A stretch of DNA of 64,000 nt, from positions 3,100,001 to 3,164,000 of the forward strand of contig KB899087.1 of the NCBI GenBank assembly GCA_000378025.1, given 5' to 3'. The translations under genes were made by a program, and so were the position numbers. This document shows, piece after piece, positions 1-64,000 of this stretch (position 1 is its first letter; every line of letters begins with the position of its first letter). The notes under the pieces are model-generated. The model worked only from the letters and a program-made list of their open reading frames with translations, did not search any database and was not told the DNA's origin. Source of the stretch: Xanthobacteraceae bacterium 501b (GTDB lineage: Bacteria > Pseudomonadota > Alphaproteobacteria > Rhizobiales > Xanthobacteraceae).

Positions 1-15
1 ACCGGCCGGACATAG

Positions 16-48
16 AAAAGCCCCCGCTCCGGGTGTCTGAACGGGGGC
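16..48 (-). terminator. Rho-independent terminator, leftward
   Basis: Read on the minus strand, a 7-bp GC stem (GCCCCCG pairing with CGGGGGC) is followed directly by TTTT. It lies about 40 bases past the stop codon of the leftward gene ending at 87 and most likely ends that transcript. Confidence 0.7.
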
Positions 49-86
49 GGGAGGGGCGGCGGATAGATGGCCGGCGACGGTAATCT

Positions 87-584
87 TTACTCGTCGATGC
101 TGAAGCCAAACTCCCCACTCGTGTCAGGCAGATCATCTTGCAATTCCGGAAGCTCAACCAGAGCATCCAGCATCACCTCTAGAGCGCAACCAAAGCGGCG
201 ATGGGGGTGGGGTCCCCTTCTTCCGCCAGACGACGCGTCGACACGGCCTTCTAGCGCCTCGCCACAACCAGTTAGCGCCGGCCGCTCGCACAACTGATGC
301 CAAGCATCGTAGATCTTCTGCACCTCTGAGAACCTAGTCGAAGGAGGCATGTCCGACAACATCGCGCGGAAATTTGTAAGGTCGTTGAGCAGGTTATCAA
401 CCTCCGCAATAGCCTCTTTCCTGTATTCAGACACCCACCACTCAACCGTTATACCGTCATTCATTTCATCGAATTTGGTGGAGGCGCTGCCATTCGGACT
501 CATTTTGGAGGCTAATCCACGACCATCCGCCGACCGGCCATTCGTCGATGTAAAAGGTAGGATGTCATTCACGCGCGCGACCAT
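87..584 (-). CDS. Hypothetical protein of the mobile element
   Basis: A 165-residue soluble protein with no family I recognise. The middle (about residues 50-95) is rich in charged and aromatic residues and looks helical. It is followed by a Gly/Arg-rich stretch and an acidic C-terminus. The ATG start has AAGG about 9 bases upstream, and a clear terminator lies just past the stop, so the frame is probably genuine. It sits at the left edge of a degraded prophage-like region whose neighbours are small, mostly leftward, poorly conserved genes. No signal peptide or membrane segment is visible, and no function can be assigned. Confidence 0.55.
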   Translation of the reverse strand: MVARVNDILPFTSTNGRSADGRGLASKMSPNGSASTKFDEMNDGITVEWWVSEYRKEAIAEVDNLLNDLTNFRAMLSDMPPSTRFSEVQKIYDAWHQLCERPALTGCGEALEGRVDASSGGRRGPHPHRRFGCALEVMLDALVELPELQDDLPDTSGEFGFSIDE

Positions 585-666
585 AATTTGATACCTTATA
601 TCTGTTCTGCGGGAGTTGGGCAGAGACGAAAGACGCCCGCCACGACCACCGAAGGGTTCGGCAGGG

Positions 667-764
667 GGCGGGCGAATGATCCGTAATTGCGATAGTGAGG
701 GGTTAGCTCGACAGGGCCGGCGAGGCGGGCGATTGATCCGTAATCGCGATAGTGAGGGGTTAGC
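667..764. repeat. Pair of 41-bp direct repeats, 57-bp period
   Basis: Two copies (667-707 and 724-764) match at 39 of 41 positions. Each begins GGCGGGCGA and contains TGATCCGTAAT and GATAGTGAGGGGTTAGC. They fill the non-coding gap between the leftward genes ending at 777 and starting at 584. They could be paired protein-binding sites or a slippage duplication; nothing else is visible in this gap. Confidence 0.75.
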
Positions 765-776
765 CGCAAACCGTTG

Positions 777-965
777 TCAGCGAACGATTTGCACCAGCAC
801 GCTCACGGCTCCGAACCATGGCAGGATGAGCGACAGCACGACGCCCAAGAGCCAGCCCTTCGCGCCCCAAAAGATCATCCCGAGGGGCGCGCTGGCGATG
901 TAGCCGAGCACGAGGACGCATGCCCCGAAGGACCCGAGGCGTTCCATGAGGTCCCTCATGTTCAC
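777..965 (-). CDS. Small two-helix membrane protein
   Basis: A 62-residue protein made almost entirely of two hydrophobic segments (about residues 13-33 and 36-60) separated by a short Gly/Lys turn, so probably an inner-membrane hairpin. The GTG start at 965 overlaps the TGA of the upstream gene (GTGA), which indicates translational coupling; an ATG at 959 is a possible alternative. The family is unknown. In prophage-like regions such small membrane proteins may be holin-like or superinfection-related, but no specific motif supports either role. Confidence 0.5.
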   Translation of the reverse strand: MNMRDLMERLGSFGACVLVLGYIASAPLGMIFWGAKGWLLGVVLSLILPWFGAVSVLVQIVR

Positions 966-1783
966 GCTCCAGCGGCTGCGGGGCGTTCAGCGAGGCGGCG
1001 CTCTACCTCAGCCTCAAGGGCCGCCTCTTCGGCCACCTTCCGCTCAGCCTCGCGCGCCACATAAAGCCGCACCATTTCCTCGTGGTCGCTCGCCTTCGTC
1101 GCCCACGCGCGTGCCTTCGTATCCAATTGCTCCGGCCATATCTTCCACGCGAGGCGCAGGGCAAGGCGTTTCAGCCGCCACCGGAAGGGGTTAGTGAGGG
1201 CGGTAAGAAGCGCCACAAAGAGCAGGATGGCGATGAGCAGCGGCAAGCCGAGAACGAGCCACGGCACAGAGGCAGCCAGTCGCGCCGCGCGGGGCCAGTG
1301 ATAGGCCGGCTCCGAGAGGTCGGCTTGGATCGTCGCGCGCCCGCATCCAATCTCAATGGAGCCCGCCCGTTGAAGGTCGAGCGAGAAGAAATCACGCCAC
1401 GTCATGCCGGCTGATTGCCGGTAGAAGTTCCAGTCGAAGAAGGCCCCGCCGATAAGCGGCAGGGTCACGGACACCCCAAGCCGTTGCGGAGGCGGGCACG
1501 TGGCGGCAATGTAGGCCCCCCGCTCATCGGCACTGAGGAACGACCATGGGCGCTGAAGCAGGAGATGGAGGCGTCCGGCGCGAAGCTCCAAATCGCCCCT
1601 ACCGTCGCTCCAGCAATCAAAGAAGTGCCCCTCAGCCGTCGGCCACCACTCGGCCACAACGCCACCGATGCCCGGTATGCGCAGGGATAGATGCTCAAAC
1701 CAGCGCCCACGGGGGGCCGGGCCTTCCGCCTTATGGGGCTGTTCGGTGGTGGCAGGGGCATCGGAGGCGGCGGAGGAGGTCAT
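962..1783 (-). CDS. Hypothetical membrane-anchored protein
   Basis: About 273 residues from the ATG at 1783; an upstream in-frame start at 1867 would add 28 residues. The N-terminal 180 residues look soluble and rich in Trp and aromatic residues. A long hydrophobic stretch follows at about 185-215, then a basic, then Glu/Ala/Arg-rich helical tail likely to form a coiled coil. I do not recognise the family. It is coupled by a GTGA overlap to the small two-helix membrane protein downstream, so the two probably act together at the membrane. It belongs to the accessory region left of tRNA-Gln. Confidence 0.5.
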   Translation of the reverse strand: MTSSAASDAPATTEQPHKAEGPAPRGRWFEHLSLRIPGIGGVVAEWWPTAEGHFFDCWSDGRGDLELRAGRLHLLLQRPWSFLSADERGAYIAATCPPPQRLGVSVTLPLIGGAFFDWNFYRQSAGMTWRDFFSLDLQRAGSIEIGCGRATIQADLSEPAYHWPRAARLAASVPWLVLGLPLLIAILLFVALLTALTNPFRWRLKRLALRLAWKIWPEQLDTKARAWATKASDHEEMVRLYVAREAERKVAEEAALEAEVERRLAERPAAAGA

Positions 1784-1902
1784 CGTTAATGAGCCCTTTA
1801 TGGAGACGTGAGGGCACCTGAGTAATGGCGTCGAGAATCTGCCGTCCAACGAGTTTTTGGAATCCATCCGCCATTTGGATTCACGATGCTGATGGATCGA
1901 AA

Positions 1903-2244
1903 TCAGCTCCCCACCGTGCTCCTCCCGCTGCCGCCGCCCTCGATCTGCTCCAGAACCCGCCTCCCCGCCTTGGTGAGGTGTATCGCCACCGCCCGGCCAT
2001 CCTCATGGGGGAGCGCCGCCACGAGGTTCAGTCCTGGCCCCGTGTAGTCACCACTTCCGAGACGCTGAAGCTGCCGGAAATACTGCCGTCCTACACCCAA
2101 CAGCCGGCCTATCTCGGAGGACGTGGCGCCCTCCCTCTCCGCGACCGTGAGGAGCATTATCGCCAGCGGCAGGGGCATCTCTGAGAAAGTGTCACGGATT
2201 TGGATGAGGGACCGGAGAAGGTCATCCGTGGCTATCTTCGGCAT
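1903..2244 (-). CDS. Small winged-helix/MarR-like regulator
   Basis: 113 residues. Residues 25-60 fit a helix-turn-helix (TSSEIGRLLGVGRQYFRQLQ), followed by a short wing and a segment ending in HLTKAGRRVLEQI, typical of winged-helix proteins where the last helix follows the wing. It is shorter than a full MarR protein. The ATG at 2244 has GGGAG upstream. It is probably a DNA-binding regulator of the mobile element; the target is unknown. Confidence 0.5.
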   Translation of the reverse strand: MPKIATDDLLRSLIQIRDTFSEMPLPLAIMLLTVAEREGATSSEIGRLLGVGRQYFRQLQRLGSGDYTGPGLNLVAALPHEDGRAVAIHLTKAGRRVLEQIEGGGSGRSTVGS

Positions 2245-2314
2245 CCCCGAGCGGCTCCCCTAGCGTGCCCTAACTGTATGAATCCAAGGAGATTCGGGGT
2301 CAAGGCGCTGTGCT

Positions 2315-2713
2315 CTAGGAACAACCTTCCCTCCCTATACTGGACCCGTAAGCGCCCCGTGGCCGCCTCTCGGGGGTCGCCGCGAGGTCCGTGTCGAGGA
2401 TGCGGGGCTCGTTGTCGATGGTGGCGATGGTGAGGGCGTGATTGCGGCCGGCGCGGGATAGGAAGATGAGGCCGCGATTGGGGAACGGGCTACTGTGTGG
2501 ATTTCCCACCATAGAGCGCGTGACCACTAGGCGCCCATGCTTGAGGACGTTGAAGTAACCGAGGTAACGCCGAGCCGCGCCCGCCTCCATGTCGTAGCCG
2601 GCAGTCCGCAGCAAGTCCCGCGCCGCCATAAGGTCGCCCTTCTCCGGGTGGTCTTTGGCGAGGGTTTCGGTGCCGCCCGGCCGCTTCAGAACGCCGCCCT
2701 GCTTTACCGCCAT
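2315..2713 (-). CDS. Chimeric hypothetical protein ending in an antirepressor-type sequence
   Basis: 132 residues, or 104 if translation starts at the ATG at 2629, which has a better ribosome site (GAAGGG). The N-terminal part is unrecognised. The C-terminal part contains ALTIATIDNEPRILDTDLA, the sequence that usually opens phage antirepressor proteins rather than ending a protein. After it the frame runs into a repeated module shared with the broken Bro-N gene to the right. In another frame this module would read GDPREAA, like the small remnant near 5600. This looks like a recombination product, so the protein may not be functional. Confidence 0.4.
   Translation of the reverse strand: MAVKQGGVLKRPGGTETLAKDHPEKGDLMAARDLLRTAGYDMEAGAARRYLGYFNVLKHGRLVVTRSMVGNPHSSPFPNRGLIFLSRAGRNHALTIATIDNEPRILDTDLAATPERRPRGAYGSSIGREGCS
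2321..2351. repeat. 31-bp dispersed repeat, copy 1
   Basis: Matches 3525-3555 at 30 of 31 positions, in the same orientation. Read on the minus strand it includes TATAGGGAGGGAAGG. It lies inside the 3' end of the leftward reading frame at 2315-2713. Together with two neighbouring shared modules (2360-2380 and 2396-2440) it marks this segment as one of a set of recombined cassettes. Confidence 0.8.
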
Positions 2714-2828
2714 GGGGCACAGAACACCCCTCCCGCCTGCCGCTACGGCAGAGATTTGACTTTGGCGGGGACAGCCCCCAACTTCCGGGTATGACTATCG
2801 CGCGCGCACAGCATCAGCACTTTCGGGT

Positions 2829-2847
2829 GTGTCCCATCGCGGGACAC
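2829..2847. promoter_or_regulatory. Perfect palindrome, possible operator
   Basis: GTGTCCC and GGGACAC form 7-bp perfect arms around a 5-base centre (ATCGC). It lies in the 290-bp gap before the rightward GreA/Rnk-like gene and after the leftward gene starting at 2713, where a phage-type repressor site would be expected. No T-run follows, so a terminator is unlikely. Confidence 0.45.
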
Positions 2848-3004
2848 TAGACCCCGGCTCGGTCGCTCAGCGCCCTAGCACCGGGGCGCGCGGGGACACT
2901 CTGTAGACCGCTAAGCCGCCTTGGGCGGCAACAATCCACATCATCAGACCAACGACACGCGAAGCGCGCGCCGCGCTCTGCGTCCATTTTAATTGGAGAC
3001 TTCA

Positions 3005-3436
3005 ATGACGCTCGCAAGCCGCAAGCCGGCCATCCTCATCACCCGCGACGACCGCGCACGCCTGACGAAGCTCGCGGACAGCTATGCGACCAGCCATCCC
3101 GACCTTGCCGAGGAGCTTTACACGGAGCTGGACCGGGCGCGGGTTGTCGTCACGGAGAAGCCCGGCTCCCCGTTCGTGCGCCTCGGCTCGCGGTTCAGGT
3201 TCACCACGGATGACGGGGACGACCGCACCGTGACGCTCGTTCTCCCGGGAGAGGCCGATATCTTGGCGGGGAAGGTGTCCGTGATGACGCCCATGGGGGT
3301 CGCGTTGATCGGGCTTTCAGGGGGGCAGTCGATGAAGTGGACGGCTCGTGATGGCACTGTCCATACGCTCACGGTCGTCAGCGTGGAGGCGGACAAGGAG
3401 GCTGTCAGCGGCGAGCTGGCTGGCGCCGGCTCCTGA
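3005..3436 (+). CDS. GreA/GreB-type C-terminal domain protein (Rnk-like)
   Basis: 143 residues from the ATG at 3005, with TTGGAG 7 bases upstream; a TTG at 2993 would put the start inside that ribosome site. An N-terminal helical segment (residues about 10-48, including LAEELYTELDRARVV) precedes a beta-rich domain with VRLGSRFRFTTDDG, TLVLPGEAD and VMTPMGVALIGLSGG. This is the usual C-terminal fold of transcript-cleavage factors and Rnk-type regulators. Such short proteins bind near the RNA polymerase secondary channel, but the long N-terminal coiled coil of true GreA is absent. It is the only well-preserved rightward gene in this part of the island; its role there is unknown. Confidence 0.7.
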   Translation: MTLASRKPAILITRDDRARLTKLADSYATSHPDLAEELYTELDRARVVVTEKPGSPFVRLGSRFRFTTDDGDDRTVTLVLPGEADILAGKVSVMTPMGVALIGLSGGQSMKWTARDGTVHTLTVVSVEADKEAVSGELAGAGS

Positions 3437-3439
3437 GGG

Positions 3440-3998
3440 GGCGGATGGCCGGCTTTCCGGGGTCGTCTGGAGCATGCGGGGTTGTCGTTGATATTGGCGA
3501 TGGCGAGGGCGCGGCCCCTCAGGGACAACCTTCCCTCCCTATACAGGACCCGTAAACTCATCTCCCCCCCCTCGTCCGGCATCTCGGCCACCGTGCCCTC
3601 GCCTACGGTCGCCCGGTCGGCGCCCTGAAGGACGTAGCCGCCCGTCTTGCAGGCGCCTCCGGCGCTGGGGGATGGTGGGCAGCAGCTCTCCGAACACCCA
3701 ATCCTTGAAGGCGCGCGCTTCCGGCTTGTTGCTCCGGGCGATCAACTCGTAGAGGCCGGCTTCGGAGACCAGGGCATTAGGCCGCCCACCCTGCGGGCCG
3801 GTATCAACCCTCCCACGGCGAACATCAATCGGATTGAGGTTCGTCAGGTGGCGGGAAGAGCCGCCAGCGAGAGTGAGGCCGAGGGCGCGGCAAACGTCGT
3901 CGCAACGAACCACGGGTTCCCCTCCAGAGGCACCACGCGGATGCGGTAGGTGGTCGTTGCGTTGCCGTTGCGGGTGCCTAAAGACGCTGCGATGGTAA
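3440..3998 (-). pseudogene. Bro-N family antirepressor, broken by two frameshifts
   Basis: Translated piecewise on the minus strand it gives GNPWFVA, then (frame change near 3905) DDVCRALGLTLAGGSSRHL and RVDTGPQGGRPNALVSEAG with LYELIARSNKPEARAFKDWV, then (frame change near 3660) KTGGYVLQGADRA. This is the Bro-N domain of phage antirepressors in its normal order, but split over frames by one missing base and a second shift. Downstream the frame runs into the shared modules and the antisense of the GreA/Rnk-like gene. No intact start is seen. It is almost certainly inactive. Confidence 0.75.
3525..3555. repeat. 31-bp dispersed repeat, copy 2
   Basis: One mismatch to 2321-2351. Here it lies upstream (in minus-strand sense) of the antirepressor-start module at 3470-3510 and the GDPR-type module at 3444-3466. 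In copy 1 the order is the two modules first and then this repeat, so the modules are circularly permuted between the two places. Confidence 0.8.
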
Positions 3999-4024
3999 CA
4001 TGACGCCAGAGAAGGGAGGCGCGT

Positions 4025-4519
4025 GTGGACTATTATGAAGGGGTCGTCCTGCACTATTTGCGGGCTGACCGCGCGATATTCGTGAACTCAGAGTGCTGTG
4101 TCCAAGTCAACGCGGCTGAGAACCCCGATATGAGCGGCCCGCATTGGTATTGTGACGCAGCGGCAGTGGACTTCCGGCAGCAGACTGTATTTCTGTGCGA
4201 AATCTCATACAGCGTCGGACTTTCAACGCTCGCGAAAAGGCTCATGGCGTGGCAAGCGCATTGGGACGACATTCGAGTTGCTCTTGTGCGCGATAGCTTC
4301 CTACCCCAAGGCTGGCCAGTACGGCCGTGGCTCTTCGTCCCTGAGGCTCTCATTCCGCTTCTGCTGAGACGGCTTGAGCAGGCAGGCGCGGGCGCCCCGC
4401 CTCGGTTCACGCCTCGCATAACCCCCCTCGAAATGACACAGCCGTGGCGGTTCAGGTCGTGGAACCGTGTGGGGGAGGCAGCAAAGCCGGACAGCATCCC
4501 GCCCTCAATGCAGAAATAG
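4025..4519 (+). CDS. Conserved-looking hypothetical protein
   Basis: 164 residues. The GTG start at 4025 follows GGGAGG by 5 bases, a strong ribosome site. The sequence is soluble, Trp-rich (HWYCDAAAVDF, LMAWQAHWDDI) and has alternating hydrophobic strands suggestive of an alpha/beta fold. It resembles hypothetical proteins often seen beside prophage genes, but I cannot name a family or catalytic motif. Its end overlaps convergently with the Rha-family gene on the other strand by 15 bases. Base composition is less GC-rich than the chromosome to the right, in line with acquired DNA. Confidence 0.55.
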   Translation: MDYYEGVVLHYLRADRAIFVNSECCVQVNAAENPDMSGPHWYCDAAAVDFRQQTVFLCEISYSVGLSTLAKRLMAWQAHWDDIRVALVRDSFLPQGWPVRPWLFVPEALIPLLLRRLEQAGAGAPPRFTPRITPLEMTQPWRFRSWNRVGEAAKPDSIPPSMQK

Positions 4520-4930
4520 AAACGCGCGATGGCCGCCTCTCCGGGGTCCCTCCAGCGCCGATACGGCGCCTATGAAGTTTGGGAGCTGGGGAGCCTGAGG
4601 GGCCTTCAACTGCGCCTCCATGCGGTTGAACTCCTCGATGTAGCGGACCTTGAAGGCGAGCGCCGTCTTGCCGGTGAAGCCCATCGCGAGGAGCGTGAAG
4701 CCGTCGCGGGTCATCTCGTAGGCTGGGAGAGTGCGGCCTGTGCTGTCCGTGTAGGAGCTGAGCGCAAAATTGCGTTCAGTGCTTGGGGCCTCCGAGGTGA
4801 GGGCCTGAATGCTGCGGATCACGTCCGCGTGCCGCTTCCCGAAGAACGCCGCAACGTCCCGGCTGGAGGCGTAGACGGTGCCGTTTCGGGTGTACACGGC
4901 GGGCGTGGAGGTGGAGGCTAATGCCCGCAC
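4505..4930 (-). CDS. Rha-family phage regulatory protein, truncated
   Basis: 141 residues from the GTG at 4930, which follows GGGGAG by 6 bases; a TTG at 4933 is less well spaced. VYASSRDVAAFFGKRHADVI, followed by NFALSSYTDSTGRTLPAYEM, TRDGFTLLAMGFTGKTALAF and VRYIEEFNRME, is the characteristic Rha domain of phages such as phi-80 and P22 relatives. The expected C-terminal portion is missing: after about residue 118 the frame enters the repeated module found at three other places in this island (ends PRRGGHRAFLFLH). The DNA-binding half may still fold. It is divergent from the HEPN-like gene starting 30 bases away, so one regulator-gene promoter region probably serves both. Confidence 0.75.
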   Translation of the reverse strand: MRALASTSTPAVYTRNGTVYASSRDVAAFFGKRHADVIRSIQALTSEAPSTERNFALSSYTDSTGRTLPAYEMTRDGFTLLAMGFTGKTALAFKVRYIEEFNRMEAQLKAPQAPQLPNFIGAVSALEGPRRGGHRAFLFLH

Positions 4931-4960
4931 CAATAACTCCCCAATCCATAGGAATAAATC

Positions 4961-5524
4961 GTGGCAACAATTTCAATCCATGAACGGCGGCGACGAGCGC
5001 CCGGACATTACTACGCGAACGCGGATAATGCGCGTTTCAGTTCACACCTCCTGTCTGTGATTGGAGTGGCGTCTTCTACAGAGGCGGCGGATGCAATTGG
5101 TTACAATGGCAGCACTTCCATAGCGCTTGCTGAAGCCGTGCGGCGAGAGATGAGCCTTGCAATGGAATTGATAATCAAAGCCGTGATTGCTCAGCGACTG
5201 GAGAACGGCGAGAGCCTTTCCGTGGCATCGGTCCCGATGTCTCACAATATTCCCACACTTTGGAAGCAAGCGCGGTTGCCATCGCTCGACGAAGCCGATC
5301 AGAAGCGCCTCCAAGCGCTTGGTGTAATAATGACTTGGGCCGGTCGCTACGCGGCGCCAGTCCCCGCAAAAGAAGATAACCCGGACTTCTCATATCCGGT
5401 AACTCAGGTGGGCAAGATTGGCGACGCGCCGCTGCTTCGCCTCGTATCAGTCTGTTGGGACGACTTTGACCGCATTTATCAAATCGCTCAGCGGACACTA
5501 TGGCACCTCTCGCCCACTTTTTAA
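4961..5524 (+). CDS. Hypothetical protein, possible HEPN-like all-helical domain
   Basis: 187 residues from a GTG at 4961 with AGGA 6 bases upstream. The centre (about residues 50-120) is helical: TSIALAEAVRREMSLAMELIIKAVIAQR, shown here split as AVRREMSLAMELIIKA, then SVASVPMSHNIPTLWKQARL. The spacing of an amphipathic helix before an H-x-hydrophobic 'SHNIPTLW' motif recalls the HEPN fold used by many defence toxins, but the classical R-x4-6-H motif is not clear. It is separated by only 30 bases from the divergent Rha-family gene. Base composition is low in GC for the region. The function is unknown; HEPN membership is an inference only. Confidence 0.45.
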   Translation: MATISIHERRRRAPGHYYANADNARFSSHLLSVIGVASSTEAADAIGYNGSTSIALAEAVRREMSLAMELIIKAVIAQRLENGESLSVASVPMSHNIPTLWKQARLPSLDEADQKRLQALGVIMTWAGRYAAPVPAKEDNPDFSYPVTQVGKIGDAPLLRLVSVCWDDFDRIYQIAQRTLWHLSPTF

Positions 5525-5747
5525 ATCGCCCTCACATAGCCCCAAGACGCCTCCTTGCGGGCCTCTTCAAGCGCCGCCTCTAGGAACTGCTGGCCTATCA
5601 GAAGGGCGCGTATGGCCGCCCTAGGGTCCCCTGAGCAGGTCGCTATCACCTCGTCTATGTCCCCCAGCGCCGAAAGGCGCCTGCCTCGGTGATGTCGAAG
5701 GCGGGCGCTTCGGGGGCGTCAGGCAGGGCCAGCGACTCACCATCCAC
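5521..5747 (-). pseudogene. Frameshifted small alphaproteobacterial protein (GDPRAAIRALL type)
   Basis: Read leftward from a GTG at 5747 the frame gives ESLALPDAPEAPAFDITEA. After a one-base shift near 5675 it gives LGDIDEVIATCSGDPRAAIR, then ALLIGQQFLEAALEEARKEA and WGYVRAI with a stop at 5521. The second half has the look of a conserved ~60-residue helical protein that accompanies phage genes in Rhizobiales. The first half is cut off by TAG in its own frame. The start overlaps the stop of the upstream gene, and the stop overlaps that of the convergent gene. Confidence 0.55.
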
Positions 5748-6075
5748 GCTTGTAAAGCTCGTCCCAGCCCAGCAACGGCCTATATGCATCGTCAAATCCA
5801 CTCACGTGTCGCATAGCGGTCGAATCGTAGATTCTTCGAAGAACCTTATTCATCTCCAAGAGCCGAGCAGTCTCTTCTGTTGACACCAGAGAGTTGGCGT
5901 CCACCAATGACGAAATTCTCGATGTCTCGGCTTGAATTTTATCAAGAATATCCACGACATTTGAATCCTGTCTTTGTGCAAAATAGCCACGCGCCATTAT
6001 CTCTGATGCCATTCCATTCTGAAATATAAGCTTTTTCTGCTCATTGAGCCGCCTCTTCTTCAGCCAGCCAAACAT
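5737..6075 (-). CDS. Small hypothetical protein with coiled-coil region
   Basis: 112 residues from the ATG at 6075, chosen because AGGAGG lies 7 bases upstream; longer frames upstream lack this. It starts MFGWLKKRRLNEQKK, a basic amphipathic N-terminus that could touch the membrane. A long helical stretch follows (about residues 30-80, DILDKIQAETSRISSLVDAN), likely coiled coil. Its stop overlaps the start of the broken small gene downstream. The family is not recognised. It is the last gene of the island before tRNA-Gln. Confidence 0.6.
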   Translation of the reverse strand: MFGWLKKRRLNEQKKLIFQNGMASEIMARGYFAQRQDSNVVDILDKIQAETSRISSLVDANSLVSTEETARLLEMNKVLRRIYDSTAMRHVSGFDDAYRPLLGWDELYKRGW

Positions 6076-6202
6076 GCTCCCACCTCCTAGCTGCCTCATC
6101 GGTCGGAAAACAGTCTCGCACCGAAATACCTTTCCGTCATGTGCTGGAGACGACAACACGGAAATCACTATCCGCCTGCGGCATCAAATGGCACATCACG
6201 AC

Positions 6203-6234
6203 GGGTGTATTCGTGGGTGTATTTGTCGGGTGTA
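6203..6234. repeat. Three GGGTGTA direct repeats, candidate integrase arm sites
   Basis: GGGTGTA occurs at 6203-6209, 6215-6221 and 6228-6234, spaced 12 and 13 bases, about one DNA turn. They lie 42-73 bases beyond the 3' end of tRNA-Gln, on the island side. Tyrosine integrases that use tRNA 3' ends bind such short arm repeats next to the core attachment site. This fits the region being one end of an integrated element. Confidence 0.5.
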
Positions 6235-6275
6235 GCCGCAGATTAAATCCTTTGATTTCAAAGGCTTATCTGGAT

Positions 6276-6350
6276 TGGCTGGGGCGGGAGGATTCGAACC
6301 TCCGCATGGGGGAATCAAAATCCCCTGCCTTACCGCTTGGCGACGCCCCA
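6276..6350 (-). tRNA. tRNA-Gln (anticodon TTG)
   Basis: The minus strand from 6350 reads TGGGGCG (acceptor), D arm CCAAGCGG, anticodon loop TTTTGAT with anticodon TTG, T arm GGTTCGAATCC, CGCCCCA, discriminator G and an encoded CCA. All stems pair. The 3' end faces the mobile region, and this 3' half is the probable integration site of that region. Confidence 0.95.
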
Positions 6351-6527
6351 ACGGGTTCGCGACCGGGCCGGCGCGTTCCGTGGGCGCGGAGATAGCCACA
6401 GCTGGCCGCCGCTTTCAACCTCGACGCTCGGGCAGGCCACAGGCAGCTTATCCACCGATCCCCCAAGCAAGTGGTGGCAGGGGCCTTGTCGGCCCGCTCA
6501 TTCGCATGCTAGAGGCTCGCGCCAAGG

Positions 6528-6604
6528 CGGAGTGTAGCGCAGCCTGGTAGCGCACCTCGTTCGGGACGAGGGGGTCGCAGGTTCAAATCCTGCCACTCCG
6601 ACCA
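6528..6604 (+). tRNA. tRNA-Pro (anticodon CGG)
   Basis: Acceptor CGGAGTG pairs with CACTCCG. The anticodon stem-loop is CTCGT TCGGG ACGAG with anticodon CGG, the T loop is GTTCAAATC, the discriminator is A and the CCA is encoded. It is divergent from tRNA-Gln. The amidoligase gene begins within 70 bases downstream. Confidence 0.95.
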
Positions 6605-6671
6605 TACTTTCCCGAGACTATCCATGTTTCTGCCGAGACGACCCACCGCCCCTCGGGGCGGTGGCGGCGGC

Positions 6672-7646
6672 ATGCGAGCGATCTGGACATGGCCTGCGCC
6701 CTCCCCATATCGGGCTGATGAGCCAGCCCCCTTGGCGCCTCGCGTGAGCGCGCCTTCCCCGTCTTTTCTGCCGCTCCCCTCGCCACTGACCGTGGAGGGG
6801 CGCCCGCGTCTGGTCGGCGTCGAGATCGAATTCGTCGATCTGTCCGAGCGAAGGGCGGCGGAATGCCTGCAGGCGGTGCTCGGCGGCACGGTCGAGGAAG
6901 AAGACCCCTATGCCTTCCGGCTGGCAGATTCGCGACTCGGCAATATCGGCATCGAGCTCGACATGCGTCATGTCCACCCCCGGCGCGACGGGCCCGGGCG
7001 CTGGCTGGGGCCGCCGCTGGCCTCCTGGCTGGGTGCGGCCATGCAGCCCTTCGTGCCGCGCGAGATGATCGCCGCGCCGCTGGCGCCGAAACGGCTTGGC
7101 GAGCTCGACACGGTTATGCTGACGCTGCGCGAGGCGGGAGCGGGCGGCGAAGGAGCGATCCTCACCGATTCGCTGGGCCTGCACTTCAACATCATGCCCG
7201 TGGCGACGGATGCGCCGACCCTGCTGCGGCTGCTGCAGGCCTATCTGGTACTGGAGCCCTCCCTGCGGGCCGAAATCCTCATCAGCCGGCTGATGCGCTT
7301 TCACGCGCCGCCGCCCTATCCCTCAGCCTATGTGCGGCGGGTGCTGTCACCCGACTACCGGCCCAACCTCGACGATCTCTGCACCGACTATCTGGCGGCC
7401 AATCCGACGCGCAAGCGCTCGCTCGATCTGCTCCCGCTGTTTCTGCAGCTGTTTCCCGAGCGGGTCGGACCGCGTATTCGCGGCAAAGTGAAGCCGCGCT
7501 CCGTGCTGCATTACCGGCTGCCGCTGGCCTATGTCGGGCGGCCGGGCTGGAGCCTCGCGGCGGACTGGAACCGCTGGGTCGCTGTCGAGGTACTTGCCAA
7601 CGACCCGGACCGGCTCGCCGAGGCGTGCCGGCGCGCCAGCGCCTAG
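6672..7646 (+). CDS. Putative amidoligase-family protein
   Basis: About 324 residues from the ATG at 6672; an ATG at 6624 has no better ribosome site. After a Pro-rich leader, [13 protein letters not shown] starts the COOH-NH2 ligase-type (Amidoligase_2) fold. [24 protein letters not shown] (with the family's conserved His/Asn) and [18 protein letters not shown] follow. Members are ATP-grasp-like enzymes predicted to form amide or peptide bonds, possibly modifying peptides or cell-wall material; the substrate is unknown. Usual partner genes (glutamine amidotransferase or gamma-glutamylcyclotransferase) are not present here. The gene stands alone between tRNA-Pro and a palindromic repeat. Confidence 0.75.
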
Positions 7647-7744
7647 GCATTTTCGAGCGAAGTGGACACCGATTCGCGCGAAGAAATGTGTAGAACGATT
7701 AACTAGAGCACTGCTGGTGAAACGGTTTTCACCGGAGTGCTCTA
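7647..7744. repeat. Rhizobiales-type intergenic inverted repeats
   Basis: Two adjacent imperfect palindromes. One starts GCATTTTCGAGCGAAGTGG and ends GCGAAGAAATG, which matches a short palindrome I know from many Rhizobiales intergenic regions. The second (7704-7744) has TAGAGCACT paired with AGTGCTCTA and GGTGAAAA paired with GTTTTCACC. They may also act as a transcription end for the amidoligase gene. Confidence 0.65.
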
Positions 7745-7769
7745 AACGGCTGTAATCACGCGCAAGGCC

Positions 7770-8315
7770 TCAGCTGGCGATCGCCACGGCCACCGGCCCT
7801 TCGCCGCCTTTCCCCAGAGCACGGGGGTTCAGGCGCTTCTCGGCAAGCTGACGCATCGTCTGCGCTGTCCGCTGATGCTGAATCAGCCCGGCCTGCAACA
7901 GCCGGGCGCAATCGGGCCGTCCAACCGCATCCAGCCAACCCATCAGCGTGGCATAGCGCCCCGATGCATAGCTTGCGGCCGACTGGACGGCGCCGGCAAT
8001 GGCGGTGTCGAGCACCCGGCAATCGTCGATCTCTCCGGAGAGCTCTTCCGCACTGATGAAAATGCCATCTATGGCCGGGCTTTCTGCCGCCCGGGGATGA
8101 CAATCGCGCCGCTGGCAGACCTGTTCGATCTGAATGACATTCGCCGCGCCCGCGCTCGCGCAGGCGTCCAACGCCCGGCACAGCGCCGCGTCCGATGTCT
8201 TGCCCGCCATGATCGCCAGAGTCTTGGCAATCCGACGCTCGGTATAGAGAAGCTCGCCCAGACCCTGGACGAGGAGGTCATCGAGTGACCTGATATCTTT
8301 CGAGAGCAGTCCCAT
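7770..8315 (-). CDS. DUF892 / YciF-type ferritin-like protein
   Basis: 181 residues from the ATG at 8315, which has GGGAGGA upstream; an upstream ATG at 8453 would add 46 unlikely residues. The opening SLDDLLVQGLGELLYTERRI and the repeated helical pattern LCRALDACASAG, EIDDCRVLDTAIAGAVQSAA and RYATLMGWLDAVGRPDCARL match the four-helix DUF892 family (YciE/YciF), cytoplasmic stress-linked proteins. The four-helix bundle of this family can hold a di-iron site. The metal-binding Glu/His set is only partly visible here, so activity is uncertain. It is followed closely by a leftward carbonic anhydrase gene upstream (stop to start about 100 bases), possibly one transcript. Confidence 0.75.
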   Translation of the reverse strand: MGLLSKDIRSLDDLLVQGLGELLYTERRIAKTLAIMAGKTSDAALCRALDACASAGAANVIQIEQVCQRRDCHPRAAESPAIDGIFISAEELSGEIDDCRVLDTAIAGAVQSAASYASGRYATLMGWLDAVGRPDCARLLQAGLIQHQRTAQTMRQLAEKRLNPRALGKGGEGPVAVAIAS

Positions 8316-8412
8316 GGCACATCCTCCCGCCGTGACTGAAGGTCGGGACAACCCGGCCATCCGCGAAACGCTCGGGCGGGAGGCTGGGTTCCATGGGGAT
8401 GCGCCGAAAGTA

Positions 8413-9027
8413 TTAGGCTGGGGTGAAGGTCCCGTCCGGGCGCAATTTTTCAAGCACGCCGGTGGCTACGGCGAAATAGGCCCCCTGCAAGGCAAGCCGG
8501 CCGTCCTCGATCCTCTCTCGGACCCAGGGAAAGGTCTCGAGATTGCGCAGCGAGAGCTTGACGCACTGATATTCGAGAATGGTCCGGCGCTCGGCGGGAT
8601 CATCGCTGAGCTTGAGTGCAATATCGCGTGCCGGGCCACCGATTCGGATCCAGTCGGGCAAAAAGTCCTGCGCCTGCGGCGGCGCGCCGTCGATCAATGC
8701 GCCGGCACCGCCGCACAGCGCGTGGCCGAGCACCACGATCTCGCGCACCTCCAGGACCCGAACCGCAAACTCGATGGCCGCGCTGGTGCCGTGGTGCAGG
8801 TGATCGGGGATCGTGTAGGGCGGAACCAGATTGGCGACGTTGCGCACCACAAAAAGCTCGCCCGGCCCGGCGTCGAAAATCATGGACGGATCGACGCGGC
8901 TGTCGGAACAGGCGATGACTAGCGTCTGCGGCTTCTGGCCGAGAGCAGCCAGCCTTTCAAATAGCGCCTTGCGCTCCGGCCAGGCGGTGGCACGAAAGCG
9001 GCGATAGCCGTCAAGCAGTTTGTCCAT
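8413..9027 (-). CDS. Beta-class carbonic anhydrase
   Basis: 204 residues. It converts CO2 and water to bicarbonate in the cytoplasm using zinc. The zinc and catalytic residues are visible: C40-S-D42-S-R44 (VIACSDSR) and H102-x-x-C105 (GHALCGG), with the usual GELFVVRNVAN between. The length fits the bacterial beta class. It may supply bicarbonate for carboxylases such as those in fatty-acid synthesis. It is transcribed leftward ahead of the DUF892 gene and divergent from the metallo-hydrolase at 9138. Confidence 0.93.
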   Translation of the reverse strand: MDKLLDGYRRFRATAWPERKALFERLAALGQKPQTLVIACSDSRVDPSMIFDAGPGELFVVRNVANLVPPYTIPDHLHHGTSAAIEFAVRVLEVREIVVLGHALCGGAGALIDGAPPQAQDFLPDWIRIGGPARDIALKLSDDPAERRTILEYQCVKLSLRNLETFPWVRERIEDGRLALQGAYFAVATGVLEKLRPDGTFTPA

Positions 9028-9137
9028 CCCTCATCCTTGCGATAGGCAGGCCGCGCAATAGCTGAATAGACGCGCCGGGGCCGGCGCGCAAACGGGTCGG
9101 AGCCGACGGGCGAAGCCGCGGCCGCGAGAGGCACATC

Positions 9138-10049
9138 ATGGCGGAAGACATTCCCTTCGACCGGCGCTTCGACGCCCTCCCGGGGGTGGTGGAAGAGGTT
9201 GCGTTGGGCGTGCGCCGGGTGCTGGCTCCCAATCCCGGGCCGTTCACCTTCACCGGCACCTGTACCTACATCGTCGGGCGCGGCGAGGTGGCCATCATCG
9301 ACCCGGGGCCGGACGACGCCTCGCATGTCGCCGCCGTGCTTGCGGCGGTGAGTGGCGAGAGGGTGACGCACCTGATGCTCACCCACACCCATCGCGACCA
9401 TAGCGGCGCGCTGGCGGCGCTGCAGGCGGCGACGGGGGCGCCGACCTATGCAGAGGGCCCGCACCGCGCCGCCCGCCCCCTGCACGCTGAGGAGACCCCT
9501 GCGCTCGATTCCGCCGGTGACCGTGCCTTCCTGCCTGATGTCGCGCTGGCCGACGGCGCCCGGGTGGAGGGCACCGGCTGGACGCTCACGGCATTGGCGA
9601 CGCCCGGCCATACCGCCAACCACATGGCCTTCGTTCTGGAGCAGGCGGGCGCAATCTTTGTCGGCGACCATGTCATGGGCTGGTCTACCACCGTGGTGGC
9701 ACCGCCCGACGGTTCGATGAACGACTATATAGAATCGCTCCACCGGCTCGGCGAGCGGCCGGAGACGGTGTATCTTCCCGGCCATGGCAACGTTATCGCG
9801 CAGGGGCCCGCCTTCGTCGAACGTTTCCTCCGTCACCGCCAGTCGCGCGAGACGGCCATTTTGCGAGCGCTGGAGCGGGGGCCTCGCTCGATACCGGACA
9901 TTGTGCGGGCGATCTACTTCGGCCTCGACCCCCGTCTCGCCGGGGCGGCGGGGCTTTCCACGCTGGCTCATCTCGAAGATCTGGTGGAACGTGGCGACGT
10001 CCTCACCGAAGGCCCTGCGCTGCGCACCGGCCTCTACCGCCTGCCCTGA
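9138..10049 (+). CDS. MBL-fold metallo-hydrolase (LACTB2-like)
   Basis: 303 residues. The metallo-beta-lactamase signature H83-T-H-R-D-H88 is present, with further metal ligands in TPGHTANH and VGDHVMGW, and GHGN late in the domain. The C-terminal ~70 residues (ILRALERGPRSIPDIVRAIY onward) look like the winged-helix extension found in LACTB2-type proteins. Those enzymes hydrolyse thioesters, lactones or RNA; the substrate here is unknown. ATG start with GAGAGG upstream. It is a single gene between a divergent carbonic anhydrase and a convergent DUF1499 gene. Confidence 0.85.
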   Translation: MAEDIPFDRRFDALPGVVEEVALGVRRVLAPNPGPFTFTGTCTYIVGRGEVAIIDPGPDDASHVAAVLAAVSGERVTHLMLTHTHRDHSGALAALQAATGAPTYAEGPHRAARPLHAEETPALDSAGDRAFLPDVALADGARVEGTGWTLTALATPGHTANHMAFVLEQAGAIFVGDHVMGWSTTVVAPPDGSMNDYIESLHRLGERPETVYLPGHGNVIAQGPAFVERFLRHRQSRETAILRALERGPRSIPDIVRAIYFGLDPRLAGAAGLSTLAHLEDLVERGDVLTEGPALRTGLYRLP

Positions 10050-10114
10050 GCCGAAGTGGCGCGGGATCGGGACCGAAGCTGCCCGGAGGGCCAGCGACCG
10101 GCCTCGGGGCCGCC

Positions 10115-10900
10115 TCAGCGGCGCAACGGGCGGCCCTGCTGGTCGGCGAGTTCGGCGAAGAGCTGGGAAATGCGCCGGGCATTGGAGCCGAAATCGGCAT
10201 CGCCGCTGCGCGCCGAGGAGCGCATGTCGACCCGTGTGCCGGTCGCGATCGGGCGGACGCGAATCACCAGATCGTCGCGCAGCCCGAAGGGCAGGCTGCG
10301 GGCCACGGCCTCGACCCGGCCATCGCGGCCATCGCCCGGCGGCACCGCATCGACGATCAGCCATTTATGGCGCTTGGCAAGCGTCAGCAGCCCGCGGAAA
10401 ATTTCATCAGGGGGAGCATCGAAGGTCATCGGCTTGATGCCGGGATAAAGATCGAGCTGCATCACGGCCAGCCGGTCGCCGGGATAGACCAGGCTGTTGG
10501 CGGCACGCGAGCGAGCGGCACCCAAGGTGACGAAGTGCGGCGGGTCCAGGGGGTCGGTGGTCACATCGGGCAGGTTGCGCACGCCCATGCCGAAAGCCGC
10601 CAGCGTTGCCGTCGGCATGATCAGCACCAGCGCCAGCGCGGCGGCTCCAATAACGCGCCAAAGACCCTTGAGCCCCTCGTTCCAGATCACCACAAAGCCC
10701 GCCAGCGCCAACGCCAACGCCAACGCCGCCACTCCCACCCCTGCCAGCACGGTGTAGAGCGCGCTGCGGAAATCGAGCGTCTCGGTGGCAAAGAGCACCG
10801 CACCGATGAACGTGACCGGAAAGGCGAAGATGGCCGTGCGCAGGCTCCAGACGGCGAGCCGCGACATCCGCTCCTCAATGTAAAGCCGCCGGCGGATCAT
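10115..10900 (-). CDS. DUF1499 family membrane protein
   Basis: 261 residues from the ATG at 10900 (GGGAGAG upstream). Three hydrophobic segments lie in the first ~110 residues (AIFAFPVTFIGAVLFATET, VLAGVGVAALALALALAGFV, VIGAAALALVLIMPTATLAA). The DUF1499 domain follows, with NLPDVTTDPLDPPHF, IVDAVPPGDGRDGRVEAVAR and VDMRSSARSGDADFGSNARR. The family is widespread and uncharacterised; the conserved domain probably faces the periplasm or is membrane-proximal. A leftward HAD phosphatase gene ends 22 bases upstream, so the two are probably cotranscribed. Confidence 0.85.
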   Translation of the reverse strand: MIRRRLYIEERMSRLAVWSLRTAIFAFPVTFIGAVLFATETLDFRSALYTVLAGVGVAALALALALAGFVVIWNEGLKGLWRVIGAAALALVLIMPTATLAAFGMGVRNLPDVTTDPLDPPHFVTLGAARSRAANSLVYPGDRLAVMQLDLYPGIKPMTFDAPPDEIFRGLLTLAKRHKWLIVDAVPPGDGRDGRVEAVARSLPFGLRDDLVIRVRPIATGTRVDMRSSARSGDADFGSNARRISQLFAELADQQGRPLRR

Positions 10901-10922
10901 GGCTGGCTCTCCCCCGCTCGCC

Positions 10923-11693
10923 TCACGCCACGGCGACCTCGGCCCCCGCCGCGCCGAGGATCAGCGCGGCGAGTTCCTCCACCGTGTCGACGACAAGATC
11001 GGCTTCATGGGCAAAATCGTCCACAGGCGCCGGGCCGCACCGGACGAGCACGGCGATCGCGCCGGCGGCGCGGGCGGTTTCAAGGTCATGCCGCGTATCA
11101 CCAACCAAAGCGATTGCGGACGGGGGCAGGCCGGTGAGCGCGGCGAAAGCCTGCACCATGCCGGGGGCCGGCTTCGAGCCATAACCCGAATCATGGCCAT
11201 AGACCGCGCTCAGATAGGGCGAGAGGCCAAGACGGTCGGCCTGCAGGCGCGCATTCGGCTCCGCATCGTTGGTGGCGATGCCGAGCGGCAGTCCGAAGGC
11301 GTGCAATCGCGCCAGCGTTTCAGCCGGCCGGCCGATCGGCGTGAGGAAGCGCTCCCCCTCCTCGCAAAAGAGAACGTCCACCTGATGATAGAAGGCTGTA
11401 TCGGCAACCCGCGCGAGAATCTCCGCCCAGAGCGGACCATATTGGCGGGAGGAACCGGCGATCAGTGGCGAGGTCTGCAGGAACCGCCGCTCGTCAGCGA
11501 TATAGTGGCTGGCGTGGAACAGACGTTCCAGCGTAACACCCTCATCGCCCGCCAGACGCCGCATCACCGCACCGGCGGCGGGTCCCCAGGTGTGGTCAAA
11601 GTCGACAAGAGTACCATCCTTGTCGAACAGAATGGCGCGTGGCGCGTTCACTGTCTGTCGCAATCCCGTTCGTCCGGGCCTGTAAGCCGGCAT
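10923..11693 (-). CDS. HAD-family phosphatase (phosphoglycolate phosphatase-like)
   Basis: The HAD motifs are clear: motif I ILFDKDGTLVDF (nucleophile Asp followed by acid Asp), motif II near GIATNDAE, motif III Lys in GSKPAPGMV and motif IV LVGDTRHDLETA. These hydrolyse small phosphate esters; the family resembles Gph, but the substrate cannot be fixed from sequence. The start is uncertain: ATG at 11693 gives 256 residues, GTG at 11651 gives 242 starting VNAPRAILF, which better fits family length. It is divergent from the extensin-like gene at 11710 and cotranscribed with the DUF1499 gene. Confidence 0.85.
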   Translation of the reverse strand: MPAYRPGRTGLRQTVNAPRAILFDKDGTLVDFDHTWGPAAGAVMRRLAGDEGVTLERLFHASHYIADERRFLQTSPLIAGSSRQYGPLWAEILARVADTAFYHQVDVLFCEEGERFLTPIGRPAETLARLHAFGLPLGIATNDAEPNARLQADRLGLSPYLSAVYGHDSGYGSKPAPGMVQAFAALTGLPPSAIALVGDTRHDLETARAAGAIAVLVRCGPAPVDDFAHEADLVVDTVEELAALILGAAGAEVAVA

Positions 11694-11709
11694 TGGAAGG
11701 CCTGATAGC

Positions 11710-13068
11710 ATGGATTTTCGTCGGCTCCCATCTGGCTCCGTTTTTCCCCTCGCGGCGCTCGCAGGCCTGGCCCTGGCGATGGTCAGCGCGCTTCCGCTCG
11801 CGGCCCAGCCTGTAGAGGAGCTGAAACAGTCGATCGACGAGGCCGGTACGGCGGTCAACCGTCAGCTCGGCGAATGGCTTGGGGTGACGCCGGAAAAACC
11901 CGCCCGGCGCAAGGCCTCGACCAAGCCGAGGGCGGATGCCAGCATCCCGCTGCCGCGCCCCCGACCGCAGGACATAGAGGCGGCGGCGAATACCCCGGCA
12001 GACATCCCGTCGCCCGCGCCGCGCGATGTGACCGACGCCGTGAGCGCCCCGGCGGACAGCGATGTTTCGGCCCCCGCAACACTGGCGCCGCCCGCCCCAC
12101 CTGTGGTCCCGGTGGAGCCACGCCCCAGCCGGCGGGAGCCGGCCATCGTGGCCTCGCCTACTCCCGAAGGCACGGCTGAGCCGGTCGAATTGCCCTCATT
12201 GCCGGCGCGCACGGATGCGCCGGCTGAACCGATTATCGAGGTTACCGTCCCTCTCCCCCCGCCCGGGCCGGAGCGCCAGGTGGCTGCCCTGCCGCCGGTG
12301 CCGCCCTCAGACCCTTCGCCGGCGCCCGCAAGCGAAGCCCCGTCCAGCGTGGCTGTCCCCACCATCTGCCCGGAACTCTCGAATGAGAACCTTGGCGTGT
12401 TCTCCCCAGTTGCGGTGACAGCCACCAACGCCGCCTGCACCGTCGACAGGGGCGTCAGCCTCTCTGCCGTGCGGATGAAGGACGGGCGGCTGGTGACTCT
12501 GGAGCCGGCGGCGACGCTGCGCTGCGAAATGGCCGCCGCCGTCGCCCGCTGGGTACGCGACGGGGTAGAGCCGGCCGTGGCCACGCTCGGCGCGCCGCTC
12601 GACAAGGTGCTGGTCGCTGCCTCGCAGCAATGCCGGCCGCGCAACCGCGTCGCCGGGGCCAAGATCAGCGAGCATGGCAGAGGCAACGCCATCGACACCG
12701 GCGGCTATGTGCTGAAGGATGGCCGCCGCTTCATCATCGGCGTGCCCGCGCCGGGCAGCGCCGACCAGCCCATGCCGGTAGCCTTTCAGGAATTGCTGAA
12801 GGCGAGCGCCTGCGCCGAGTTCACTACCATTCTCGGGCCCGGCTCTGACGGTTATCACGAGTTGCACCTGCACGTGGACCGGGCCGAGCGGCGCAGCGGG
12901 GCGGTGCTTTGCCGCTGGGCCGTCGCCGAGGCGAAAGCCAAGGTGCCGCGCCCGCCGAAAAAGCCGGATATTCCAGCCGCGACTGACGATGGGGAAGATG
13001 CCGAAAGGGCGGATCACACGTCCCCGGACGGCGGATCTGCCACCGAAAACCCCGGAACAAGTCAATAG
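11710..13068 (+). CDS. Extensin-family secreted protein
   Basis: 452 residues. The N-terminus is a signal peptide (hydrophobic run ending LPLAAQP at about residue 37). A long Pro/Ala-rich low-complexity linker (about 60-215) follows, and then the extensin-like C-terminal domain (about 220-420) with TICPELSNENLGVFSPVA, QCRPRNRVAGAKISEHGRGN, AIDTGGYVLKDG and GYHELHLHVD. This domain, related to D-Ala-D-Ala peptidase folds, carries the S-E-H-x-x-G-N-A-I-D and H-x-H patterns expected for a zinc site. It probably acts on the cell wall in the periplasm. It is a single gene. Confidence 0.85.
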   Translation: MDFRRLPSGSVFPLAALAGLALAMVSALPLAAQPVEELKQSIDEAGTAVNRQLGEWLGVTPEKPARRKASTKPRADASIPLPRPRPQDIEAAANTPADIPSPAPRDVTDAVSAPADSDVSAPATLAPPAPPVVPVEPRPSRREPAIVASPTPEGTAEPVELPSLPARTDAPAEPIIEVTVPLPPPGPERQVAALPPVPPSDPSPAPASEAPSSVAVPTICPELSNENLGVFSPVAVTATNAACTVDRGVSLSAVRMKDGRLVTLEPAATLRCEMAAAVARWVRDGVEPAVATLGAPLDKVLVAASQQCRPRNRVAGAKISEHGRGNAIDTGGYVLKDGRRFIIGVPAPGSADQPMPVAFQELLKASACAEFTTILGPGSDGYHELHLHVDRAERRSGAVLCRWAVAEAKAKVPRPPKKPDIPAATDDGEDAERADHTSPDGGSATENPGTSQ

Positions 13069-13159
13069 GAACGCGGTTCCGACCAAGGGCGCGCTTCCGG
13101 CGCGCCCGCTGGCGCTTTAGGGTAGGCCCCGGTTCCACCCGGCCGGCGGAGTAGCTGCC

Positions 13160-14542
13160 ATGCTTACCAATCTTCAGGCTCGCGACGTCGAGACCCTCAT
13201 CCACCCCTATACCAATCTCGCCACCATTCGCGAGACCGGGCCGCTCATCCTCGAACGTGGAAAGGGCGTGTGGGTGCACGATGTGGACGGCAAGCCCTAT
13301 CTCGAAGGCATGGCCGGCCTCTGGTGCACGGCTCTCGGCTATGGAAACGACGAACTGGTCGATGCGGCGGCGACGCAGATGCGCAAGCTGCCCTTCACCC
13401 ACATCTTCGGCGGCAAGAGCCACGACCCCGCGATCGAGCTCGCGGAAAAGCTGAAGGAGATGGCCCCAGTGCCGATCTCCAAGGTGTTCTTCACCAATTC
13501 CGGTTCAGAGGCCAACGACACCCAGATGAAGCTCGTCTGGTATATGAACAATGCGCTGGGCCGTCCGAAGAAGAAGAAGATCATTTCCCGCATGCGCGCC
13601 TATCACGGCGTGACCATAGCCTCGGCCTCCCTCACCGGCCTGGCCGGCAATCACAATGATTTCGACCTGCCGATCGCCGGCGTGCGGCACACCAGCTGCC
13701 CGCATTATTATCGGCTGGCGGAAGCGGGGGAGAGCGAGGAAGACTTCGCCACCCGCCTCGCCGCCGACCTGGAAGCCCTCATCATCGCCGAGGGGCCGGA
13801 GACGGTCGCCGCCTTCATCGCCGAGCCGGTGATGGGCGCCGGCGGGGTAATCGTGCCGCCGAAGACCTACTACCCGAAGATCCAGGCGGTGCTGAAGAAG
13901 TACGACGTGTTCTTCATCGGCGACGAGGTCATCACCGGCTTCGGGCGCCTGGGCACTGCCTTCGGCAGCGAAGCGATGGAGATGCAGCCCGACTCGATCT
14001 CCGTCGCCAAGGCACTCTCCTCCGCCTACCAGCCGATCGGCGCGGTGATGATTCCGGAGATGATGTATGAGGCCATGCTGACCGAGAGCACCAAGCTCGG
14101 CAACTTCGGCCATGGATACACCTATTCCGGGCACCCGGTAGCCGCCGCCGTGGCGGTGAAGACGCTGGAAATCTACGAGCGCGAGAGCATCTTCGAGCGG
14201 GTGCGGGCGAAGATCCCGCAGTTCGACGCCCGCTGCGCGGCGCTGGAAGACCACCCACTGGTGGGCGAAGCCCGCCGCAAGGGACTGGTGGCCGGCATTG
14301 AGCTGGTGGCGGACAAGAAGACCAAGCACCAGTTCGACCCCAAGCTCGCCATGGCGGCCAAGTGCGTCGCCTTCTGCCAGCAGGAAGGGCTGATCCTGCG
14401 CAACGTGTTTAGCGATGCCGTCACCATCTGCCCGCCGTTGGTTATTTCCCCGGCGGAGATCGACGAATTGTTCGACCGCCTCACCCGGGCGCTCGACAAG
14501 ACGCTGGACTATGCCGTGCGCGAGAACCTTCTGGCGGCGTAA
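13160..14542 (+). CDS. Class III omega-aminotransferase (aspartate aminotransferase family)
   Basis: 460 residues, the usual length for PLP-dependent class III transaminases. Visible are the cofactor-binding NSGSEANDTQMK, the YHGVT motif, EPVMGAGGVIVPP, DEVITGFGRLG and the Schiff-base lysine region SVAKALSSAYQPIGAVMI. Members move an amino group between amines or omega-amino acids (beta-alanine, GABA, taurine or putrescine type) and pyruvate or a 2-oxoacid. The exact substrate is not predictable here. A monocistronic gene followed by a palindrome and a terminator. Confidence 0.9.
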   Translation: MLTNLQARDVETLIHPYTNLATIRETGPLILERGKGVWVHDVDGKPYLEGMAGLWCTALGYGNDELVDAAATQMRKLPFTHIFGGKSHDPAIELAEKLKEMAPVPISKVFFTNSGSEANDTQMKLVWYMNNALGRPKKKKIISRMRAYHGVTIASASLTGLAGNHNDFDLPIAGVRHTSCPHYYRLAEAGESEEDFATRLAADLEALIIAEGPETVAAFIAEPVMGAGGVIVPPKTYYPKIQAVLKKYDVFFIGDEVITGFGRLGTAFGSEAMEMQPDSISVAKALSSAYQPIGAVMIPEMMYEAMLTESTKLGNFGHGYTYSGHPVAAAVAVKTLEIYERESIFERVRAKIPQFDARCAALEDHPLVGEARRKGLVAGIELVADKKTKHQFDPKLAMAAKCVAFCQQEGLILRNVFSDAVTICPPLVISPAEIDELFDRLTRALDKTLDYAVRENLLAA

Positions 14543-14561
14543 GGCGCGGCGTCCATGGCGT

Positions 14562-14586
14562 CATCCCCGGGCTTGGCCCGGGGATG
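14562..14586. repeat. REP-like palindrome
   Basis: CATCCCCGGGC and GCCCGGGGATG are perfect 11-bp arms around TTG. Similar sequences (ATCCCGGC...GCCGGGAT) occur at 45671-45700 and, more degenerate, near 31790. They form a small family of intergenic palindromes in this genome. Confidence 0.75.
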
Positions 14587-14710
14587 TATGACTTTGGACG
14601 ACCCACACGAAAAGGCGTGGGATGGCCGGGGCAGGCCCGGCTGGAACGTTCCTCAATCTGCACCACCGACGGGACGGCGGCACCAAGGGCCACATTCGTA
14701 CCGCACAAAC

Positions 14711-14743
14711 AAAAAGGGCGCTGCCGGCGGCAGCGCCCTTTTC
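14711..14743. terminator. Bidirectional rho-independent terminator
   Basis: AAAAA, then GGGCGCTGCC paired with GGCAGCGCCC around a 3-base loop, then TTTT. It lies between the converging aminotransferase and L,D-transpeptidase genes and can stop transcription from both sides. Confidence 0.9.
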
Positions 14744-14764
14744 ATATGAACCGTGCCGCCAGCG

Positions 14765-15367
14765 TCAGAGGACGACGACGTTGGCCCCCTGCGGGACGCG
14801 GGTATAGAGGTCGATAACGTCCTCGTTGAGCATGCGGATGCAGCCCGAGGAGATCGCGAAGCCGATATATTCGGGCTGGTTGGTGCCGTGGATGCGGAAC
14901 AGCGTGTCCTTATTGCCCTGGTAGAGGTAGAGCGCGCGCGCTCCCATCGGGTTGTGCGGGCCGGGGCCGACGAAGTTCGGGATACCCGTGAGCCGCTGCT
15001 TGATTTCCGGGGTCGGCGTCCAGGTCGGCCATTCGGCCTTGCGACCCACCTTGGCCTCGCCCTTGAACGCCAAGCCTTCCTCGCCGACGGTCACGCCATA
15101 GCGGATCGCCTTGCCGTTGCCCTCGACGAGATAAAGGAACTTCTTGTCCGTATCGACGACGATGGTACCCGGCTTCTCGGTGCCGGCATAATCGACGATC
15201 GCCCGCTGATACATCTCCGGCGGCAGTACCTTCTTGTAGGGCGCACTGGCCAGCAGCTTCTTGTCCCGCGGCGTCAACGACGCCTCGGGTGCCGCCTGCC
15301 GCTGTGCATTGCTGCACGCACCCAGAAGAACCGCCAACAGGACAACCCCCGCCCCGCGCAAAACCAT
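14765..15367 (-). CDS. L,D-transpeptidase lipoprotein (YkuD domain)
   Basis: 200 residues from the ATG at 15367 with GGAG upstream. A lipoprotein signal ends with LAVLLGAC (Cys about residue 18), so it is likely anchored in a membrane facing the periplasm. The YkuD catalytic domain has HGTNQPEYIGFAISSGCIRM: the nucleophile Cys in SSGCIRM and the conserved His and Arg. GTIVVDTDKKFLYLVEG marks the domain start. Such enzymes form 3-3 peptidoglycan crosslinks or attach proteins to the wall. It has its own terminator at 14711. Confidence 0.92.
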   Translation of the reverse strand: MVLRGAGVVLLAVLLGACSNAQRQAAPEASLTPRDKKLLASAPYKKVLPPEMYQRAIVDYAGTEKPGTIVVDTDKKFLYLVEGNGKAIRYGVTVGEEGLAFKGEAKVGRKAEWPTWTPTPEIKQRLTGIPNFVGPGPHNPMGARALYLYQGNKDTLFRIHGTNQPEYIGFAISSGCIRMLNEDVIDLYTRVPQGANVVVL

Positions 15368-15661
15368 TTCCAAAGCTCCGAATCCCGCCACGCGCGCCTC
15401 GCGCGTCAAATCGCTCGCTACCCGTCGATTAGCCCATGTGCGATCCGCCTTGAAGGGGCCACATGAGAGACACCGGTTCGTCGCCATAAGTTGTTGCGCA
15501 AAAACATCAGTTCCGTTGGAAGAGGTCGAAAAAGCCGAGAGCAGGCCGGCTACGCAACGAGAGGCCTTATCTCGGACCCCGACTTTGCATATTTTTGACG
15601 CAGTCGGCGCCCACTTCGTCGGCAGCCACCCGGAGCGGGGTGGTCCAACCTGGAGAACGTC

Positions 15662-15910
15662 ATGTCTACCGAAGAAGAAAGCCCGGCCCAACAGAGCCGC
15701 GCGACCGAGAGCCGGCCTAGCGAGCGCTGGGACCGCGCTGAGCAGAGTGCCCATTGGCGTGAGATCGGCATTTCGGCCGTTGCCGCCGCTGCCCGCTACG
15801 CCTCCTCCAAGAAGACGGTATCCGATGCCCCCGTTCCGGGCGCGGCGCGGACCGACGATGCGGAAGCCAAGGTCATCACGCTTCGCGACGTGGAATATTT
15901 CGCGGCCTGA
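15662..15910 (+). CDS. Small hypothetical hydrophilic protein
   Basis: 82 residues with GGAG about 9 bases before the ATG. The sequence is acidic and Glu/Ser-rich at the N-terminus, with one moderately hydrophobic helix in the middle (IGISAVAAAARYASS). No family is recognised. It lies alone between the L,D-transpeptidase (divergent, 294 bases away) and corA. The gap before it (15368-15661) holds no other feature I can identify. Confidence 0.5.
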   Translation: MSTEEESPAQQSRATESRPSERWDRAEQSAHWREIGISAVAAAARYASSKKTVSDAPVPGAARTDDAEAKVITLRDVEYFAA

Positions 15911-16056
15911 CGCCGCCCCCTTCTCCCACTGCCGATGAAGGACTAACCGCCCCCCGACCGGGTGCCGCGCTGGCGTGCGCCCGGACAGGACAGGCGCGTC
16001 CGATTTGCACTGGGAGACCGCACTGGTGCGGCTCTGCGCCTTGGCATTTTCTGATT

Positions 16057-16078
16057 GATCGGGTGATTTCACCCGATC
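16057..16078. promoter_or_regulatory. Perfect 10-bp inverted repeat upstream of corA
   Basis: GATCGGGTGA and TCACCCGATC flank a 2-base centre (TT), followed by GGAAAAGGC. It is located 86 bases upstream of the corA start codon. It could be a regulator binding site or a short hairpin in the leader. There is no T-run on the + strand; on the minus strand the hairpin is preceded by CCTTTTCC. Confidence 0.5.
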
Positions 16079-16163
16079 GGAAAAGGCATTGGGCAGGGGC
16101 CGGCTGGAATCCGCCTGCGATCCAGAGCATGGTCGGCCCCGGCGCGAGACGGCCGGAGGAATC

Positions 16164-17141
16164 ATGATCACCGCCTATTGCATCCGCGAGGGACTGCTCG
16201 CCCCGGTTCCCGTGCGGACCGTGGACGACATGCCCGACGACGCCGTCTGGGTCGACTTGTTCCGCCCCTGCGAGGGGGAGGATCGGATCATTGAGGCCGC
16301 GCTGGCCCTTTCCGTGCCGACGCGCGAGGAAATGGTCGAGATCGAACCCTCAAGCCGCCTTCGGGTGGAAAATGGCGCGCGCTACATGACCGGCGCGATC
16401 GTCTGCAACAGCGAGGGCGAGAAACCGGCTCTGGCCGAAATCTCCTTCATCCTCGCCGGCAGCCGGCTCGTAACCGTGCGCTATGAGGAGCCCAAGCCGT
16501 TCCGCCTTGTCATCGCCAAGCTGGATCGCGCCTGTCCACCGGGCACGCGGGGGGAACGGCTGCTGCTGATTCTGCTCGACACTATCATCGACCGCGCCGC
16601 CGACATCATCGAAAGGCTGGCCGCCGACATTGACGCCGATTCGCAGGAGGTTTTCGCCAGCGAGTCCGCGCGCTCGGGCGACAGTCATCGTTTCCGCACC
16701 ATCCTGAAGCTACTCGGCCGGCGAGGCGATCTCGCCTCCAAGGTGCGGGAGAGCCTCGTCTCCATGGGGCGGCTCGTCACCTTCCTGGCGACCGAGGGCG
16801 AAGCGCAGCGCTTCGACAAGGACCAGCGTGCGCTGCTGAAAAGCATGCAGCGCGATGTCGTCTCGCTGAACGACCATGTGTCCTATCTCGGCAACAAGAT
16901 CACCTTCCTGCTCGACGCCACGCTCGGCATGGTGGGGATCGAGCAAAACAACATCATCAAGATCTTCGCGGTGCTGTCGGTGGTGTTCATGCCCCCGACC
17001 CTGATCGCCTCGATCTACGGCATGAACTTTCAGCACATGCCGGAACTCGACGATCGCTGGGGCTACCCGCTCGCGCTCATCGCCATGCTGGCGGCGGCCA
17101 TCGGCCCCTATCTCTTCTTCAAGTGGAAACGCTGGCTCTAG
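16164..17141 (+). CDS. corA: CorA-family magnesium/divalent cation transporter
   Basis: 325 residues from the ATG at 16164 with GGAGG 5 bases upstream; the frame extends upstream but lacks a ribosome site there. A large cytoplasmic domain (residues 1-260) is followed by two membrane helices (IIKIFAVLSVVFMPPTLIAS and LIAMLAAAIGPYLFFKW). The selectivity motif YGMNF lies between them at the pore mouth, and the basic C-terminus KWKRWL is typical. The pentamer imports Mg2+ (or Co/Ni) across the inner membrane. It is monocistronic. The inverted repeat upstream may regulate it. Confidence 0.93.
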   Translation: MITAYCIREGLLAPVPVRTVDDMPDDAVWVDLFRPCEGEDRIIEAALALSVPTREEMVEIEPSSRLRVENGARYMTGAIVCNSEGEKPALAEISFILAGSRLVTVRYEEPKPFRLVIAKLDRACPPGTRGERLLLILLDTIIDRAADIIERLAADIDADSQEVFASESARSGDSHRFRTILKLLGRRGDLASKVRESLVSMGRLVTFLATEGEAQRFDKDQRALLKSMQRDVVSLNDHVSYLGNKITFLLDATLGMVGIEQNNIIKIFAVLSVVFMPPTLIASIYGMNFQHMPELDDRWGYPLALIAMLAAAIGPYLFFKWKRWL

Positions 17142-17219
17142 CGCCAGCATTCCCTCAGGGGCCCGTTGCCCGGCCGGGCCACGGCCGGCCATCACGCACA
17201 GGGCGCCAAGCCCGCCGCC

Positions 17220-17960
17220 TCAGACGTGCTGGCCGCCATTGATGTGGATTTCGGCGCCGTTCAGATAGGACGAGGTCTCCGTGCACAGCACATAGATGAT
17301 CTTGGCCACCTCGTCGGGCGTGCCCAGCCGCTGCATCGGGATCTGCTCGACAATCTTCTCCGTGCCCGGCGACAGGATCGAGGTGTCGATCTCACCCGGG
17401 GCAATGGCGTTCACCCTGACGCCCAGCCGGCCGAAATCGGCCGCCATCTCACGGGTCAGGCCGGCCAGCGCCGACTTGGAGGTCGCATAGGCCGCACCGG
17501 CGAAGGGGTGCACCCGCGAGCCGGCGATGGAGGTGACATTCACCACCGCGCCATGGGTGCGCTTCAACTCCTCCAGCAGGCCGCGCGCCAGCAGGATCGG
17601 GGCGAAGAAGTTCACCTGGAACACCCGCCGCCAGTCTTCTTCCGGCGTGTTGAGCGTGCCGAGCCGCGCGCCGCCCGCTCCCTTCGGCGAAATGCCGGCA
17701 TTGTTCACCAGCGCATGCAGTTCGCCATTGGCCAGCCGATTCTTGATTTCGTCCACCGCCCGCAATGTGTCCACCGGGTCGGAGAGGTCGACCTGGATAT
17801 GGTCCTCCGGGCCCATCTCCCACGGACAGTTTTCGGGAAAGGCATGGCGCGAGCAGGTGATGACGCGCCACCCCGCCGCGGAGAAGCGCTTGACGGTGGC
17901 GTGGCCGATGCCGCGCGAGGCGCCGGTGAGCAGGAGGGTGCGGCGAGGCTGATTGTTCAT
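17220..17960 (-). CDS. SDR-family oxidoreductase
   Basis: 246 residues. Classical short-chain dehydrogenase: cofactor-binding TGASRGIG, NNAG (LVNNAGISPKG), catalytic Ser in VNVTSIAG and Y-x-x-x-K in AAYATSKSAL, with the downstream AIAPGEIDT. It is an NAD(P)H-dependent enzyme of unknown substrate, related to FabG-like reductases. It starts at the ATG at 17960. The pdxH gene upstream is also leftward, 48 bases away, so one transcript is possible. Confidence 0.88.
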   Translation of the reverse strand: MNNQPRRTLLLTGASRGIGHATVKRFSAAGWRVITCSRHAFPENCPWEMGPEDHIQVDLSDPVDTLRAVDEIKNRLANGELHALVNNAGISPKGAGGARLGTLNTPEEDWRRVFQVNFFAPILLARGLLEELKRTHGAVVNVTSIAGSRVHPFAGAAYATSKSALAGLTREMAADFGRLGVRVNAIAPGEIDTSILSPGTEKIVEQIPMQRLGTPDEVAKIIYVLCTETSSYLNGAEIHINGGQHV

Positions 17961-18008
17961 GGGCGATGTCTTAGCTCAGAGGGGGGGCGGTGTCAGGGAC
18001 AAAGCCAC

Positions 18009-18635
18009 TCAGGGAAAAAGGCGGGTCTTGGTCCAGTCGGACATGTCGGCAGTGTCGCGCGAAAACACGACACGGTCATGCAGGCGGAACGGCCGATCGT
18101 GCCAGAATTCGATCTGAATCGGGCGGATGCGGAAGCCAGTCCAATGCGCCGGACGCGGCACCGAGCCGAGGGCGTATTGCGCCGTGACCTTCGCCACCGC
18201 CGCCTCCAGCGCGAAGCGCCCTTCCATGGGGCGCGACTGCTGGCTTGCCCAGGCGCCGATCTGCGACAGGCGCGGGCGCGAGGCGAAATAGGCGTCGGCC
18301 TCCGCGTCACTCACCGTTTCCACCGCGCCCCGCACCCGCACTTGCCGGCGCATCGATTTCCAGTGGAACACGGCCGCCGCCTTCGGCACGGCCGCCAGTT
18401 CGCGCCCCTTGGCGCTGCCTGTATTGGTGAAGAACACGAAGCCGCGCGCATCGCGCTGGTTCAGCAGCACCATCCGCACATCGGGCAGGCCATCCGCGTC
18501 CACCGTGGCCAGGGCCATGGCGTTGGGATCGTTCGGCTCGCTCTTCTTGGCCTCATCAAACCATTCCTCGAACAGGAGAAAAGGCTCCGTTGAGGCCGTG
18601 AAATCACCGGATGTTAACTGTTCAGGCGCTTCCAT
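18009..18635 (-). CDS. pdxH: Pyridoxamine 5'-phosphate oxidase
   Basis: 208 residues from the ATG at 18635. An FMN enzyme that makes pyridoxal 5'-phosphate from pyridoxine/pyridoxamine phosphate in the cytoplasm. FMN and substrate motifs are visible: [62 protein letters not shown] and a C-terminal [17 protein letters not shown] followed by W-TKTRLFP. Length and order match the family. It is divergent from the lipoprotein gene at 18702. Confidence 0.95.
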
Positions 18636-18701
18636 GAGGGTCTCTTCAAGCGGAAGAATACGGGACCCATGGGCATGTTCCACAGGCAGCGGAGGTTTGA
18701 G

Positions 18702-19163
18702 GTGGGCGGTGCAGCGAGCACTCGCCCCCCATATAAGCCCGCGGCATCGTTCCGCACAGCACCCTGCGCACTCACTTTGCTGGCCATCGCCCTTCTGGCT
18801 GGCGGATGCTCCACCGGGCCGGACCTCGACACCTTGGCCACCGGCTCGGTGACGCCCCGCGCCTATGCCCGCGAGCCGGTGCCCAAAGGCATCGCGCCTG
18901 AGGATTGGGCCGCCGCGCGTACCGCCCTCGCCGAAGCGCTGCACGACAAGAACGCCGCGCCCAGCGTGCCGTGGGAAAACTATGCGAGCGCCACCCGCGG
19001 CACGGTGACGCCGCTCGGCGAGACGCGCGATGGCGGCAAATGCCGGGAATTCCTCATGAGCTTCGTGCATGAGGCACGCGAGGACTGGCTGCAGGGCGAG
19101 GCCTGTCACGCGGGCAAGAGCGGCTGGAAGGTCGACCAGGCGCGCCTGCTCGATCGGAGCTGA
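18702..19163 (+). CDS. Small outer-membrane-type lipoprotein (RT0821/Lpp0805 type)
   Basis: 153 residues from a GTG at 18702, chosen because GGAGG lies 6 bases upstream; an ATG at 18669 has no ribosome site. A signal segment ends in [12 protein letters not shown] with a lipobox Cys at about residue 37. The C-terminal region contains [20 protein letters not shown] and [11 protein letters not shown], matching the surface-antigen family typified by RT0821/Lpp0805, a two-Cys beta domain. It is located in the envelope; function is unknown. The DnaJ-type gene starts 100 bases downstream. Confidence 0.7.
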
Positions 19164-19264
19164 TCCACTCACACGCGTTCTTGCCTGGGCCTCGTGCCGT
19201 TGCATCCCGGCAACACCGTCACTACATGCTCGAGAGCCGGAACCGCCGGACGAGAACACCATCC

Positions 19265-20221
19265 ATGCGCGATCCCTATGACATCCTCGGCGTCGCTCGC
19301 AATGCCGACCAGAATGAGATCAAGCGGGCTTTCCGTAAGCTCGCGAAGAAACTGCACCCGGACGCGAACAAGGACAGTCCGAAGGCGCAGGAGCAGTTCG
19401 CCGAGCTGAACGCGGCGCATGAGATTCTGTCCGACGTTGACAAGCGCGGTCAGTTCGACCGTGGCGAAATCGACGCCGAAGGCAAGCCACGCGGCTTCGA
19501 GGGCTTTCCCGGCGGCGGGTTCAATCGCGGCTTCCGTCGCGGTGCCCCGGGTGAGAACCCCTATGAGAGCTTCTCCTTCGGCCCTGAGGGCGCGCGCCGT
19601 TCCGGTCATGGCCCTCATGACGCTGGCGGCTTCGACGACGTGATCGCCGACATACTCGGCGGCCTAGGGGGGCGCGGACGGAGCAAGGCGCGTGGCGCGG
19701 GTGGCGAGATGCCGCGCGGCGGCGACGTGGATATCACTGTGCCGGTCGCGCTGGAACGGGTCGTCGAGGGCGGGTCGGTGAAGGTCCACCTGCCCAATGG
19801 ACGCGCCGTCGAGGTCAAGATCCCCGCCGGCGCGGTCGAAGGCCATCGCATGCGGCTGAAGGGGCAGGGCGAGCCAAGCCCGTTTGGCGGCGCGCCGGGC
19901 GATGCCTATGTGGTCGTCGCCTATGCCCCGCACCGACACTTCCGCATCGAGGGCACCGACCTGCGCGCCGATGTGCCGCTACCGCTGGCCGATGCCGTGC
20001 TCGGCGGCAAGGTGCGGGTGCCGACGCTGGGCGGTGAGGTCGCGCTTTCCGTTCCCGCCCACACCCAGTCGGGCCGCACCTTCCGCTTGCGTGGCAAGGG
20101 CCTGCCCAAGGCTGACGGCGCCGCCGGCGACCTGCTCGCCACCATGCGGATCATGCTTCCCGAGGCGCCGGATCCGGAGCTTGAAGCGCTGATGCGCCGT
20201 CGGCGTGAGGCTGCTCCCTGA
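19265..20221 (+). CDS. DnaJ-class co-chaperone (CbpA type)
   Basis: 318 residues from the ATG at 19265. J domain at residues 1-70 with the H31-P-D33 loop that stimulates DnaK ATPase, a Gly/Phe-rich segment (about 78-105), no Cys-rich zinc region, then the two C-terminal substrate-binding beta domains ([20 protein letters not shown], then [20 protein letters not shown] and KGLPK). The absence of the zinc finger makes it CbpA/DnaJ type II rather than DnaJ. It is followed by fabI, 118 bases on. Confidence 0.9.
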
Positions 20222-20339
20222 GCCATGCCTCCGGCGGGAACCGCCCGCGCGCCACCGCTCGCTTGAGCGGGTCCTGTTGCTGTGCGATAGGAACCTGCGC
20301 CCAGAAAGGTGGGCAGCAGTACGGAGCATCGTGACGAGC

Positions 20340-21155
20340 ATGGCATCGGGCGGATTGATGAGCGGCAAGCGCGGCCTGGTGATGGGAGTGGCGAATAACC
20401 GCTCCATTGCCTGGGGTATCGCGAAGGCGGCCCACGCGCAGGGGGCGAAGCTCGCCCTCACCTATCAGGGCGAACCGCTGCGCAAGCGCGTCGAGCCTCT
20501 CGCCGCTGAACTTGACGCCGCCATCGTCGGCCATTGCGACGTCACTGATCCCGCCACCATCGACGCGGTGTTCGCCGAGACCGAGCGCCAGCTCGGCGGG
20601 CTGGACTTCCTCGTCCACGCCATCGCCTTCTCGGACAAGAACGAGCTGGATGGGCGCTATGTCGACACCACGGCGGAGAATTTCAGCAAGACCATGCTGA
20701 TCTCCTGCTACAGCTTCACGGCGGTCGCCCAGCGGGCCGAGAAGCTGATGTCCAAGGGTGGCTCGATGCTCACCCTCACCTATTACGGCGCCGAGAAATG
20801 GATGCCGCACTACAACGTCATGGGCGTCGCCAAGGCCGCACTGGAGGCCAGCGTGCGTTATCTCGCGGCTGATCTCGGTCCGAAGAACATTCGGGTCAAT
20901 GCCATTTCCGCCGGCCCGATCAAGACCTTGGCTGCCTCCGGTATCGGTGATTTCCGCTACATTCTGAAGTGGAACGAGCTGAACGCACCGCTGCGCCGCA
21001 CCGTCACCATCGATGAGGTGGGCGATGCCGGTATGTATTTGCTCTCCGATCTCGGGCGCGCCGTCACCGGCGAGGTGCACCATGTGGATGCGGGCTACCA
21101 TATTGTCGGCATGAAGAACCCGGACGCGCCCGACCTCACCCTCGATCGCGACTGA
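20340..21155 (+). CDS. fabI: Enoyl-ACP reductase FabI, copy 1
   Basis: 271 residues from the ATG at 20340; ATG at 20358 and GTG at 20331 are alternatives. It reduces enoyl-ACP with NAD(P)H in the last step of fatty-acid elongation. GLVMGVANNRSIAWGIAKAA is the FabI-type nucleotide loop, YNVMGVAKAALEASVRYLA holds the Tyr-x6-Lys pair, and ISAGPIKTLAASGI is the substrate-binding loop. A second FabI (36672-37505) is encoded beside fabA/fabB. This copy is followed by unrelated genes, so it may serve a separate role or condition. Confidence 0.92.
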   Translation: MASGGLMSGKRGLVMGVANNRSIAWGIAKAAHAQGAKLALTYQGEPLRKRVEPLAAELDAAIVGHCDVTDPATIDAVFAETERQLGGLDFLVHAIAFSDKNELDGRYVDTTAENFSKTMLISCYSFTAVAQRAEKLMSKGGSMLTLTYYGAEKWMPHYNVMGVAKAALEASVRYLAADLGPKNIRVNAISAGPIKTLAASGIGDFRYILKWNELNAPLRRTVTIDEVGDAGMYLLSDLGRAVTGEVHHVDAGYHIVGMKNPDAPDLTLDRD

Positions 21156-21178
21156 GTCGACCCCAGCGGAGCACGCGC

Positions 21179-21787
21179 ATGATGAAGGCCCGTCTGAAAA
21201 CGCTCTTCCGCCCGCTCGCCCTGGCGGCACTGGCGGCCGCGACGCTCGGCCTCGCTGGCACCGGGCCGGCGGCGGCGCAGTCGGGCCCCATCATCATCAA
21301 TCCGCCGCCGGGGTCGGGCCTTCCCTATGTCCCGCCGCCAGACGCGCAGGACAGCGGCGTGCCGCCGACCTTCCAGCAATACCCGCTGATCAACCGCATC
21401 TTCGGGTTCGGCGGCGCCATCTTCCCCGGCTATGTGAGCCCGAGCGACGGCCGCAACGATTTCGACCGCCGCGGCTTCCTGACAGGGGGGCGCCAGGGTC
21501 GTGTGCTGTTCGCCGCCGGCTCTGCCGATTCGCTGTGCCAGATGACGCAGGCGCCGCAGGTGAAGGTGCTCTCGGCACCGCCGGGCGTGAAGCTGAACTT
21601 CACCATAGGTAAGTTCACGGCCACCGGTGTTGACGGCGGCTCGCATCGCTGCCTCGGCCGCACGGTCGGCGGCGTGCTGGTCACCGCCAAGGGCCGCGCG
21701 CCCGCCGGCTCCACTGTAACGCTACGGGTTTCCTACCCGTTCAAGCGGATCAGCTACACGCATGTCGTGAGCTTGCCGTCCAAATGA
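21179..21787 (+). CDS. Secreted protein of unknown function
   Basis: 202 residues. Signal peptide of about 34 residues (LALAALAAATLGLAGTGPAAA then QSGP), then a Pro/Gly-rich stretch (INPPPGSGLPYVPPPDAQD). A mature domain follows with two Cys (SLCQMT and HRCLGR) that could form a disulfide, and a run of beta strands. The family is not recognised. It is probably periplasmic. The stop overlaps the start of the histidine phosphatase gene by 4 bases (ATGA), so they are translationally coupled. Confidence 0.6.
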   Translation: MMKARLKTLFRPLALAALAAATLGLAGTGPAAAQSGPIIINPPPGSGLPYVPPPDAQDSGVPPTFQQYPLINRIFGFGGAIFPGYVSPSDGRNDFDRRGFLTGGRQGRVLFAAGSADSLCQMTQAPQVKVLSAPPGVKLNFTIGKFTATGVDGGSHRCLGRTVGGVLVTAKGRAPAGSTVTLRVSYPFKRISYTHVVSLPSK

Positions 21788-22371
21788 CCCGTCGCATCTT
21801 CCTCGTCCGGCACGGTGAGACCGACTGGAACCTCGCCGGTCGCCTGCAAGGCACGCACGACATCCCGCTCAACGATCTCGGCCGCGAGCAGGCGGCCGAC
21901 ACGGCGCGCGTGGTCGAGCGCCTGAGCGGCGGCGCACGCCATCTCGATTTCGTGGCCAGCCCCCTCAGCCGTGCCGCGCAGACCATGGCGATCCTGCGCG
22001 CCGAACTCGGCCTGCCGCCCGACACCTTCCGCCGCGACCCGCGCCTGCGCGAGATCAGTTTCGGCCGCTGGGAGGGCTCCACCTGGCCAGAACTGCGCCG
22101 GCGCGACCCGGTGAGTCTGGCCGCACGCGATGCCGACCCGTGGAACTTCGCCCCGCCGGGCGGTGAAAGCTATACCGAGCTTTCCACCCGGGTGCTGGCC
22201 GCCATCGGCGAGCTTCAGGGCGACAGCGTGGTGGTGACGCATGGCGGGGTGGTGCGGGCCATGCTGCACGCCTTTGCCGGCATGCCGCCCAGCGAGGCGG
22301 TGGAACTACCCGTCCGCCAGGGCGCGGTCTATCTGATTGAGAACGGCGCGTTTGAACTCGCCGTCGCCTGA
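21784..22371 (+). CDS. Histidine phosphatase (phosphoglycerate mutase-like)
   Basis: 195 residues. FLVRHGETDWN is the RHG catalytic motif (phospho-accepting His). The second conserved His is in VVTHGGVVRAML, and DFVASPLSRAAQTM and EISFGRWEG are typical. It belongs to the cofactor-independent-length, short family that includes CobC and general phosphatases; the substrate is unknown. It is coupled by ATGA to the secreted protein upstream. The leucyl aminopeptidase gene follows 22 bases later, probably in the same transcript. Confidence 0.88.
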   Translation: MTRRIFLVRHGETDWNLAGRLQGTHDIPLNDLGREQAADTARVVERLSGGARHLDFVASPLSRAAQTMAILRAELGLPPDTFRRDPRLREISFGRWEGSTWPELRRRDPVSLAARDADPWNFAPPGGESYTELSTRVLAAIGELQGDSVVVTHGGVVRAMLHAFAGMPPSEAVELPVRQGAVYLIENGAFELAVA

Positions 22372-22393
22372 CGGCGCTTGCGGAGACGACCCC

Positions 22394-23773
22394 ATGGCCG
22401 CCCAGCTGATCCACGCCGACGCGGCCCTCTCGCCCCGTCCGATCTGGTGCGTGACGCCGCAGAACTGGCGTAACGTGGCGAGCGACCTGCCCGCACCGGC
22501 GCTTGCCTTCGCAGAAGCCAGCGGATTCAAGGCGGAAGCCGGCGCGCTGCTGGTGCTGCCGGCGGCAGATGGGTCGATCGCTGGCGTGCTGTTTGGCTGC
22601 GAGGAGGCGCCACGCGACCCGCTGAGCTTTGGCAAGCTCGCCACCGCGCTGCCGGCGGGCGACTATGTCCTCGCCCACCCCCCCGCCAATCCGCGCCTCG
22701 CCGCGCTCGGCTTCCTGCTTGGAGGCTATCGCTTCACCCGCTATGGCAAGCGGCCCGTGGCCGATGTGCGTCTTGTGGTGCCCGATGGGACCGATGAGGC
22801 CGATCTGCGCCGCACCGCCGAGTCGGTGGCGCTGACCCGCGATCTCGTCAACACCCCCGCCAACGATCTGGGCCCGGCCGAGATCGAGGCGGCGGTTCGC
22901 GCGCTTGCCGCACGCTTTGGCGCGCAGGTGAGCGTGACCACCGGGGACGACCTGCTTGCCGCCAATTTCCCGCTCATCCACGCCGTCGGCCGCGCCTCGC
23001 CGCGCGCGCCGCGCCTAATCGACCTTTCCTGGGGCGAACCGGGCGCACCCAAGGTGACGCTGGTTGGCAAGGGCGTGGCTTTTGATACGGGCGGGCTCGA
23101 CATCAAGCCGTCGAGCGGCATGCTCTTGATGAAGAAGGACATGGGCGGCGCCGCCAACGCCATCGGCCTCGCGCAGATGATCATGGGACGGGCGCTGCCG
23201 GTACGGCTGCGGCTCATCGTGGCGGCGGTGGAGAACGCCATTGACGGCTCGGCCTTCCGTCCCGGCGACGTCTTCCCCTCGCGCAAGGGTCTCACCGTCG
23301 AGATCGGCAATACCGACGCCGAGGGCCGGCTGATTCTCGCCGACGCTCTCAGCCTTGCCGACGAGGAAGCCCCCGAGCTGCTGATCGACTTCGCCACTCT
23401 CACCGGCGCCGCCCGCGTCGCGCTAGGCCCGCAGCTGCCGCCCGCCTACACCGAGGACGACGCGCTCGCCGCCGACCTCGCCCGCCACGGCGCGGCGGAA
23501 GCCGATCCGTCCTGGCGGATGCCGCTGTGGCAGCCCTACGCCTCCATGCTCGACAGTAAGATCGCCGACCTGAACAACGCCCCCGGTGGGGGCTTCGCCG
23601 GCTCGATCACCGCGGCGCTGTTCCTGCAGCGCTTCGTCTCCCGTGCGGGCGCGTGGCTGCATCTCGACATCTACGCCTGGAACCCCTCCTCCCGCCCCGG
23701 CCGGCCGGAAGGCGGCGAGGCACAGACCATCCGCGCGCTCGACGCGCTGCTCGCGGAGCGCTACGGCAGCTAG
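22394..23773 (+). CDS. Leucyl aminopeptidase family protein (M17)
   Basis: 459 residues from the ATG at 22394 with GGAGA 6-7 bases upstream. N-terminal regulatory domain (1-150), then the two-zinc catalytic domain: VTLVGKGVAFDTGGLDIKPS with metal-binding Lys/Asp, MLLMKKDMGGAA, and the family signature NTDAEGRLIL. It removes N-terminal residues from peptides in the cytoplasm. It is placed in a run with the histidine phosphatase and ahead of a MarR-like regulator. Confidence 0.92.
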   Translation: MAAQLIHADAALSPRPIWCVTPQNWRNVASDLPAPALAFAEASGFKAEAGALLVLPAADGSIAGVLFGCEEAPRDPLSFGKLATALPAGDYVLAHPPANPRLAALGFLLGGYRFTRYGKRPVADVRLVVPDGTDEADLRRTAESVALTRDLVNTPANDLGPAEIEAAVRALAARFGAQVSVTTGDDLLAANFPLIHAVGRASPRAPRLIDLSWGEPGAPKVTLVGKGVAFDTGGLDIKPSSGMLLMKKDMGGAANAIGLAQMIMGRALPVRLRLIVAAVENAIDGSAFRPGDVFPSRKGLTVEIGNTDAEGRLILADALSLADEEAPELLIDFATLTGAARVALGPQLPPAYTEDDALAADLARHGAAEADPSWRMPLWQPYASMLDSKIADLNNAPGGGFAGSITAALFLQRFVSRAGAWLHLDIYAWNPSSRPGRPEGGEAQTIRALDALLAERYGS

Positions 23774-23886
23774 GGCCGCGCGACGTTGCGTCAGTCACGG
23801 CGCCGTTAATCCTTTCTTCGTCGCGAAGCCGCCATAGTCCGGGGAACAATCCGCAGCCGTAACGATTGCGGACCGGGGACACGGCA

Positions 23887-24237
23887 ATGGCGATCGAACT
23901 GCGTCCATCGCAGGCGTTGCGTCTCCTGCACGAGCTTTCCCTCGCGCAGGTGCGCGACGACGCGCCCGATCTCAGCCCCCGCCAGCTCGCCATCCTGCTC
24001 AGCGTCTATCTGGAGGCCCCGCCGCACACGGTGCGTGGCCTTGCCGCCCGTCTCGGCGTCACCAAGCCGGTGATCACCCGCGCGCTCGACACGATGGGCC
24101 AACTCCGCCTCGTCTCCCGCAGGCGCGACGAGGCGGATCGACGCAATGTCATCATCCAGCGTACGGTAGAGGGTGCGCTCTATCTGGAACGGCTCGGCGA
24201 TCTCGTCGTTGCCACGGCCCGCTCCCTGCCGCGCTGA
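23887..24237 (+). CDS. MarR-like winged-helix regulator
   Basis: 116 residues from the ATG at 23887. Helix-turn-helix TVRGLAARLGVTKPVITRAL followed by the wing LVSRRRDEADRRNVIIQRT, typical of MarR proteins, though shorter at both ends. It may respond to a small phenolic or peptide ligand; the target is unknown. The NlpC/P60 gene starts 5 bases after its stop, so they are probably one transcript. Confidence 0.75.
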   Translation: MAIELRPSQALRLLHELSLAQVRDDAPDLSPRQLAILLSVYLEAPPHTVRGLAARLGVTKPVITRALDTMGQLRLVSRRRDEADRRNVIIQRTVEGALYLERLGDLVVATARSLPR

Positions 24238-24242
24238 ACCTC

Positions 24243-25106
24243 GTGAGTGACCCCGCCGTGACGCTCGATCCCCGCCTCACCCCCGCCCGTCCAGACCTCG
24301 CGGCGCGCCAGCTCCAGGGGACGGTAGAGGCCGCTCGCTATGTCGAGGGCGCGCCCTATCGCATCGCCCACGCCGCCGCGCCGCTGCGGCGGGAGCCCGA
24401 TCCCACGTCGCCGCTGGTGACCGAAGCGCTCCACGGCGAGACCATCACCGTCTACGAGATCGATCTCGAAGGCTGGGCCTGGGGCCAGCTCGACGCGGAT
24501 TCCTATGTCGGCTGGCTGCCGGAGGATGCGCTGGCCCCGGCGGGCGCGGAAGCGACGCACAAGGTGGTCGCGCTGCGGACCCCCGTTTTTCCGGGCCCCA
24601 GCATCAAGCTGCCCCCCGTCGATCTGCTCTCCTTCGGCAGTCGCCTCGCCCTCATTGGCACGCGCGAGCGTTTCGCGGTGACGGCCGAGGGCGGCTTTGT
24701 CTTCGCCGGCCATCTCGCACCGCTCGATACCTTCGAGGAGGATTTCGTCGCGGTGGCGGCGCGGTTCCTCGGCGCCGCCTATCTCTGGGGCGGGCGCTCC
24801 AGCCTCGGGCTGGATTGTTCCGGCCTCGTGCAGGTGGCGCTCAACGCCTGCGGTGTCCCCTGCCCGCGCGACACCGACATGCAGGAAAACGCCATGGGGA
24901 CGCCGGTGGCGTTCTCCGGCGACCTCGGGGAGTTGCGGCGCGGCGATCTGCTCTACTGGCCCGGCCATGTCGGCATCGTCGAGGACGGCGCGACGCTGCT
25001 GCACGCCACCGCCCATTTCATGTCCGTCGTGCGCGAACCCCTGGGCCCGGCGCTGGCCCGCATCGAGGCCTCCGGCACCCCGCTGCGCAGCGTGCGCCGA
25101 CTCTAG
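24243..25106 (+). CDS. NlpC/P60 family cysteine peptidase
   Basis: 287 residues from the GTG at 24243. An SH3-like region (about residues 25-140, with PLRREPDPTSPLVTEALHGE and DSYVGWLPEDALAP) precedes the C40 domain. Its catalytic Cys lies in LGLDCSGLVQVAL, with His in YWPGHVGIVED and LLHATAHFMSV. It cleaves peptide bonds of cell-wall peptides. No signal peptide is evident, so it may act on recycled muropeptides or be exported by another route. Its stop overlaps the stop of the convergent Nudix gene. Confidence 0.88.
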   Translation: MSDPAVTLDPRLTPARPDLAARQLQGTVEAARYVEGAPYRIAHAAAPLRREPDPTSPLVTEALHGETITVYEIDLEGWAWGQLDADSYVGWLPEDALAPAGAEATHKVVALRTPVFPGPSIKLPPVDLLSFGSRLALIGTRERFAVTAEGGFVFAGHLAPLDTFEEDFVAVAARFLGAAYLWGGRSSLGLDCSGLVQVALNACGVPCPRDTDMQENAMGTPVAFSGDLGELRRGDLLYWPGHVGIVEDGATLLHATAHFMSVVREPLGPALARIEASGTPLRSVRRL

Positions 25107-25750
25107 CGGTTTGCCGCGACGAAGGCGTCCACCCGCGCCCGGTTCAGCGCGAACCATTGCAGGGCGATTAGCACGAAGCCATTGGCGAAAGGCGTGGGGA
25201 ACGGAGCAGCAAGGCCAGCCAGCGCCTCGTCCACGGAGATGAGGAATGGCCGCGTCAGCTCTGTCTCGCCCGGCTCGCCAGCCACGTCCGGCACATCGGC
25301 GGAATCGATGAGGCCGAGATAGACCGTGGCATATTCGTCGCTTACGCCCGGGCTGGGGAGAAAGCGGGCGATGGGCAGCAGCGCGCGCGGCGCCACGCCG
25401 AGCTCCTCAACGCATTCGCGACGCGCGGCCGCCTCGGCTTCCTCCTCCGGATCGATGAGGCCGGCGGCGATCTCCACCAGTTCGCCCGCACCGGTGGCCA
25501 GTTGCGCGCCGAGGCGGAACTGGCGGATGAGAACGAAGCAATCCGCCGCCGGGTCATAGGCAAGCACGCCCACCACCGAACCGACCCGCAATATGTCGCG
25601 TCGCTGGCGCAGCCGGGCGCCGCCGGCTCCCTCCAAGGTGGCAATGAAGCGATGATAGGGGCGGAAGCCCGCGCCGACCTCCTCGGGCCCTGTGAGATCG
25701 AGGTCGATGGAGCGATCGGCGAGCTCGCCGACCTTCGCGCGCCCGCTCAT
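25103..25750 (-). CDS. Nudix hydrolase (ADP-ribose pyrophosphatase-like)
   Basis: 215 residues. The Nudix box AAGLIDPEEEAEAAARRECV-EELGV fits GX5EX7REUXEEXGU. The surrounding order (RQFRLGA, ELVEIAAGLIDPEEE, LPSPGVSDEYATVYLG) resembles ADP-ribose or nucleoside-diphosphate-sugar pyrophosphatases. It hydrolyses nucleoside diphosphates linked to another group. It is coupled to yejF by a 4-base overlap, making it the last gene of the peptide-transport operon, an unusual partner for a transporter. Confidence 0.88.
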   Translation of the reverse strand: MSGRAKVGELADRSIDLDLTGPEEVGAGFRPYHRFIATLEGAGGARLRQRRDILRVGSVVGVLAYDPAADCFVLIRQFRLGAQLATGAGELVEIAAGLIDPEEEAEAAARRECVEELGVAPRALLPIARFLPSPGVSDEYATVYLGLIDSADVPDVAGEPGETELTRPFLISVDEALAGLAAPFPTPFANGFVLIALQWFALNRARVDAFVAANR

Positions 25751-27378
25751 AGCGGCGCCGCCTCCATGTCGAAAGCCGCGGCGAACAACGCGCGGGTATA
25801 GTCGGTCTTCGGCTGGGCGAAGAGATCGGCCGCCGGTCCCTCCTCCACCACCACGCCGCTCTTCATCACCATCACCCGCGAGGCCAGCGCCGCAACGACG
25901 CGCAGATCATGGCTGATGAACAGATAGGTGAGGCCTCGCTTCTGCTGCAGGTCGCGCAGCAGGTCGACGATCTGCGCCTGAACGATCATGTCGAGCGCGC
26001 TGGTCGGCTCGTCCAGCACAATGAAAGACGGCTCCAGAACGATGGCGCGGGCGATAGCGACACGCTGGCGCTGGCCGCCGGAGAATTCATGGGGGTAGCG
26101 GTGGCGGGCCTCCGGATCGAGCCCGACATCGATAAGCGCCGCGACGACGCGGGCGTCGCGCTCTTCGGCACTCAGCTTGGGCTGATGGACCCGCAGCCCC
26201 TCGCCGATGATGTCCGTGACCGACATACGCGGGCTGAGCGAACCGAACGGGTCCTGGAACACCACCTGCATCGCCTGCCGCCGGGAGCGCATCTGCTTGA
26301 AGCCGAGCGTATCGATGGGATCGCCCATGAACACGATCGGCCCCTCGCTGGAGATGAGCCGCAGCAGGGCGAGGCCAAGCGTCGTCTTGCCCGAGCCGCT
26401 TTCCCCCACCACGCCCAATGTCTCGCCGCGCCTTATCTCAACCGAGATACCATCCACCGCCTTGATGTGGCCTACGGTCTTGCGCATCACCCCCGCCTTG
26501 ATCGGGAACCAGACCTTGAGGCCGGTCGTCTCCAGCACAACAGGCGCTTCCGGGTGGGGCGAGGCGGGGTTGCCACGCGGCTGAGCGGCGATCAGCGCCT
26601 GCGTGTAGGGATGCCGAGGGTGGGCGAAGAGCTCCCCCACCGGCCCTTCCTCAACGATCTTGCCATGGTTCATCACGCAGACCCGATCGGCGATCTTGCG
26701 CACGATGCCGAGGTCATGAGTGATGAACAGCATCGCCATGCCAAGCCGGCGCTGAAGATCCTTCAGCAAGGCGAGAATCTGCGCCTGCACCGTGACGTCG
26801 AGCGCCGTGGTCGGCTCGTCGGCGATGAGCAGTTGCGGCTCGTTGGCGAGCGCCATGGCGATCATCACCCGCTGGCGCTGGCCGCCCGAGAGCTGATGCG
26901 GGTAGGAGCCGAGCCGCGTCTCAGGCTGGGGAATGCCGACCTCGGTGAGGAGTTCAATCACCCGTGCCCGCGCCGCCGGCCCGCGCATGCCGCGATGCAG
27001 GAAGAGGATTTCTGCGATCTGCTGCTCGACCGTGTGCAACGGGTTGAGCGAACTCATCGGCTCCTGGAACACCATGGTGATGTCGTTGCCGCGCACCCGG
27101 CGTATCTCGCGCTCCTCCATGGCGAGAAGGTTCTCGCCCTGGAACAGCACCTCGCCGGAGGGGTGGCTGGCGGCGGGATATTGCAGCAGCTTGAGGATGG
27201 AGAGCGCCGTGACCGACTTGCCGGAGCCGCTCTCGCCCACCAGCGCGACCGTTTCGCCACGGTGGACATCGAAGGACACGCGGTCGACCGCCAGCGTGCT
27301 CCGCCCGCCTTGCGCGAAGGCGACGGAGAGATCACGGACGGAGAGGAGGGGGGCGTCTTGCAACGGCGTTTCGCTCAC
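25747..27378 (-). CDS. yejF: Peptide ABC transporter, fused ATP-binding protein YejF
   Basis: 543 residues with two complete nucleotide-binding domains. The first has Walker A GESGSGKS, signature LSGGQRQRV and Walker B LLIADEP. The second has [17 protein letters not shown] and FIVLDEP. The second ends with the oligopeptide-type region [11 protein letters not shown]. It powers uptake of oligopeptides. Its start overlaps the stop of yejE by 4 bases and its stop overlaps the Nudix gene start. Homologous importers take up microcin C and host antimicrobial peptides. Confidence 0.95.
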
Positions 27379-28541
27379 TGGAAGGTCTTCCGGGGATCAA
27401 AGGCGTCGCGGACCGCTTCGCCGATGAAGATGAGCAGGCTCAGCATGATGGCGACGGTGAAGAAGCCGGTGAGGCCGAGCCAGGGCGCCTGCACGTTCGA
27501 CTTGCCCTGTGCCAGCAATTCACCGAGCGAGGGTGAGCCGGGGGGCAGGCCGAAGCCGAGAAAGTCCAGCGCGGTCAGCGTCATCACCGAGGAGGAAACG
27601 ATGAAGGGCAGCATGGTCAGCGTCGCCACCATCGCGTTGGGCAGCATGTGCCGCCACATGATGACGCCGTTGGACACCCCCAGCGCCCGCGCGGCCTGCA
27701 CATATTCGAAGTTCCGGGCGCGCAAAAACTCTGCCCGCACCAGCCCGACCAGCGACACCCAGGAGAACAGCAGCAAGATGCCCAGCAGCACCCAGAACCC
27801 GGGCGCCAGAATCGAGGAGATGATCAGCAGGAGATAGAGCGCGGGGATCGAGGTCCATATCTCGATGAAGCGCTGGAAGATCAGGTCGGTCCAACCACCG
27901 AAATAGCCCTGCACCGCTCCCGCCGCGACGCCGATGACGGAGGAGATGATGGTGAGCACGAGGCCGAACACCACCGAGAGGCGGAAGCCGTAGATCAGAC
28001 GGGCCAGCACGTCGCGGCCCTGGTCATCCGTGCCCAGCCAGTTCCACTCCAGCGCACCGCAGCCGCCGGTGCGGCCGAGCTTCTCCACCACAGGAGCACA
28101 TTGGGCGTCGGTCAGCATCCAGGTCGGCGGTGAAGGGGCGGGGGTCGGCAGATCGAGATTGTGGGTGGAATAGGAATAGCGGATCGGCGGCCACACCATC
28201 CAGCCGCCCTTTTCATGGATCAGGTTCTGCAGATAGGGGTCGCGGTAATCCGCCTCGGTCTCGAAATCGCCCCCGAACGTGGTTTCGGGATAGGCGACCA
28301 GACCGGGGAAGTAATAGCCGCCGTCATATTCAATCAGGAACGGCTTGTCGTTGGCGATGAACTCCGCCCCGAGGCTGAGGATGAACAGCACGGAGAAGAG
28401 CCAGAAGCTCCACCAGCCGCGGCGGTTGCGCTTGAAATTGGCCCAGCGGCGCTGGTTGAGCGGCGACAGAAACGGGCGGTGCGGCCGGTCGGATGCGGCA
28501 TTCACCGGGGTGGTCGACACGGCAGTGTTGGCGGCGTCCAT
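27375..28541 (-). CDS. yejE: Peptide ABC transporter permease YejE
   Basis: 388 residues. A cytoplasmic N-terminus and one membrane helix (WWSFWLFSVLFILSLGAEFI), then a long periplasmic insert (about 60-165) typical of YejE, then five further helices. The permease signature EAA loop is near EYVQAARALGVSNGVIMWRH. Start 3 bases from the yejB stop, and stop overlapping yejF. It forms the inner-membrane channel together with YejB. Confidence 0.95.
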   Translation of the reverse strand: MDAANTAVSTTPVNAASDRPHRPFLSPLNQRRWANFKRNRRGWWSFWLFSVLFILSLGAEFIANDKPFLIEYDGGYYFPGLVAYPETTFGGDFETEADYRDPYLQNLIHEKGGWMVWPPIRYSYSTHNLDLPTPAPSPPTWMLTDAQCAPVVEKLGRTGGCGALEWNWLGTDDQGRDVLARLIYGFRLSVVFGLVLTIISSVIGVAAGAVQGYFGGWTDLIFQRFIEIWTSIPALYLLLIISSILAPGFWVLLGILLLFSWVSLVGLVRAEFLRARNFEYVQAARALGVSNGVIMWRHMLPNAMVATLTMLPFIVSSSVMTLTALDFLGFGLPPGSPSLGELLAQGKSNVQAPWLGLTGFFTVAIMLSLLIFIGEAVRDAFDPRKTFQ

Positions 28542-28543
28542 GC

Positions 28544-29650
28544 TCAGACGTCCCGCGTGTCAAAGTCGATGCGCGGATCGACCCAGGTATAGGTGAGGTC
28601 GGAAATCAGGTTCACTACCAGCCCGACCAGCGAGAAGATGAAGAGATTGGCGAACACGACGGGGTAGTCGCGGTTGAGCACGCTCTCGAACCCAAGCAGG
28701 CCCAGCCCGTCGAGCGAGAAGATGGTCTCGATCAGGAGCGAGCCGGAGAAGAACGCGGCGACAAACGCCCCGGGGAAGCCGGCGATGATGATCAGCATGG
28801 CGTTGCGGAACACATGGCGGTAGAGCACGGCCCGCTCCGACAGCCCCTTCATCCGCGCCGTGACGACATACTGCTTGCGGATCTCGTCAAGGAACGAGTT
28901 CTTGGTCAACAGCGCCATGGTGGCGAAGGCGCCCAGCACCATGGAAGTGATGGGCAGCGCCAGATGCCAGAAATAGTCGAGGATCTTTCCCCCCAGCGAG
29001 AGCTGGTCCCAGTTCTCCGAGGTCAGCCCGCGCAGGGGGAACCAAGAAAAGAACGAGCCGCCGGCAAACACGATGATGAGCAGGATCGCGAAGAGGAAGC
29101 TGGGAATGGCATAGCCGACGATGATGACCGCCGAGGTCCACACATCGAAGCGCGAGCCGTCGCGCACCGCCTTGGCGATGCCGAGCGGGATGGAGATGGC
29201 ATAGGTGATGAGCGTCATCCACAGGCCGAGCGAGATCGACACCGGCATCTTCTCGGCGATCAGGTCGATCACCGAGACGTCGCGGAAGTAGGACCGGCCG
29301 AAATCGAAGCGGACATAGTCCCACATCATCTTCAGGAAGCGCTCATGGGCCGGTCGGTCGAAGCCAAACTGCTTCTCCAGGTCCTTGATGAAGGCCGGGT
29401 CCAGCCCCTGCGCACCGCGATATTTGGAAGAGACCGGGTCGCCTCCCGGCGCGCTCTGCTGCATGCCACCAAAATCACCGCCCCCACCTGAAATGCGGGC
29501 GGTGGCGGAGGTGCCCTGCCCGGTCAGCTCGGCGATCACCCGCTCGACCGGCCCGCCCGGCGCGAACTGCACGACAGCGAAGGAAACCAGCATGATGCCG
29601 ATGACGGTGGGCACCATCAGGGCGATGCGTCGGACGATATAGGCCAGCAT
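28544..29650 (-). CDS. yejB: Peptide ABC transporter permease YejB
   Basis: 368 residues from the ATG at 29650; a start at 29680 adds 10 residues. Six predicted membrane helices beginning LAYIVRRIALMVPTVIGIML, a periplasmic loop with a Gly-rich stretch (ISGGGGDFGGMQQSAPGGD), and the conserved EAA-type region RKQYVVTARMKGLSERAVLY. It pairs with YejE as the channel of the peptide importer. The gap to the binding-protein gene upstream (158 bases) holds nothing clear. Confidence 0.95.
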   Translation of the reverse strand: MLAYIVRRIALMVPTVIGIMLVSFAVVQFAPGGPVERVIAELTGQGTSATARISGGGGDFGGMQQSAPGGDPVSSKYRGAQGLDPAFIKDLEKQFGFDRPAHERFLKMMWDYVRFDFGRSYFRDVSVIDLIAEKMPVSISLGLWMTLITYAISIPLGIAKAVRDGSRFDVWTSAVIIVGYAIPSFLFAILLIIVFAGGSFFSWFPLRGLTSENWDQLSLGGKILDYFWHLALPITSMVLGAFATMALLTKNSFLDEIRKQYVVTARMKGLSERAVLYRHVFRNAMLIIIAGFPGAFVAAFFSGSLLIETIFSLDGLGLLGFESVLNRDYPVVFANLFIFSLVGLVVNLISDLTYTWVDPRIDFDTRDV

Positions 29651-29808
29651 ACGATCGGGTTTCCTCCGCGAGGCGGGCACAAGGTGGAGGGCGGGCGCAC
29701 CCGCGTCAACTTAACGTCCGTTCATGCAGGAGCGTTGCCAGCTGCACGACTTACGACAAGGCCGGCCTGACAGATCGCCCCGCTCGGATGACGTCGCGCG
29801 CATGTTTC

Positions 29809-31860
29809 TCATCCCGCCGACCTCGTGCGCGCCGACCAGAGTTCCGGAATGGCGCGGGCATAGGTCGGGCGCGGCGCGGAGGGCCAGCCGAATTCGTCCC
29901 AGAAGGCGATGCGGAACTCGGCGGAGTACCATTGCGGCACCCAGTAGCGTCCCGCGCGCAGCCGGCGGTCGAGCACGCGGCAGGCGGTGCGCAGCTGATC
30001 GCGCGTCGGCGCGGCGATCACCTCCTCGATCAACAGGTCGACGATCGGATCGGCAATGCCGGACAGGTTATTGGAACCCGGAGTGTTGGCCGCGCTCGAG
30101 CCAAAATAGTTGCGCAGCGATTCGCCCGGCACGGTGGAGAGCGAGAAGCGCCGCACCGTGGCATCGAAATCGAAGTCGTTGAGCCGGCGCTGGTATTGCG
30201 GGGAATCGACCAGACGGAAGTTGGCCGCGATGCCGAGCAGTTCGAGGTTCTTGATGAAGGGAGCAGTGTGGCGCTCCAGCCCGTTCTCGTCGTCGAGAAA
30301 CTCGATGGTCAGACCCTCGCCCTGTGGGTCGACGAGGCGGCCGTTCTTGACGGTCCACCCCGCTTCCCGCAGAAGCTGCGTGCCGCGCCGCCGCAGCGCC
30401 CGGTCCTGCCCCGAGCCGTCAGAGACGGGCGGCGACCAGGGCGGGGCCTTCAGCACCGCCACGTCTTCGGCGCTGAGCCGATCACCCAGGCGCGCGATAA
30501 GCGCCACCTCGTCCGGGCCGGCCGGGCCTTCCGCCTTGAGGTCGGAATTCTCGAAGAAGGATGTCGTGCGCCTATAGGCGTCGTACATCAGGTTCTTGTT
30601 GGTCCACTCGAAATCGAAGGCGTAGGAAAGCGCCTCGCGCACGCGGGGATCGGCGAATTTCAGCCGGCGCAGATTGAGGAACCAACCCTGCGCACCCGAT
30701 GGCGTGCGATCGGGCAGGATCTCGCGCTTCACCCGTCCCTCGTTCAGCGCCGGAAAATCATAGCCGGTAGCCCAGGTCCGGGCCGTGAACTCCTGCCGGA
30801 ACAGATAGGCCCGTGCCTTGAACGCCTCGAACCCAACCTCTCGGTCGCGGAAATACTCGTAGCGTAAAACGTCGAAGTTGTTCACGCCGGCATTCACCGG
30901 AAGGTCCTTGGCCCAGTAGTCGGGATCGCGGCGATACTCGATGAAGCGACCAACCTCGAACCGGCCAACCTTATAGGCGCCCGAGCCGAGCGGGGGCTCC
31001 AGCGAGCTCGCGTCGAACGGGGTGGAACTGTAGTAGGCCTTTGAGAAGATCGGCAGCGAGGCGGCGAACAACGGCACGTCGCGCGCCCGCCGGGGCGCAA
31101 AGCGCAACGTGACGATCTCGGCGCCCTCGGCCTCGGCGCCCTCCATGTCCCGCAGGTTTTGCGCGATAATGGGATGGCCCTTGCTCTTCAACAGGTTAAG
31201 CGAGAAGGCGACATCTTCGGCGGTGAGCTTCGTTCCATCGTGGAAGCGCGCCTGCGGCCGCAGGCGGAAGCGGTAGAGCGTGCCGTCTTCTGAAACTGCG
31301 ACGCTCTGCGCCACCAGACCATAAATGGCGTCCGGCTCGTCAAAGGCCCGCGCCATCAGTGTATCGAAGATGAGATCGAGGCCCTGCGCGCCGTCGCCCT
31401 TCAAGATGTAGCCGTTCAGCGAATTGAAGGTCTGGAACGACTGGTTGAACGCTGCGGTCGGGCCGACCTGCGAGAAGGTGCCGCCCGTGGGCGAGGCAGG
31501 GTCGACATAGTCGAAATGGGCGAAGTCGATAGGATATTTCAGATCACCGAACACCGACAGGCCATGCCGCTCCGGTCCGAAGCCGGACACCGGCGCACCG
31601 GCAGCCGAAGGGACAGTGGATTGGGGCGCGGTCTCCTGAGCAACACTCCGCCGGCCGAGCCAGGGCACGAGCGACGCGCCGGCGGCGAAGGCCAGAAGCG
31701 CGCGGCGGGAGACGGCACCGCCATCGTCCCGGACGGCCGGAACGGCCGATCCGGGATCGCGTGCCGAAAACGGATGAGGGAGATGACGATCCCGGCTCTC
31801 CGGCTTCGCCTCCGGCCGGGAGGACGGCGGCCCGCCCCGACGCGCCCCCGCGCCGCTCAC
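29809..31860 (-). CDS. Extracellular peptide-binding protein, second copy, Tat-type signal
   Basis: 683 residues if started at the GTG at 31860, which overlaps the stop of the upstream gene (GTGA); it is the only standard start in frame before the signal. About 50 residues of odd Arg/Pro-rich sequence precede SRRALLAFAAGASLVPWLG, a twin-arginine signal. The SBP_bac_5 fold follows (HGLSVFGDLKYPIDFAHFDY, RFRLRPQARFHDGTKLTAED). It binds peptides in the periplasm for YejBEF. Part of the N-terminal extension is encoded by a REP-like palindrome (about 31785-31820), so the true start or the extension itself is suspect. Confidence 0.85.
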   Translation of the reverse strand: MSGAGARRGGPPSSRPEAKPESRDRHLPHPFSARDPGSAVPAVRDDGGAVSRRALLAFAAGASLVPWLGRRSVAQETAPQSTVPSAAGAPVSGFGPERHGLSVFGDLKYPIDFAHFDYVDPASPTGGTFSQVGPTAAFNQSFQTFNSLNGYILKGDGAQGLDLIFDTLMARAFDEPDAIYGLVAQSVAVSEDGTLYRFRLRPQARFHDGTKLTAEDVAFSLNLLKSKGHPIIAQNLRDMEGAEAEGAEIVTLRFAPRRARDVPLFAASLPIFSKAYYSSTPFDASSLEPPLGSGAYKVGRFEVGRFIEYRRDPDYWAKDLPVNAGVNNFDVLRYEYFRDREVGFEAFKARAYLFRQEFTARTWATGYDFPALNEGRVKREILPDRTPSGAQGWFLNLRRLKFADPRVREALSYAFDFEWTNKNLMYDAYRRTTSFFENSDLKAEGPAGPDEVALIARLGDRLSAEDVAVLKAPPWSPPVSDGSGQDRALRRRGTQLLREAGWTVKNGRLVDPQGEGLTIEFLDDENGLERHTAPFIKNLELLGIAANFRLVDSPQYQRRLNDFDFDATVRRFSLSTVPGESLRNYFGSSAANTPGSNNLSGIADPIVDLLIEEVIAAPTRDQLRTACRVLDRRLRAGRYWVPQWYSAEFRIAFWDEFGWPSAPRPTYARAIPELWSARTRSAG

Positions 31861-33731
31861 CGGGCGGCCCCGGTCTTGGCCGCCTTCTCCGCGTCCCACC
31901 ACCAGATGGTGGGGAAGCCGTCGGAATATTCCGGCAGCTTTTCGGGGTGGCCGAACCGGTTCCAGCGGGCGGTGCGGGTGTTGGGGTAGTTCCAGCTGGG
32001 AACCACATAGTCATGCGCCAGTAGTACCCGATCGAGCGCGCGGGTAGCCGCCACCAGTTCCTCGCGGCTGGTGGCGTAGATGACCTTCTCGATCAGCGCG
32101 TCGATGCCGGGATCCTTGATGCCGGCATAATTGTTCGAGCCCTCGCGGTCGGCCGCGCTGGAGCCCCAGTAATCGCGCTGCTCATTGCCCGGCGAGAGCG
32201 ACTGGCCCCAGCCGGTGATGATCATGTCGTAGTCGCGCGCGCGCACCCGGTTGATATACTGTGACGTGTCGACCTGACGGACGTTCACGGAGATGCCGAG
32301 ACGTTCGAGTGAAGGTTTGTAGAATAGCGCCACCCGCTCGAAGGCGGGATTGGCGATCAGGATCTCCATCGTGAAGGGCTCGCCCTTGGCGTTGACCAGC
32401 TTGCCGCCCTTCACCTCATAGCCGGCCTGCTTAAGCAGGTTCGCCGCCTCGCGCAGATTGCCGCGCCGCAGGCCCTCGCTCCAGCCTTCCGGATTGGCGT
32501 AGGGCGTGGTGAAGACGCTGGCGGGGATCTTGTCCTTCACGCTTTCCAAAATCTGCAGTTCCAACCCCTGCGGCAGGCCGGAGGAGGCCAGTTCGGTATT
32601 CTGGAAGTAGCTCGACGTGCGCTTGTACTGGCCGAAGAAAAGGGTGCGATTCATGCCGTCGAAATCGAGCGCCAGATTGAGAGCGCGGCGCACTCGCTGG
32701 TCCTGGAATTTCTCGCGCCGCAAATTGGGGATGAAGGCTTGCATCGCCCCAGAGGCGCGCTCCGGGAATTCCTCCAGTACGACCTTGCCCTCCTTCACCG
32801 CCGGGAAATTATAGGCGGTGGCCCAGTCCTTGGCCGAGGTCTCAACCCGAAAATCGTACTGGTCGCCCTTGAAGGCCTCCAGCTCGACGGTGGAATCACG
32901 GAAATACTCGTAGCGCTGCTCGGCGAAATTGTTGGTGCCGATGTTCACCGGCAGATCCTTCCCCCAATAGTCGGACACGCGCTCGAAGGAGATGGAGCGA
33001 CCGGGCTGAACCTGCTTCACCTTATACGGACCCGAGCCAAGCGGCACTTCCAGCGTGCCCTGGCTGATATCGCGTGGCTTGCCGTCCGGCCCGTTCGCCG
33101 TCCACCAGTGCTTGGGCATCACGCGCAGCTGGCCGACGATCTGCGGCAGTTCGCGGTTGCCCGCCTGGTCGAAGGTGAAGGTCACCTCGCGCTCGCCAGT
33201 GACGGCGGCGCCCTTCACATGGCTGTAGTAATAGGCCTGCCGAGGGTTGTTCTTGGTCAGCTGCTCGAAGGACCAGACGACGTCGTCAGCAGTGATAGGC
33301 TGCCCATCATGCCACTTCGCCTCGGGGCGTAGTCGGTAGGTGACGGAGGAGAAATCGGCCGGGTAGCGCACGCTTTCCGCAATCAGCCCGTATTCCGTCG
33401 CCACCTCGTCATAGGCCGAACTCATCAGCGTATCGTATATCAGTTGAAGCCCGGCGGCCGGCGTGCCGCGCGGAACAATATCGTTTAGCGAATCGAAGGT
33501 GCCATCGACCGAGAGCCGCAGCAGGCCGGCCTTGGTCGCATCCGGGTTCACATAGTCGAAATGCTTGAAGTCAGCCGGGTATTTCGGCTGGCCCATCAGT
33601 GAGAGGCCGTGCCGCCAATCTCCGGCGCTTGCCGTCGATGCGGCGGCGGACGGGGCGGGCGCCGTCTCCTGAGCCAGGGCGGATCCGAACAGGCCGAAGC
33701 CGAGGGCGACGACCGCCAGGGACCGGGTCAT
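31857..33731 (-). CDS. yejA: Extracellular peptide-binding protein, first copy (YejA-like)
   Basis: 624 residues from the ATG at 33731 with GGAG 7 bases upstream; the signal SLAVVALGFGLFGSALAQ follows at once, a Sec-type leader. SBP_bac_5 solute-binding domain with HGLSLMGQPKYPADFKHFDY, YRLRPEAKWHDGQPITADDV, RYEYFRDSTVELEAFKGDQY and NEQRDYWGSS. It delivers oligopeptides (microcin C-type or antimicrobial) to YejBEF. It is the first gene of the leftward operon and resembles the next gene along its whole length, so the two are tandem duplicates. Confidence 0.92.
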   Translation of the reverse strand: MTRSLAVVALGFGLFGSALAQETAPAPSAAASTASAGDWRHGLSLMGQPKYPADFKHFDYVNPDATKAGLLRLSVDGTFDSLNDIVPRGTPAAGLQLIYDTLMSSAYDEVATEYGLIAESVRYPADFSSVTYRLRPEAKWHDGQPITADDVVWSFEQLTKNNPRQAYYYSHVKGAAVTGEREVTFTFDQAGNRELPQIVGQLRVMPKHWWTANGPDGKPRDISQGTLEVPLGSGPYKVKQVQPGRSISFERVSDYWGKDLPVNIGTNNFAEQRYEYFRDSTVELEAFKGDQYDFRVETSAKDWATAYNFPAVKEGKVVLEEFPERASGAMQAFIPNLRREKFQDQRVRRALNLALDFDGMNRTLFFGQYKRTSSYFQNTELASSGLPQGLELQILESVKDKIPASVFTTPYANPEGWSEGLRRGNLREAANLLKQAGYEVKGGKLVNAKGEPFTMEILIANPAFERVALFYKPSLERLGISVNVRQVDTSQYINRVRARDYDMIITGWGQSLSPGNEQRDYWGSSAADREGSNNYAGIKDPGIDALIEKVIYATSREELVAATRALDRVLLAHDYVVPSWNYPNTRTARWNRFGHPEKLPEYSDGFPTIWWWDAEKAAKTGAAR

Positions 33732-33900
33732 CGCGCCGCTCCATGGCGGCGGGCGCCGGCCATGAGCGGCGGGGCGGTCGGAGCGGCGGAGCCGGGTCAT
33801 GCGCATCATCCCTTTGGCACGTCGTCTGGCGAGGCAGCGCAAGGCGCAAGCCCCATGACGATTATGAACATTGGCGGTCAATATGAAGGGGGGAGTCCGG

Positions 33901-33937
33901 AAAAGAATAAGGCCGGCGACGCATTGCGCCGCCGGCC
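33901..33937 (-). terminator. Rho-independent terminator of the cytochrome c gene
   Basis: On the minus strand an 8-bp stem (GGCCGGCG with CGCCGGCC) is followed by TTATTCTTTT. It lies 40 bases past the stop of the leftward cytochrome c gene. Confidence 0.8.
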
Positions 33938-33977
33938 TGACGTGATCGTGAAAGCCTCGCCCCGCAGGGCGGGCGGC

Positions 33978-34766
33978 TCAGGGCGCAGCGGGCGCCGCAG
34001 GAGCGGGTTCGGCCGGAGCCGGTTCTGCCGGAACGGGAGCCGCCGGCGCAGGAGCCACTTCGGGTGCAGGCGCAGCCGGAGCCGGGGGCGCCTCGGGCGC
34101 AGGCGCAGCCGGCGCGGGCGCCGGAACGGTGGTGGCAGGCGCGGCGGAGCCGGCCGGCGGAGGGACGTTGCCACCGGTCTCGCCTGAAGCCGGCTGGGTC
34201 GCCGCAGGCTCAGCGGCGGCGGGCGTCGCCTCCGGCGAGGGCAGCGGGAGCGGGTTGTGCGACAGCGTGTTGAGATAGGCGATCAGGTCGGCGCGGTCGG
34301 TATCCTTGGCGATACCGGCGAAGCCCATCGAGGTGCCGGGAACATGCGTCTTCGGGCTCTTGATGAAGCCGTTGAGCTGCTCGAAAGTCCAGTCGCCGCC
34401 GTGCGCCTTCATCGCGGCGGAATAGGCGAAGCCTTCCGCACTCGCCACCGGGCGGCCGACGACGCCGTAGAGATCCGGACCGACCTTGGCACCGGCACCT
34501 TCCACGAAGTTGTGGCAGGCCGCGCACTTCTTCGACTGGGCCTCACCCTTCTGCGGGCTGGCGGCGGCGAGGAGTTGGGGAAGCGGGACGGCGGCAGGCT
34601 CGGCCTGCGCCTGGCCCGTCAGTTCCTCCTGCACGGCGATCTCGTAGCCCGCCTTCTCCGGCCCATGGCTGGAGAACAGGATGTCGGCGAACACGTTCAG
34701 ACCGAGCGTCAACGTCAGCACGCCCAGGACCGCACCAGCAACCTTGTTCAGCTCGAAGCTGTCCAT
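33978..34766 (-). CDS. Membrane-anchored class I cytochrome c with Pro/Ala-rich tail (CycM-like)
   Basis: 262 residues from the ATG at 34766 with GGGAG upstream. An uncleaved hydrophobic N-terminus (AGAVLGVLTLTLGLNVFADI) anchors it. The haem site is C81-A-A-C84-H85 and the likely axial Met is M147 in PGTSMGF, with the class I pattern GPDLYGVVGRPV and DRADLIAYLNTLS. It should pass electrons in the periplasm to an oxidase. About 85 residues after the domain are Pro/Ala/Glu repeats, much longer than usual for CycM-type cytochromes. It has its own terminator. Confidence 0.9.
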   Translation of the reverse strand: MDSFELNKVAGAVLGVLTLTLGLNVFADILFSSHGPEKAGYEIAVQEELTGQAQAEPAAVPLPQLLAAASPQKGEAQSKKCAACHNFVEGAGAKVGPDLYGVVGRPVASAEGFAYSAAMKAHGGDWTFEQLNGFIKSPKTHVPGTSMGFAGIAKDTDRADLIAYLNTLSHNPLPLPSPEATPAAAEPAATQPASGETGGNVPPPAGSAAPATTVPAPAPAAPAPEAPPAPAAPAPEVAPAPAAPVPAEPAPAEPAPAAPAAP

Positions 34767-34983
34767 CGAAATATTCGCTCCCTCACCCGGCACGCGAGCC
34801 ATCCGGCTGGCCCGCAATACCCTGCGCGCAATGTATCAGCGCTCGCTTGCGACCGCCAATGGCGCGCGGGAACTAATCATTTTGACGGTTCGCGTGCAAC
34901 CCGTATAAGCGCGCTGCGGTGCTACGTTTCGCCACTCTGAGAGAGGCGCCCGGCACCACGCAGCACGATGACAGGGCACCGAC

Positions 34984-35766
34984 ATGTCCTCCCAGGACAC
35001 ACTTATTCTTATTCCAGCCCGCATGGCCTCGACCCGTTTGCCGGGAAAGCCGCTCGCCGATCTTGGCGGTCGCTCTATGATCGTCGAAGTGGCGCGGCGT
35101 TCCGCCGCGGCGGGCATCGGCCGGGTAGTGGTCGCCACGGATGACGAGGGCGTGCGCGCCGCGGTGGAAAGCGCCGGATTCGAGGTCGTCATGACCCGTG
35201 CCGATCATGTCAGCGGCTCGGACCGAATCTTCGAGGCGCTCGGGCGCATCGACCCGGATGGCCGTGTGACGCGGATCGTTAATGTGCAGGGCGACCTGCC
35301 GACGATCGACCCCGCCCTCATCCGTGCGGCGCTCGACCTGCTCGATGACCCGGCGGTGGACATCGGCACGCTGGCGGCCGAAATCACCGAGGCAGGCGAG
35401 CGCACCAATCCCAATGTGGTGAAAGCCGTCGGTAGCTCTATCACGCCACGACGGCTGCGCGCGCTCTATTTCACCCGCGCCACTGCCCCTTACGGCGAGG
35501 GGCAGCTGTTCCACCATATCGGCCTCTATGCCTATCGCCGCAGCGCGCTGGAGCGCTTTGTCGCCCTGCCGCCCTCGCCGCTGGAGAGCCGCGAGAAGCT
35601 GGAGCAGTTGCGCGCGCTGGAGGCCGGCATGAGGATCGATGTCGCCATTGTCGACACCGTGCCGCTCGGCGTCGATACGCCGGAAGATCTGGAAAAGGCC
35701 CGCGCCATGCTTGCCCGGGAAGCGGCACATCTCAAGGCCGCGGACGAATCAAGGACGCTCTCATGA
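34984..35766 (+). CDS. kdsB: 3-deoxy-manno-octulosonate cytidylyltransferase
   Basis: 260 residues. It activates Kdo as CMP-Kdo for lipopolysaccharide core synthesis in the cytoplasm. [20 protein letters not shown] is the CTP-binding start, [10 protein letters not shown] and [11 protein letters not shown] follow, then [25 protein letters not shown] and [12 protein letters not shown] near the end, all as in KdsB. The last 4 bases overlap the start of pheA, so they are coupled in one transcript. Confidence 0.95.
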
Positions 35767-36614
35767 CCAGCCGCCGCACCATCGTCTTCCAGGGCGAACC
35801 GGGCGCGAACTCGCATATCGCCTGCCGCGAGGTTTATCCCGAGCACGAGGCCGTGCCCTGCGCCACCTTCGAAGACGCCTTCGCCGCGCTTCAGAATGGC
35901 GAGGCACATCTCGGCATGATCCCGATCGAGAATTCGGTCGCCGGGCGGGTGGCGGACATTCACCACCTGATGCCCACCTCCGGCCTCACCATCATCGGCG
36001 AGTTCTTCCTGCCGCTCTCGCATCAGCTGATGGCCATCAAGGGCGCGTCGCTGGCGACGGTGAAGTCGGCGGAAAGCCATGTGATGGCGCTCGGCCAGTG
36101 CCGCAACATCATCCGCAAGCTGGGGCTGAAGGCCATTGTCGGTGCCGACACAGCAGGCTCGGCGCGCCTGGTGGCGGAATCGCAGGACCCGACGCGCGCG
36201 GCCATTGCCTCACGGCTCGCCGCCGAGATCTACGGCCTCGACATCATCGCCGAGAACATCGAGGACGAGGCGCACAACACCACGCGCTTCGTCATCCTCG
36301 CCAAGGACGGCGAATGGGCGCCCGCCAATAACGGGCCAACCGTGACCACCTTCGTGTTTCGCGTGCGCAACGTGCCGGCGGCGCTGTACAAGGCGATGGG
36401 CGGCTTCGCCACCAATGGCGTGAACATGACCAAGCTGGAATCCTACCAGCTCGACGGCGAGTTCTTCGCCACCCAGTTCTATGCCGATGTCGACGGTCAT
36501 CCCGACGACCCGAGCCTCAAGCTGGCGCTGGAAGAACTGTCGTTCTTCTCCAAGGAAGTGCGGATTCTCGGGGTCTACCCCGCCCACGCCTACCGGATCG
36601 CGCTGAGGGCGTAA
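35763..36614 (+). CDS. pheA: Prephenate dehydratase
   Basis: 283 residues. It converts prephenate to phenylpyruvate in phenylalanine synthesis. The dehydratase domain (1-185) shows [35 protein letters not shown] and the catalytic-site [10 protein letters not shown]; the ACT regulatory domain (about 198-280) with [20 protein letters not shown] and [20 protein letters not shown] follows, where phenylalanine inhibits. There is no chorismate mutase part. It is coupled to kdsB by ATGA and followed by a terminator. Confidence 0.95.
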
Positions 36615-36620
36615 AACGCA

Positions 36621-36650
36621 AAGGCCCGGCATAGCGCCGGGCCTTCCTTC
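36621..36650. terminator. Bidirectional-type terminator after pheA
   Basis: AAGGCCCGGC and GCCGGGCCTT form a 10-bp stem around a 5-base loop, then CCTTC. It lies between the converging pheA and fabI (copy 2) genes and probably ends both transcripts. Confidence 0.8.
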
Positions 36651-36671
36651 ATCCGATTTCGCGGAAAATCC

Positions 36672-37505
36672 CTACTCCGCCGCCTCGCCAGCGGCCCGTT
36701 CCTCGGCGTCCTCGATGGTCTTCAGAGCGTCGGGGTGCGGCATCGAGATGATGTTGTAGCCGGAATCGACGAAATGAACCTCTCCGGTGACACCCGAGGA
36801 CAGGTCCGAGAGCAGGTAGAGCGCGGCGCCACCGACCTCGTCGAGGGTCACGGTACGGCGCAGCGGCGCGTGACGCTTCTGGTAGTTGAACATCAACCGC
36901 GCATCGGCGATTCCCGCCCCGGCCAGCGTGCGGATCGGGCCGGCGGAAATGGCGTTCACCCGCACGCCCTGCGGACCGTAATCGGCCGCGAGATAGCGCA
37001 CGCTCGCCTCCAGCGCCGCCTTGGCGACGCCCATAACATTGTAGTTCGGCATCACCCGGGTCGAGCCGCCATAGGTGAGCGTGATCAGCGAGCCGCCTTC
37101 CGTCATCAACGGCGCCGCCCGCTTGGCCAGCTCGGTGAAGGAGAAGCAGGAAATCACCATGGTGCGGGTGAAGTTGGCCCGCGTGGTGTCGGCGTAGAGG
37201 CCCTTCAGCTCGTTCTTGTCCGAGAAGCCGATGGCGTGGACGAGAAAGTCGAGCGTGCCCCACTTCTCCTTCAGCGCCGCGAACACCGCGTCGACCGAGG
37301 CGAGGTCCTCGACATCGCAGGGCAGCAGCGTGTCGCTGCCCAGGCTCTGGGCGAGCGGCTTCACCCGGCGGCCCAGTGCCTCGCCCTGATAGGTGAAGGC
37401 GAGTTCGGCGCCCTGCGCCGCCAGCGTCCGGGCAATGCCCCAGGCGATGGAATGGTCGTTCGCGACGCCCATGATCAGGCCGCGCTTCCCCTGCATCAGA
37501 CTCAT
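36672..37505 (-). CDS. fabI: Enoyl-ACP reductase FabI, copy 2
   Basis: 277 residues from the ATG at 37505. The FabI nucleotide loop LIMGVANDHSIAWGIARTLA, the catalytic Tyr-x6-Lys in YNVMGVAKAALEASVRYLA, and the loop ISAGPIRTLAGAGI are present. It shares gross organisation with copy 1 but differs in many residues. As the third gene of fabA-fabB-fabI, it probably completes the unsaturated fatty-acid branch of synthesis. It has a 19-residue C-terminal extension rich in Glu/Ala. Confidence 0.93.
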   Translation of the reverse strand: MSLMQGKRGLIMGVANDHSIAWGIARTLAAQGAELAFTYQGEALGRRVKPLAQSLGSDTLLPCDVEDLASVDAVFAALKEKWGTLDFLVHAIGFSDKNELKGLYADTTRANFTRTMVISCFSFTELAKRAAPLMTEGGSLITLTYGGSTRVMPNYNVMGVAKAALEASVRYLAADYGPQGVRVNAISAGPIRTLAGAGIADARLMFNYQKRHAPLRRTVTLDEVGGAALYLLSDLSSGVTGEVHFVDSGYNIISMPHPDALKTIEDAEERAAGEAAE

Positions 37506-37539
37506 GCTGACTGTCCCTTCCGCCGCCGCGCCGCGTCGA

Positions 37540-38760
37540 TCAAGCTTCAGGATGCTGGAAAACCAGCACCGCATTCGCCCCGCCGAAACCGAATCCGTTG
37601 GAGAGCACCCGCTCAAGCCGTGCATTGTCGACGCGCTCGCGCACGATCGGCATGTCAGCAAAGGCGGGGTCGATCTCGTCGATATGAGCGCTGGCCGAGA
37701 TGAAGCCGTTCTGCATCATCAGGATGGAATAGACCGCCTCGTGCACGCCGGTCGCGCCCTGCGAATGGCCGGTGAGCGACTTGGTGGCCGAGATCGGCGG
37801 TGCCTTGTCGCCGAATACGGCGCGGATCGCCTCGATCTCCTTGAGATCGCCGATTGGGGTCGAGGTGGCGTGCGGGTTGATATAGTCGATGCCGCCCTTC
37901 ACGCCGGCCAGCGCGAGCTTCATGGCGCGGGCCGCGCCCTCGCCGGAAGGGGCGACCATGTCGGCGCCATCCGACGTGGCGCCGTAGCCGACGATCTCGG
38001 CATAGATGCGCGCGCCGCGCGCCTTGGCGTGCTCCAGCTCTTCCAGCACCAGCACGCCGGCGCCGCCGGAAATGACAAAGCCGTCGCGGTTCTTGTCATA
38101 GGGGCGCGAGGCGACGGCGGGGCGGTCATTATAGTCGGACGACATGGCGCCCATGGCGTCGAACAGGCACGACAGCGTCCAGTCGAGATCCTCGCAGCCA
38201 CCAGCGAACATGATGTCCTGCTTGCCGTACTGGATCATCTCAGCGGCGTTGCCGATGCAGATATTGGTGGTCGCACAGGCAGCGGAGATGGAATAGCTCA
38301 GCCCCTTGATCTTGAACCAGGTGGAGAGCGTCGCGGAGGCGGTCGAGCCCATCGCCTTGGGCACGGCGAACGGGCCGACACGCTTGGGGCTGGAATTCTT
38401 GCGGGTGATGTCCGCCGCCTCGACGATGGTGCGGGTGGAAGAGCCGCCCGAACCCATGATGAGCCCGGTCCGCTCGTTGGAAATCTCGTGCTCTTCGAGG
38501 CCCGCGTCGCGGATCGCCTGATCCATGGCGACGTGATTCCACGCGGTGCCGCCGCCATGGAAGCGCATGGCGCGGCGGTCAACCACCTCACTGGCGTCGA
38601 GCTGCGGCGCGCCTTGCACCTGGCTGCGGAAGCCAAGCTCAACATATTTCTCGGCCCGGCTGATGCCGCTCCGTCCCTCGCGCAGGGAGGCGAGCACCTC
38701 CTGCGTGGAGTTGCCGATGGACGAGACGATGCCCATTCCGGTTACGACAACACGGCGCAT
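37540..38760 (-). CDS. fabB: 3-oxoacyl-ACP synthase I
   Basis: 406 residues from the ATG at 38760. Catalytic Cys in [14 protein letters not shown] and the two His in [11 protein letters not shown] and [10 protein letters not shown], plus the family opening [15 protein letters not shown] and ending [16 protein letters not shown]. It condenses malonyl-ACP with unsaturated acyl-ACP, the FabB step needed for unsaturated fatty acids. It lies between fabA (84 bases) and fabI (34 bases), so it is operonic. Confidence 0.95.
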
Positions 38761-38844
38761 AGGCTTCCTTTCCTTCAAAGCACGCGAGGGGATCCCAGGC
38801 ACGCGAAATGGCCATGCGGGCAGAGCCTCGCAAGGGCGGCGGGA

Positions 38845-39384
38845 TCAGGACTGGAACAGGCCGACCTTCAGATCGCCCGCCCGGTAGATGACGTCGCCAT
38901 CGGCTTCCACCCAGCCATCGGCGATGCCGAGAACCAGCTTGGAGCGCATGACGCGCTTGAAATCGATCCCGTACACGACCTTCTTGACGGTCGGCAGAAC
39001 CTGGCCGGAAAACTTGATCTCGCCGGCACCAAGCGCACGCCCGCGACCGGGAGAACCAAGCCAGCCGAGATGGAAGCCGACAAGCTGCCAGAGTGCATCA
39101 AGGCCGAGGCAGCCGGGCATGACAGGGTCGCCGATGAAATGGCAGCCGAAGAACCACAGGTCGGGCCGGATATCGAGCTCGGCCCGCACATGGCCCTTGC
39201 CGTTCGGGCCGCCATCCTCGGAAATCTCGGTGATGCGATCGAACATCAGCATCGGCGGCGCGGGCAGTTGCGCATTTCCCGGCCCGAAAAGCTCTCCGCG
39301 CCCGCACGCGAGCAGTTCCTCGTAAGTGAAGCTCGTCTGCCGCTCGACCATCGTTTCGGTAATACCCACGCTTGCTGTTTCCAT
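38845..39384 (-). CDS. fabA: 3-hydroxydecanoyl-ACP dehydratase/isomerase
   Basis: 179 residues from the ATG at 39384. The catalytic His is in [20 protein letters not shown] and the Asp follows in [26 protein letters not shown] and [17 protein letters not shown] match FabA. It introduces the double bond at the C10 stage. It leads the fabA-fabB-fabI operon and is divergent from irr, the standard Rhizobiales arrangement. Confidence 0.96.
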
Positions 39385-39802
39385 TGCCTTGAGCAGCCCG
39401 CGGCCGCTGTTTGCGCGGCATTGGCATGGGCTGTCGCCGCCCCGGCCACCTGACGCAGCGCGCTTCCTATCACAGCGCCCCGCCCGCTCAAAGCCACCGC
39501 TCCCGCGCGGGGACATTCAAAATGTCACTCGCGCGACGGCATCCTGGCACCATCGTACAAACAAAACGGCCGCCGCCTGCCTGGGGCGCAAGCGGCCTCG
39601 GCGCCGCGCAGATTGGAACCATTACGATTATTCCGCACGATATTGCCCCGCCCCCCGCCGTGCCGATATAATGCTCGATGAAAATGGCACTGTGCGCGTG
39701 CCTCCCGCGTCGTCGGGCGGCGCGCCAAGTGCCTGTTATGCTGCGGATCGACCTTACCGCCTTCGGGGCGGGAAAGGCGGTAACGATGGTTCGGAAGAAA
39801 AG
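39385..39802. promoter_or_regulatory. Intergenic region between divergent fabA and irr
   Basis: A 418-base gap that must contain both promoters. In the middle (about 39615-39675) the sequence turns AT-rich (ATTACGATTATTCCG and GCCGATATAATGC), which would suit promoter or Irr/Fur-type binding; I cannot place exact boxes. No gene with a good ribosome site is seen here. Confidence 0.4.
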
Positions 39803-40327
39803 ATGAGCGAAGGCTTTCGCCCCCAGAACCTGGCCTTCTCCCGCATGGTCGTGGAGGAAGACGGTCCCATCCTGCCCGTCGCCAAGCTGCGCGATGGCGC
39901 GGGCCGCACGGGCTGCCCGTTCCACGACGTGCGGCACATGCTGCGCGATGTCGGCCTGCGCCCCACCCGCCAGCGCCTCGCACTCGGCTGGCTGCTTTTC
40001 GCCAAGGGCGACCGTCACGTCTCGGCGGAAATCCTGCACGAAGAGGCGATCAAGGCCCGTTTCCCGGTGTCGCTGGCCACTGTGTACAACACGCTGCACC
40101 AGTTCACCGAGGTCGGCCTGCTGCGTGAGCTGGCGGTCGATGGGTCGAAGACCTATTTCGACACCAACCCTTCGGATCACCACCACTTCTTCCTCGAAGG
40201 CGAGAACAACCTCGTCGACATTCCCAGCACCTCGGTCGAGGTGGAGCGCATTCCCGAGCCGCCAGAAGGCTATGAGGTCGCGCGGGTCGACGTGGTGGTC
40301 CGGTTGCGCCCCAAGCGCCGTTCCTGA
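39803..40327 (+). CDS. irr: Iron response regulator Irr (Fur family)
   Basis: 174 residues from the ATG at 39803 with GGAAGAAAAG just upstream. The Fur winged helix is at about 45-110 (GLRPTRQRLALGWLLFAKGD, SLATVYNTLHQFTEVGLLRE). TGCPFHDV near residue 38 resembles the haem regulatory motif through which Irr senses haem. SDHHHFF is the His-rich metal or haem site typical of Irr. It represses or activates iron and haem genes in Rhizobiales. It has a terminator at 40348. Confidence 0.93.
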   Translation: MSEGFRPQNLAFSRMVVEEDGPILPVAKLRDGAGRTGCPFHDVRHMLRDVGLRPTRQRLALGWLLFAKGDRHVSAEILHEEAIKARFPVSLATVYNTLHQFTEVGLLRELAVDGSKTYFDTNPSDHHHFFLEGENNLVDIPSTSVEVERIPEPPEGYEVARVDVVVRLRPKRRS

Positions 40328-40347
40328 TCGTCGCTCACCATCCCCGA

Positions 40348-40374
40348 AGGGCCGGTCGTTGACCGGCCCTTTTT
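40348..40374 (+). terminator. Rho-independent terminator of irr
   Basis: AGGGCCGGTC and GACCGGCCCT form a perfect 10-bp stem around GTT, followed by TTTT. It begins 21 bases after the irr stop. Confidence 0.92.
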
Positions 40375-40393
40375 CGTTGTCTGCGTCGATACC

Positions 40394-41236
40394 CTAGGCC
40401 CGCAGGAAAGCCGCCAGCTCGCGCAGCGCCACCTTGGCCGGCGCGTCGCCGGCGCGGGCCACCAGCATCACCGTGGCCACAGGGAGAGCCGGCAGGTTCA
40501 ACGCCGGGCCGACATCCACACTGCCCGGGGGCGCGAGATGGGCGGCCAGCGGCGCCACGGCCAGCCTCGCCGCCACCGCAGCGCTGACCGAGGAGACGCT
40601 GCCGCCGGTGAAGGCCTCGTGCCAGGCAATACCGGAGGAGCCGAGCCCTTCGACCGCCGTGGCGCGCACCCCGCAGGGAGGCGCCAGCAAGGCCAGAGGC
40701 AGCGAATCGCCACGCGCCTGCCAGTCGCCGGCGGCAAACCAGCCATAGCGATCCTGCCGCAGAACCTCCCCGTCGCGCCGGCTGCCCTCGCGCCGCACCA
40801 CGGCTGCGTCGAGTTCGCCGGCATCGAAGGCGTCGCAAAGCACCCGGGAGAATCCCATGCGAATGTCGAATGCGATGCCGGGGCTGACCGAGGAGAGCCG
40901 TCGCAGCAGCGCCGGCAGCGTATCGCCGGTGGTGTGGTCGCTGATGCCGAGCCGCAGCCGCCGCACGGGCGCCGCATCCCACAGGCGAGCCTCGCGGTCG
41001 GAAGCGAGCAGCCGGCGGGCGCGCTCCAGAAAGAGGGCGCCGTCAGCGGTGAGGCGGACGAGGCGGGGGGTGCGCTCGAGGAGTGTGCGACCAAGTCGGG
41101 CCTCCAGCTTGCGCAGTTTGAGGCTCACCCCCGCCTGCGTGCCGCCCAGCGCTTCGGCGGCGCGGGTGAAGCTGGAGAGATCGGCCACATGCACGAAGGC
41201 GCGGACGAGTTCGAGATCGAGGGGCCGATCATCCAT
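40394..41236 (-). CDS. LysR-family transcriptional regulator
   Basis: 280 residues. N-terminal helix-turn-helix (LELVRAFVHVADLSSFTRAA, then EALGGTQAGVSLKLRKLEAR) and an effector domain from about residue 90. It is divergent from the tautomerase-like gene at 41332, with a strong inverted repeat between, so it most likely controls that gene and itself. The effector is unknown. Confidence 0.9.
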   Translation of the reverse strand: MDDRPLDLELVRAFVHVADLSSFTRAAEALGGTQAGVSLKLRKLEARLGRTLLERTPRLVRLTADGALFLERARRLLASDREARLWDAAPVRRLRLGISDHTTGDTLPALLRRLSSVSPGIAFDIRMGFSRVLCDAFDAGELDAAVVRREGSRRDGEVLRQDRYGWFAAGDWQARGDSLPLALLAPPCGVRATAVEGLGSSGIAWHEAFTGGSVSSVSAAVAARLAVAPLAAHLAPPGSVDVGPALNLPALPVATVMLVARAGDAPAKVALRELAAFLRA

Positions 41237-41243
41237 AACAAAT

Positions 41244-41272
41244 CGCTATCATTGCTAGTCTCAATGATAGCG
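41244..41272. promoter_or_regulatory. LysR-type operator
   Basis: CGCTATCATT and AATGATAGCG are perfect 10-bp arms with a 9-base centre; a third half-site CTATCATT follows at 41275-41282. It lies 8 bases upstream of the LysR gene start and 60 before the divergent tautomerase-like gene. LysR proteins bind such dyads (T-N11-A type) with an extra half-site for activation. Confidence 0.75.
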
Positions 41273-41331
41273 TTCTATCATTTCTTGGCAGGCGCTACGA
41301 CTCCCCTCACACCACTGAAGGGAGCCACGCC

Positions 41332-41733
41332 ATGCCGATGATCCAGATTCGATTCGCCGCATCTCCTGCCGCCGGGCGGGAGGCCGCCCTTGCCGCATGC
41401 GCCGCGCAACTGGCGCGGCAATGGCTGGGCAAGGACCCCTCGGTCACCGCCGTTCTGGTCGAGCGGGCCGATCCGGCACACTGGTTCTGCGCCGGGATAA
41501 GCTTGTCGGAACAAAGCCTTGCCGCCTTCTGGCTCGACATCCGCGTGACAGAGGGCACCAACACCAAGGATGAGAAGGCGGCCTTCATCGCCGCGACCTT
41601 CGCCGCTTTCGGCGACGTTCTGGGCCCGCTCCACGCGGAAAGCTATGTGCATGTGGTGGAGGCGCGGGGCGACGCCTATGGCTATGGCGGCCTCACCCAG
41701 GAGCGGCGCTACATCGCCGCCCGTCCGGTGTGA
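41332..41733 (+). CDS. Tautomerase-like protein
   Basis: 133 residues with GAAGGGAG upstream of the start. It begins MPMIQIRFAASPA, so it has Pro after the initiator Met removed only if cleaved after Met; the Pro at position 2 fits the N-terminal catalytic proline of the 4-oxalocrotonate tautomerase superfamily. The rest includes two beta-alpha-beta-like halves. Unlike 62-residue 4-OT it is a longer single chain. It is probably an aromatic or halogenated-compound tautomerase-like enzyme. Divergent LysR control suggests an inducible substrate. Confidence 0.7.
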   Translation: MPMIQIRFAASPAAGREAALAACAAQLARQWLGKDPSVTAVLVERADPAHWFCAGISLSEQSLAAFWLDIRVTEGTNTKDEKAAFIAATFAAFGDVLGPLHAESYVHVVEARGDAYGYGGLTQERRYIAARPV

Positions 41734-41736
41734 CGC

Positions 41737-42324
41737 CTACTCCAGCTTTTCACCGGGATAGACGCCCCAGAGCCGTTCCTGCTCGATGAAGCCGTCGAAG
41801 CCATTGTCGAAGAAGCGGCACCATTTGCCGTCGCAATGCTCGACCTTCCCGAGCACGCCGGCCTCCAGCCGGGCGCGGACCGCCGAGCCGGTAGAGGGTT
41901 CCGAATAAAGCGATATTTCCTCGCCGGCCTTCCACGGATTGACCAGCGCGGTGCGCCGGCCCGACAGCATGGAATGATAGACCCAGCCCTCGGCTCCGTC
42001 AGCATCGCGGATCCGCCGCCAGGTCTCGAATTCGGCCGTGATTTCAACGGGAAGCCCGGCGCGGGTGAACACCCAGGCGACGCCATGATCGCGGGTCGGG
42101 CCGGAGCGGACATTCACCTTGTCGGCCTTGAGGCTGACGAATCGCGGCACGGGCAGGCCGCTGGTGCGCCCTGCGGGGCCCGCCATATCGGCTGCCGCCG
42201 GCTCCTCCTGCGCTCTGGCCGATGAGTGCAGTGTGGTGGACAGTGAGGCCAGTGACGCCAAACAGGCCAGCAGAATATTCGTCATCCGCAGCTTCGTCCG
42301 ACCTCGAAGCTTTTTGTTACGCAT
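41737..42324 (-). CDS. Secreted SH3-domain protein
   Basis: 195 residues from the ATG at 42324; ATG at 42336 and 42285 are also in frame. A basic N-terminus is followed by a signal segment (ILLACLASLASLSTTLHSSARAQ, shown here as LACLASLASLS). Two bacterial SH3 repeats follow: VSLKADKVNVRSGPTRDHGV, then EISLYSEPSTGSAVRARLEA and GKWCRFFDNGFDGFIEQERLW. This fold binds peptidoglycan or peptides in the periplasm. It is a single gene convergent with the tautomerase-like gene (3 bases between stops). Confidence 0.8.
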   Translation of the reverse strand: MRNKKLRGRTKLRMTNILLACLASLASLSTTLHSSARAQEEPAAADMAGPAGRTSGLPVPRFVSLKADKVNVRSGPTRDHGVAWVFTRAGLPVEITAEFETWRRIRDADGAEGWVYHSMLSGRRTALVNPWKAGEEISLYSEPSTGSAVRARLEAGVLGKVEHCDGKWCRFFDNGFDGFIEQERLWGVYPGEKLE

Positions 42325-42524
42325 CGTCTCAATCATCCTTCGCCCATCGCGGCGGCGCTGTCCGGCAGCGCGATCGTGAAAACACGCCTGCACTGCGAAT
42401 CGGTGCATTTTTGTGTTTCGCGGACCTGTCTGCTAAGGAACGCCTCGCCCGGTTTTGGCGCGAGTGTGGGGCCCGTAGCGTTAACGGGAGCTTGACCGCC
42501 ACGGTGATTTGTACGGGGAGCAAC

Positions 42525-43526
42525 ATGGCCCGCAGGAAGCCGCTGGTCGTCGTGACGCGAAAGCTGCCCGACAAGATCGAAACCCGCATGCGCGAGCTGT
42601 TCGACGCGCGGCTCAATGTCGACGACGTGCCGATGAGCCAAGCCGACCTTTGCGAGGCGATGGCCACGGCCGATGTGCTGGTGCCGGCCATCTGCGACCG
42701 CATCGACACCAAGGTGATCGAGGCCGCCGGTCCGAACCTCAAGCTGATCGCCAATTTCGGCAATGGCGTCGACCATATCGACGTCACCGCCGCGACGGCA
42801 CGCGGCATCACCATTACCAACACGCCCGGCGTCCTCACCGAGGACACCGCCGACATGACCATGGCGCTGATTCTCGCCGTGCCACGCCGGCTCACCGAGG
42901 GCGCGGCGCTGATCACCAGCGATGACGGCGCCTGGCCCGGCTGGTCGCCGACCTGGATGCTCGGCCACCGCATCTGGGGCAAGCGGCTCGGCATCATCGG
43001 CATGGGCCGCATCGGCCAGGCGGTGGCGCGCCGCGCCCGCGCCTTCGGCCTGCAGATCCATTATCACAACCGCCGTCCCCTGCCCGCCCAGATCGAGGAA
43101 GATCTGGAAGCCACCTATTGGGACAGCCTCGACCAGATGCTGGCGCGGATGGACATTCTCTCCATCAACTGCCCGCACACGCCGGCCACCTTCCATCTGC
43201 TCTCCGCCCGCCGGCTGAAGCTGGTGCGAAAGGACGCCTATATCGTCAATACCGCGCGCGGCGAGGTGATCGACGAGCACGCGCTGATCCGCATGATCGA
43301 GCATGGCGAGATCGCCGGCGCCGGCCTCGACGTGTTCGAGCGCGAGCCCGCGGTGAGCCCGAAGCTGCTCAAGCTCGCCCGCGCCGGCAAGGTGGTGCTG
43401 CTGCCGCATATGGGCTCGGCCACAGTGGAGGCCCGCGTCGACACCGGCGAGAAGGTGATCGTCAACATCAAGGCCTTCATGGACGGCCACCGCCCGCCCG
43501 ACCGGGTGCTGCCCTCAATGCTGTAG
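42525..43526 (+). CDS. D-2-hydroxyacid dehydrogenase (glyoxylate/hydroxypyruvate reductase-like)
   Basis: 333 residues from the ATG at 42525, with GGGGAG 5 bases upstream. N-terminal substrate domain and the NAD(P)-binding loop GKRLGIIGMGRIGQAVARRA, then the catalytic Arg (NTARGEVIDEHAL), Glu (DVFEREPAVSP) and His (LPHMGSAT). It reduces glyoxylate or hydroxypyruvate; the exact substrate is not fixed. Length matches family members. It is a single gene with a 200-base leader from the divergent SH3 protein gene. Confidence 0.92.
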   Translation: MARRKPLVVVTRKLPDKIETRMRELFDARLNVDDVPMSQADLCEAMATADVLVPAICDRIDTKVIEAAGPNLKLIANFGNGVDHIDVTAATARGITITNTPGVLTEDTADMTMALILAVPRRLTEGAALITSDDGAWPGWSPTWMLGHRIWGKRLGIIGMGRIGQAVARRARAFGLQIHYHNRRPLPAQIEEDLEATYWDSLDQMLARMDILSINCPHTPATFHLLSARRLKLVRKDAYIVNTARGEVIDEHALIRMIEHGEIAGAGLDVFEREPAVSPKLLKLARAGKVVLLPHMGSATVEARVDTGEKVIVNIKAFMDGHRPPDRVLPSML

Positions 43527-43774
43527 GGCGGGGCGGGGGGCGGGCGCCTGCGCGCTTCAAGGCGCGCTGCGCGCGCATCTCAACATGACGGGCGCCTTAT
43601 GTCCGGCGGCAGGACCCACGCACGATGACAATCGGAGCGCCGGGCCTGCGGGCTCATTGGAGTGGATCGGTCGAGCCCAGTACCAGCGCGAGGCGGATTG
43701 GCTGGAGTGGGTTCGCTCCCGTGGGGTGGGCCCGATTCTCGATGAGAAACGCGCCCCGCTGCCTGTTCAGTGCT

Positions 43775-44254
43775 TCATGGCGCATTCTCGTTGACGCAAT
43801 CGGTCAGGCGAATAATCGCCTTTTGCGTGTCGCGGAGATTCCACTGGAGCTCGCGATTGCCGATCCAGACTTCGATCGAGCGGGCCGTCTCGAAAAGCTG
43901 GGACATGTCCCAGCTCATCACCGTCCAGGCGCGTTCGCGGTCGGATGCGAAGCGGAAATATTCCGGCTGGTTGCCATTGAAGCCGATGGTCCCATCGTTG
44001 CCGTTCCTGTGGCCCAGCGCCGGGACCGAGAGGCTGAAATCCGGCCCCTTGCCGTTATGGGCGACCCGCAGCACCTTGCCGTTCTGGTTGGTCTCGATGA
44101 TGCAGCGGTTGAAATTGTTGTCTTTGTTGCGGTTCAGAATGACGCGCCAGATCCCGATATTGGCAAGGACGCGCTCACTCGCCAGGGCGGGAACGGTCGC
44201 CAAATGAAGACCGACTGCTGCGACGGCCAGCACCGAAAGGGCAGGTCTGATCAT
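43775..44254 (-). CDS. Secreted protein of unknown function
   Basis: 159 residues from the ATG at 44254. Signal peptide (LSVLAVAAVGLHLATVPALA), then a small domain with two Cys (RCIIETNQNG, LTDCVNENAP) probably forming a disulfide and rich in Asn and Trp. The family is unrecognised. It is divergent from another secreted gene of unknown function at 44617 across a 362-base gap. Confidence 0.6.
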   Translation of the reverse strand: MIRPALSVLAVAAVGLHLATVPALASERVLANIGIWRVILNRNKDNNFNRCIIETNQNGKVLRVAHNGKGPDFSLSVPALGHRNGNDGTIGFNGNQPEYFRFASDRERAWTVMSWDMSQLFETARSIEVWIGNRELQWNLRDTQKAIIRLTDCVNENAP

Positions 44255-44616
44255 GATGTCTCTCGCATGGATGGCGCGCGGGCGAAAAGGCTGGCGGTTC
44301 AGAAAGCTACATACCTCTAGGACTATCAAGATACCGTTGAGCGGTCCCTGGTCAAGCGGTTCTCTGTTGTCCAGGGCCTTGCCGGCGCTGCGAATGCAGC
44401 CGCTCTGCGGGAGGCGCCGTCCTCCGTCGACATCCGCCTTGCATTTCCGGCAGAACGACTCTTGAACGGTATCAGGGAACGTGCAGAATGCGGCGCGCAG
44501 TACCCCGCAGCCAGAGCTATCGACACAGCTGACCCCTCGGTCGGAACGTCTGTCGATGCCCAAGCCGCGTTGGATTGCCCGCCCCTGCACGCTTCCTCCC
44601 TTTGCACGGTCACGCC
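44255..44616. other. Intergenic region between two divergent secreted-protein genes
   Basis: 362 bases. I see an AT-richer stretch around 44310-44340 (TCAAGATACCG) that may be a promoter but no clear inverted repeat, RNA or conserved reading frame. Confidence 0.4.
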
Positions 44617-45381
44617 ATGGACACCCGCCTGGTCAGAATCCTTATTGCTATGGTTGCACTTGTGGCCGCCTGCGGGTCCGCGCGGGCGCAAAGCGAGCTT
44701 CTCTACAAATGCGGCGGCGATCTCGGCTTCGTCGTCGAGACGAACCCCGAATCCAGCAGTGGCAACTTCCATGGCGCCTTCAGTGCGCCCCTCGTGCCCG
44801 ACGGCAACGGGGCCTGGGTCAACCCCGGGCGCGAACTGCAGTTTTGGCCGGAAGGCGAGGGTCCGAAACTTTTCATCGGCTCCGAGCAGTTCAGCTGCGA
44901 GCCCGTCGCCGATGAACCCGGCATGAATGCCGGCGGCGAGCCGGCCGACAGCGCGGCGCAGAACACTGCCGACCTCGAAATGTTGCCCTATGGCAGCACC
45001 CGTGGATGGGAGGTCGTTTCCCTGAGGGCGGGGTCGGACTTCGTCGGCTGCGCCGGGTCGATCAACCTTCCCGCCGGCTTCTTGATCCTTCAGAAAAAGA
45101 CGCATGGTTGGGAACTGCGTGTCCCCGCCGACCAGACGGAAGGGTTTGAGGGCGGCGTCATCACGCTCGACGGGCGCCGCGTGGATGCCCAGTTCGGCTT
45201 TACCCCCGAAGGCGCGGGTGAGGCGGGGCTGGACGACGCCTTTGTCGCTGCCCTGAGGAACGGCAAGTTGCTGACCACCAAGATCAACGGCTCCCGGCCG
45301 GTCAAATGGCCGCTCAGCGGGTCGGCGGCGGTGGTGACCAAGATCGAGGAGTGCTTCAGCCGGCAGGGCCGTGTGCGCTGA
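44617..45381 (+). CDS. Secreted protein of unknown function
   Basis: 254 residues from the ATG at 44617. Signal peptide LIAMVALVAACGSARAQ; the Cys at about residue 19 is not in a strong lipobox. The mature part has several Cys (LLYKCGG, FSCEP, VGCAG, EECFS) that could pair and looks all-beta. No catalytic motif is recognised. Probably periplasmic. It is followed by a 357-base gap containing a REP-like palindrome. Confidence 0.55.
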   Translation: MDTRLVRILIAMVALVAACGSARAQSELLYKCGGDLGFVVETNPESSSGNFHGAFSAPLVPDGNGAWVNPGRELQFWPEGEGPKLFIGSEQFSCEPVADEPGMNAGGEPADSAAQNTADLEMLPYGSTRGWEVVSLRAGSDFVGCAGSINLPAGFLILQKKTHGWELRVPADQTEGFEGGVITLDGRRVDAQFGFTPEGAGEAGLDDAFVAALRNGKLLTTKINGSRPVKWPLSGSAAVVTKIEECFSRQGRVR

Positions 45382-45670
45382 CAGTCATCGGCCCGGCAGG
45401 CAAATGACTGCCCTAACGACGGCCCTCCGGCGAACCGCCAATGGCTGAGCCGGATGATGGCCGGCGCGTTGGGCGCCTCGCGGCCCGACGGCAGCCTAAT
45501 GGGCGGACTCGCAGAAGTGCGGCCGTCTGGCCTGCAGCCGGTTCTGCGGACACCAGGTTCAGCTAATTGAGCTCGCTCCTCGAACGCGATCGGGCGCTGA
45601 TTGCTCCGCGTTGAGTGCCTGCGTCGGGATTGTGGAACCTCATGCCGCTTCCCTCGCGAAGAGGGATGCG

Positions 45671-45700
45671 ATCCCGGCTCTCGCTTCGCTCGGCCGGGAT
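45671..45700. repeat. REP-like palindrome
   Basis: ATCCCGGC and GCCGGGAT are 8-bp arms around a 14-base centre that itself begins CTCTCGCTTCG. It is the same family as 14562-14586. It lies in the 357-base gap (45382-45738) downstream of the secreted-protein gene and the convergent moeB-like gene; the rest of this gap shows nothing. Confidence 0.6.
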
Positions 45701-45738
45701 GACGCCCCCCCCCTCCACGCCATGCGGAGAGTGGCGCT

Positions 45739-46587
45739 TCAGCGCATATGCCCCGACAGATCCTTGATCGTCGGGTTCTCCCCGGTCAGCGGGTTGTCCG
45801 GGTCCCAGCCATAGCTCAGCGTCTCGAAGCGCATGGTGAGGGTGTCGATCATCAGCAGCCGCCCGACCAGCCCCTCGCCGAAGCCAGCCACGGCGCGCAC
45901 CGCCTCCAGCGCCACCAGCGTGCCGGCGACCCCGGCCACCGCGCCGAGAATGCCGGCCTCGGCGCAGCTCGGCACCGTGCCGGCCGGGGGCGGCTCCGGG
46001 AACAGGCAGCGATAGGTCGGGTTCGGCGTGCCGTCCGGCCCCTGCTCATGCGGGCGCAGCGTCGTCACCGTGGCATCAAAACGCCCCAGCGCCGCCGAGA
46101 CCAGCGGCACCCCGGCCAGCGCGCAGGCATCCGAGACCAGATAGCGGGTGGAAAAATTGTCCGAGCCGTCGATCACCACATCCGCCTGCGCCACCAGCTC
46201 CAGCGCATTGCCGGCGGTGAGCCGGGCGTTGATGCCTTCAAACGCCACATGCGGGTTGAGCGCGGCGATGAACTCGCCCGCGCTCTCGGTCTTGCGCCGG
46301 CCGATGGCGGCGGTGGTGTGGATGATCTGCCGCTGCAAATTCGACAGCGACACCTCGTCATCGTCGATGACGGTGAGATGGCCGACGCCGGCGGCGGCGA
46401 GATACATCAGCGCCGGCGCGCCGAGCCCGCCCGCGCCCACGACCAGCATCCGCGCCTTTTTCAGCTTCTGCTGGCCCGGCCCGCCGATTTCACTGAGCAC
46501 GAGATGGCGGGCATAGCGCTCCACTTCCTCAGGGGAGAACAGCGGCGCGCGGCGGGGCGCTGGGGGGCTGGCGGGGGTGTCTGTCAT
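45739..46587 (-). CDS. moeB: MoeB/ThiF-family adenylyltransferase
   Basis: 282 residues from the ATG at 46587. It activates the C-terminus of a ubiquitin-like sulfur carrier (MoaD or ThiS) by adenylation. Visible are RYARHLVLSEIGGPGQQKLK, the ATP loop VVGAGGLGAPALMYLAAAGV, IDDDEVSLSNLQRQIIHT, DGSDNFSTRYLVSDAC and the catalytic-Cys region VPSCAEAGILGAVAG. Only one Cys of the expected first zinc pair is seen (YRCLFPEPP), so the zinc site is probably degenerate. It is convergent-free but divergent from the PLP gene at 46681. Confidence 0.9.
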   Translation of the reverse strand: MTDTPASPPAPRRAPLFSPEEVERYARHLVLSEIGGPGQQKLKKARMLVVGAGGLGAPALMYLAAAGVGHLTVIDDDEVSLSNLQRQIIHTTAAIGRRKTESAGEFIAALNPHVAFEGINARLTAGNALELVAQADVVIDGSDNFSTRYLVSDACALAGVPLVSAALGRFDATVTTLRPHEQGPDGTPNPTYRCLFPEPPPAGTVPSCAEAGILGAVAGVAGTLVALEAVRAVAGFGEGLVGRLLMIDTLTMRFETLSYGWDPDNPLTGENPTIKDLSGHMR

Positions 46588-46680
46588 GGCTGAGCTATAT
46601 AACAACCCGCCGCCCGCCCGCCACACTCTGCGTGGCGAGGCCGCATTGGCCGCGTGGCGATTAGCGGCTATCTCCGTGGC

Positions 46681-47904
46681 ATGACTGGGGATCACGCAAC
46701 GCTCTTCGCCGCCGCCGCGCGCCATGGCGACACGCTCGCCCGCCAGCGCCTCGTGCTCTATGCCGGCGCCAACCTGCCCTCGCCCGAGGTGATCGCCGCC
46801 TATGCCCCGGGCCTTGGTGCCATGCCCTCCATGGGGCCGAGCTTCGACAAGGAGCAGCCGGGCACGGAACTGGTCTCGCGGTTCGAGGTCGCGGTGCGGC
46901 AGGAAGCCTGCGCCCTCTTCCGCGCCGGCTGGGCCGAACCGCGCCTGCCGAGCGCGACCCTGTGCAATCTCGCCGTGTTCCATGCCTTCGCCCGGCCGGG
47001 CGACCTCATGCTGGCGCCTGACAAGGCGCAGGGCGGACATCTGAGCCAGCGGCGCGGCGGCACGCCTGACCTCGCCGGGCTCGTCTGCGAGGAACTGCCT
47101 TTCGACGCCGCCGGCCTCTGCCTCGATGCGACAGGCGCCGCGCGGATGGTGGAAGAGCGGCGGCCCCGCCTCGTCATGCTCGGGCGCAGCGTGATGGTCG
47201 GAGCGGACGACATCGCCCCGGTGGTCGCCGCCGCCCGCGCGGTGGGGGCGACGACGGTGTTCGACGCCTCGCATGTCGCCGGGCTGATTGCCGGCGGCAC
47301 CTATCCCAACCCGCTGGATGCCGGCGTCGATGTGCTTGTCACCTCGACCTACAAGACCCTCCCCGGCCTGCCCCATGGGCTCATCCTCGGCCGCGACCCG
47401 GCGCAGGGCGAGGCGCTGGCGCGGCTGCTCGATGCGCGCTTTCTCGCCAATTATAACGCCGCCCTGCTGCCGCCGCTGCTGCGCCTGCTCACCGACATGC
47501 GCACCGGGGCGGCTGATTATGCTGGGCGCGTGGTGGCCAATACGGCCGCTCTGGCCAGTGCCTGCCGCGCGCGCGGCCTGCCGGTGATCGCGCCCGAAGC
47601 GGGCCATACGCACCAGATGCTGATCCCGATCGCAGCGGAGGCTGCGCCGCGCCCGCTCGTCGCCTCGCTGGCGGAAAGCGGCGTGATCCTCGGCCTCTGC
47701 CCCGACATCACCCGGCCGGGGGGAGCCGCGCTGCGGGTCGGCACGCAGTTTGTCGCGACGCTGGGGCTTCTCGCCCCCGCTATGGAGGCCGTCGCCGACA
47801 TCCTCGCCGGCCTGCTGGCGGGCGAGGATGGTGTCGGCCTGCGCCCCGACGCGGCGCCGGGCACCCTGGCGCGGATCGCCGCCCTGCTCGCCGGGCAGGC
47901 GTGA
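46681..47904 (+). CDS. PLP-dependent enzyme of the serine hydroxymethyltransferase-like/aminotransferase fold
   Basis: 407 residues from the ATG at 46681; a GTG at 46654 adds 9. The lysine that holds PLP is in VTSTYKTLPGLPHG, after DASHVAGLIAGGTYPNPLDA. The overall order resembles SHMT (N-terminal 'MPSMGPSFDKEQPGTE', HLSQRRGG, DASHVAGLI). It lacks the full-length SHMT folate-binding sequences, so it is probably a paralogue with another aldolase or lyase activity. Neither ribosome site is strong. Its partner is unknown. It is antisense to nothing real: a long reading frame opposite is artefactual. Confidence 0.7.
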   Translation: MTGDHATLFAAAARHGDTLARQRLVLYAGANLPSPEVIAAYAPGLGAMPSMGPSFDKEQPGTELVSRFEVAVRQEACALFRAGWAEPRLPSATLCNLAVFHAFARPGDLMLAPDKAQGGHLSQRRGGTPDLAGLVCEELPFDAAGLCLDATGAARMVEERRPRLVMLGRSVMVGADDIAPVVAAARAVGATTVFDASHVAGLIAGGTYPNPLDAGVDVLVTSTYKTLPGLPHGLILGRDPAQGEALARLLDARFLANYNAALLPPLLRLLTDMRTGAADYAGRVVANTAALASACRARGLPVIAPEAGHTHQMLIPIAAEAAPRPLVASLAESGVILGLCPDITRPGGAALRVGTQFVATLGLLAPAMEAVADILAGLLAGEDGVGLRPDAAPGTLARIAALLAGQA

Positions 47905-48016
47905 GGGCGCCACGAGGGCGCCACGAGGGCGCGCGCGGCGTTCATTCGAGATACCGGCGGGCCGGGTATGCTGCTAGGTTCCGATAACCTTCCTCAAGGC
48001 AATCACCGAGCGCAAC

Positions 48017-49702
48017 ATGACGTACACCGTAGGTAGCTATCTTGCCGCCCGTCTCGCCCAGATCGGGCTCAAGCACCATTTCGCCGTGGCCGGCGACTTC
48101 AATCTGGCGCTGCTCGACCAATTGCTGACCAATGAGGAAACCGAGCAGGTCTATTGCTGCAACGAGCTCAATTGCGGCTATGCCGCCGAGGGTTATGCCC
48201 GGGCCAATGGCGCGGCGGCGGCTGTCGTCACCTTCAGCGTCGGCGGCCTGTCGATCATCAATGCCATTGCCGGCGCCAATGCGGAAAACCTGCCGGTCAT
48301 CCTGATCTCAGGCGCGCCCAACACCAATGACCGCGCCACCGACCACCTGCTGCACCACACGATGGCGACGTCCGATCTCTCCTACCAGCTGGACATCGCC
48401 GCCCGGATCACCTGCTGCGCGGTGGCGATCACCTCGCCGGACAAGGCGCCCTCCCAGATCGATCGGGCGATCCGCGCCGCGCTGCGCGAAAGCAAGCCGG
48501 CCTATATCGAGATCGCCTGCAACATTGCCGGCGCCCCCTGCGCCGCGCCCGGGCCGGTGAGCAGCCTTCTCGCCCAAGCGCCCAGCGATGCCGACACGCT
48601 TGAGGCGGCAGTGAGCGCGGCGGCGGACTTCATCAAGGCGCGCAAGAAGCCACTCATCCTCATCGGCTCCAAGCTGCGCGCGGCCAAGGCCGAGCCCGCG
48701 GCGCAGGCGCTGGCGCAGGCGCTGGGCTGCCCGGTGGCTGTCATGGCGGCGGCCAAGAGCTTCTTCCCCGAGACGCACCCGCAATTCGCCGGGATCTATT
48801 GGGGTGAGGTCTCCTCGCCAACCACGCGCGAGATCGTCGACTGGTCGGATGGGCTGATCTGCATCGGCACGCTGTTCAACGACTATTCCACGGTCGGCTG
48901 GACCTCGAACCCGGCCGGGGCGAACGTGCTCACCCTCGACATCGACCATGTCAGCCTTGCCGGGCATGATTTCAGCGGCGTGCGGCTGGCCGAGGTGCTG
49001 GACGGCCTGGCGACGCGGGTGGAGGCTAACCCCACCGCCCTGAACGAGCTGCACCGGCTGCGCGCCGCGCCGGCCGCCGTGCCGGAGGCGCCGCCGGAGG
49101 CCAAGCTCTCGCGCACCGAGATGATGCGCCAGATCCAGGGGCTGCTGACCGGCGACAGCACGGTGCTCGTCGAGACCGGCGATTCCTGGTTCAACGGCAT
49201 GAACCTCGCTCTGCCCGAGGGCGCGCGCTTCGAGATCGAGATGCAATGGGGCTCGATCGGCTGGGCGGTGCCGGCTACCTTCGGCTATGCGGTGGGGGCG
49301 CCCGGACGGCAGGTGATCGCGATGATCGGCGACGGCTCGTTCCAGCTGACCGCGCAGGAAGTGGCGCAGATGATCCGGCGCAAGCTGCCGATCCTCATCT
49401 TCCTCATCAATAATCGCGGCTACACGATCGAGGTCGAAATTCACGACGGCCCGTATAACAACATCAAGAACTGGGACTATGCCGGACTGATCAACGTCTT
49501 CAACGCCGAGGACGGCGAAGGGCTCGGCCTGCGCGCCGGCACGGGCGGCGAACTCGCCGAGGCGATCACCCGCGCGCGCGGCAATGCCAATGGCCCGACC
49601 CTGATCGAATGCGCGCTCGACCGCGACGACTGCTCGCCCAACCTCATTTCCTGGGGACGCCGCGTCGCCACCGCCAATGCCCGCCCGCCGCAGCCGAAGT
49701 GA
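48017..49702 (+). CDS. pdc: Pyruvate decarboxylase (Zymomonas type)
   Basis: 561 residues. It converts pyruvate to acetaldehyde and CO2 using thiamine diphosphate. It is strikingly like Zymomonas PDC from end to end: [105 protein letters not shown] and [20 protein letters not shown]. Asp27, Glu50, His113 and His114 occupy the same numbers as in the Zymomonas enzyme. [11 protein letters not shown] keeps Ile472-Glu473 and Ile476, residues that define pyruvate specificity. The GDGS...NN cofactor motif is intact. It stands alone with no alcohol dehydrogenase beside it. Confidence 0.93.
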
Positions 49703-49913
49703 CGCGGGCCGTGCCGGCACGGCCCTCATGCGGGGCCTGCCAGCACGGTTCGGTGCGCCCGACGAACGGCCGCTCGCCCCCGGCTGCCGGGGGCGGCGGC
49801 AGCGACGCCACGGGGAGTGACAGGCCCGCCCGAGCAATGCCGCGACCTTAGGGCGACGACGGCGCAACGGGCCCCGATGTGCCGACGGCTTTGAAGTCCG
49901 GGCGTGGAGAGAT

Positions 49914-50447
49914 CTACGACCCGTCTTGCTCTCGGATCCATTTTTCCACGGCGCGGACCATTCTCACGTCGCGGAGCCGGCTATCCTGATTCAAGGCGAG
50001 AGCGAGGGAAGGATTGAGCTTCTTGAAGCCCATCTCGGCCATCACGTCGCCGAGCTTGAGGCCTCGCCTGGCCATCAGTTGCTGGATGCGGGCCTTCGCC
50101 CAGGGCATCACATGGCCGAGCGAATCCACAGCCGCCGCCGAGGATGTGCCCGGCGCGGTCGGGGGCGCGGTCGGGGGCGCGGTCGACGGTGCGACAGACA
50201 TCGCTGCCGCCCCGCGTAGCCTGGCGTATTCCAGCTTCAGCCATTGCATGAACGCCGCCTGCTCGGCTCTGGACGATTTGCGCCAGGCATTCTTGAGCTC
50301 GTGCAGCCGGGTTCGCTCCGACCGCAAGCCGGCGGCGACGAAGGCCTCACGCTCGGACGCATATTTGCCGTCCTTCAAGTCCTGGAAGATGGTGGGATGC
50401 TCGGTTTCGAGCCGCCTTCGATAGTAGGCATTGTCGCGCTTCGCCAT
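49914..50447 (-). CDS. Accessory protein with Pro/Thr linker and possible DNA-binding ends
   Basis: 177 residues. The N-terminal half is highly charged (AKRDNAYYRRRLETEHPTIF and KNAWRKSSRAEQAAFMQWLK) and helical. A Pro/Thr/Ala linker (APSTAPPTAPPTAPGTS) is encoded by a 12-base tandem repeat at about 50153-50187. The C-terminal half (MARRGLKLGDVMAEMGFKKL, then NPSLALALNQDSRLRDVRMV) could be a helix-turn-helix. It might be a nucleoid or regulatory protein; the family is not recognised. It sits in a small accessory patch next to a truncated restriction gene and tRNA-Arg. Confidence 0.5.
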   Translation of the reverse strand: MAKRDNAYYRRRLETEHPTIFQDLKDGKYASEREAFVAAGLRSERTRLHELKNAWRKSSRAEQAAFMQWLKLEYARLRGAAAMSVAPSTAPPTAPPTAPGTSSAAAVDSLGHVMPWAKARIQQLMARRGLKLGDVMAEMGFKKLNPSLALALNQDSRLRDVRMVRAVEKWIREQDGS

Positions 50448-50575
50448 CGCTCATCCGCCGTCAACATGCGCTCGGTTGAGCTGGGGCGCTCTCCGGCAGC
50501 ATCCGAGATGCCGTAGACGCATCCACACTGCAAGCGGCGCGTTGACGCCCTCGCGCGCCCCTTCGCGGCTGCCGC

Positions 50576-50860
50576 CTAACCCCCAGCGCTGGCCTTCACC
50601 TCGTTGATGATCGAGACGAGCTTTTGGGCTCTGGAGAGCGTGAAAACCTGCTCCGGGCCGCTCGGCGCTATGTCCGTGAAGGGGCTCTCGTAGAGAAGCC
50701 CAGGGGGCCTGGAGCCATTTACGGTGAGGTGATCGATGACCATGTCCACGAACTCGATCTGCTGCGCGCTGGCGGCCGCGTCGCCGAGGAACGCGCTGAA
50801 CAGCTCGGCAACGGCGCGACGGTCCAGCCCTATGAGCGGAAGCAGGAAACCGCCGAAGCC
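50576..50860 (-). pseudogene. Type I restriction enzyme HsdR, C-terminal fragment
   Basis: FGGFLLPLIGLDRRAVAELF, then SAFLGDAAASAQQIEFVDMV and IDHLTVNGSRPPGLLYESPF with TDIAPSGPEQVFTLSRAQKL match the last ~95 residues of HsdR (LVGLDR..., IEF...IIDHLT, LYESPFTD..., region). The rest of the ~1,000-residue subunit, HsdM and HsdS are absent. Upstream the frame degenerates to nonsense reaching the tRNA. It is a remnant of a lost restriction island at tRNA-Arg. Confidence 0.8.
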
Positions 50861-51096
50861 TGTCGCCGTGAACGCGCCGCCTTGATGTGCCGGCTTTCCG
50901 CTACAGCGTTCCGGAGGACGGCCTGTTGCGATAAGCGGCACACCTACGGCACCCCGCACGACCCGAACCTGCGACCTCTGCCGACGGCGGCGGCGCGCGA
51001 TCCACCCCACCTTCCGACGAAAGGCCGCGCGCACCCGGTTGCCGGGGGGCCATGGTTCGATTATGAAGACGCGGCACAGGCGCCTCGCGCGCCTCG

Positions 51097-51173
<77 letters not shown>

Positions 51174-51332
51174 TTTCGGTACAAAACTGCGAACGCCGTT
51201 CGCCGCCGCTCCTACGCTTGATGCGGCCGCAAGAGTGCGCATTGGATCGACTTAACTCCCATCAGCCGACTCTCCGACCGGCTCACCACCGCGACGCGCT
51301 CGCAGGTGACATCACACTGTGGGACTGGAAAC

Positions 51333-52115
51333 CTAGGCGGTGGGAACCGTGCCGCCGTCTATGATGTACTCGGTGCCGGTGATCGACGCCGCGCGGTCGG
51401 AGGCGAGAAAGGCGATGAGGCTGGCGACTTCGTCCGGCTTGGCCGGGCGGCCGAGCGGAATGCCGCCCAGGCCGTCCATGATGATCCTCTTCCCGCCCTC
51501 ATAGTCCGTGCCGGCCTGGTCGGCCAGGCGCTGGACGAGCCGTTCGGCGGCTTCCGTCTCGATCCAGCCGGGGGCGACGCGCACCACGCGCACGCCCTCC
51601 GGCGATACTTCCTTCGACAGCGCCTTGCTGTAGGTCGAGAGCGCGGCCTTGGCGGCGGCATAGGCCGTCGTCGATTCCGGGAGCGGCAATACGCGCTGGA
51701 TCGACGAGACATGGATGACGACGCCGCTTCCGCGCTCGACCATGCCGGGCACGAGTTGCCGATCCAGCCGGACGGCGGGCATCAGGTTGAGGTCGAGCTC
51801 CTGCTGCCACAGGGCGTCGGTCAACGCCGCGAAGCCACCCCCCGGTGCCGAGGAGCCGCCGAGCATGTGGACGATGATGTCCACGCCGCCCAGGCGCCGG
51901 TGGGTCTCTTCGGCCACGCGCGCGCAACCTTCCCCAGTGGTCAGGTCCGCCGCGACGAAGTGTTCCTCGGGCACGCCCTCGGGGCGCGCGCGGGCCGTCG
52001 TCAGCACCTTGGCGCCGAGCGCGCGGAACAGTTCGACGGTGGCCGCGCCGGCGCCCTTGGTTCCCGCCGTGATCAGGGCGCGCTTGCCGTTCAGGTTCAG
52101 GAAATCGGTCATCAT
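51333..52115 (-). CDS. SDR-family oxidoreductase
   Basis: 260 residues from the ATG at 52115 (ATG at 52112 also possible). Cofactor loop [15 protein letters not shown], a Gly-rich HMLGG in place of NNAG, the catalytic Ser in VIHVSSIQR and Y-x-x-x-K in AYAAAKAAL, then VAPGWIETE. An NAD(P)-dependent reductase or dehydrogenase of unknown substrate. Its start overlaps the stop of the NTF2-like gene (ATGA), so they are coupled. A LysR regulator is divergent. Confidence 0.88.
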
Positions 52116-52432
52116 CCGATCTCCAGCGCGACGATCTTGCCCTGCGCGATCGTGAAGGCGAAATCGAGCGTGGCCGGGCTGTTGGGGAAATCGCCTGACA
52201 CCAGCGCGCAGACGGACACCGTCTCGCCGCCTCCGGACATCTCGATCGGGGCGGTGACGTGGTGGGTCTTCTCCTTGGCCGCGACCCACCAGCGGCGGAT
52301 CGCGGTAAGCCCCTCATGGACGGCCCCCTCATCCCGCACCACCGCGCCGACGGCAAACGCCGCCACCAGCGCATCGGCGTCGTTGCGACGCTCAGCGTCG
52401 AAATAGGCCTGCACGCTCTCCGGCATATCCAT
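52112..52432 (-). CDS. SnoaL/NTF2-like small protein
   Basis: 106 residues from the ATG at 52432, which has GAGGAG 7 bases upstream. [60 protein letters not shown] and a final beta strand are the usual cone-shaped SnoaL/NTF2-like pattern. Such proteins are isomerases, dehydratases or ligand binders. Coupled with the SDR downstream, it likely acts on the same compound. The divergent LysR gene starts 103 bases away. Confidence 0.8.
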
Positions 52433-52534
52433 CGTTGTGCTCCTCATCGGAAAATCCTGATTTTCACAATAAGGCTCGACGATTATTCCCATAAGTGGGA
52501 CAAAGCAGGATGTCGTATCGAGGATTTCGGGACA

Positions 52535-53452
52535 ATGAACCGCGCTGGGCTGAGTGAGCTGGAGGCCATCCTCACGATCGCCCGGCGCGGGACCTTCCGC
52601 GCCGCCGCGATCGATCTCGGCATGTCGACCACCGCGCTCAGCCACGCCGTCGCCAAGCTGGAGGCGAGCCTCGGCGTCCGCCTGTTCAACCGCACCACCC
52701 GCAGCGTCGCCTTGACCGAAGCCGGCACGCTGTTCGTGGAACAGGTGGGGCCGGCGCTGCAGGACATTCACGGCGCGCTGGAGGCGGTGCGCGCGCAACG
52801 CGAGACCCTGTCCGGCACGATCCGGATCAACGCGGCGCCCTTCGCCGCGCGTGCCATTCTCTCGCCCCTGGTGCTGGAATTTGTGCGTCGCTACCCCGAC
52901 ATGCATGTGGACCTCGTCACCGAGGGGCGCCTGATCGACGTCGTCGCCGAGGGGTTCGACCTCGGCGTGCGTGTCGCCGGGCTGGTTCCCACCGACATGA
53001 TCGCCTTGTCGCTCGGGCACCCGCAGCGGCACGCCATCGTCGGGTCGGCCGATTATTTCGCCCGGCATGAGAAGCCGCGCGTTCCCCCGGATCTGTTCCA
53101 CCACCGGTGCATCCGCGTGCGTCTGCCGGATGGTTCGCTGTTCCGCTGGCGCTTCGAGAAGGACGGAGAGGCCGTCCAGATCGACGTGCAAGGCCCCCTC
53201 ATTCTCGACGAAGCCAGCCTTGCCCGAACGGCGGTGCTGGAGAATATCGGCATTGGCTACTTCATGGAGCAAAGCGTTCTTGCCGAGATAGAGGCCGGCC
53301 ATCTGGTCCGGGTGCTGGCAGACTGGACGCCCCCCTATCCCGGCCTCAGCCTCTATTATCCCGGCCGCCGGAATTTACCGGCGGGCGTGAAGGCCTTCCT
53401 GGCCTTGGCGCGTGAGATGGCGGGCCGCCCGGGCACCTTCTCTGCCCGTTGA
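52535..53452 (+). CDS. LysR-family transcriptional regulator
   Basis: 305 residues. HTH at residues 5-60 ([20 protein letters not shown], then [20 protein letters not shown]) and an effector domain with the AERC-like features [10 protein letters not shown] and FRWRFEKDG. It resembles CrgA/DsdC-type regulators. It is divergent from the NTF2-like/SDR pair, so it probably controls it. Confidence 0.9.
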
Positions 53453-53597
53453 CGATGCCGGCCTGCACGCTTCGGCTTGGGCTAGGCTGCACAACGCATC
53501 AAGATACCGCTTAGGTTGATTGACACCCCGGAACGGGCGCCGCCATGATCTTCCAGCGGTAAAATGCTGGGCAGCTCGGGCGAGGAATGCCGAATCG

Positions 53598-54200
53598 ATG
53601 TCGGAAGAGGATACTCATTTCGCCCAGAGGCTTCGCTCCTGGCGTCGACTGAACGGCATCAAGCAGGTCGCGCTGGCGGATATGCTCGGCGTGTCCCAGG
53701 CGGCCGTGTCGTATTGGGAAAACGGGCACGACACGCCATCCGCCGACCTCATGCGGCGGATCCGCGACCTGATCGACCGGACGGACTGCGACGAGATCCT
53801 GCTGGAGCGTGTGTTCACCGAGCGCCAGCCCGGCATCATGGCGCTCTATGATCTTGACGGCGTCCGCTTGCTGGCGGCATCGCGGGGGTATCGCGCCCTG
53901 TGGCCGGGCATGTCGCTGCTGCAGGGCAAGTCGCTGGAACGTCATCTCGTGAACGAGTCCGGCGAGCTACTGGCGAACGCGGCTCTCCGGCGGGACATCA
54001 ACTCCGGCAAGCTGGCGCTGGTCAGCGGCGTGAGCGACCGACATACCGATATCATCGTCGACACTGCGGTGCGGCATGAGTGGAACACCCGTGTCCGTCG
54101 CTTTGGGTCCAAGACGCTCCTGTCCATCTCCTACGATCCCTGCCCCGAAACGGTCCCGGTGGGCATCACCGAGGTCAAGCTCTTCACCGACCTGAGGTGA
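53598..54200 (+). CDS. XRE-family transcriptional regulator
   Basis: 200 residues from the ATG at 53598. HTH of the XRE/Cro type at about residues 10-62 (LRSWRRLNGIKQVALADMLG, VSQAAVSYWENGHDTPSADL). The rest (about 85-200) is a single sensory-like domain containing LYDLDGVRLLAASRGYRALW and RHEWNTRVRRFGSKTLLSIS, not obviously known. It directly precedes the type I secretion genes and the chitinase. A palindromic motif after its stop recurs upstream of the chitinase, making it the likely regulator. Confidence 0.8.
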   Translation: MSEEDTHFAQRLRSWRRLNGIKQVALADMLGVSQAAVSYWENGHDTPSADLMRRIRDLIDRTDCDEILLERVFTERQPGIMALYDLDGVRLLAASRGYRALWPGMSLLQGKSLERHLVNESGELLANAALRRDINSGKLALVSGVSDRHTDIIVDTAVRHEWNTRVRRFGSKTLLSISYDPCPETVPVGITEVKLFTDLR

Positions 54201-54217
54201 GCCACGGGAGGCGCGGC

Positions 54218-54234
54218 GCTTATGAAATATAAGC
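54218..54234. promoter_or_regulatory. AT-rich palindrome upstream of the secretion genes, candidate operator
   Basis: GCTTATGAAATATAAGC has 6-bp arms (GCTTAT/ATAAGC) around GAAAT. A near copy, CTTATAAAATATAA, is found at 57808-57821 upstream of the chitinase. It lies 18 bases after the XRE gene stop and 167 before the ABC transporter start, a likely place for a shared regulator to act. Confidence 0.65.
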
Positions 54235-54400
54235 ACCTGTCATCCAGCGGCACCCTCATGGCGCCCTTGCTCCGCTTCGCCAGCGCGCGCCATAATTCTG
54301 CACGACGGGCCAAGGTGACATACATCCACGGAATGCACGCGCTCACCCCTTCCAGATGCCAATGGTCGGCCACTGCGCGGCCGCTGGCGATGGGGTGTCG

Positions 54401-56155
54401 ATGACAGCGCGCCCTGCTGAGCCCGGGCCGCCGCGCCGTCGCCTCGGCCGCGTGGTCGGCACCGTGCTCGACGGCAGCCGGCAGGCCCTCATCGGCGTCG
54501 GGGTGTTCAGCGGCGTCACCAACCTCCTGATGCTCACCGGCCCGCTGTTCATGCTCCAGGTGTATGACCGGGTGCTGGTCAGCCGTTCCTTGCCAACCCT
54601 GTGGGTGCTGGGTCTGATTGCGACGGCGCTCTACATCGCCTTCGCGATGATCGACTATGCGAGAGGCCGGGTTCTGGCACGCCTTGGCGATCGGCTGGAA
54701 GCGCAGTTCTCCGGGCCGGCCTTTCGCAGCGAGATCGCCGATGCGTTCGCGGGGCATGCGAGCACCGGCCGGCCGACAGCGGATCTGGCCACGGTCCGCC
54801 GCTTTCTCGGCGGGCCCGCGCCGCTGGCGCTGTTCGACCTGCCCTGGGTGCCACTTTATCTGGTGGTGCTGGGGCTTCTCCACTGGTCGCTCGGGCTCAT
54901 CGGCCTGCTTGGCGTCGCGGTGGTGGTGTCACTTGCCCTCCTGAACAATCACCTGACGCAGGCGCCGATGGCGCTGGCGGCGAGCGAGGCGGCGCAGGCG
55001 GGCACGATGCTGGAAGGCGCCCGCCGCTCCTCCGAGGCGGTGACGGCGCTCGGCATGCGGCCGCAGGTGGCGGGCCTGTGGGGCGGGACACTGGCCCGGG
55101 CACGGGCCACCGAACGCGACGGCGGCGACGCGGCCGCCCGCATCGCGGCGATCTCACGCGGGTTCCGCCTGTTCCTGCAGTCGGCGACGCTGGCGATCGG
55201 CGCGGTTCTGGTGATCGAGCAGGCGGCGACCGGCGGCATCATGATCGCCTCGTCGATCATGCTGGGCCGGGCTCTGGCGCCCATCGACCAAATCGTCGCC
55301 CAGTGGAAGGCCATGGCCGGCGCCCGTGCCGCCCTTGAGCGACTGGAGCGGCGGCTTGCCGATGAGGCCGATGCGGCACCGAAGATGGATCTTCCCACAC
55401 CCACCGGCCATCTCTCCCTTGCCGGCGTCATGGCGGCGCCGCCAGGGCTGCGTCGCCCGGTGCTGGAAGGCATCGGCTTCCGGCTCGAACCCGGCGAGGG
55501 ACTCGGCATTCTCGGGCCAAGCGCCTCGGGCAAGTCCACCCTCGCCCGCATCATCGTCGGCCTCTGGCGCCCGATGAGCGGCAGCGTGCGGCTGGACGGC
55601 GCGACGCTCGACCAGTGGGACGCCGACAGGCTCGGCCGGCATATCGGCTATCTCCCGCAGGATGTGGAACTGATCGGCGGCACCGTGCGCGACGCGATCA
55701 GCCGGCACCAGCCGGGCGCGAAGGACGAGACCATCATCCGTGCCGCTCAGGCCGCGGCGGCTCACGCCATGATCCTGGCGCTGCCCGAGGGATATATGAC
55801 CCGCCTCGGGCCGGGCGGAGCGGCGCTTTCCGGTGGTCAACGCCAGCGCATCGCCCTGGCCCGGGCACTTTATGGCGACCCCTGCCTGATCGTGCTCGAC
55901 GAACCGAACGCCAGTCTCGACCAGGAGGGCGATGCCGCGCTGACGGCCGCGCTGCTGGCCGCCCGCAAGCGCGGCGCCGCCGTGATCGTCATCACCCACC
56001 GCGCCAGCGGCCTTGCCGCCTGCGACCGGGCGCTGGTGCTGAAGGAGGGGCGCATCGCCGCGCTCGGTCCCAAGGAAGCGGTGCTGCGCGACCTGATGAA
56101 GCCGCCCGCCGAGGCGGTGGCAAGGGCGGCGGTTGCGACGGAGAACGCCTCGTGA
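54401..56155 (+). CDS. Type I secretion ABC transporter (PrtD/HlyB type)
   Basis: 584 residues from the ATG at 54401; ATG at 54356 adds 15. Membrane domain with about six helices from residue 40, then the ATPase with Walker A GPSASGKST, signature LSGGQRQRI and Walker B CLIVLDEP. GVTNLLMLTGPLFMLQVYDR is characteristic of PrtD/LapB-type exporters. No cysteine peptidase domain is present, so the substrate need not have a cleaved leader. It overlaps the membrane-fusion protein gene by 4 bases. Confidence 0.92.
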   Translation: MTARPAEPGPPRRRLGRVVGTVLDGSRQALIGVGVFSGVTNLLMLTGPLFMLQVYDRVLVSRSLPTLWVLGLIATALYIAFAMIDYARGRVLARLGDRLEAQFSGPAFRSEIADAFAGHASTGRPTADLATVRRFLGGPAPLALFDLPWVPLYLVVLGLLHWSLGLIGLLGVAVVVSLALLNNHLTQAPMALAASEAAQAGTMLEGARRSSEAVTALGMRPQVAGLWGGTLARARATERDGGDAAARIAAISRGFRLFLQSATLAIGAVLVIEQAATGGIMIASSIMLGRALAPIDQIVAQWKAMAGARAALERLERRLADEADAAPKMDLPTPTGHLSLAGVMAAPPGLRRPVLEGIGFRLEPGEGLGILGPSASGKSTLARIIVGLWRPMSGSVRLDGATLDQWDADRLGRHIGYLPQDVELIGGTVRDAISRHQPGAKDETIIRAAQAAAAHAMILALPEGYMTRLGPGGAALSGGQRQRIALARALYGDPCLIVLDEPNASLDQEGDAALTAALLAARKRGAAVIVITHRASGLAACDRALVLKEGRIAALGPKEAVLRDLMKPPAEAVARAAVATENAS

Positions 56156-57684
56156 GCTCCGGCCCCTCGGATGACCGCCGCGCTTTGTCGTCCGACAAGG
56201 CTTCCCCGCCGCCATCCGCAGGGCCGGAACGCGCCGAAGGGCGAAAGTTCTTCGGCCGGCGCCGACCGGCCGCCTCCGGTTCCCGCGCAACCGATGACCC
56301 GGCCGATCCAGCCGGGCATCTGCGCTTTGGTGCCCTGGTCTGCGTCAGTGTCATTCTCGGCTTCGGCCTCTGGTCGGCCCTCGCCCTGCTGCAGAGCGCG
56401 GTGGTCTCCCCGGGCATCGTGGTGACGGAAGGAAAGTCACGCGCCATCCAGCACCTGGACGGCGGCATCATCAGCGCGCTGGCCGTGCGCGATGGCGCAT
56501 CGGTCAAGGCCGGCGACCTGCTGATCCGCCTCGACGCCACCCGCCATGCCGCCGAACGGGCGATTGTCGAGAACCGGCTCTATGAGGCGCTGGCCCGGCA
56601 GGCCCGCCTCAAGGCCGAGCGCGACGATGCCCCGGCGATGACGCGGCCGGCCATGCTCGATGCCATGGTGGCGGTCGACCGGCAATGGGCGAATGCCGTG
56701 CCTCCCGGGGCCGGGCCGGACCTCGCCGGCGCGGGCCTGCTCGCCGACGGTATCGCGCCCCCCGAGACCGGCGCGGAAATCGCCGACCGCGTGTTCACCG
56801 GCCAGCAGCGGCTGTTTCAGGCCCGGCGCGAGACGCTGAAGGCGCAGGTGGCCCGCCTTGAGGCCGGCATTGCCCAGAGCCGGGAGCAGATCGGCGGCCT
56901 GGAGGCCCAGCGCGCGGCGGCCCTGCGCCAGCACGTCCTCATCGGCCGGGAGCTGGAGGCGGCGCGCGCGCTCGGCGAGAGGGGGCTGATGCCGACCACA
57001 CGCCTTCTGGCGCTGGAGCGCCAGCAGGCCGAGCTGGAAGGCGCCATCGCCGGGCGCATTGCCGACAAGGCCGCCATCGAGCAAGGGATCGGCCAATTGC
57101 AACTGCAGATCCTGGAGCTTGAGCGCGACACGCGGGAGAAGGTACTGACCGAGCTGCGCGAGGCGGAGGCCAATGTGCAGGAGCAGACCGAGGAGCGCAT
57201 CGCCGCCATCGACAAGCTCAAGCGCACGGATATTCGTGCGCCCGTGAGCGGCCGGGTCAACGGCCTCGCGTTCCACACCCTTGGTGGCGTCATCAAGCCG
57301 GGCGACGTGGTGATGGAAATCGTGCCTGATAACGAGACCCTGATTGTGGAAGCCCGCGCGGACCCGGCATCGGTGGACCGGATTCGCGCCGGACAGCCCG
57401 CCCGTGTCCGCCTCGCCGCCTTTGACCAGCACTCCACACCGGAATTGTCCGGCACGCTGCTCGTCGTCTCGCCTGACCGCCTGGTCGATCCCCAGACCGG
57501 CACACCCTATTATGCGCTGAAGGTCGGTATTGATGCTGGCCAGCTGGCCCTGCTCGGCCCGGAACAGGTTCTGGTTCCCGGCATGCCGGCCGACGTGTTC
57601 GTCGTGACCGGCGCGCGCACGCCGCTGAGCTACCTGACAAAGCCGCTGACCGACCAGATGGCGCGGGCGTTTCGGGAAGACTGA
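56152..57684 (+). CDS. Type I secretion membrane-fusion protein (HlyD family)
   Basis: 510 residues from a GTG at 56152 overlapping the ABC gene stop (GTGA). One membrane helix (LVCVSVILGFGLWSALALLQ, about residues 62-82), then a lipoyl-like start (IISALAVRDGASVKAGDLLI), a long coiled coil (about 215-370, rich in Glu/Arg/Ala) and the C-terminal beta-barrel (DIRAPVSGRVNGLAFHTLGG, IVPDNETLIVEARADPASVD). It bridges the ABC transporter and an outer-membrane TolC. It is about 70 residues longer than typical at the N-terminus (charged, low complexity). Confidence 0.92.
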   Translation: MSSGPSDDRRALSSDKASPPPSAGPERAEGRKFFGRRRPAASGSRATDDPADPAGHLRFGALVCVSVILGFGLWSALALLQSAVVSPGIVVTEGKSRAIQHLDGGIISALAVRDGASVKAGDLLIRLDATRHAAERAIVENRLYEALARQARLKAERDDAPAMTRPAMLDAMVAVDRQWANAVPPGAGPDLAGAGLLADGIAPPETGAEIADRVFTGQQRLFQARRETLKAQVARLEAGIAQSREQIGGLEAQRAAALRQHVLIGRELEAARALGERGLMPTTRLLALERQQAELEGAIAGRIADKAAIEQGIGQLQLQILELERDTREKVLTELREAEANVQEQTEERIAAIDKLKRTDIRAPVSGRVNGLAFHTLGGVIKPGDVVMEIVPDNETLIVEARADPASVDRIRAGQPARVRLAAFDQHSTPELSGTLLVVSPDRLVDPQTGTPYYALKVGIDAGQLALLGPEQVLVPGMPADVFVVTGARTPLSYLTKPLTDQMARAFRED

Positions 57685-57807
57685 GCCCGGCGCCACGCCC
57701 GAAATCCGGTAGCGAGGGCCGCGCGCGCAAACAACTCTTCCACGCAGAGAGACGAAGGTCGCGTATGTCGCGCGCGGCGGCGATGCCGTTATTTCGGAAA
57801 TCTCCCA

Positions 57808-57839
57808 CTTATAAAATATAACCTGCCGAAAACGGCAGG
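57808..57839. promoter_or_regulatory. Second operator-like motif and hairpin upstream of the chitinase
   Basis: CTTATAAAATATAA (57808-57821) matches the core of the motif at 54218-54234 at 13 of 14 positions, with a different palindrome end. Right after, CCTGCCG pairs with CGGCAGG around AAAA (57822-57839). The chitinase start is 130 bases further. The hairpin could affect leader stability or be part of the regulator site. Confidence 0.6.
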
Positions 57840-57971
57840 AGAGCTAACCTTTTGACATGATGCCTTGATGCGCGGGGTGCATTCAGGCGTGGGCTGCGCA
57901 ACACGGGCGCCGGAATGGTGCGCTTGGGACGGCTCGACCCTGCGGGTGGTGATACTGATCAGGAGGTTTCG

Positions 57972-60230
57972 ATGTCTTTTGTTTCCGGTACAACGACAAC
58001 GATCACATGGCAGTGGGGCACCGCGACGGTGCTTGCCTTCGACCCGGCCGCCGACGTGCTCGACTTCGGCTGGTTTTCCTCGACCAATTTCACCATCTCG
58101 GAAGTCGACGGCGAGGTCGTCATCTCCATTCCTTCCAACAACCAGACCTACCGGCTGGAAGGTGTCCAGCTGTCCGATCTGACCCTCGACAACATCACCG
58201 CCCGCGACGCCTCGGCCCTTTTGGCCTGGCAGGTCGCGCTCGAGGCGGCTGGCAGCGGCGACGGCACGGATGATGGCGGCGAGCCCGGCGATACCGGCGG
58301 GGATTCCGACGGGGATTCCGACGGCGACGGCGGTTCCGATGGCGACGGCGAAGAACCGGAAGCCGGCTATGCAGCCGCCTGGTCGGCCAGCGACATCTAC
58401 ACCGGGGGCGACCGCGTCAGCATCGGCAATCTGGTGTATCAGGCCGGGTGGTGGACGCAGGGCGAAGACCCCTCCGCCGGCGGGTCGGTATGGACCCTTG
58501 TCGGCTACATGGACACCACGCCCGTGGTGCCGGACGCACCGGAGGACCTCTATGCCGCCGGCACTTCCGCGACGACCACCGTGCTGGTGTGGGATGCGGC
58601 CGAGGTGAACGGGGTCGGCACGGTCAGCGCCTATCAGATCTACCAGGACGGCGTGCTGATCGCGACCACCTCCTCCACCTATTACAAGGTGACGGGGCTG
58701 GAGCCCTCCACCGCCTATGCCTTCAGCATCGTCGCGATCGACGAGGCCGGGGCTTCCCAGGCCTCCGAGGTGGTGAGCGTGAGCACCGCCGTCGAGGGCA
58801 CGGGCGGGGGCGACAAGACCTTCTCGCCCTATATCGACATGTCGCTGTCCAGCAGCCAGAACCTGGTCGACATCGTCGACGCCGCCGGGCTGAGCGCCGT
58901 CACCCTGGCCTTCGTCCTCTCCTCCGGTCCCGACACGCTCGGCTGGGGCGGCATCGGCACGATTGCGGCGGACACGCTGCCCAATGGCACCTCCATCCTG
59001 TCGCAGATCGAGACGCTGCAGGCGCGGGGCGTGGAAGTGACAATCTCGCTGGGCGGCGCCAACGGCCAGGAAGGGGCGCTCACCTTCTCCAGCGCCGAGG
59101 CCCTTGCCGCCGCCTATCAGGAGATCATCGACCGCTACCACGTCACCCAGCTGGACTTCGACATCGAGGGATCGGCGATCGCCAATGACGCGGCCAATGC
59201 GCTGCGCAACGAGGCGCTGGTGCTGCTGCAGGCGGCCAATCCCGAGCTGGAAATCTCGTTCACCCTGCCGGTGCTCACCGTCGGCCTGACACAGGACGGC
59301 ATCGACCTGCTCACCGCGGCCATGGCGGCGGGGGTGGAGATCGCCACCGTCAACATCATGGCGATGGACTATGGCGAGTATTACGACACCGGCGACATGG
59401 GCAATGACGCCATTTCCGCCGCGCAGGCGACCCTCGCCCAGATGGAGACGATCGGCCTCGACAGCCCGCTCGTGATCACGGTGATGATCGGCATCAACGA
59501 TGTCACCTCGGAAGTGTTCACGCTGGAGGATGCCGAGCAGCTCGTCGCCTTTGCCCAGGCCAATGACAGCGTCGCCGGCATCTCCATGTGGTCGCTCAGC
59601 CGCGACAACGGTTCCGCCACCGGCTATGTCTCGCCGACCGGCAGCGGCCTCGTTCAGGACAGCTATGCCTTCGCCGAGATCCTGAAGACAGTGACCGACA
59701 GCAGCGATACCGACACCGGCAATGGCGACGGTGACGGCGATACCGATGGCGGCGATACCGACACCGGAAGCGAAGATGGTGACGGCGATACCGATGACGG
59801 CGACACCGATACCGGGAACGGTGACGGCGACACCGATGGCGGCGACACCGACACCGGGAACGGCGATGGTGACGGCGACACCGGAAACGGCGATGGCGTC
59901 AGCACCACCACCGCCATCAACTGGGCCTGGGGCACCGACACCGTGCTGGCCTTCGAGCCGAGCACCGACACGCTCGATTTCGGCTGGATGTCGGCGCAGA
60001 GCTTCTCGGTTTCGGAAGTTGGCGGCTCGGTCGTCATCGACATCGCCGGCAACAACCAGAGCTACACGCTCGACGGCGTGACGCTGGCCGACATGTCGAT
60101 CGACGACATCACGGCCAAGGATGCCTCGGCGCTGGCCGAATGGCAGGCCCTGCTTGATGCCGCCGATGATGCCGCTGCGCAAACAGCCGTCGTCGCCAGC
60201 GCGCTGCACGCATCGGACGGCCTCGTCTGA
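57972..60230 (+). CDS. Multidomain GH18 chitinase-like protein, probable type I secretion substrate
   Basis: 752 residues; the ATG at 57972 follows AGGAGG by 5 bases. There is no signal peptide. Domains: an ~80-residue repeated module (7-88), a Gly/Asp linker, a chitin-binding CBM5/12-type motif (about 131-178: AAWSASDIYTGGDRVSIGNL, YQAGWWTQGEDP), a fibronectin III domain (about 187-273), the GH18 barrel (about 278-575) with catalytic D395-F-D-I-E399, a long Asp/Gly/Thr linker (about 577-643), and a second copy of the module (about 645-730: INWAWGTDTVLAFEP, IAGNNQSYTLDGVTLADMSI). Its place after the secretion genes and the lack of a leader suggest export through them. Confidence 0.88.
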   Translation: MSFVSGTTTTITWQWGTATVLAFDPAADVLDFGWFSSTNFTISEVDGEVVISIPSNNQTYRLEGVQLSDLTLDNITARDASALLAWQVALEAAGSGDGTDDGGEPGDTGGDSDGDSDGDGGSDGDGEEPEAGYAAAWSASDIYTGGDRVSIGNLVYQAGWWTQGEDPSAGGSVWTLVGYMDTTPVVPDAPEDLYAAGTSATTTVLVWDAAEVNGVGTVSAYQIYQDGVLIATTSSTYYKVTGLEPSTAYAFSIVAIDEAGASQASEVVSVSTAVEGTGGGDKTFSPYIDMSLSSSQNLVDIVDAAGLSAVTLAFVLSSGPDTLGWGGIGTIAADTLPNGTSILSQIETLQARGVEVTISLGGANGQEGALTFSSAEALAAAYQEIIDRYHVTQLDFDIEGSAIANDAANALRNEALVLLQAANPELEISFTLPVLTVGLTQDGIDLLTAAMAAGVEIATVNIMAMDYGEYYDTGDMGNDAISAAQATLAQMETIGLDSPLVITVMIGINDVTSEVFTLEDAEQLVAFAQANDSVAGISMWSLSRDNGSATGYVSPTGSGLVQDSYAFAEILKTVTDSSDTDTGNGDGDGDTDGGDTDTGSEDGDGDTDDGDTDTGNGDGDTDGGDTDTGNGDGDGDTGNGDGVSTTTAINWAWGTDTVLAFEPSTDTLDFGWMSAQSFSVSEVGGSVVIDIAGNNQSYTLDGVTLADMSIDDITAKDASALAEWQALLDAADDAAAQTAVVASALHASDGLV
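59700..59900. repeat. Asp/Gly/Thr low-complexity coding repeat
   Basis: Imperfect repeats of GGCGATACCGACACCGGC-like units encode DGDGDTDGGDTDTGNGDGD-type sequence between the GH18 domain and the second module. Such acidic Gly-rich linkers resemble calcium-binding RTX sequence but lack the exact nonapeptide. Copy number probably varies between strains. Confidence 0.75.
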
Positions 60231-60242
60231 TCCACCGACCGC

Positions 60243-60290
60243 GACCAAGCCGCAGGCGGCCGTGATCCGCCTGCGGCCGCAGCTTTGGTC
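60243..60290. terminator. Strong hairpin after the chitinase gene
   Basis: GCCGCAGGCGG and CCGCCTGCGGC pair perfectly (11 bp), extended by GACCAAGC with GCTTTGGTC. No run of T follows, so it may act as a stable end or a factor-assisted stop for the converging chitinase and hydrolase genes. Confidence 0.55.
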
Positions 60291-60293
60291 GCA

Positions 60294-61145
60294 TCAACTG
60301 TGGTCGCAGGCGTTCGCGGGCACGCCGGGACCGGCCGTGAGGCACTCCACGAGATGGCGTGCGGCTTGCGTGCCCGGCGTTCCAAGGTCCGCCATGATGC
60401 TCATATGGTCGGCGCCGGGAAGCGTGCGTTGACAGACGCGGCTGCCGGCGGCGATCGCCAGATGCGCGCCGAAGGCGTTCATCTGCTGGTGAAACGGTGC
60501 CGTCTCCAACTCCCCGACCAGCAGCCGGATGTTGGCGCCGGCCGTGTAGTGCCGGGCCAGCGGGCTGAAGTCGCGGATCTCCTGGTCGGTGAGGCCGATC
60601 AGCTCCCGCAGGAACGAGCCCTGCAGCGGCGCGAGATCGTAGATGCCGCTGAGCAGAACGGCGCCGGCGATCGACCCCGCCGGGGCGCTCGCATCCAACA
60701 GCAGCGCGCCGAGTTGGGCACCGGCGGAGTGGCCGCTAATGGTGAGGCGGGAAGCGTCGCCGCCATAGGCGCCGATATGCGCCGCTATCCAGTCCCGGGC
60801 CCGGCGCACCTGCGCGACGAGCGTCGCCATCCGCACGGCGGGCATCAGGGCGTAATCGACGATCACCGCGATCGCCCCCGCCCCCGTCACCGTCTCGGCG
60901 ACGAAGGAGAAGTCCTCCTTGGCGAACATGCGCCAATAGCCGCCATGAATGAACATGTGCACGGCGCCGGTCGCCAGATGCGACGGCGGGAGGAACAGAT
61001 CGAGGCATTCCGCCGGCGAGGGGCCATAGGCGATATCGGCATGCATCGGCAGCCGCGCCCGCGTGATGAGGCTGCGCGCGGCATAGGCGGCCACGTGGCG
61101 GTCGAAATCCGGCACGACGTCGCGGGTTCGAAAGGGATCGGCCAT
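60294..61145 (-). CDS. Alpha/beta hydrolase (esterase/formamidase-like)
   Basis: 283 residues. Oxyanion motif HMFIHGGYWRMFAKEDFSF, nucleophile Ser in TISGHSAGAQL, and late His in PGADHMSIMADL with an Asp before. The pattern HGGYW with this spacing resembles kynurenine formamidases and related amidohydrolases; the substrate is unproven. No signal peptide. It is convergent with the chitinase gene and divergent from the GntR gene, so it may share the GntR control. Confidence 0.8.
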   Translation of the reverse strand: MADPFRTRDVVPDFDRHVAAYAARSLITRARLPMHADIAYGPSPAECLDLFLPPSHLATGAVHMFIHGGYWRMFAKEDFSFVAETVTGAGAIAVIVDYALMPAVRMATLVAQVRRARDWIAAHIGAYGGDASRLTISGHSAGAQLGALLLDASAPAGSIAGAVLLSGIYDLAPLQGSFLRELIGLTDQEIRDFSPLARHYTAGANIRLLVGELETAPFHQQMNAFGAHLAIAAGSRVCQRTLPGADHMSIMADLGTPGTQAARHLVECLTAGPGVPANACDHS

Positions 61146-61482
61146 GGCGGCGCATCTTCACGTTCAGGAGGGAAGCGGCGAGATCGGGCGCGCCGGGCGG
61201 TTTCCGCAGGCTGAGGAGCACCGGGCCGCCCAAGTGGGCACGGGCTGTCCGCACGGGAACGCGGCGTCGCGGCCGGCGCCGGCGCGCGCGCCGTAACAGG
61301 CGCAGGACCGGCGACGCGACAGCATCGACACGCCTCCACCGGCCGGCGCGCCGGGCACAATCAGGCGGCGCAAGAGGCCGACCGCTGCCGATAGCACTGT
61401 CCCGCGTCATCCGCGCCGTTGAGATGTCAGCCAAATGCCCCTCCCATGTTTCTGGTATAATGTATTATTAGTGAGCTATTGG

Positions 61483-61502
61483 CCTATATAAAATCGTATA
61501 GG
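61483..61502. promoter_or_regulatory. Possible GntR operator
   Basis: CCTATA and TATAGG flank an 8-base centre. ATAAT and ATTAT with a 2-base centre lie just before at 61457-61468. They are in the AT-rich part of the 418-base gap (61146-61563) before the GntR gene; the rest of that gap holds nothing I recognise. Confidence 0.4.
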
Positions 61503-61563
61503 ATATCGTATTGAGTGGTGGAGAGGATCGTGCTAGCTGTTGATCGCTGTCAAGGGGCAACGC

Positions 61564-62280
61564 ATGCGCAGTTCCAAACCTCACGCTACTTCCCGCTACC
61601 TCGCCGAAGACGGCGGATCGACGCCGGCGGTGCATCGTGGCGCCGGACTGGCCGATGAAGTCTATGAGGCGATCTTCGCGCGTCTTATGGCGCTGAAGAT
61701 TCCGCCCGGCGCGCGCATCACTGTCGATAATCTGGTGCGCGAGCTGGAAGTGTCGCAGACCCCGATCCGGGAAGCGCTGGGGCGGCTGGAGGGCGAGGGC
61801 CTCGTCGTCAAGACCCATCTGGTCGGCTACAGCGCCGCGCCGCAGATCACCCGCGCCCGCTTCGAGGAGCTGTATGATCTGCGCCTGCTGCTGGAGCCGG
61901 AAATGGCCGGCCGCGCCGCGTCATCCATGACCGAGCCGGCGCTCAAGGCGCTGACGGGCGCCGCCGGCGTCAACCTGCGCGGTGGCGGCACGGATGAGCG
62001 CGCCCGCTACCCGCAATTCGCCCGGCAGGATGCCATCTTCCACGACATGATCCTGGAAATCGGCGGCAACGGCCTGGTGCGGGAAACGCTGGCGCACCAG
62101 CACACCCATTTTCACATCTTCCGCCTGATGTTCCATGCGCTCGTGACCGAAGAGGCGCTTGACGAGCATGAGGCCCTCCTCGCGGCCTTCGCCGCCCGCG
62201 ATGTCGACGCCGCACGCCATGCGATGCGCGCCCATCTCGAGCGCTCGCGCGACCGCCTCTCACCGGCCTTCGACCAATGA
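61564..62280 (+). CDS. GntR-family regulator (FadR/FCD type)
   Basis: 238 residues from the ATG at 61564 with AAGGGG upstream. Winged HTH (DNLVRELEVSQTPIREALGR, about residues 52-72) followed by an all-helical FCD ligand-binding domain (YDLRLLLEPEMAGRAA, HDMILEIGGNGL, DEHEALLAAFAARD). Probably a repressor that senses a sugar acid or similar ligand and controls the ABC transporter that follows; its stop overlaps that gene by 4 bases (ATGA). Confidence 0.88.
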   Translation: MRSSKPHATSRYLAEDGGSTPAVHRGAGLADEVYEAIFARLMALKIPPGARITVDNLVRELEVSQTPIREALGRLEGEGLVVKTHLVGYSAAPQITRARFEELYDLRLLLEPEMAGRAASSMTEPALKALTGAAGVNLRGGGTDERARYPQFARQDAIFHDMILEIGGNGLVRETLAHQHTHFHIFRLMFHALVTEEALDEHEALLAAFAARDVDAARHAMRAHLERSRDRLSPAFDQ

Positions 62281-63836
62281 GCGCGGCGCACGCCCATCTC
62301 CCCGCGCTAGAGGGCGCGCCGGTGCTTCGGGCCGAGCGGCTCGGCAAGGAATTCGGCGGCGTCACGGTGCTCTCGGAGGTGACGCTGGACATCCGGCCCG
62401 GCGAAATCCACGCCATCATCGGCGAGAACGGCGCCGGCAAGTCCACGCTCATGCGCCTGCTCTCCGGCTATCTCCAGCCGAGCGACGGCGAGCTGCTGAT
62501 GGATGGCGCGCCGATCCGCTTCCACACGCCGGCGCAGGCGCAGTCGGTCGGCATCGCGCTGGTGCACCAGGAGATCCTGCTCGCCGAGGCGCTGACCGTC
62601 GCCGAGAACATCTTCATCGGCCGCGAGATCGCCCGCTTCGGCCGGCTCGACGAGCGCGCCATGCGCGAGGCCGCCGCCGCACAGCTCGCCGCCATCGGCT
62701 GCAGCGTGTCGCCGCGCGCCCGGGTCGGCGACCTCTCCATCGCCAACCGGCAGCTGGTGCAGATCGCCAAGGCGCTGCTCGGCAGCCACCGCGTGGTGAT
62801 CTTCGACGAGCCGACAGCCGTGCTGACCCATGAAGAGGTCGACCCGCTGCTCGACATCATCCTCGCGCTGAAGCAGCGCGGAGTCGCCATTCTCTATATC
62901 AGCCACCGGCTGGACGAGGTGGAGCGGCTGGCCGACCGTGTCACCGTGCTGCGCGACGGGCGCATGGTCGGCACCTATGAGGCTGAGGGCCTCACCCCCC
63001 AGCGCATGGCGAGCCTGATGGTCGGGCGCGAATTCGCCAGCCTCTATCCGCCGAAGCTTGAAAGAGAGCTGGGCGAGCCTGCGCTCGACATCGCCCACGC
63101 CCAGGTGCCCGGCTTCGTGAACGACGTGTCGCTCACGCTGCGCAAGGGCGAGATTCTTGGCCTTGCCGGCATGATCGGTGCCGGACGGACCGAGCTTTTC
63201 GAGGGGCTGCTCGGCCTGCGGCCGGCCAGCTTCGGCGAGGTCCGCCTGCACGGCCGGCCGGTGCATTTCCGCTCGCCGGCCGAGGCCGCGCGGGCGGGGC
63301 TCGGCTATCTCACCGAGGACCGCAAGGGCAAGGGCCTGCTGCTCGGCGAGCGCCTCGCGCCCAATCTGACGCTGGCGGCGCTGGACCGAGTGCACCCCTT
63401 TGCCGGGCTCGACCTTGCCGGCGAGGCGCAGCAGCTCGACCGGGCCGTGCGCGGCTACGATATTCGCCTGCGCAGCCGCGACGCCCGCGCCGGCCAGCTC
63501 TCCGGCGGCAACCAGCAGAAGCTGCTGCTGGCCAAGGTGATGCTGAACGACCCTACCGTCCTCGTCATCGACGAGCCGACGCGCGGCATCGACATCGCCA
63601 ATAAGAGCCAGATCTACGCCTTCATCCAGTCGCTGGTGCGGGAGGGGCGCTCCTGCATCGTCATCTCCTCGGAGATGCAGGAACTGATCGGCCTGTGCGA
63701 CCGCATTCTGGTCATGCGGTCCGGCCGGATCAACGGGGAACTCACCGGCGACGCCATGTCGGAGAGCAATGTCGCGCTTTACGCCACCAGCAGTGTGGCG
63801 CGTGAACGAGCCTTAGAGGAAAACGCCCATGGCTGA
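62277..63836 (+). CDS. Sugar ABC transporter ATP-binding protein (RbsA/MglA type)
   Basis: 519 residues with two ATPase domains. The first has Walker A GENGAGKST, the signature region and Walker B VVIFDEPTAVL. The second has a degenerate P-loop (GMIGAGRTELFEGL), signature LSGGNQQKLLLAKVM and Walker B VLVIDEPTRGIDIANK. This is the CUT2 family for ribose, galactose and related monosaccharides or polyols. It is followed by a permease gene overlapping by 8 bases. Confidence 0.93.
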   Translation: MSAAHAHLPALEGAPVLRAERLGKEFGGVTVLSEVTLDIRPGEIHAIIGENGAGKSTLMRLLSGYLQPSDGELLMDGAPIRFHTPAQAQSVGIALVHQEILLAEALTVAENIFIGREIARFGRLDERAMREAAAAQLAAIGCSVSPRARVGDLSIANRQLVQIAKALLGSHRVVIFDEPTAVLTHEEVDPLLDIILALKQRGVAILYISHRLDEVERLADRVTVLRDGRMVGTYEAEGLTPQRMASLMVGREFASLYPPKLERELGEPALDIAHAQVPGFVNDVSLTLRKGEILGLAGMIGAGRTELFEGLLGLRPASFGEVRLHGRPVHFRSPAEAARAGLGYLTEDRKGKGLLLGERLAPNLTLAALDRVHPFAGLDLAGEAQQLDRAVRGYDIRLRSRDARAGQLSGGNQQKLLLAKVMLNDPTVLVIDEPTRGIDIANKSQIYAFIQSLVREGRSCIVISSEMQELIGLCDRILVMRSGRINGELTGDAMSESNVALYATSSVARERALEENAHG

Positions 63837-64000
63837 TGTCGCCACCGCGCCGCCGCGCGCCCAGCATAACTGGTCCATCGGCTGGGGTGATGCCGGCCCC
63901 TTCCTGGCGCTCGCCGCGCTGGTGGCGATCGGCTACCTGATCAATCCCGACTTCCTGTCGGCCAACAACATCGCCAACGTCGTCACCCGCAGCGCCTTCA
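63829..64000 (+). CDS. Sugar ABC transporter permease (partial, cut by window end)
   Basis: The first 57 residues are visible from the ATG at 63829, preceded by AGAGGA. NWSIGWGDAGPFLALAALVA is followed by hydrophobic residues and NPDFLSANNIANVVTRSAF, the usual start of RbsC-like CUT2 permeases. It overlaps the ATP-binding protein gene by 8 bases. It would form the inner-membrane channel with that ATPase. The rest is beyond the window. Confidence 0.9.
   Translation, partial: MADVATAPPRAQHNWSIGWGDAGPFLALAALVAIGYLINPDFLSANNIANVVTRSAF

Follow-up and report, generated by a model that had tools for sequence, protein, structure and literature searches.

A four-gene segment of the window (the whole stretch of 64,000 nucleotides that was analysed) appears to form a self-contained type I secretion cassette, in which one regulator would switch both an exporter and a leaderless GH18 enzyme and the enzyme would be exported in one step. 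The probability of this reading, judged from sequence, is roughly 0.8. The earlier note had placed an XRE regulator, an ABC exporter, a fusion protein and a chitinase-like protein at 53598-60230, and all four genes were found at these positions. The sequence lends good support, short of proof, to the view taken there that the cassette encodes a GH18 enzyme under regulation and with type I secretion. The features of the region are as follows.

53520..53549, plus strand: promoter-like site upstream of the XRE gene, close to the left boundary of the cassette-shared DNA (TTGACA/CATGAT, 10/12 matches)
53598..54200, plus strand: XRE-family regulator, 200 aa (HTH_3 and HTH_31 over cut-off)
54219..54233, plus strand: operator-like palindrome upstream of the ABC and MFP genes, CTTATGAAATATAAG
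54401..56155, plus strand: PrtD-type type I secretion ABC exporter (TIGR01842, 644 bits, cut-off 510)
56152..57684, plus strand: HlyD-type membrane fusion protein (MFP) with a GTG start (TIGR01843, 381 bits, cut-off 209)
57808..57822, plus strand: operator-like palindrome 164 bp upstream of the GH18 start, CTTATAAAATATAAC
57972..60230, plus strand: leaderless module-CBM5/12-fn3-GH18-module protein, 752 aa (Pfam, hydropathy, composition)
57993..58244, plus strand: N-terminal copy of an 84-aa module
59907..60158, plus strand: C-terminal copy of the 84-aa module
60241..60292, plus strand: hairpin 3' of the last gene (RNA fold -36.7 kcal/mol, z -4.2)

The two terminal modules, the twin operator-like sites and the strong hairpin after the last gene were absent from the earlier note.

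The XRE regulator matched HTH_3 with 44.9 bits against a cut-off of 23, and its residues beyond the HTH part had no Pfam match. The reading frame of the ABC exporter is open from an ATG at 54356; the ATG at 54401 was taken as the start because similarity to relatives begins there. The GTGA overlap described earlier was read directly from the sequence, with the GTG of the MFP lying on the ABC stop. The genome also encodes a TolC-type protein at C1:1028822, unlinked to the cassette (TIGR01844, 320 bits, cut-off 225). In other words, a PrtD-subfamily ABC protein, a HlyD-type adaptor and a TolC-type channel, the parts that define a type I secretion system of the PrtD/HlyD type, are all present. 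One promoter-like site was found in the region where 0.5 was expected, and its TTGACA is aligned in 7/7 Ancylobacter cassette loci. None of 200 shuffles gave a hairpin as stable as that after the GH18 gene, and a terminator scan of the region did not call it. Similarity among the cassettes begins at 53513-53520 (53486 for L032) and ends at 60276-60277.

In the 752-aa protein, CBM5/12, fn3 and GH18 domains scored over the Pfam cut-off, GH18 barely (PF00704, 30.0 against 29.6). Against solved structures, the GH18 domain matched an exochitinase (9buf, E 4e-66) and a chitinase (2dsk, E 3e-34), and DFDIE, an instance of the DxDxE motif, is in place in alignment with 9buf. The protein thus has both the catalytic domain and the motif that define a GH18 member. 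The highest mean hydropathy over 12 residues in its first 40 residues was 1.24, as compared to 2.12 and 2.35 in two Sec-exported-looking control proteins of the same genome, and lysine and arginine are absent from its first 20 residues. By hydropathy against these two controls the enzyme lacks a Sec or Tat leader, as a type I substrate should, which agrees with the earlier description of a 752-residue chitinase-like protein with no signal peptide. It contains no cysteine and has 122 acidic residues against 11 basic ones, with a calculated pI of 4.05. A search of the enzyme for GGxGxDxU nonapeptides returned none, and its classification as an RTX protein was therefore dropped. The final residues are alike in seven GH18 orthologues (DGLV, DGLA or DDLV).

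Sequence-level evidence for joint regulation comes from the palindromes. The palindrome CTTATRAAWTATAAS had 11 matches in 30 Ancylobacter genomes, every one inside the 7 cassettes, in a whole-genome search that covered the CTTAT form, the GTTAT form being sought only in the fetched loci. The pattern read backwards, as a control, had 1 match in the same 30 genomes. The CTTAT-type palindrome lies upstream of GH18 in 7/7 loci and upstream of the exporter in 4/6, and the two remaining exporter loci carry a GTTAT variant upstream, such that the two forms together fill 13/13 expected positions. The 'regulated cue' proposed earlier gains sequence-level support from this cassette-private, operator-like site before both transcription units.

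The genes also occur together. XRE orthologues (74% or more) occur in 7/30 Ancylobacter genomes, the same seven that carry the GH18 gene, and the exporter orthologue occurs in 6 of these seven and in none of the remaining 23 (Fisher p 5e-7 for XRE-GH18 and 1e-5 for exporter-GH18, uncorrected for relatedness). A synteny check, as the earlier note had called for, found the order XRE-ABC-MFP-GH18 in 6/7 Ancylobacter GH18 loci. The seventh, L035 of A. dichloromethanicus, is XRE-GH18: it keeps the regulator, the site and the enzyme, lacks an adjoining exporter, and has other PrtD exporters in its genome. A chance neighbourhood was rejected because the genes co-occur in the 30 genomes and operator-like sites exist. 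A search of plasmids for the cassette matched 51 of 72,556 records, none over 80% of the enzyme, and a plasmid-borne cassette was dropped as an idea. A 41% relative of the XRE regulator in genome G001 was dropped as a further cassette, its neighbour being a Sec-exported-looking repeat protein.

How would such a cassette work? The XRE regulator would bind the palindrome, which in Ancylobacter was found only in this cassette, and with one copy upstream of the exporter pair and another upstream of the enzyme gene both units would be switched together. The ABC exporter and the HlyD adaptor would join the TolC-type channel encoded elsewhere, and the leaderless enzyme would pass straight from the cytoplasm to the cell exterior in a single step. 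There, CBM5/12 and fn3 may keep the GH18 domain attached to chitin or a related polymer. The modules at the two ends of the enzyme would most likely be relatives of the region closing RTX repeats, aiding export and folding, with the actual export signal probably in the C-terminal end.

The 84-aa module caps both ends of the enzyme, and the two copies are alike at 50/84 residues. Fourteen copies compared with Pfam gave no family match below E 0.14, and the idea of a known Pfam domain was dropped for that reason. Other carriers of the module, GH18 and GH5 proteins among them, are likewise very acidic and poor in cysteine, a make-up common to the 37 examined (of 38, one under 400 aa being left out). 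Two structures were considered as relatives of the module: 6xi3, the top-scoring PDB profile for a first alignment (E 1.4e-6), was dropped as it is missing from the list for a wider alignment, and 5but, at the top of the latter (E 6e-4), was disbelieved as its match rests on two short pieces.

Neighbouring exporters were found near GH18 and module proteins beyond this cassette. Outside Ancylobacter, a GH18 gene adjoins an ABC/MFP pair in Martelella (L052, L053), Enhydrobacter (L068) and a proteobacterial MAG (L065). Two Xanthobacter loci (L055, L063) also combine GH18 with such a pair, in converging orientation, and the same neighbourhood occurs at L115 and L117, from two other genomes of the order. 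Among 36 public loci of module proteins, 17 had a pair nearby (9/10 in Ancylobacter, 8/26 in others), against a chance expectation of ~1.6% per locus (4 PrtD exporters in 5.1 Mb), with loci that are not independent. These pairs were counted by BLAST score (ABC > 230 bits, MFP > 90); in a model check of a sample, which took in two loci of the further set of 40 described below, the ABC proteins of L003, L052, L068, L122, L126 and L084 all passed TIGR01842 and the adaptors of L003 and L052 were also over the model cut-off, the other pairs resting on BLAST score. The earlier note had named chitinase homologues commonly without type I genes as counter-evidence, and this was encountered in part: in a further set of 40 loci with module proteins, drawn from the family and order, an exporter was a neighbour in 6 and absent from 34, some of them near contig ends. 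The two locus sets overlap (L126 is L055, L127 is L063, and others likewise).

A PrtD-type exporter anywhere in the genome was found in 39/41 family genomes with a module match versus 259/350 without one, and in 31 of the 33 whose match was strong (E < 1e-10); the module and exporter genome sets (391 each) were taken as identical from equal numbers and handles, and three candidates were scored per genome, so that extra exporters may be missed. Genome G013 shows one PrtD exporter, presumably that of the cassette. In a tree, the cassette exporter falls in a clade of 10 rows (100/100), all GH18-linked exporters of Ancylobacter, Martelella or two genomes of the order. Exporters linked to GH5 in Ancylobacter stand apart from this clade, and the GH18-linked ones of Xanthobacter and Enhydrobacter lie elsewhere, so the pairs neighbouring module proteins belong to more than one lineage. 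The Xanthobacter neighbourhood may be accidental, because its exporters group with a second exporter of G016.

Does the neighbouring exporter carry the enzyme? It is quite improbable that it carries something else, with the enzyme released through lysis, in vesicles or otherwise, or acting inside the cell, and a shared regulator accounting for the cassette. The L035 locus and the 34 module loci with no neighbouring pair are in line with that idea, as are marine Synechococcus exoproteomes, where the available text assigns leaderless chitinases to a non-classical route (PMC4949707). However, a reading of the frames found no other likely substrate gene within the cassette, the exporter orthologue never occurred without this GH18 in the 30 Ancylobacter genomes, pairs near module proteins recur across more than one exporter lineage, and the 37 module proteins share their acidic, cysteine-poor make-up. 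It is less improbable, though still somewhat unlikely, that any PrtD-type exporter of the cell can carry the enzyme and the neighbouring pair is convenient rather than dedicated. L035, with other PrtD exporters in place of its own pair, points that way, as do the four PrtD-type exporters of the cassette's own genome and the near-universal presence of one in genomes of neighbourless module proteins (39/41). Against this, each transcription unit is preceded by one operator-like site, and the Ancylobacter GH18-linked exporters share a clade with those of Martelella-type genomes, while the GH5-linked ones of their own genus fall outside it.

What the module does is less clear. That it binds polysaccharides or surfaces and has no export role is possible, at odds short of even: it is found on polysaccharide enzymes, often in tandem and N-terminal. 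However, its carriers also include a Calx-beta protein as well as Shimia and Ruegeria proteins with no recognised enzyme domain, and its likeness to the region that follows RTX repeats, though weak (hhalign probability only 31-37%), exceeds that of any of 200 column shuffles. A more far-reaching idea, rather doubtful, is that the region closing RTX repeats gave rise to the module, which would serve as a portable export unit, acting N-terminally, internally or C-terminally on leaderless enzymes that degrade polysaccharides. Such a unit would mark out a non-RTX class of type I substrates recognisable without adjoining exporter genes, and in Ancylobacter it would be part of a transferable cassette that joins regulator, exporter and chitinase and has an operator of its own. 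The idea that the C-terminal module itself is the export signal was dropped, as the exporter-adjoining GH18 proteins of L065 and L068 have none. Because it is often N-terminal, the module does not appear to be simply a classical C-terminal signal; many relatives carry their modules N-terminally and end in the GH18 domain.

In the available text of a 2026 review on secretion systems deployed against fungi, chitinases are listed under types II, IX and X, and the type I examples are limited to a lipase and HasA (PMC13162877). If the reading is true, the cassette adds a type I chitinase route, is small enough for the regulator and its operator to be tested jointly with the exporter and the enzyme, and supplies a sequence marker by which leaderless enzymes that have no known exit route could be recognised.

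Among known systems, the available accounts of Rhizobium PrsDE describe type I export of PlyA, PlyB and the glycosyl hydrolase RL2412, assigned by their absence from prsD mutant supernatant (PMC2275737; PMC3034196). There, as proposed here, a type I exporter carries leaderless, non-RTX glycanases. However, several substrates are assigned to one exporter in those accounts, whereas here regulator, exporter and enzyme make up one cassette, and the enzyme is a GH18 protein with CBM5/12 and the 84-aa module. With RTX proteins the cassette shares the exporter family, an acidic leaderless protein and a module weakly resembling the post-repeat region, but the enzyme lacks the nonapeptide and has module copies at both ends. 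The GH18 chitinases exochitinase 1 (9buf) and 2dsk have the same catalytic domain and DFDIE motif, but the terminal modules and the linked exporter set the present enzyme apart. The marine Synechococcus chitinases, which in the text available have N-terminal binding domains and a C-terminal chitinase domain and are found outside cells, likewise have no signal peptide (PMC4949707). Within Ancylobacter, a GH5 cassette (L003 4886-13187 and relatives) encodes a GH5 protein that bears the same module, next to a PrtD/HlyD pair that passes both cut-offs. It differs in that the GH5 protein has CBM2 and Calx-beta, the exporter belongs to another clade than the GH18-linked one, and its regulatory genes encode a histidine kinase and a LytTR regulator rather than an XRE protein.

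Judged by its sequence and its conservation, the stretch 53598-60230 of the window (C1:3100001-3164000 within a 5.1-Mb genome) forms a cassette and is more than a mere neighborhood of genes. Its features are as follows.

53598-60230, all + strand: XRE regulator, PrtD-type ABC exporter, HlyD-type adaptor and 752-aa enzyme, from sequence and family models.
54219: operator-like site CTTATGAAATATAAG, before the exporter gene.
57808: operator-like site CTTATAAAATATAAC, 164 bp before the GH18 start.

The GTG start of the adaptor and the exporter stop overlap as GTGA. The 752-aa protein consists of CBM5/12, fn3 and GH18 domains between two copies of an 84-aa module, which are alike at 50 of 84 residues. 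The GH18 domain, in which DFDIE is kept, matches two known enzymes: exochitinase 1 (9buf) at E 4e-66 and chitinase 2dsk at E 3e-34. Hydropathy revealed no leader in this enzyme, and no RTX nonapeptide was found in it; its residues include 122 acidic, 11 basic and no cysteine. The regulator, the overlapping exporter and adaptor genes and the leaderless chitinase-like protein described in the earlier note are thus all present. A TolC-type channel gene, scoring above the family cut-off, is located elsewhere in the genome. A tRNA-Arg (CCG) gene lies 2.4 kb upstream of the cassette (51097-51173).

Further evidence comes from the genus. A full-length GH18 protein was found in 7 of 30 Ancylobacter genomes (the copy in genome G027 is reported as two pieces), and an XRE orthologue (at least 74% identity) was found in the same seven; a 41% relative of the regulator occurs in two further genomes. 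The exporter orthologue (at least 87%) is present in six of the seven and in none of the remaining Ancylobacter genomes, the next best match among the 30 being 51%. The order XRE-ABC-MFP-GH18 is kept in six of seven GH18 loci, showing the synteny that the earlier note had proposed to look for. The seventh locus, L035 of A. dichloromethanicus (G005 C13), has the order XRE-GH18 without exporter genes, which may reflect exporter loss or an older state. DNA similarity to the six other loci begins at 53513-53520 (53486 for locus L032), close to a TTGACA that resembles a promoter element, and stops at 60276-60277 within a stable hairpin. Outside these edges L032 alone is similar among the compared stretches, and its downstream flank is inverted and farther off. 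The pattern would fit a unit that moved as a whole.

How might the cassette be regulated? CTTATGAAATATAAG and CTTATAAAATATAAC are the only matches to the core pattern in the window with one mismatch allowed, where 0 are expected. The pattern CTTATRAAWTATAAS has 11 matches in the 30 genomes, all within the seven cassettes, compared with one match for the same pattern read backwards as a control. A site stands 164-169 bp before GH18 in all seven cassettes, and in L035 it is kept despite the absent exporter genes. Before the exporter it is present in four of six cassettes, and GTTATAAAATATAAC stands there in the other two. Among the 30 genomes, regulator and site occur in the same seven. The XRE protein, which has no Pfam match outside its HTH part, would bind these sites, we infer.

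The genome contains three more PrtD-type exporters with adaptors.

L003 2677-13187 (G000 C1:482676-493186), two strands: second cassette, PrtD/HlyD pair and GH5 protein.
L047 6620-15937 (G000 near C1:3577010): third exporter and adaptor, next to a 1998-aa frame.
L048 6802-10535 (G000 near C1:3170191): fourth exporter and adaptor, past the window end.

One strand of the second cassette encodes a LytTR response regulator and a histidine kinase; the opposite strand encodes the PrtD/HlyD pair, then a 1705-aa GH5-CBM2-Calx-beta protein. Close to its N-terminus this protein carries three copies of the module, one strong (112 bits) and the others weak (19 and 10 bits). The 1998-aa frame has true RTX repeats, and a divergent 261-aa frame alongside the fourth pair has a motif like SGDDRPxEExSLSF twice.

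In the exporter tree, one clade unites the GH18-linked exporters of Ancylobacter, Martelella and two order genomes (100/100, 10 rows). GH5-linked exporters of Ancylobacter form a separate clade (100/100, 10 rows), as do the GH18-linked exporters of Enhydrobacter and a MAG (100/100, 2 rows), and the two GH18-linked Xanthobacter exporters cluster with a second exporter of genome G016 (100/100); long branches make the remaining joins unsure. Because of these clades, exporters within Ancylobacter track the enzyme and not the genome. Exporter and enzyme have apparently come together on more than one occasion.

The module extends well beyond the cassette locus and has no Pfam entry (no family below E 0.14 among 14 copies). 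A public genome scan yielded 36 module loci, which by name we take to be mostly Alphaproteobacteria with a few Gamma- and Betaproteobacteria. Their proteins include some of GH18 (strong and weak Pfam scores), GH5 or Calx-beta kind, and some that are unassigned. At a larger scale the module is rare: at E 1e-10 it occurred in 11 of 397 order genomes and 2 of 398 phylum genomes, the latter two both Ancylobacter. In Shimia and Ruegeria (L080, L082, L083, L084) it is carried by proteins whose frames span 898-1080 aa and whose N-termini are alike (MSNGTF or MNNGTY); L080 and L082, the two scanned, have no enzyme domain above cut-off, and an exporter pair lies close to the L082 and L084 proteins.

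Type I substrates are usually low in cysteine and have a low pI. Cysteine is absent from 31 of 37 module proteins (maximum 2), and the calculated pI of the 37 is at most 4.58. Counted from the first M, 12-residue hydropathy exceeds 1.50 in none of 38; a few of them reach higher values, solely when counting starts at a later M. The module is not simply a classical C-terminal signal, because in many proteins of the family and order it sits at the N-terminus and the GH18 domain comes at the end. Its alignment to the stretch that follows the final RTX repeat in RTX proteins of Ancylobacter covers 56 columns (P 3.5e-4, probability 37%). With 16 of 17 rows the score was 24.1 (probability 31%), above the reversed control (12.7) and all 200 column shuffles (top 19.4), column shuffling being a mild control. 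The comparison is suggestive of a shared origin.

Are module proteins linked to exporters? Of the 36 loci, 17 (9 of 10 in Ancylobacter, 8 of 26 elsewhere) have an ABC/MFP pair at a distance of up to ~10 kb, compared with a chance expectation of ~1.6% per locus from four PrtD exporters in 5.1 Mb. Family models were run on six of the linked ABC proteins and on two adaptors, all of which scored above cut-offs, and nine of nine GH5 loci fetched from relatives adjoin a PrtD/HlyD pair. At locus L117 (8613-11403, genome G473), a module-GH18 gene apparently split over three reading frames lies beside an exporter pair. A further 40 loci from the family and order include six with a pair, of which two duplicate loci already counted. 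The other 34 (some close to contig ends) have no neighboring pair, which partly answers to what the earlier note named as evidence against its own proposal, chitinase homologues commonly occurring without any type I genes. Loci without a pair may use an unlinked exporter. Of 41 genomes that match the module, 39 have a PrtD exporter (31 of 33 when eight weak matches, E >1e-8, are left out), the exceptions being G124 (82% complete) and G125 (84% complete); so do 259 of 350 genomes that do not match it, which makes the excess modest (Fisher p 0.0015, kinship ignored). Taken together, the proposal of a regulated, type I-secreted GH18 enzyme is very likely right.

No title, abstract opening or examined passage in the searched literature, which covers few subscription journals, reports a type I-secreted GH18 chitinase. 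A 2026 review gives chitinases for secretion types II, IX and X (PMC13162877), and a 2026 genome paper names type II as the only route for documented chitinase export (PMC13182010). Synechococcus exoproteomes contain leaderless chitinases whose route is unknown (PMC4949707), and leaderless glycanases are exported by Rhizobium PrsDE (PMC2275737, PMC3034196). Type I export of leaderless glycanases is known already; what appears new here is a GH18 enzyme whose exporter is encoded alongside it, together with an operator-like site private to the cassette and a module that matches no Pfam family.
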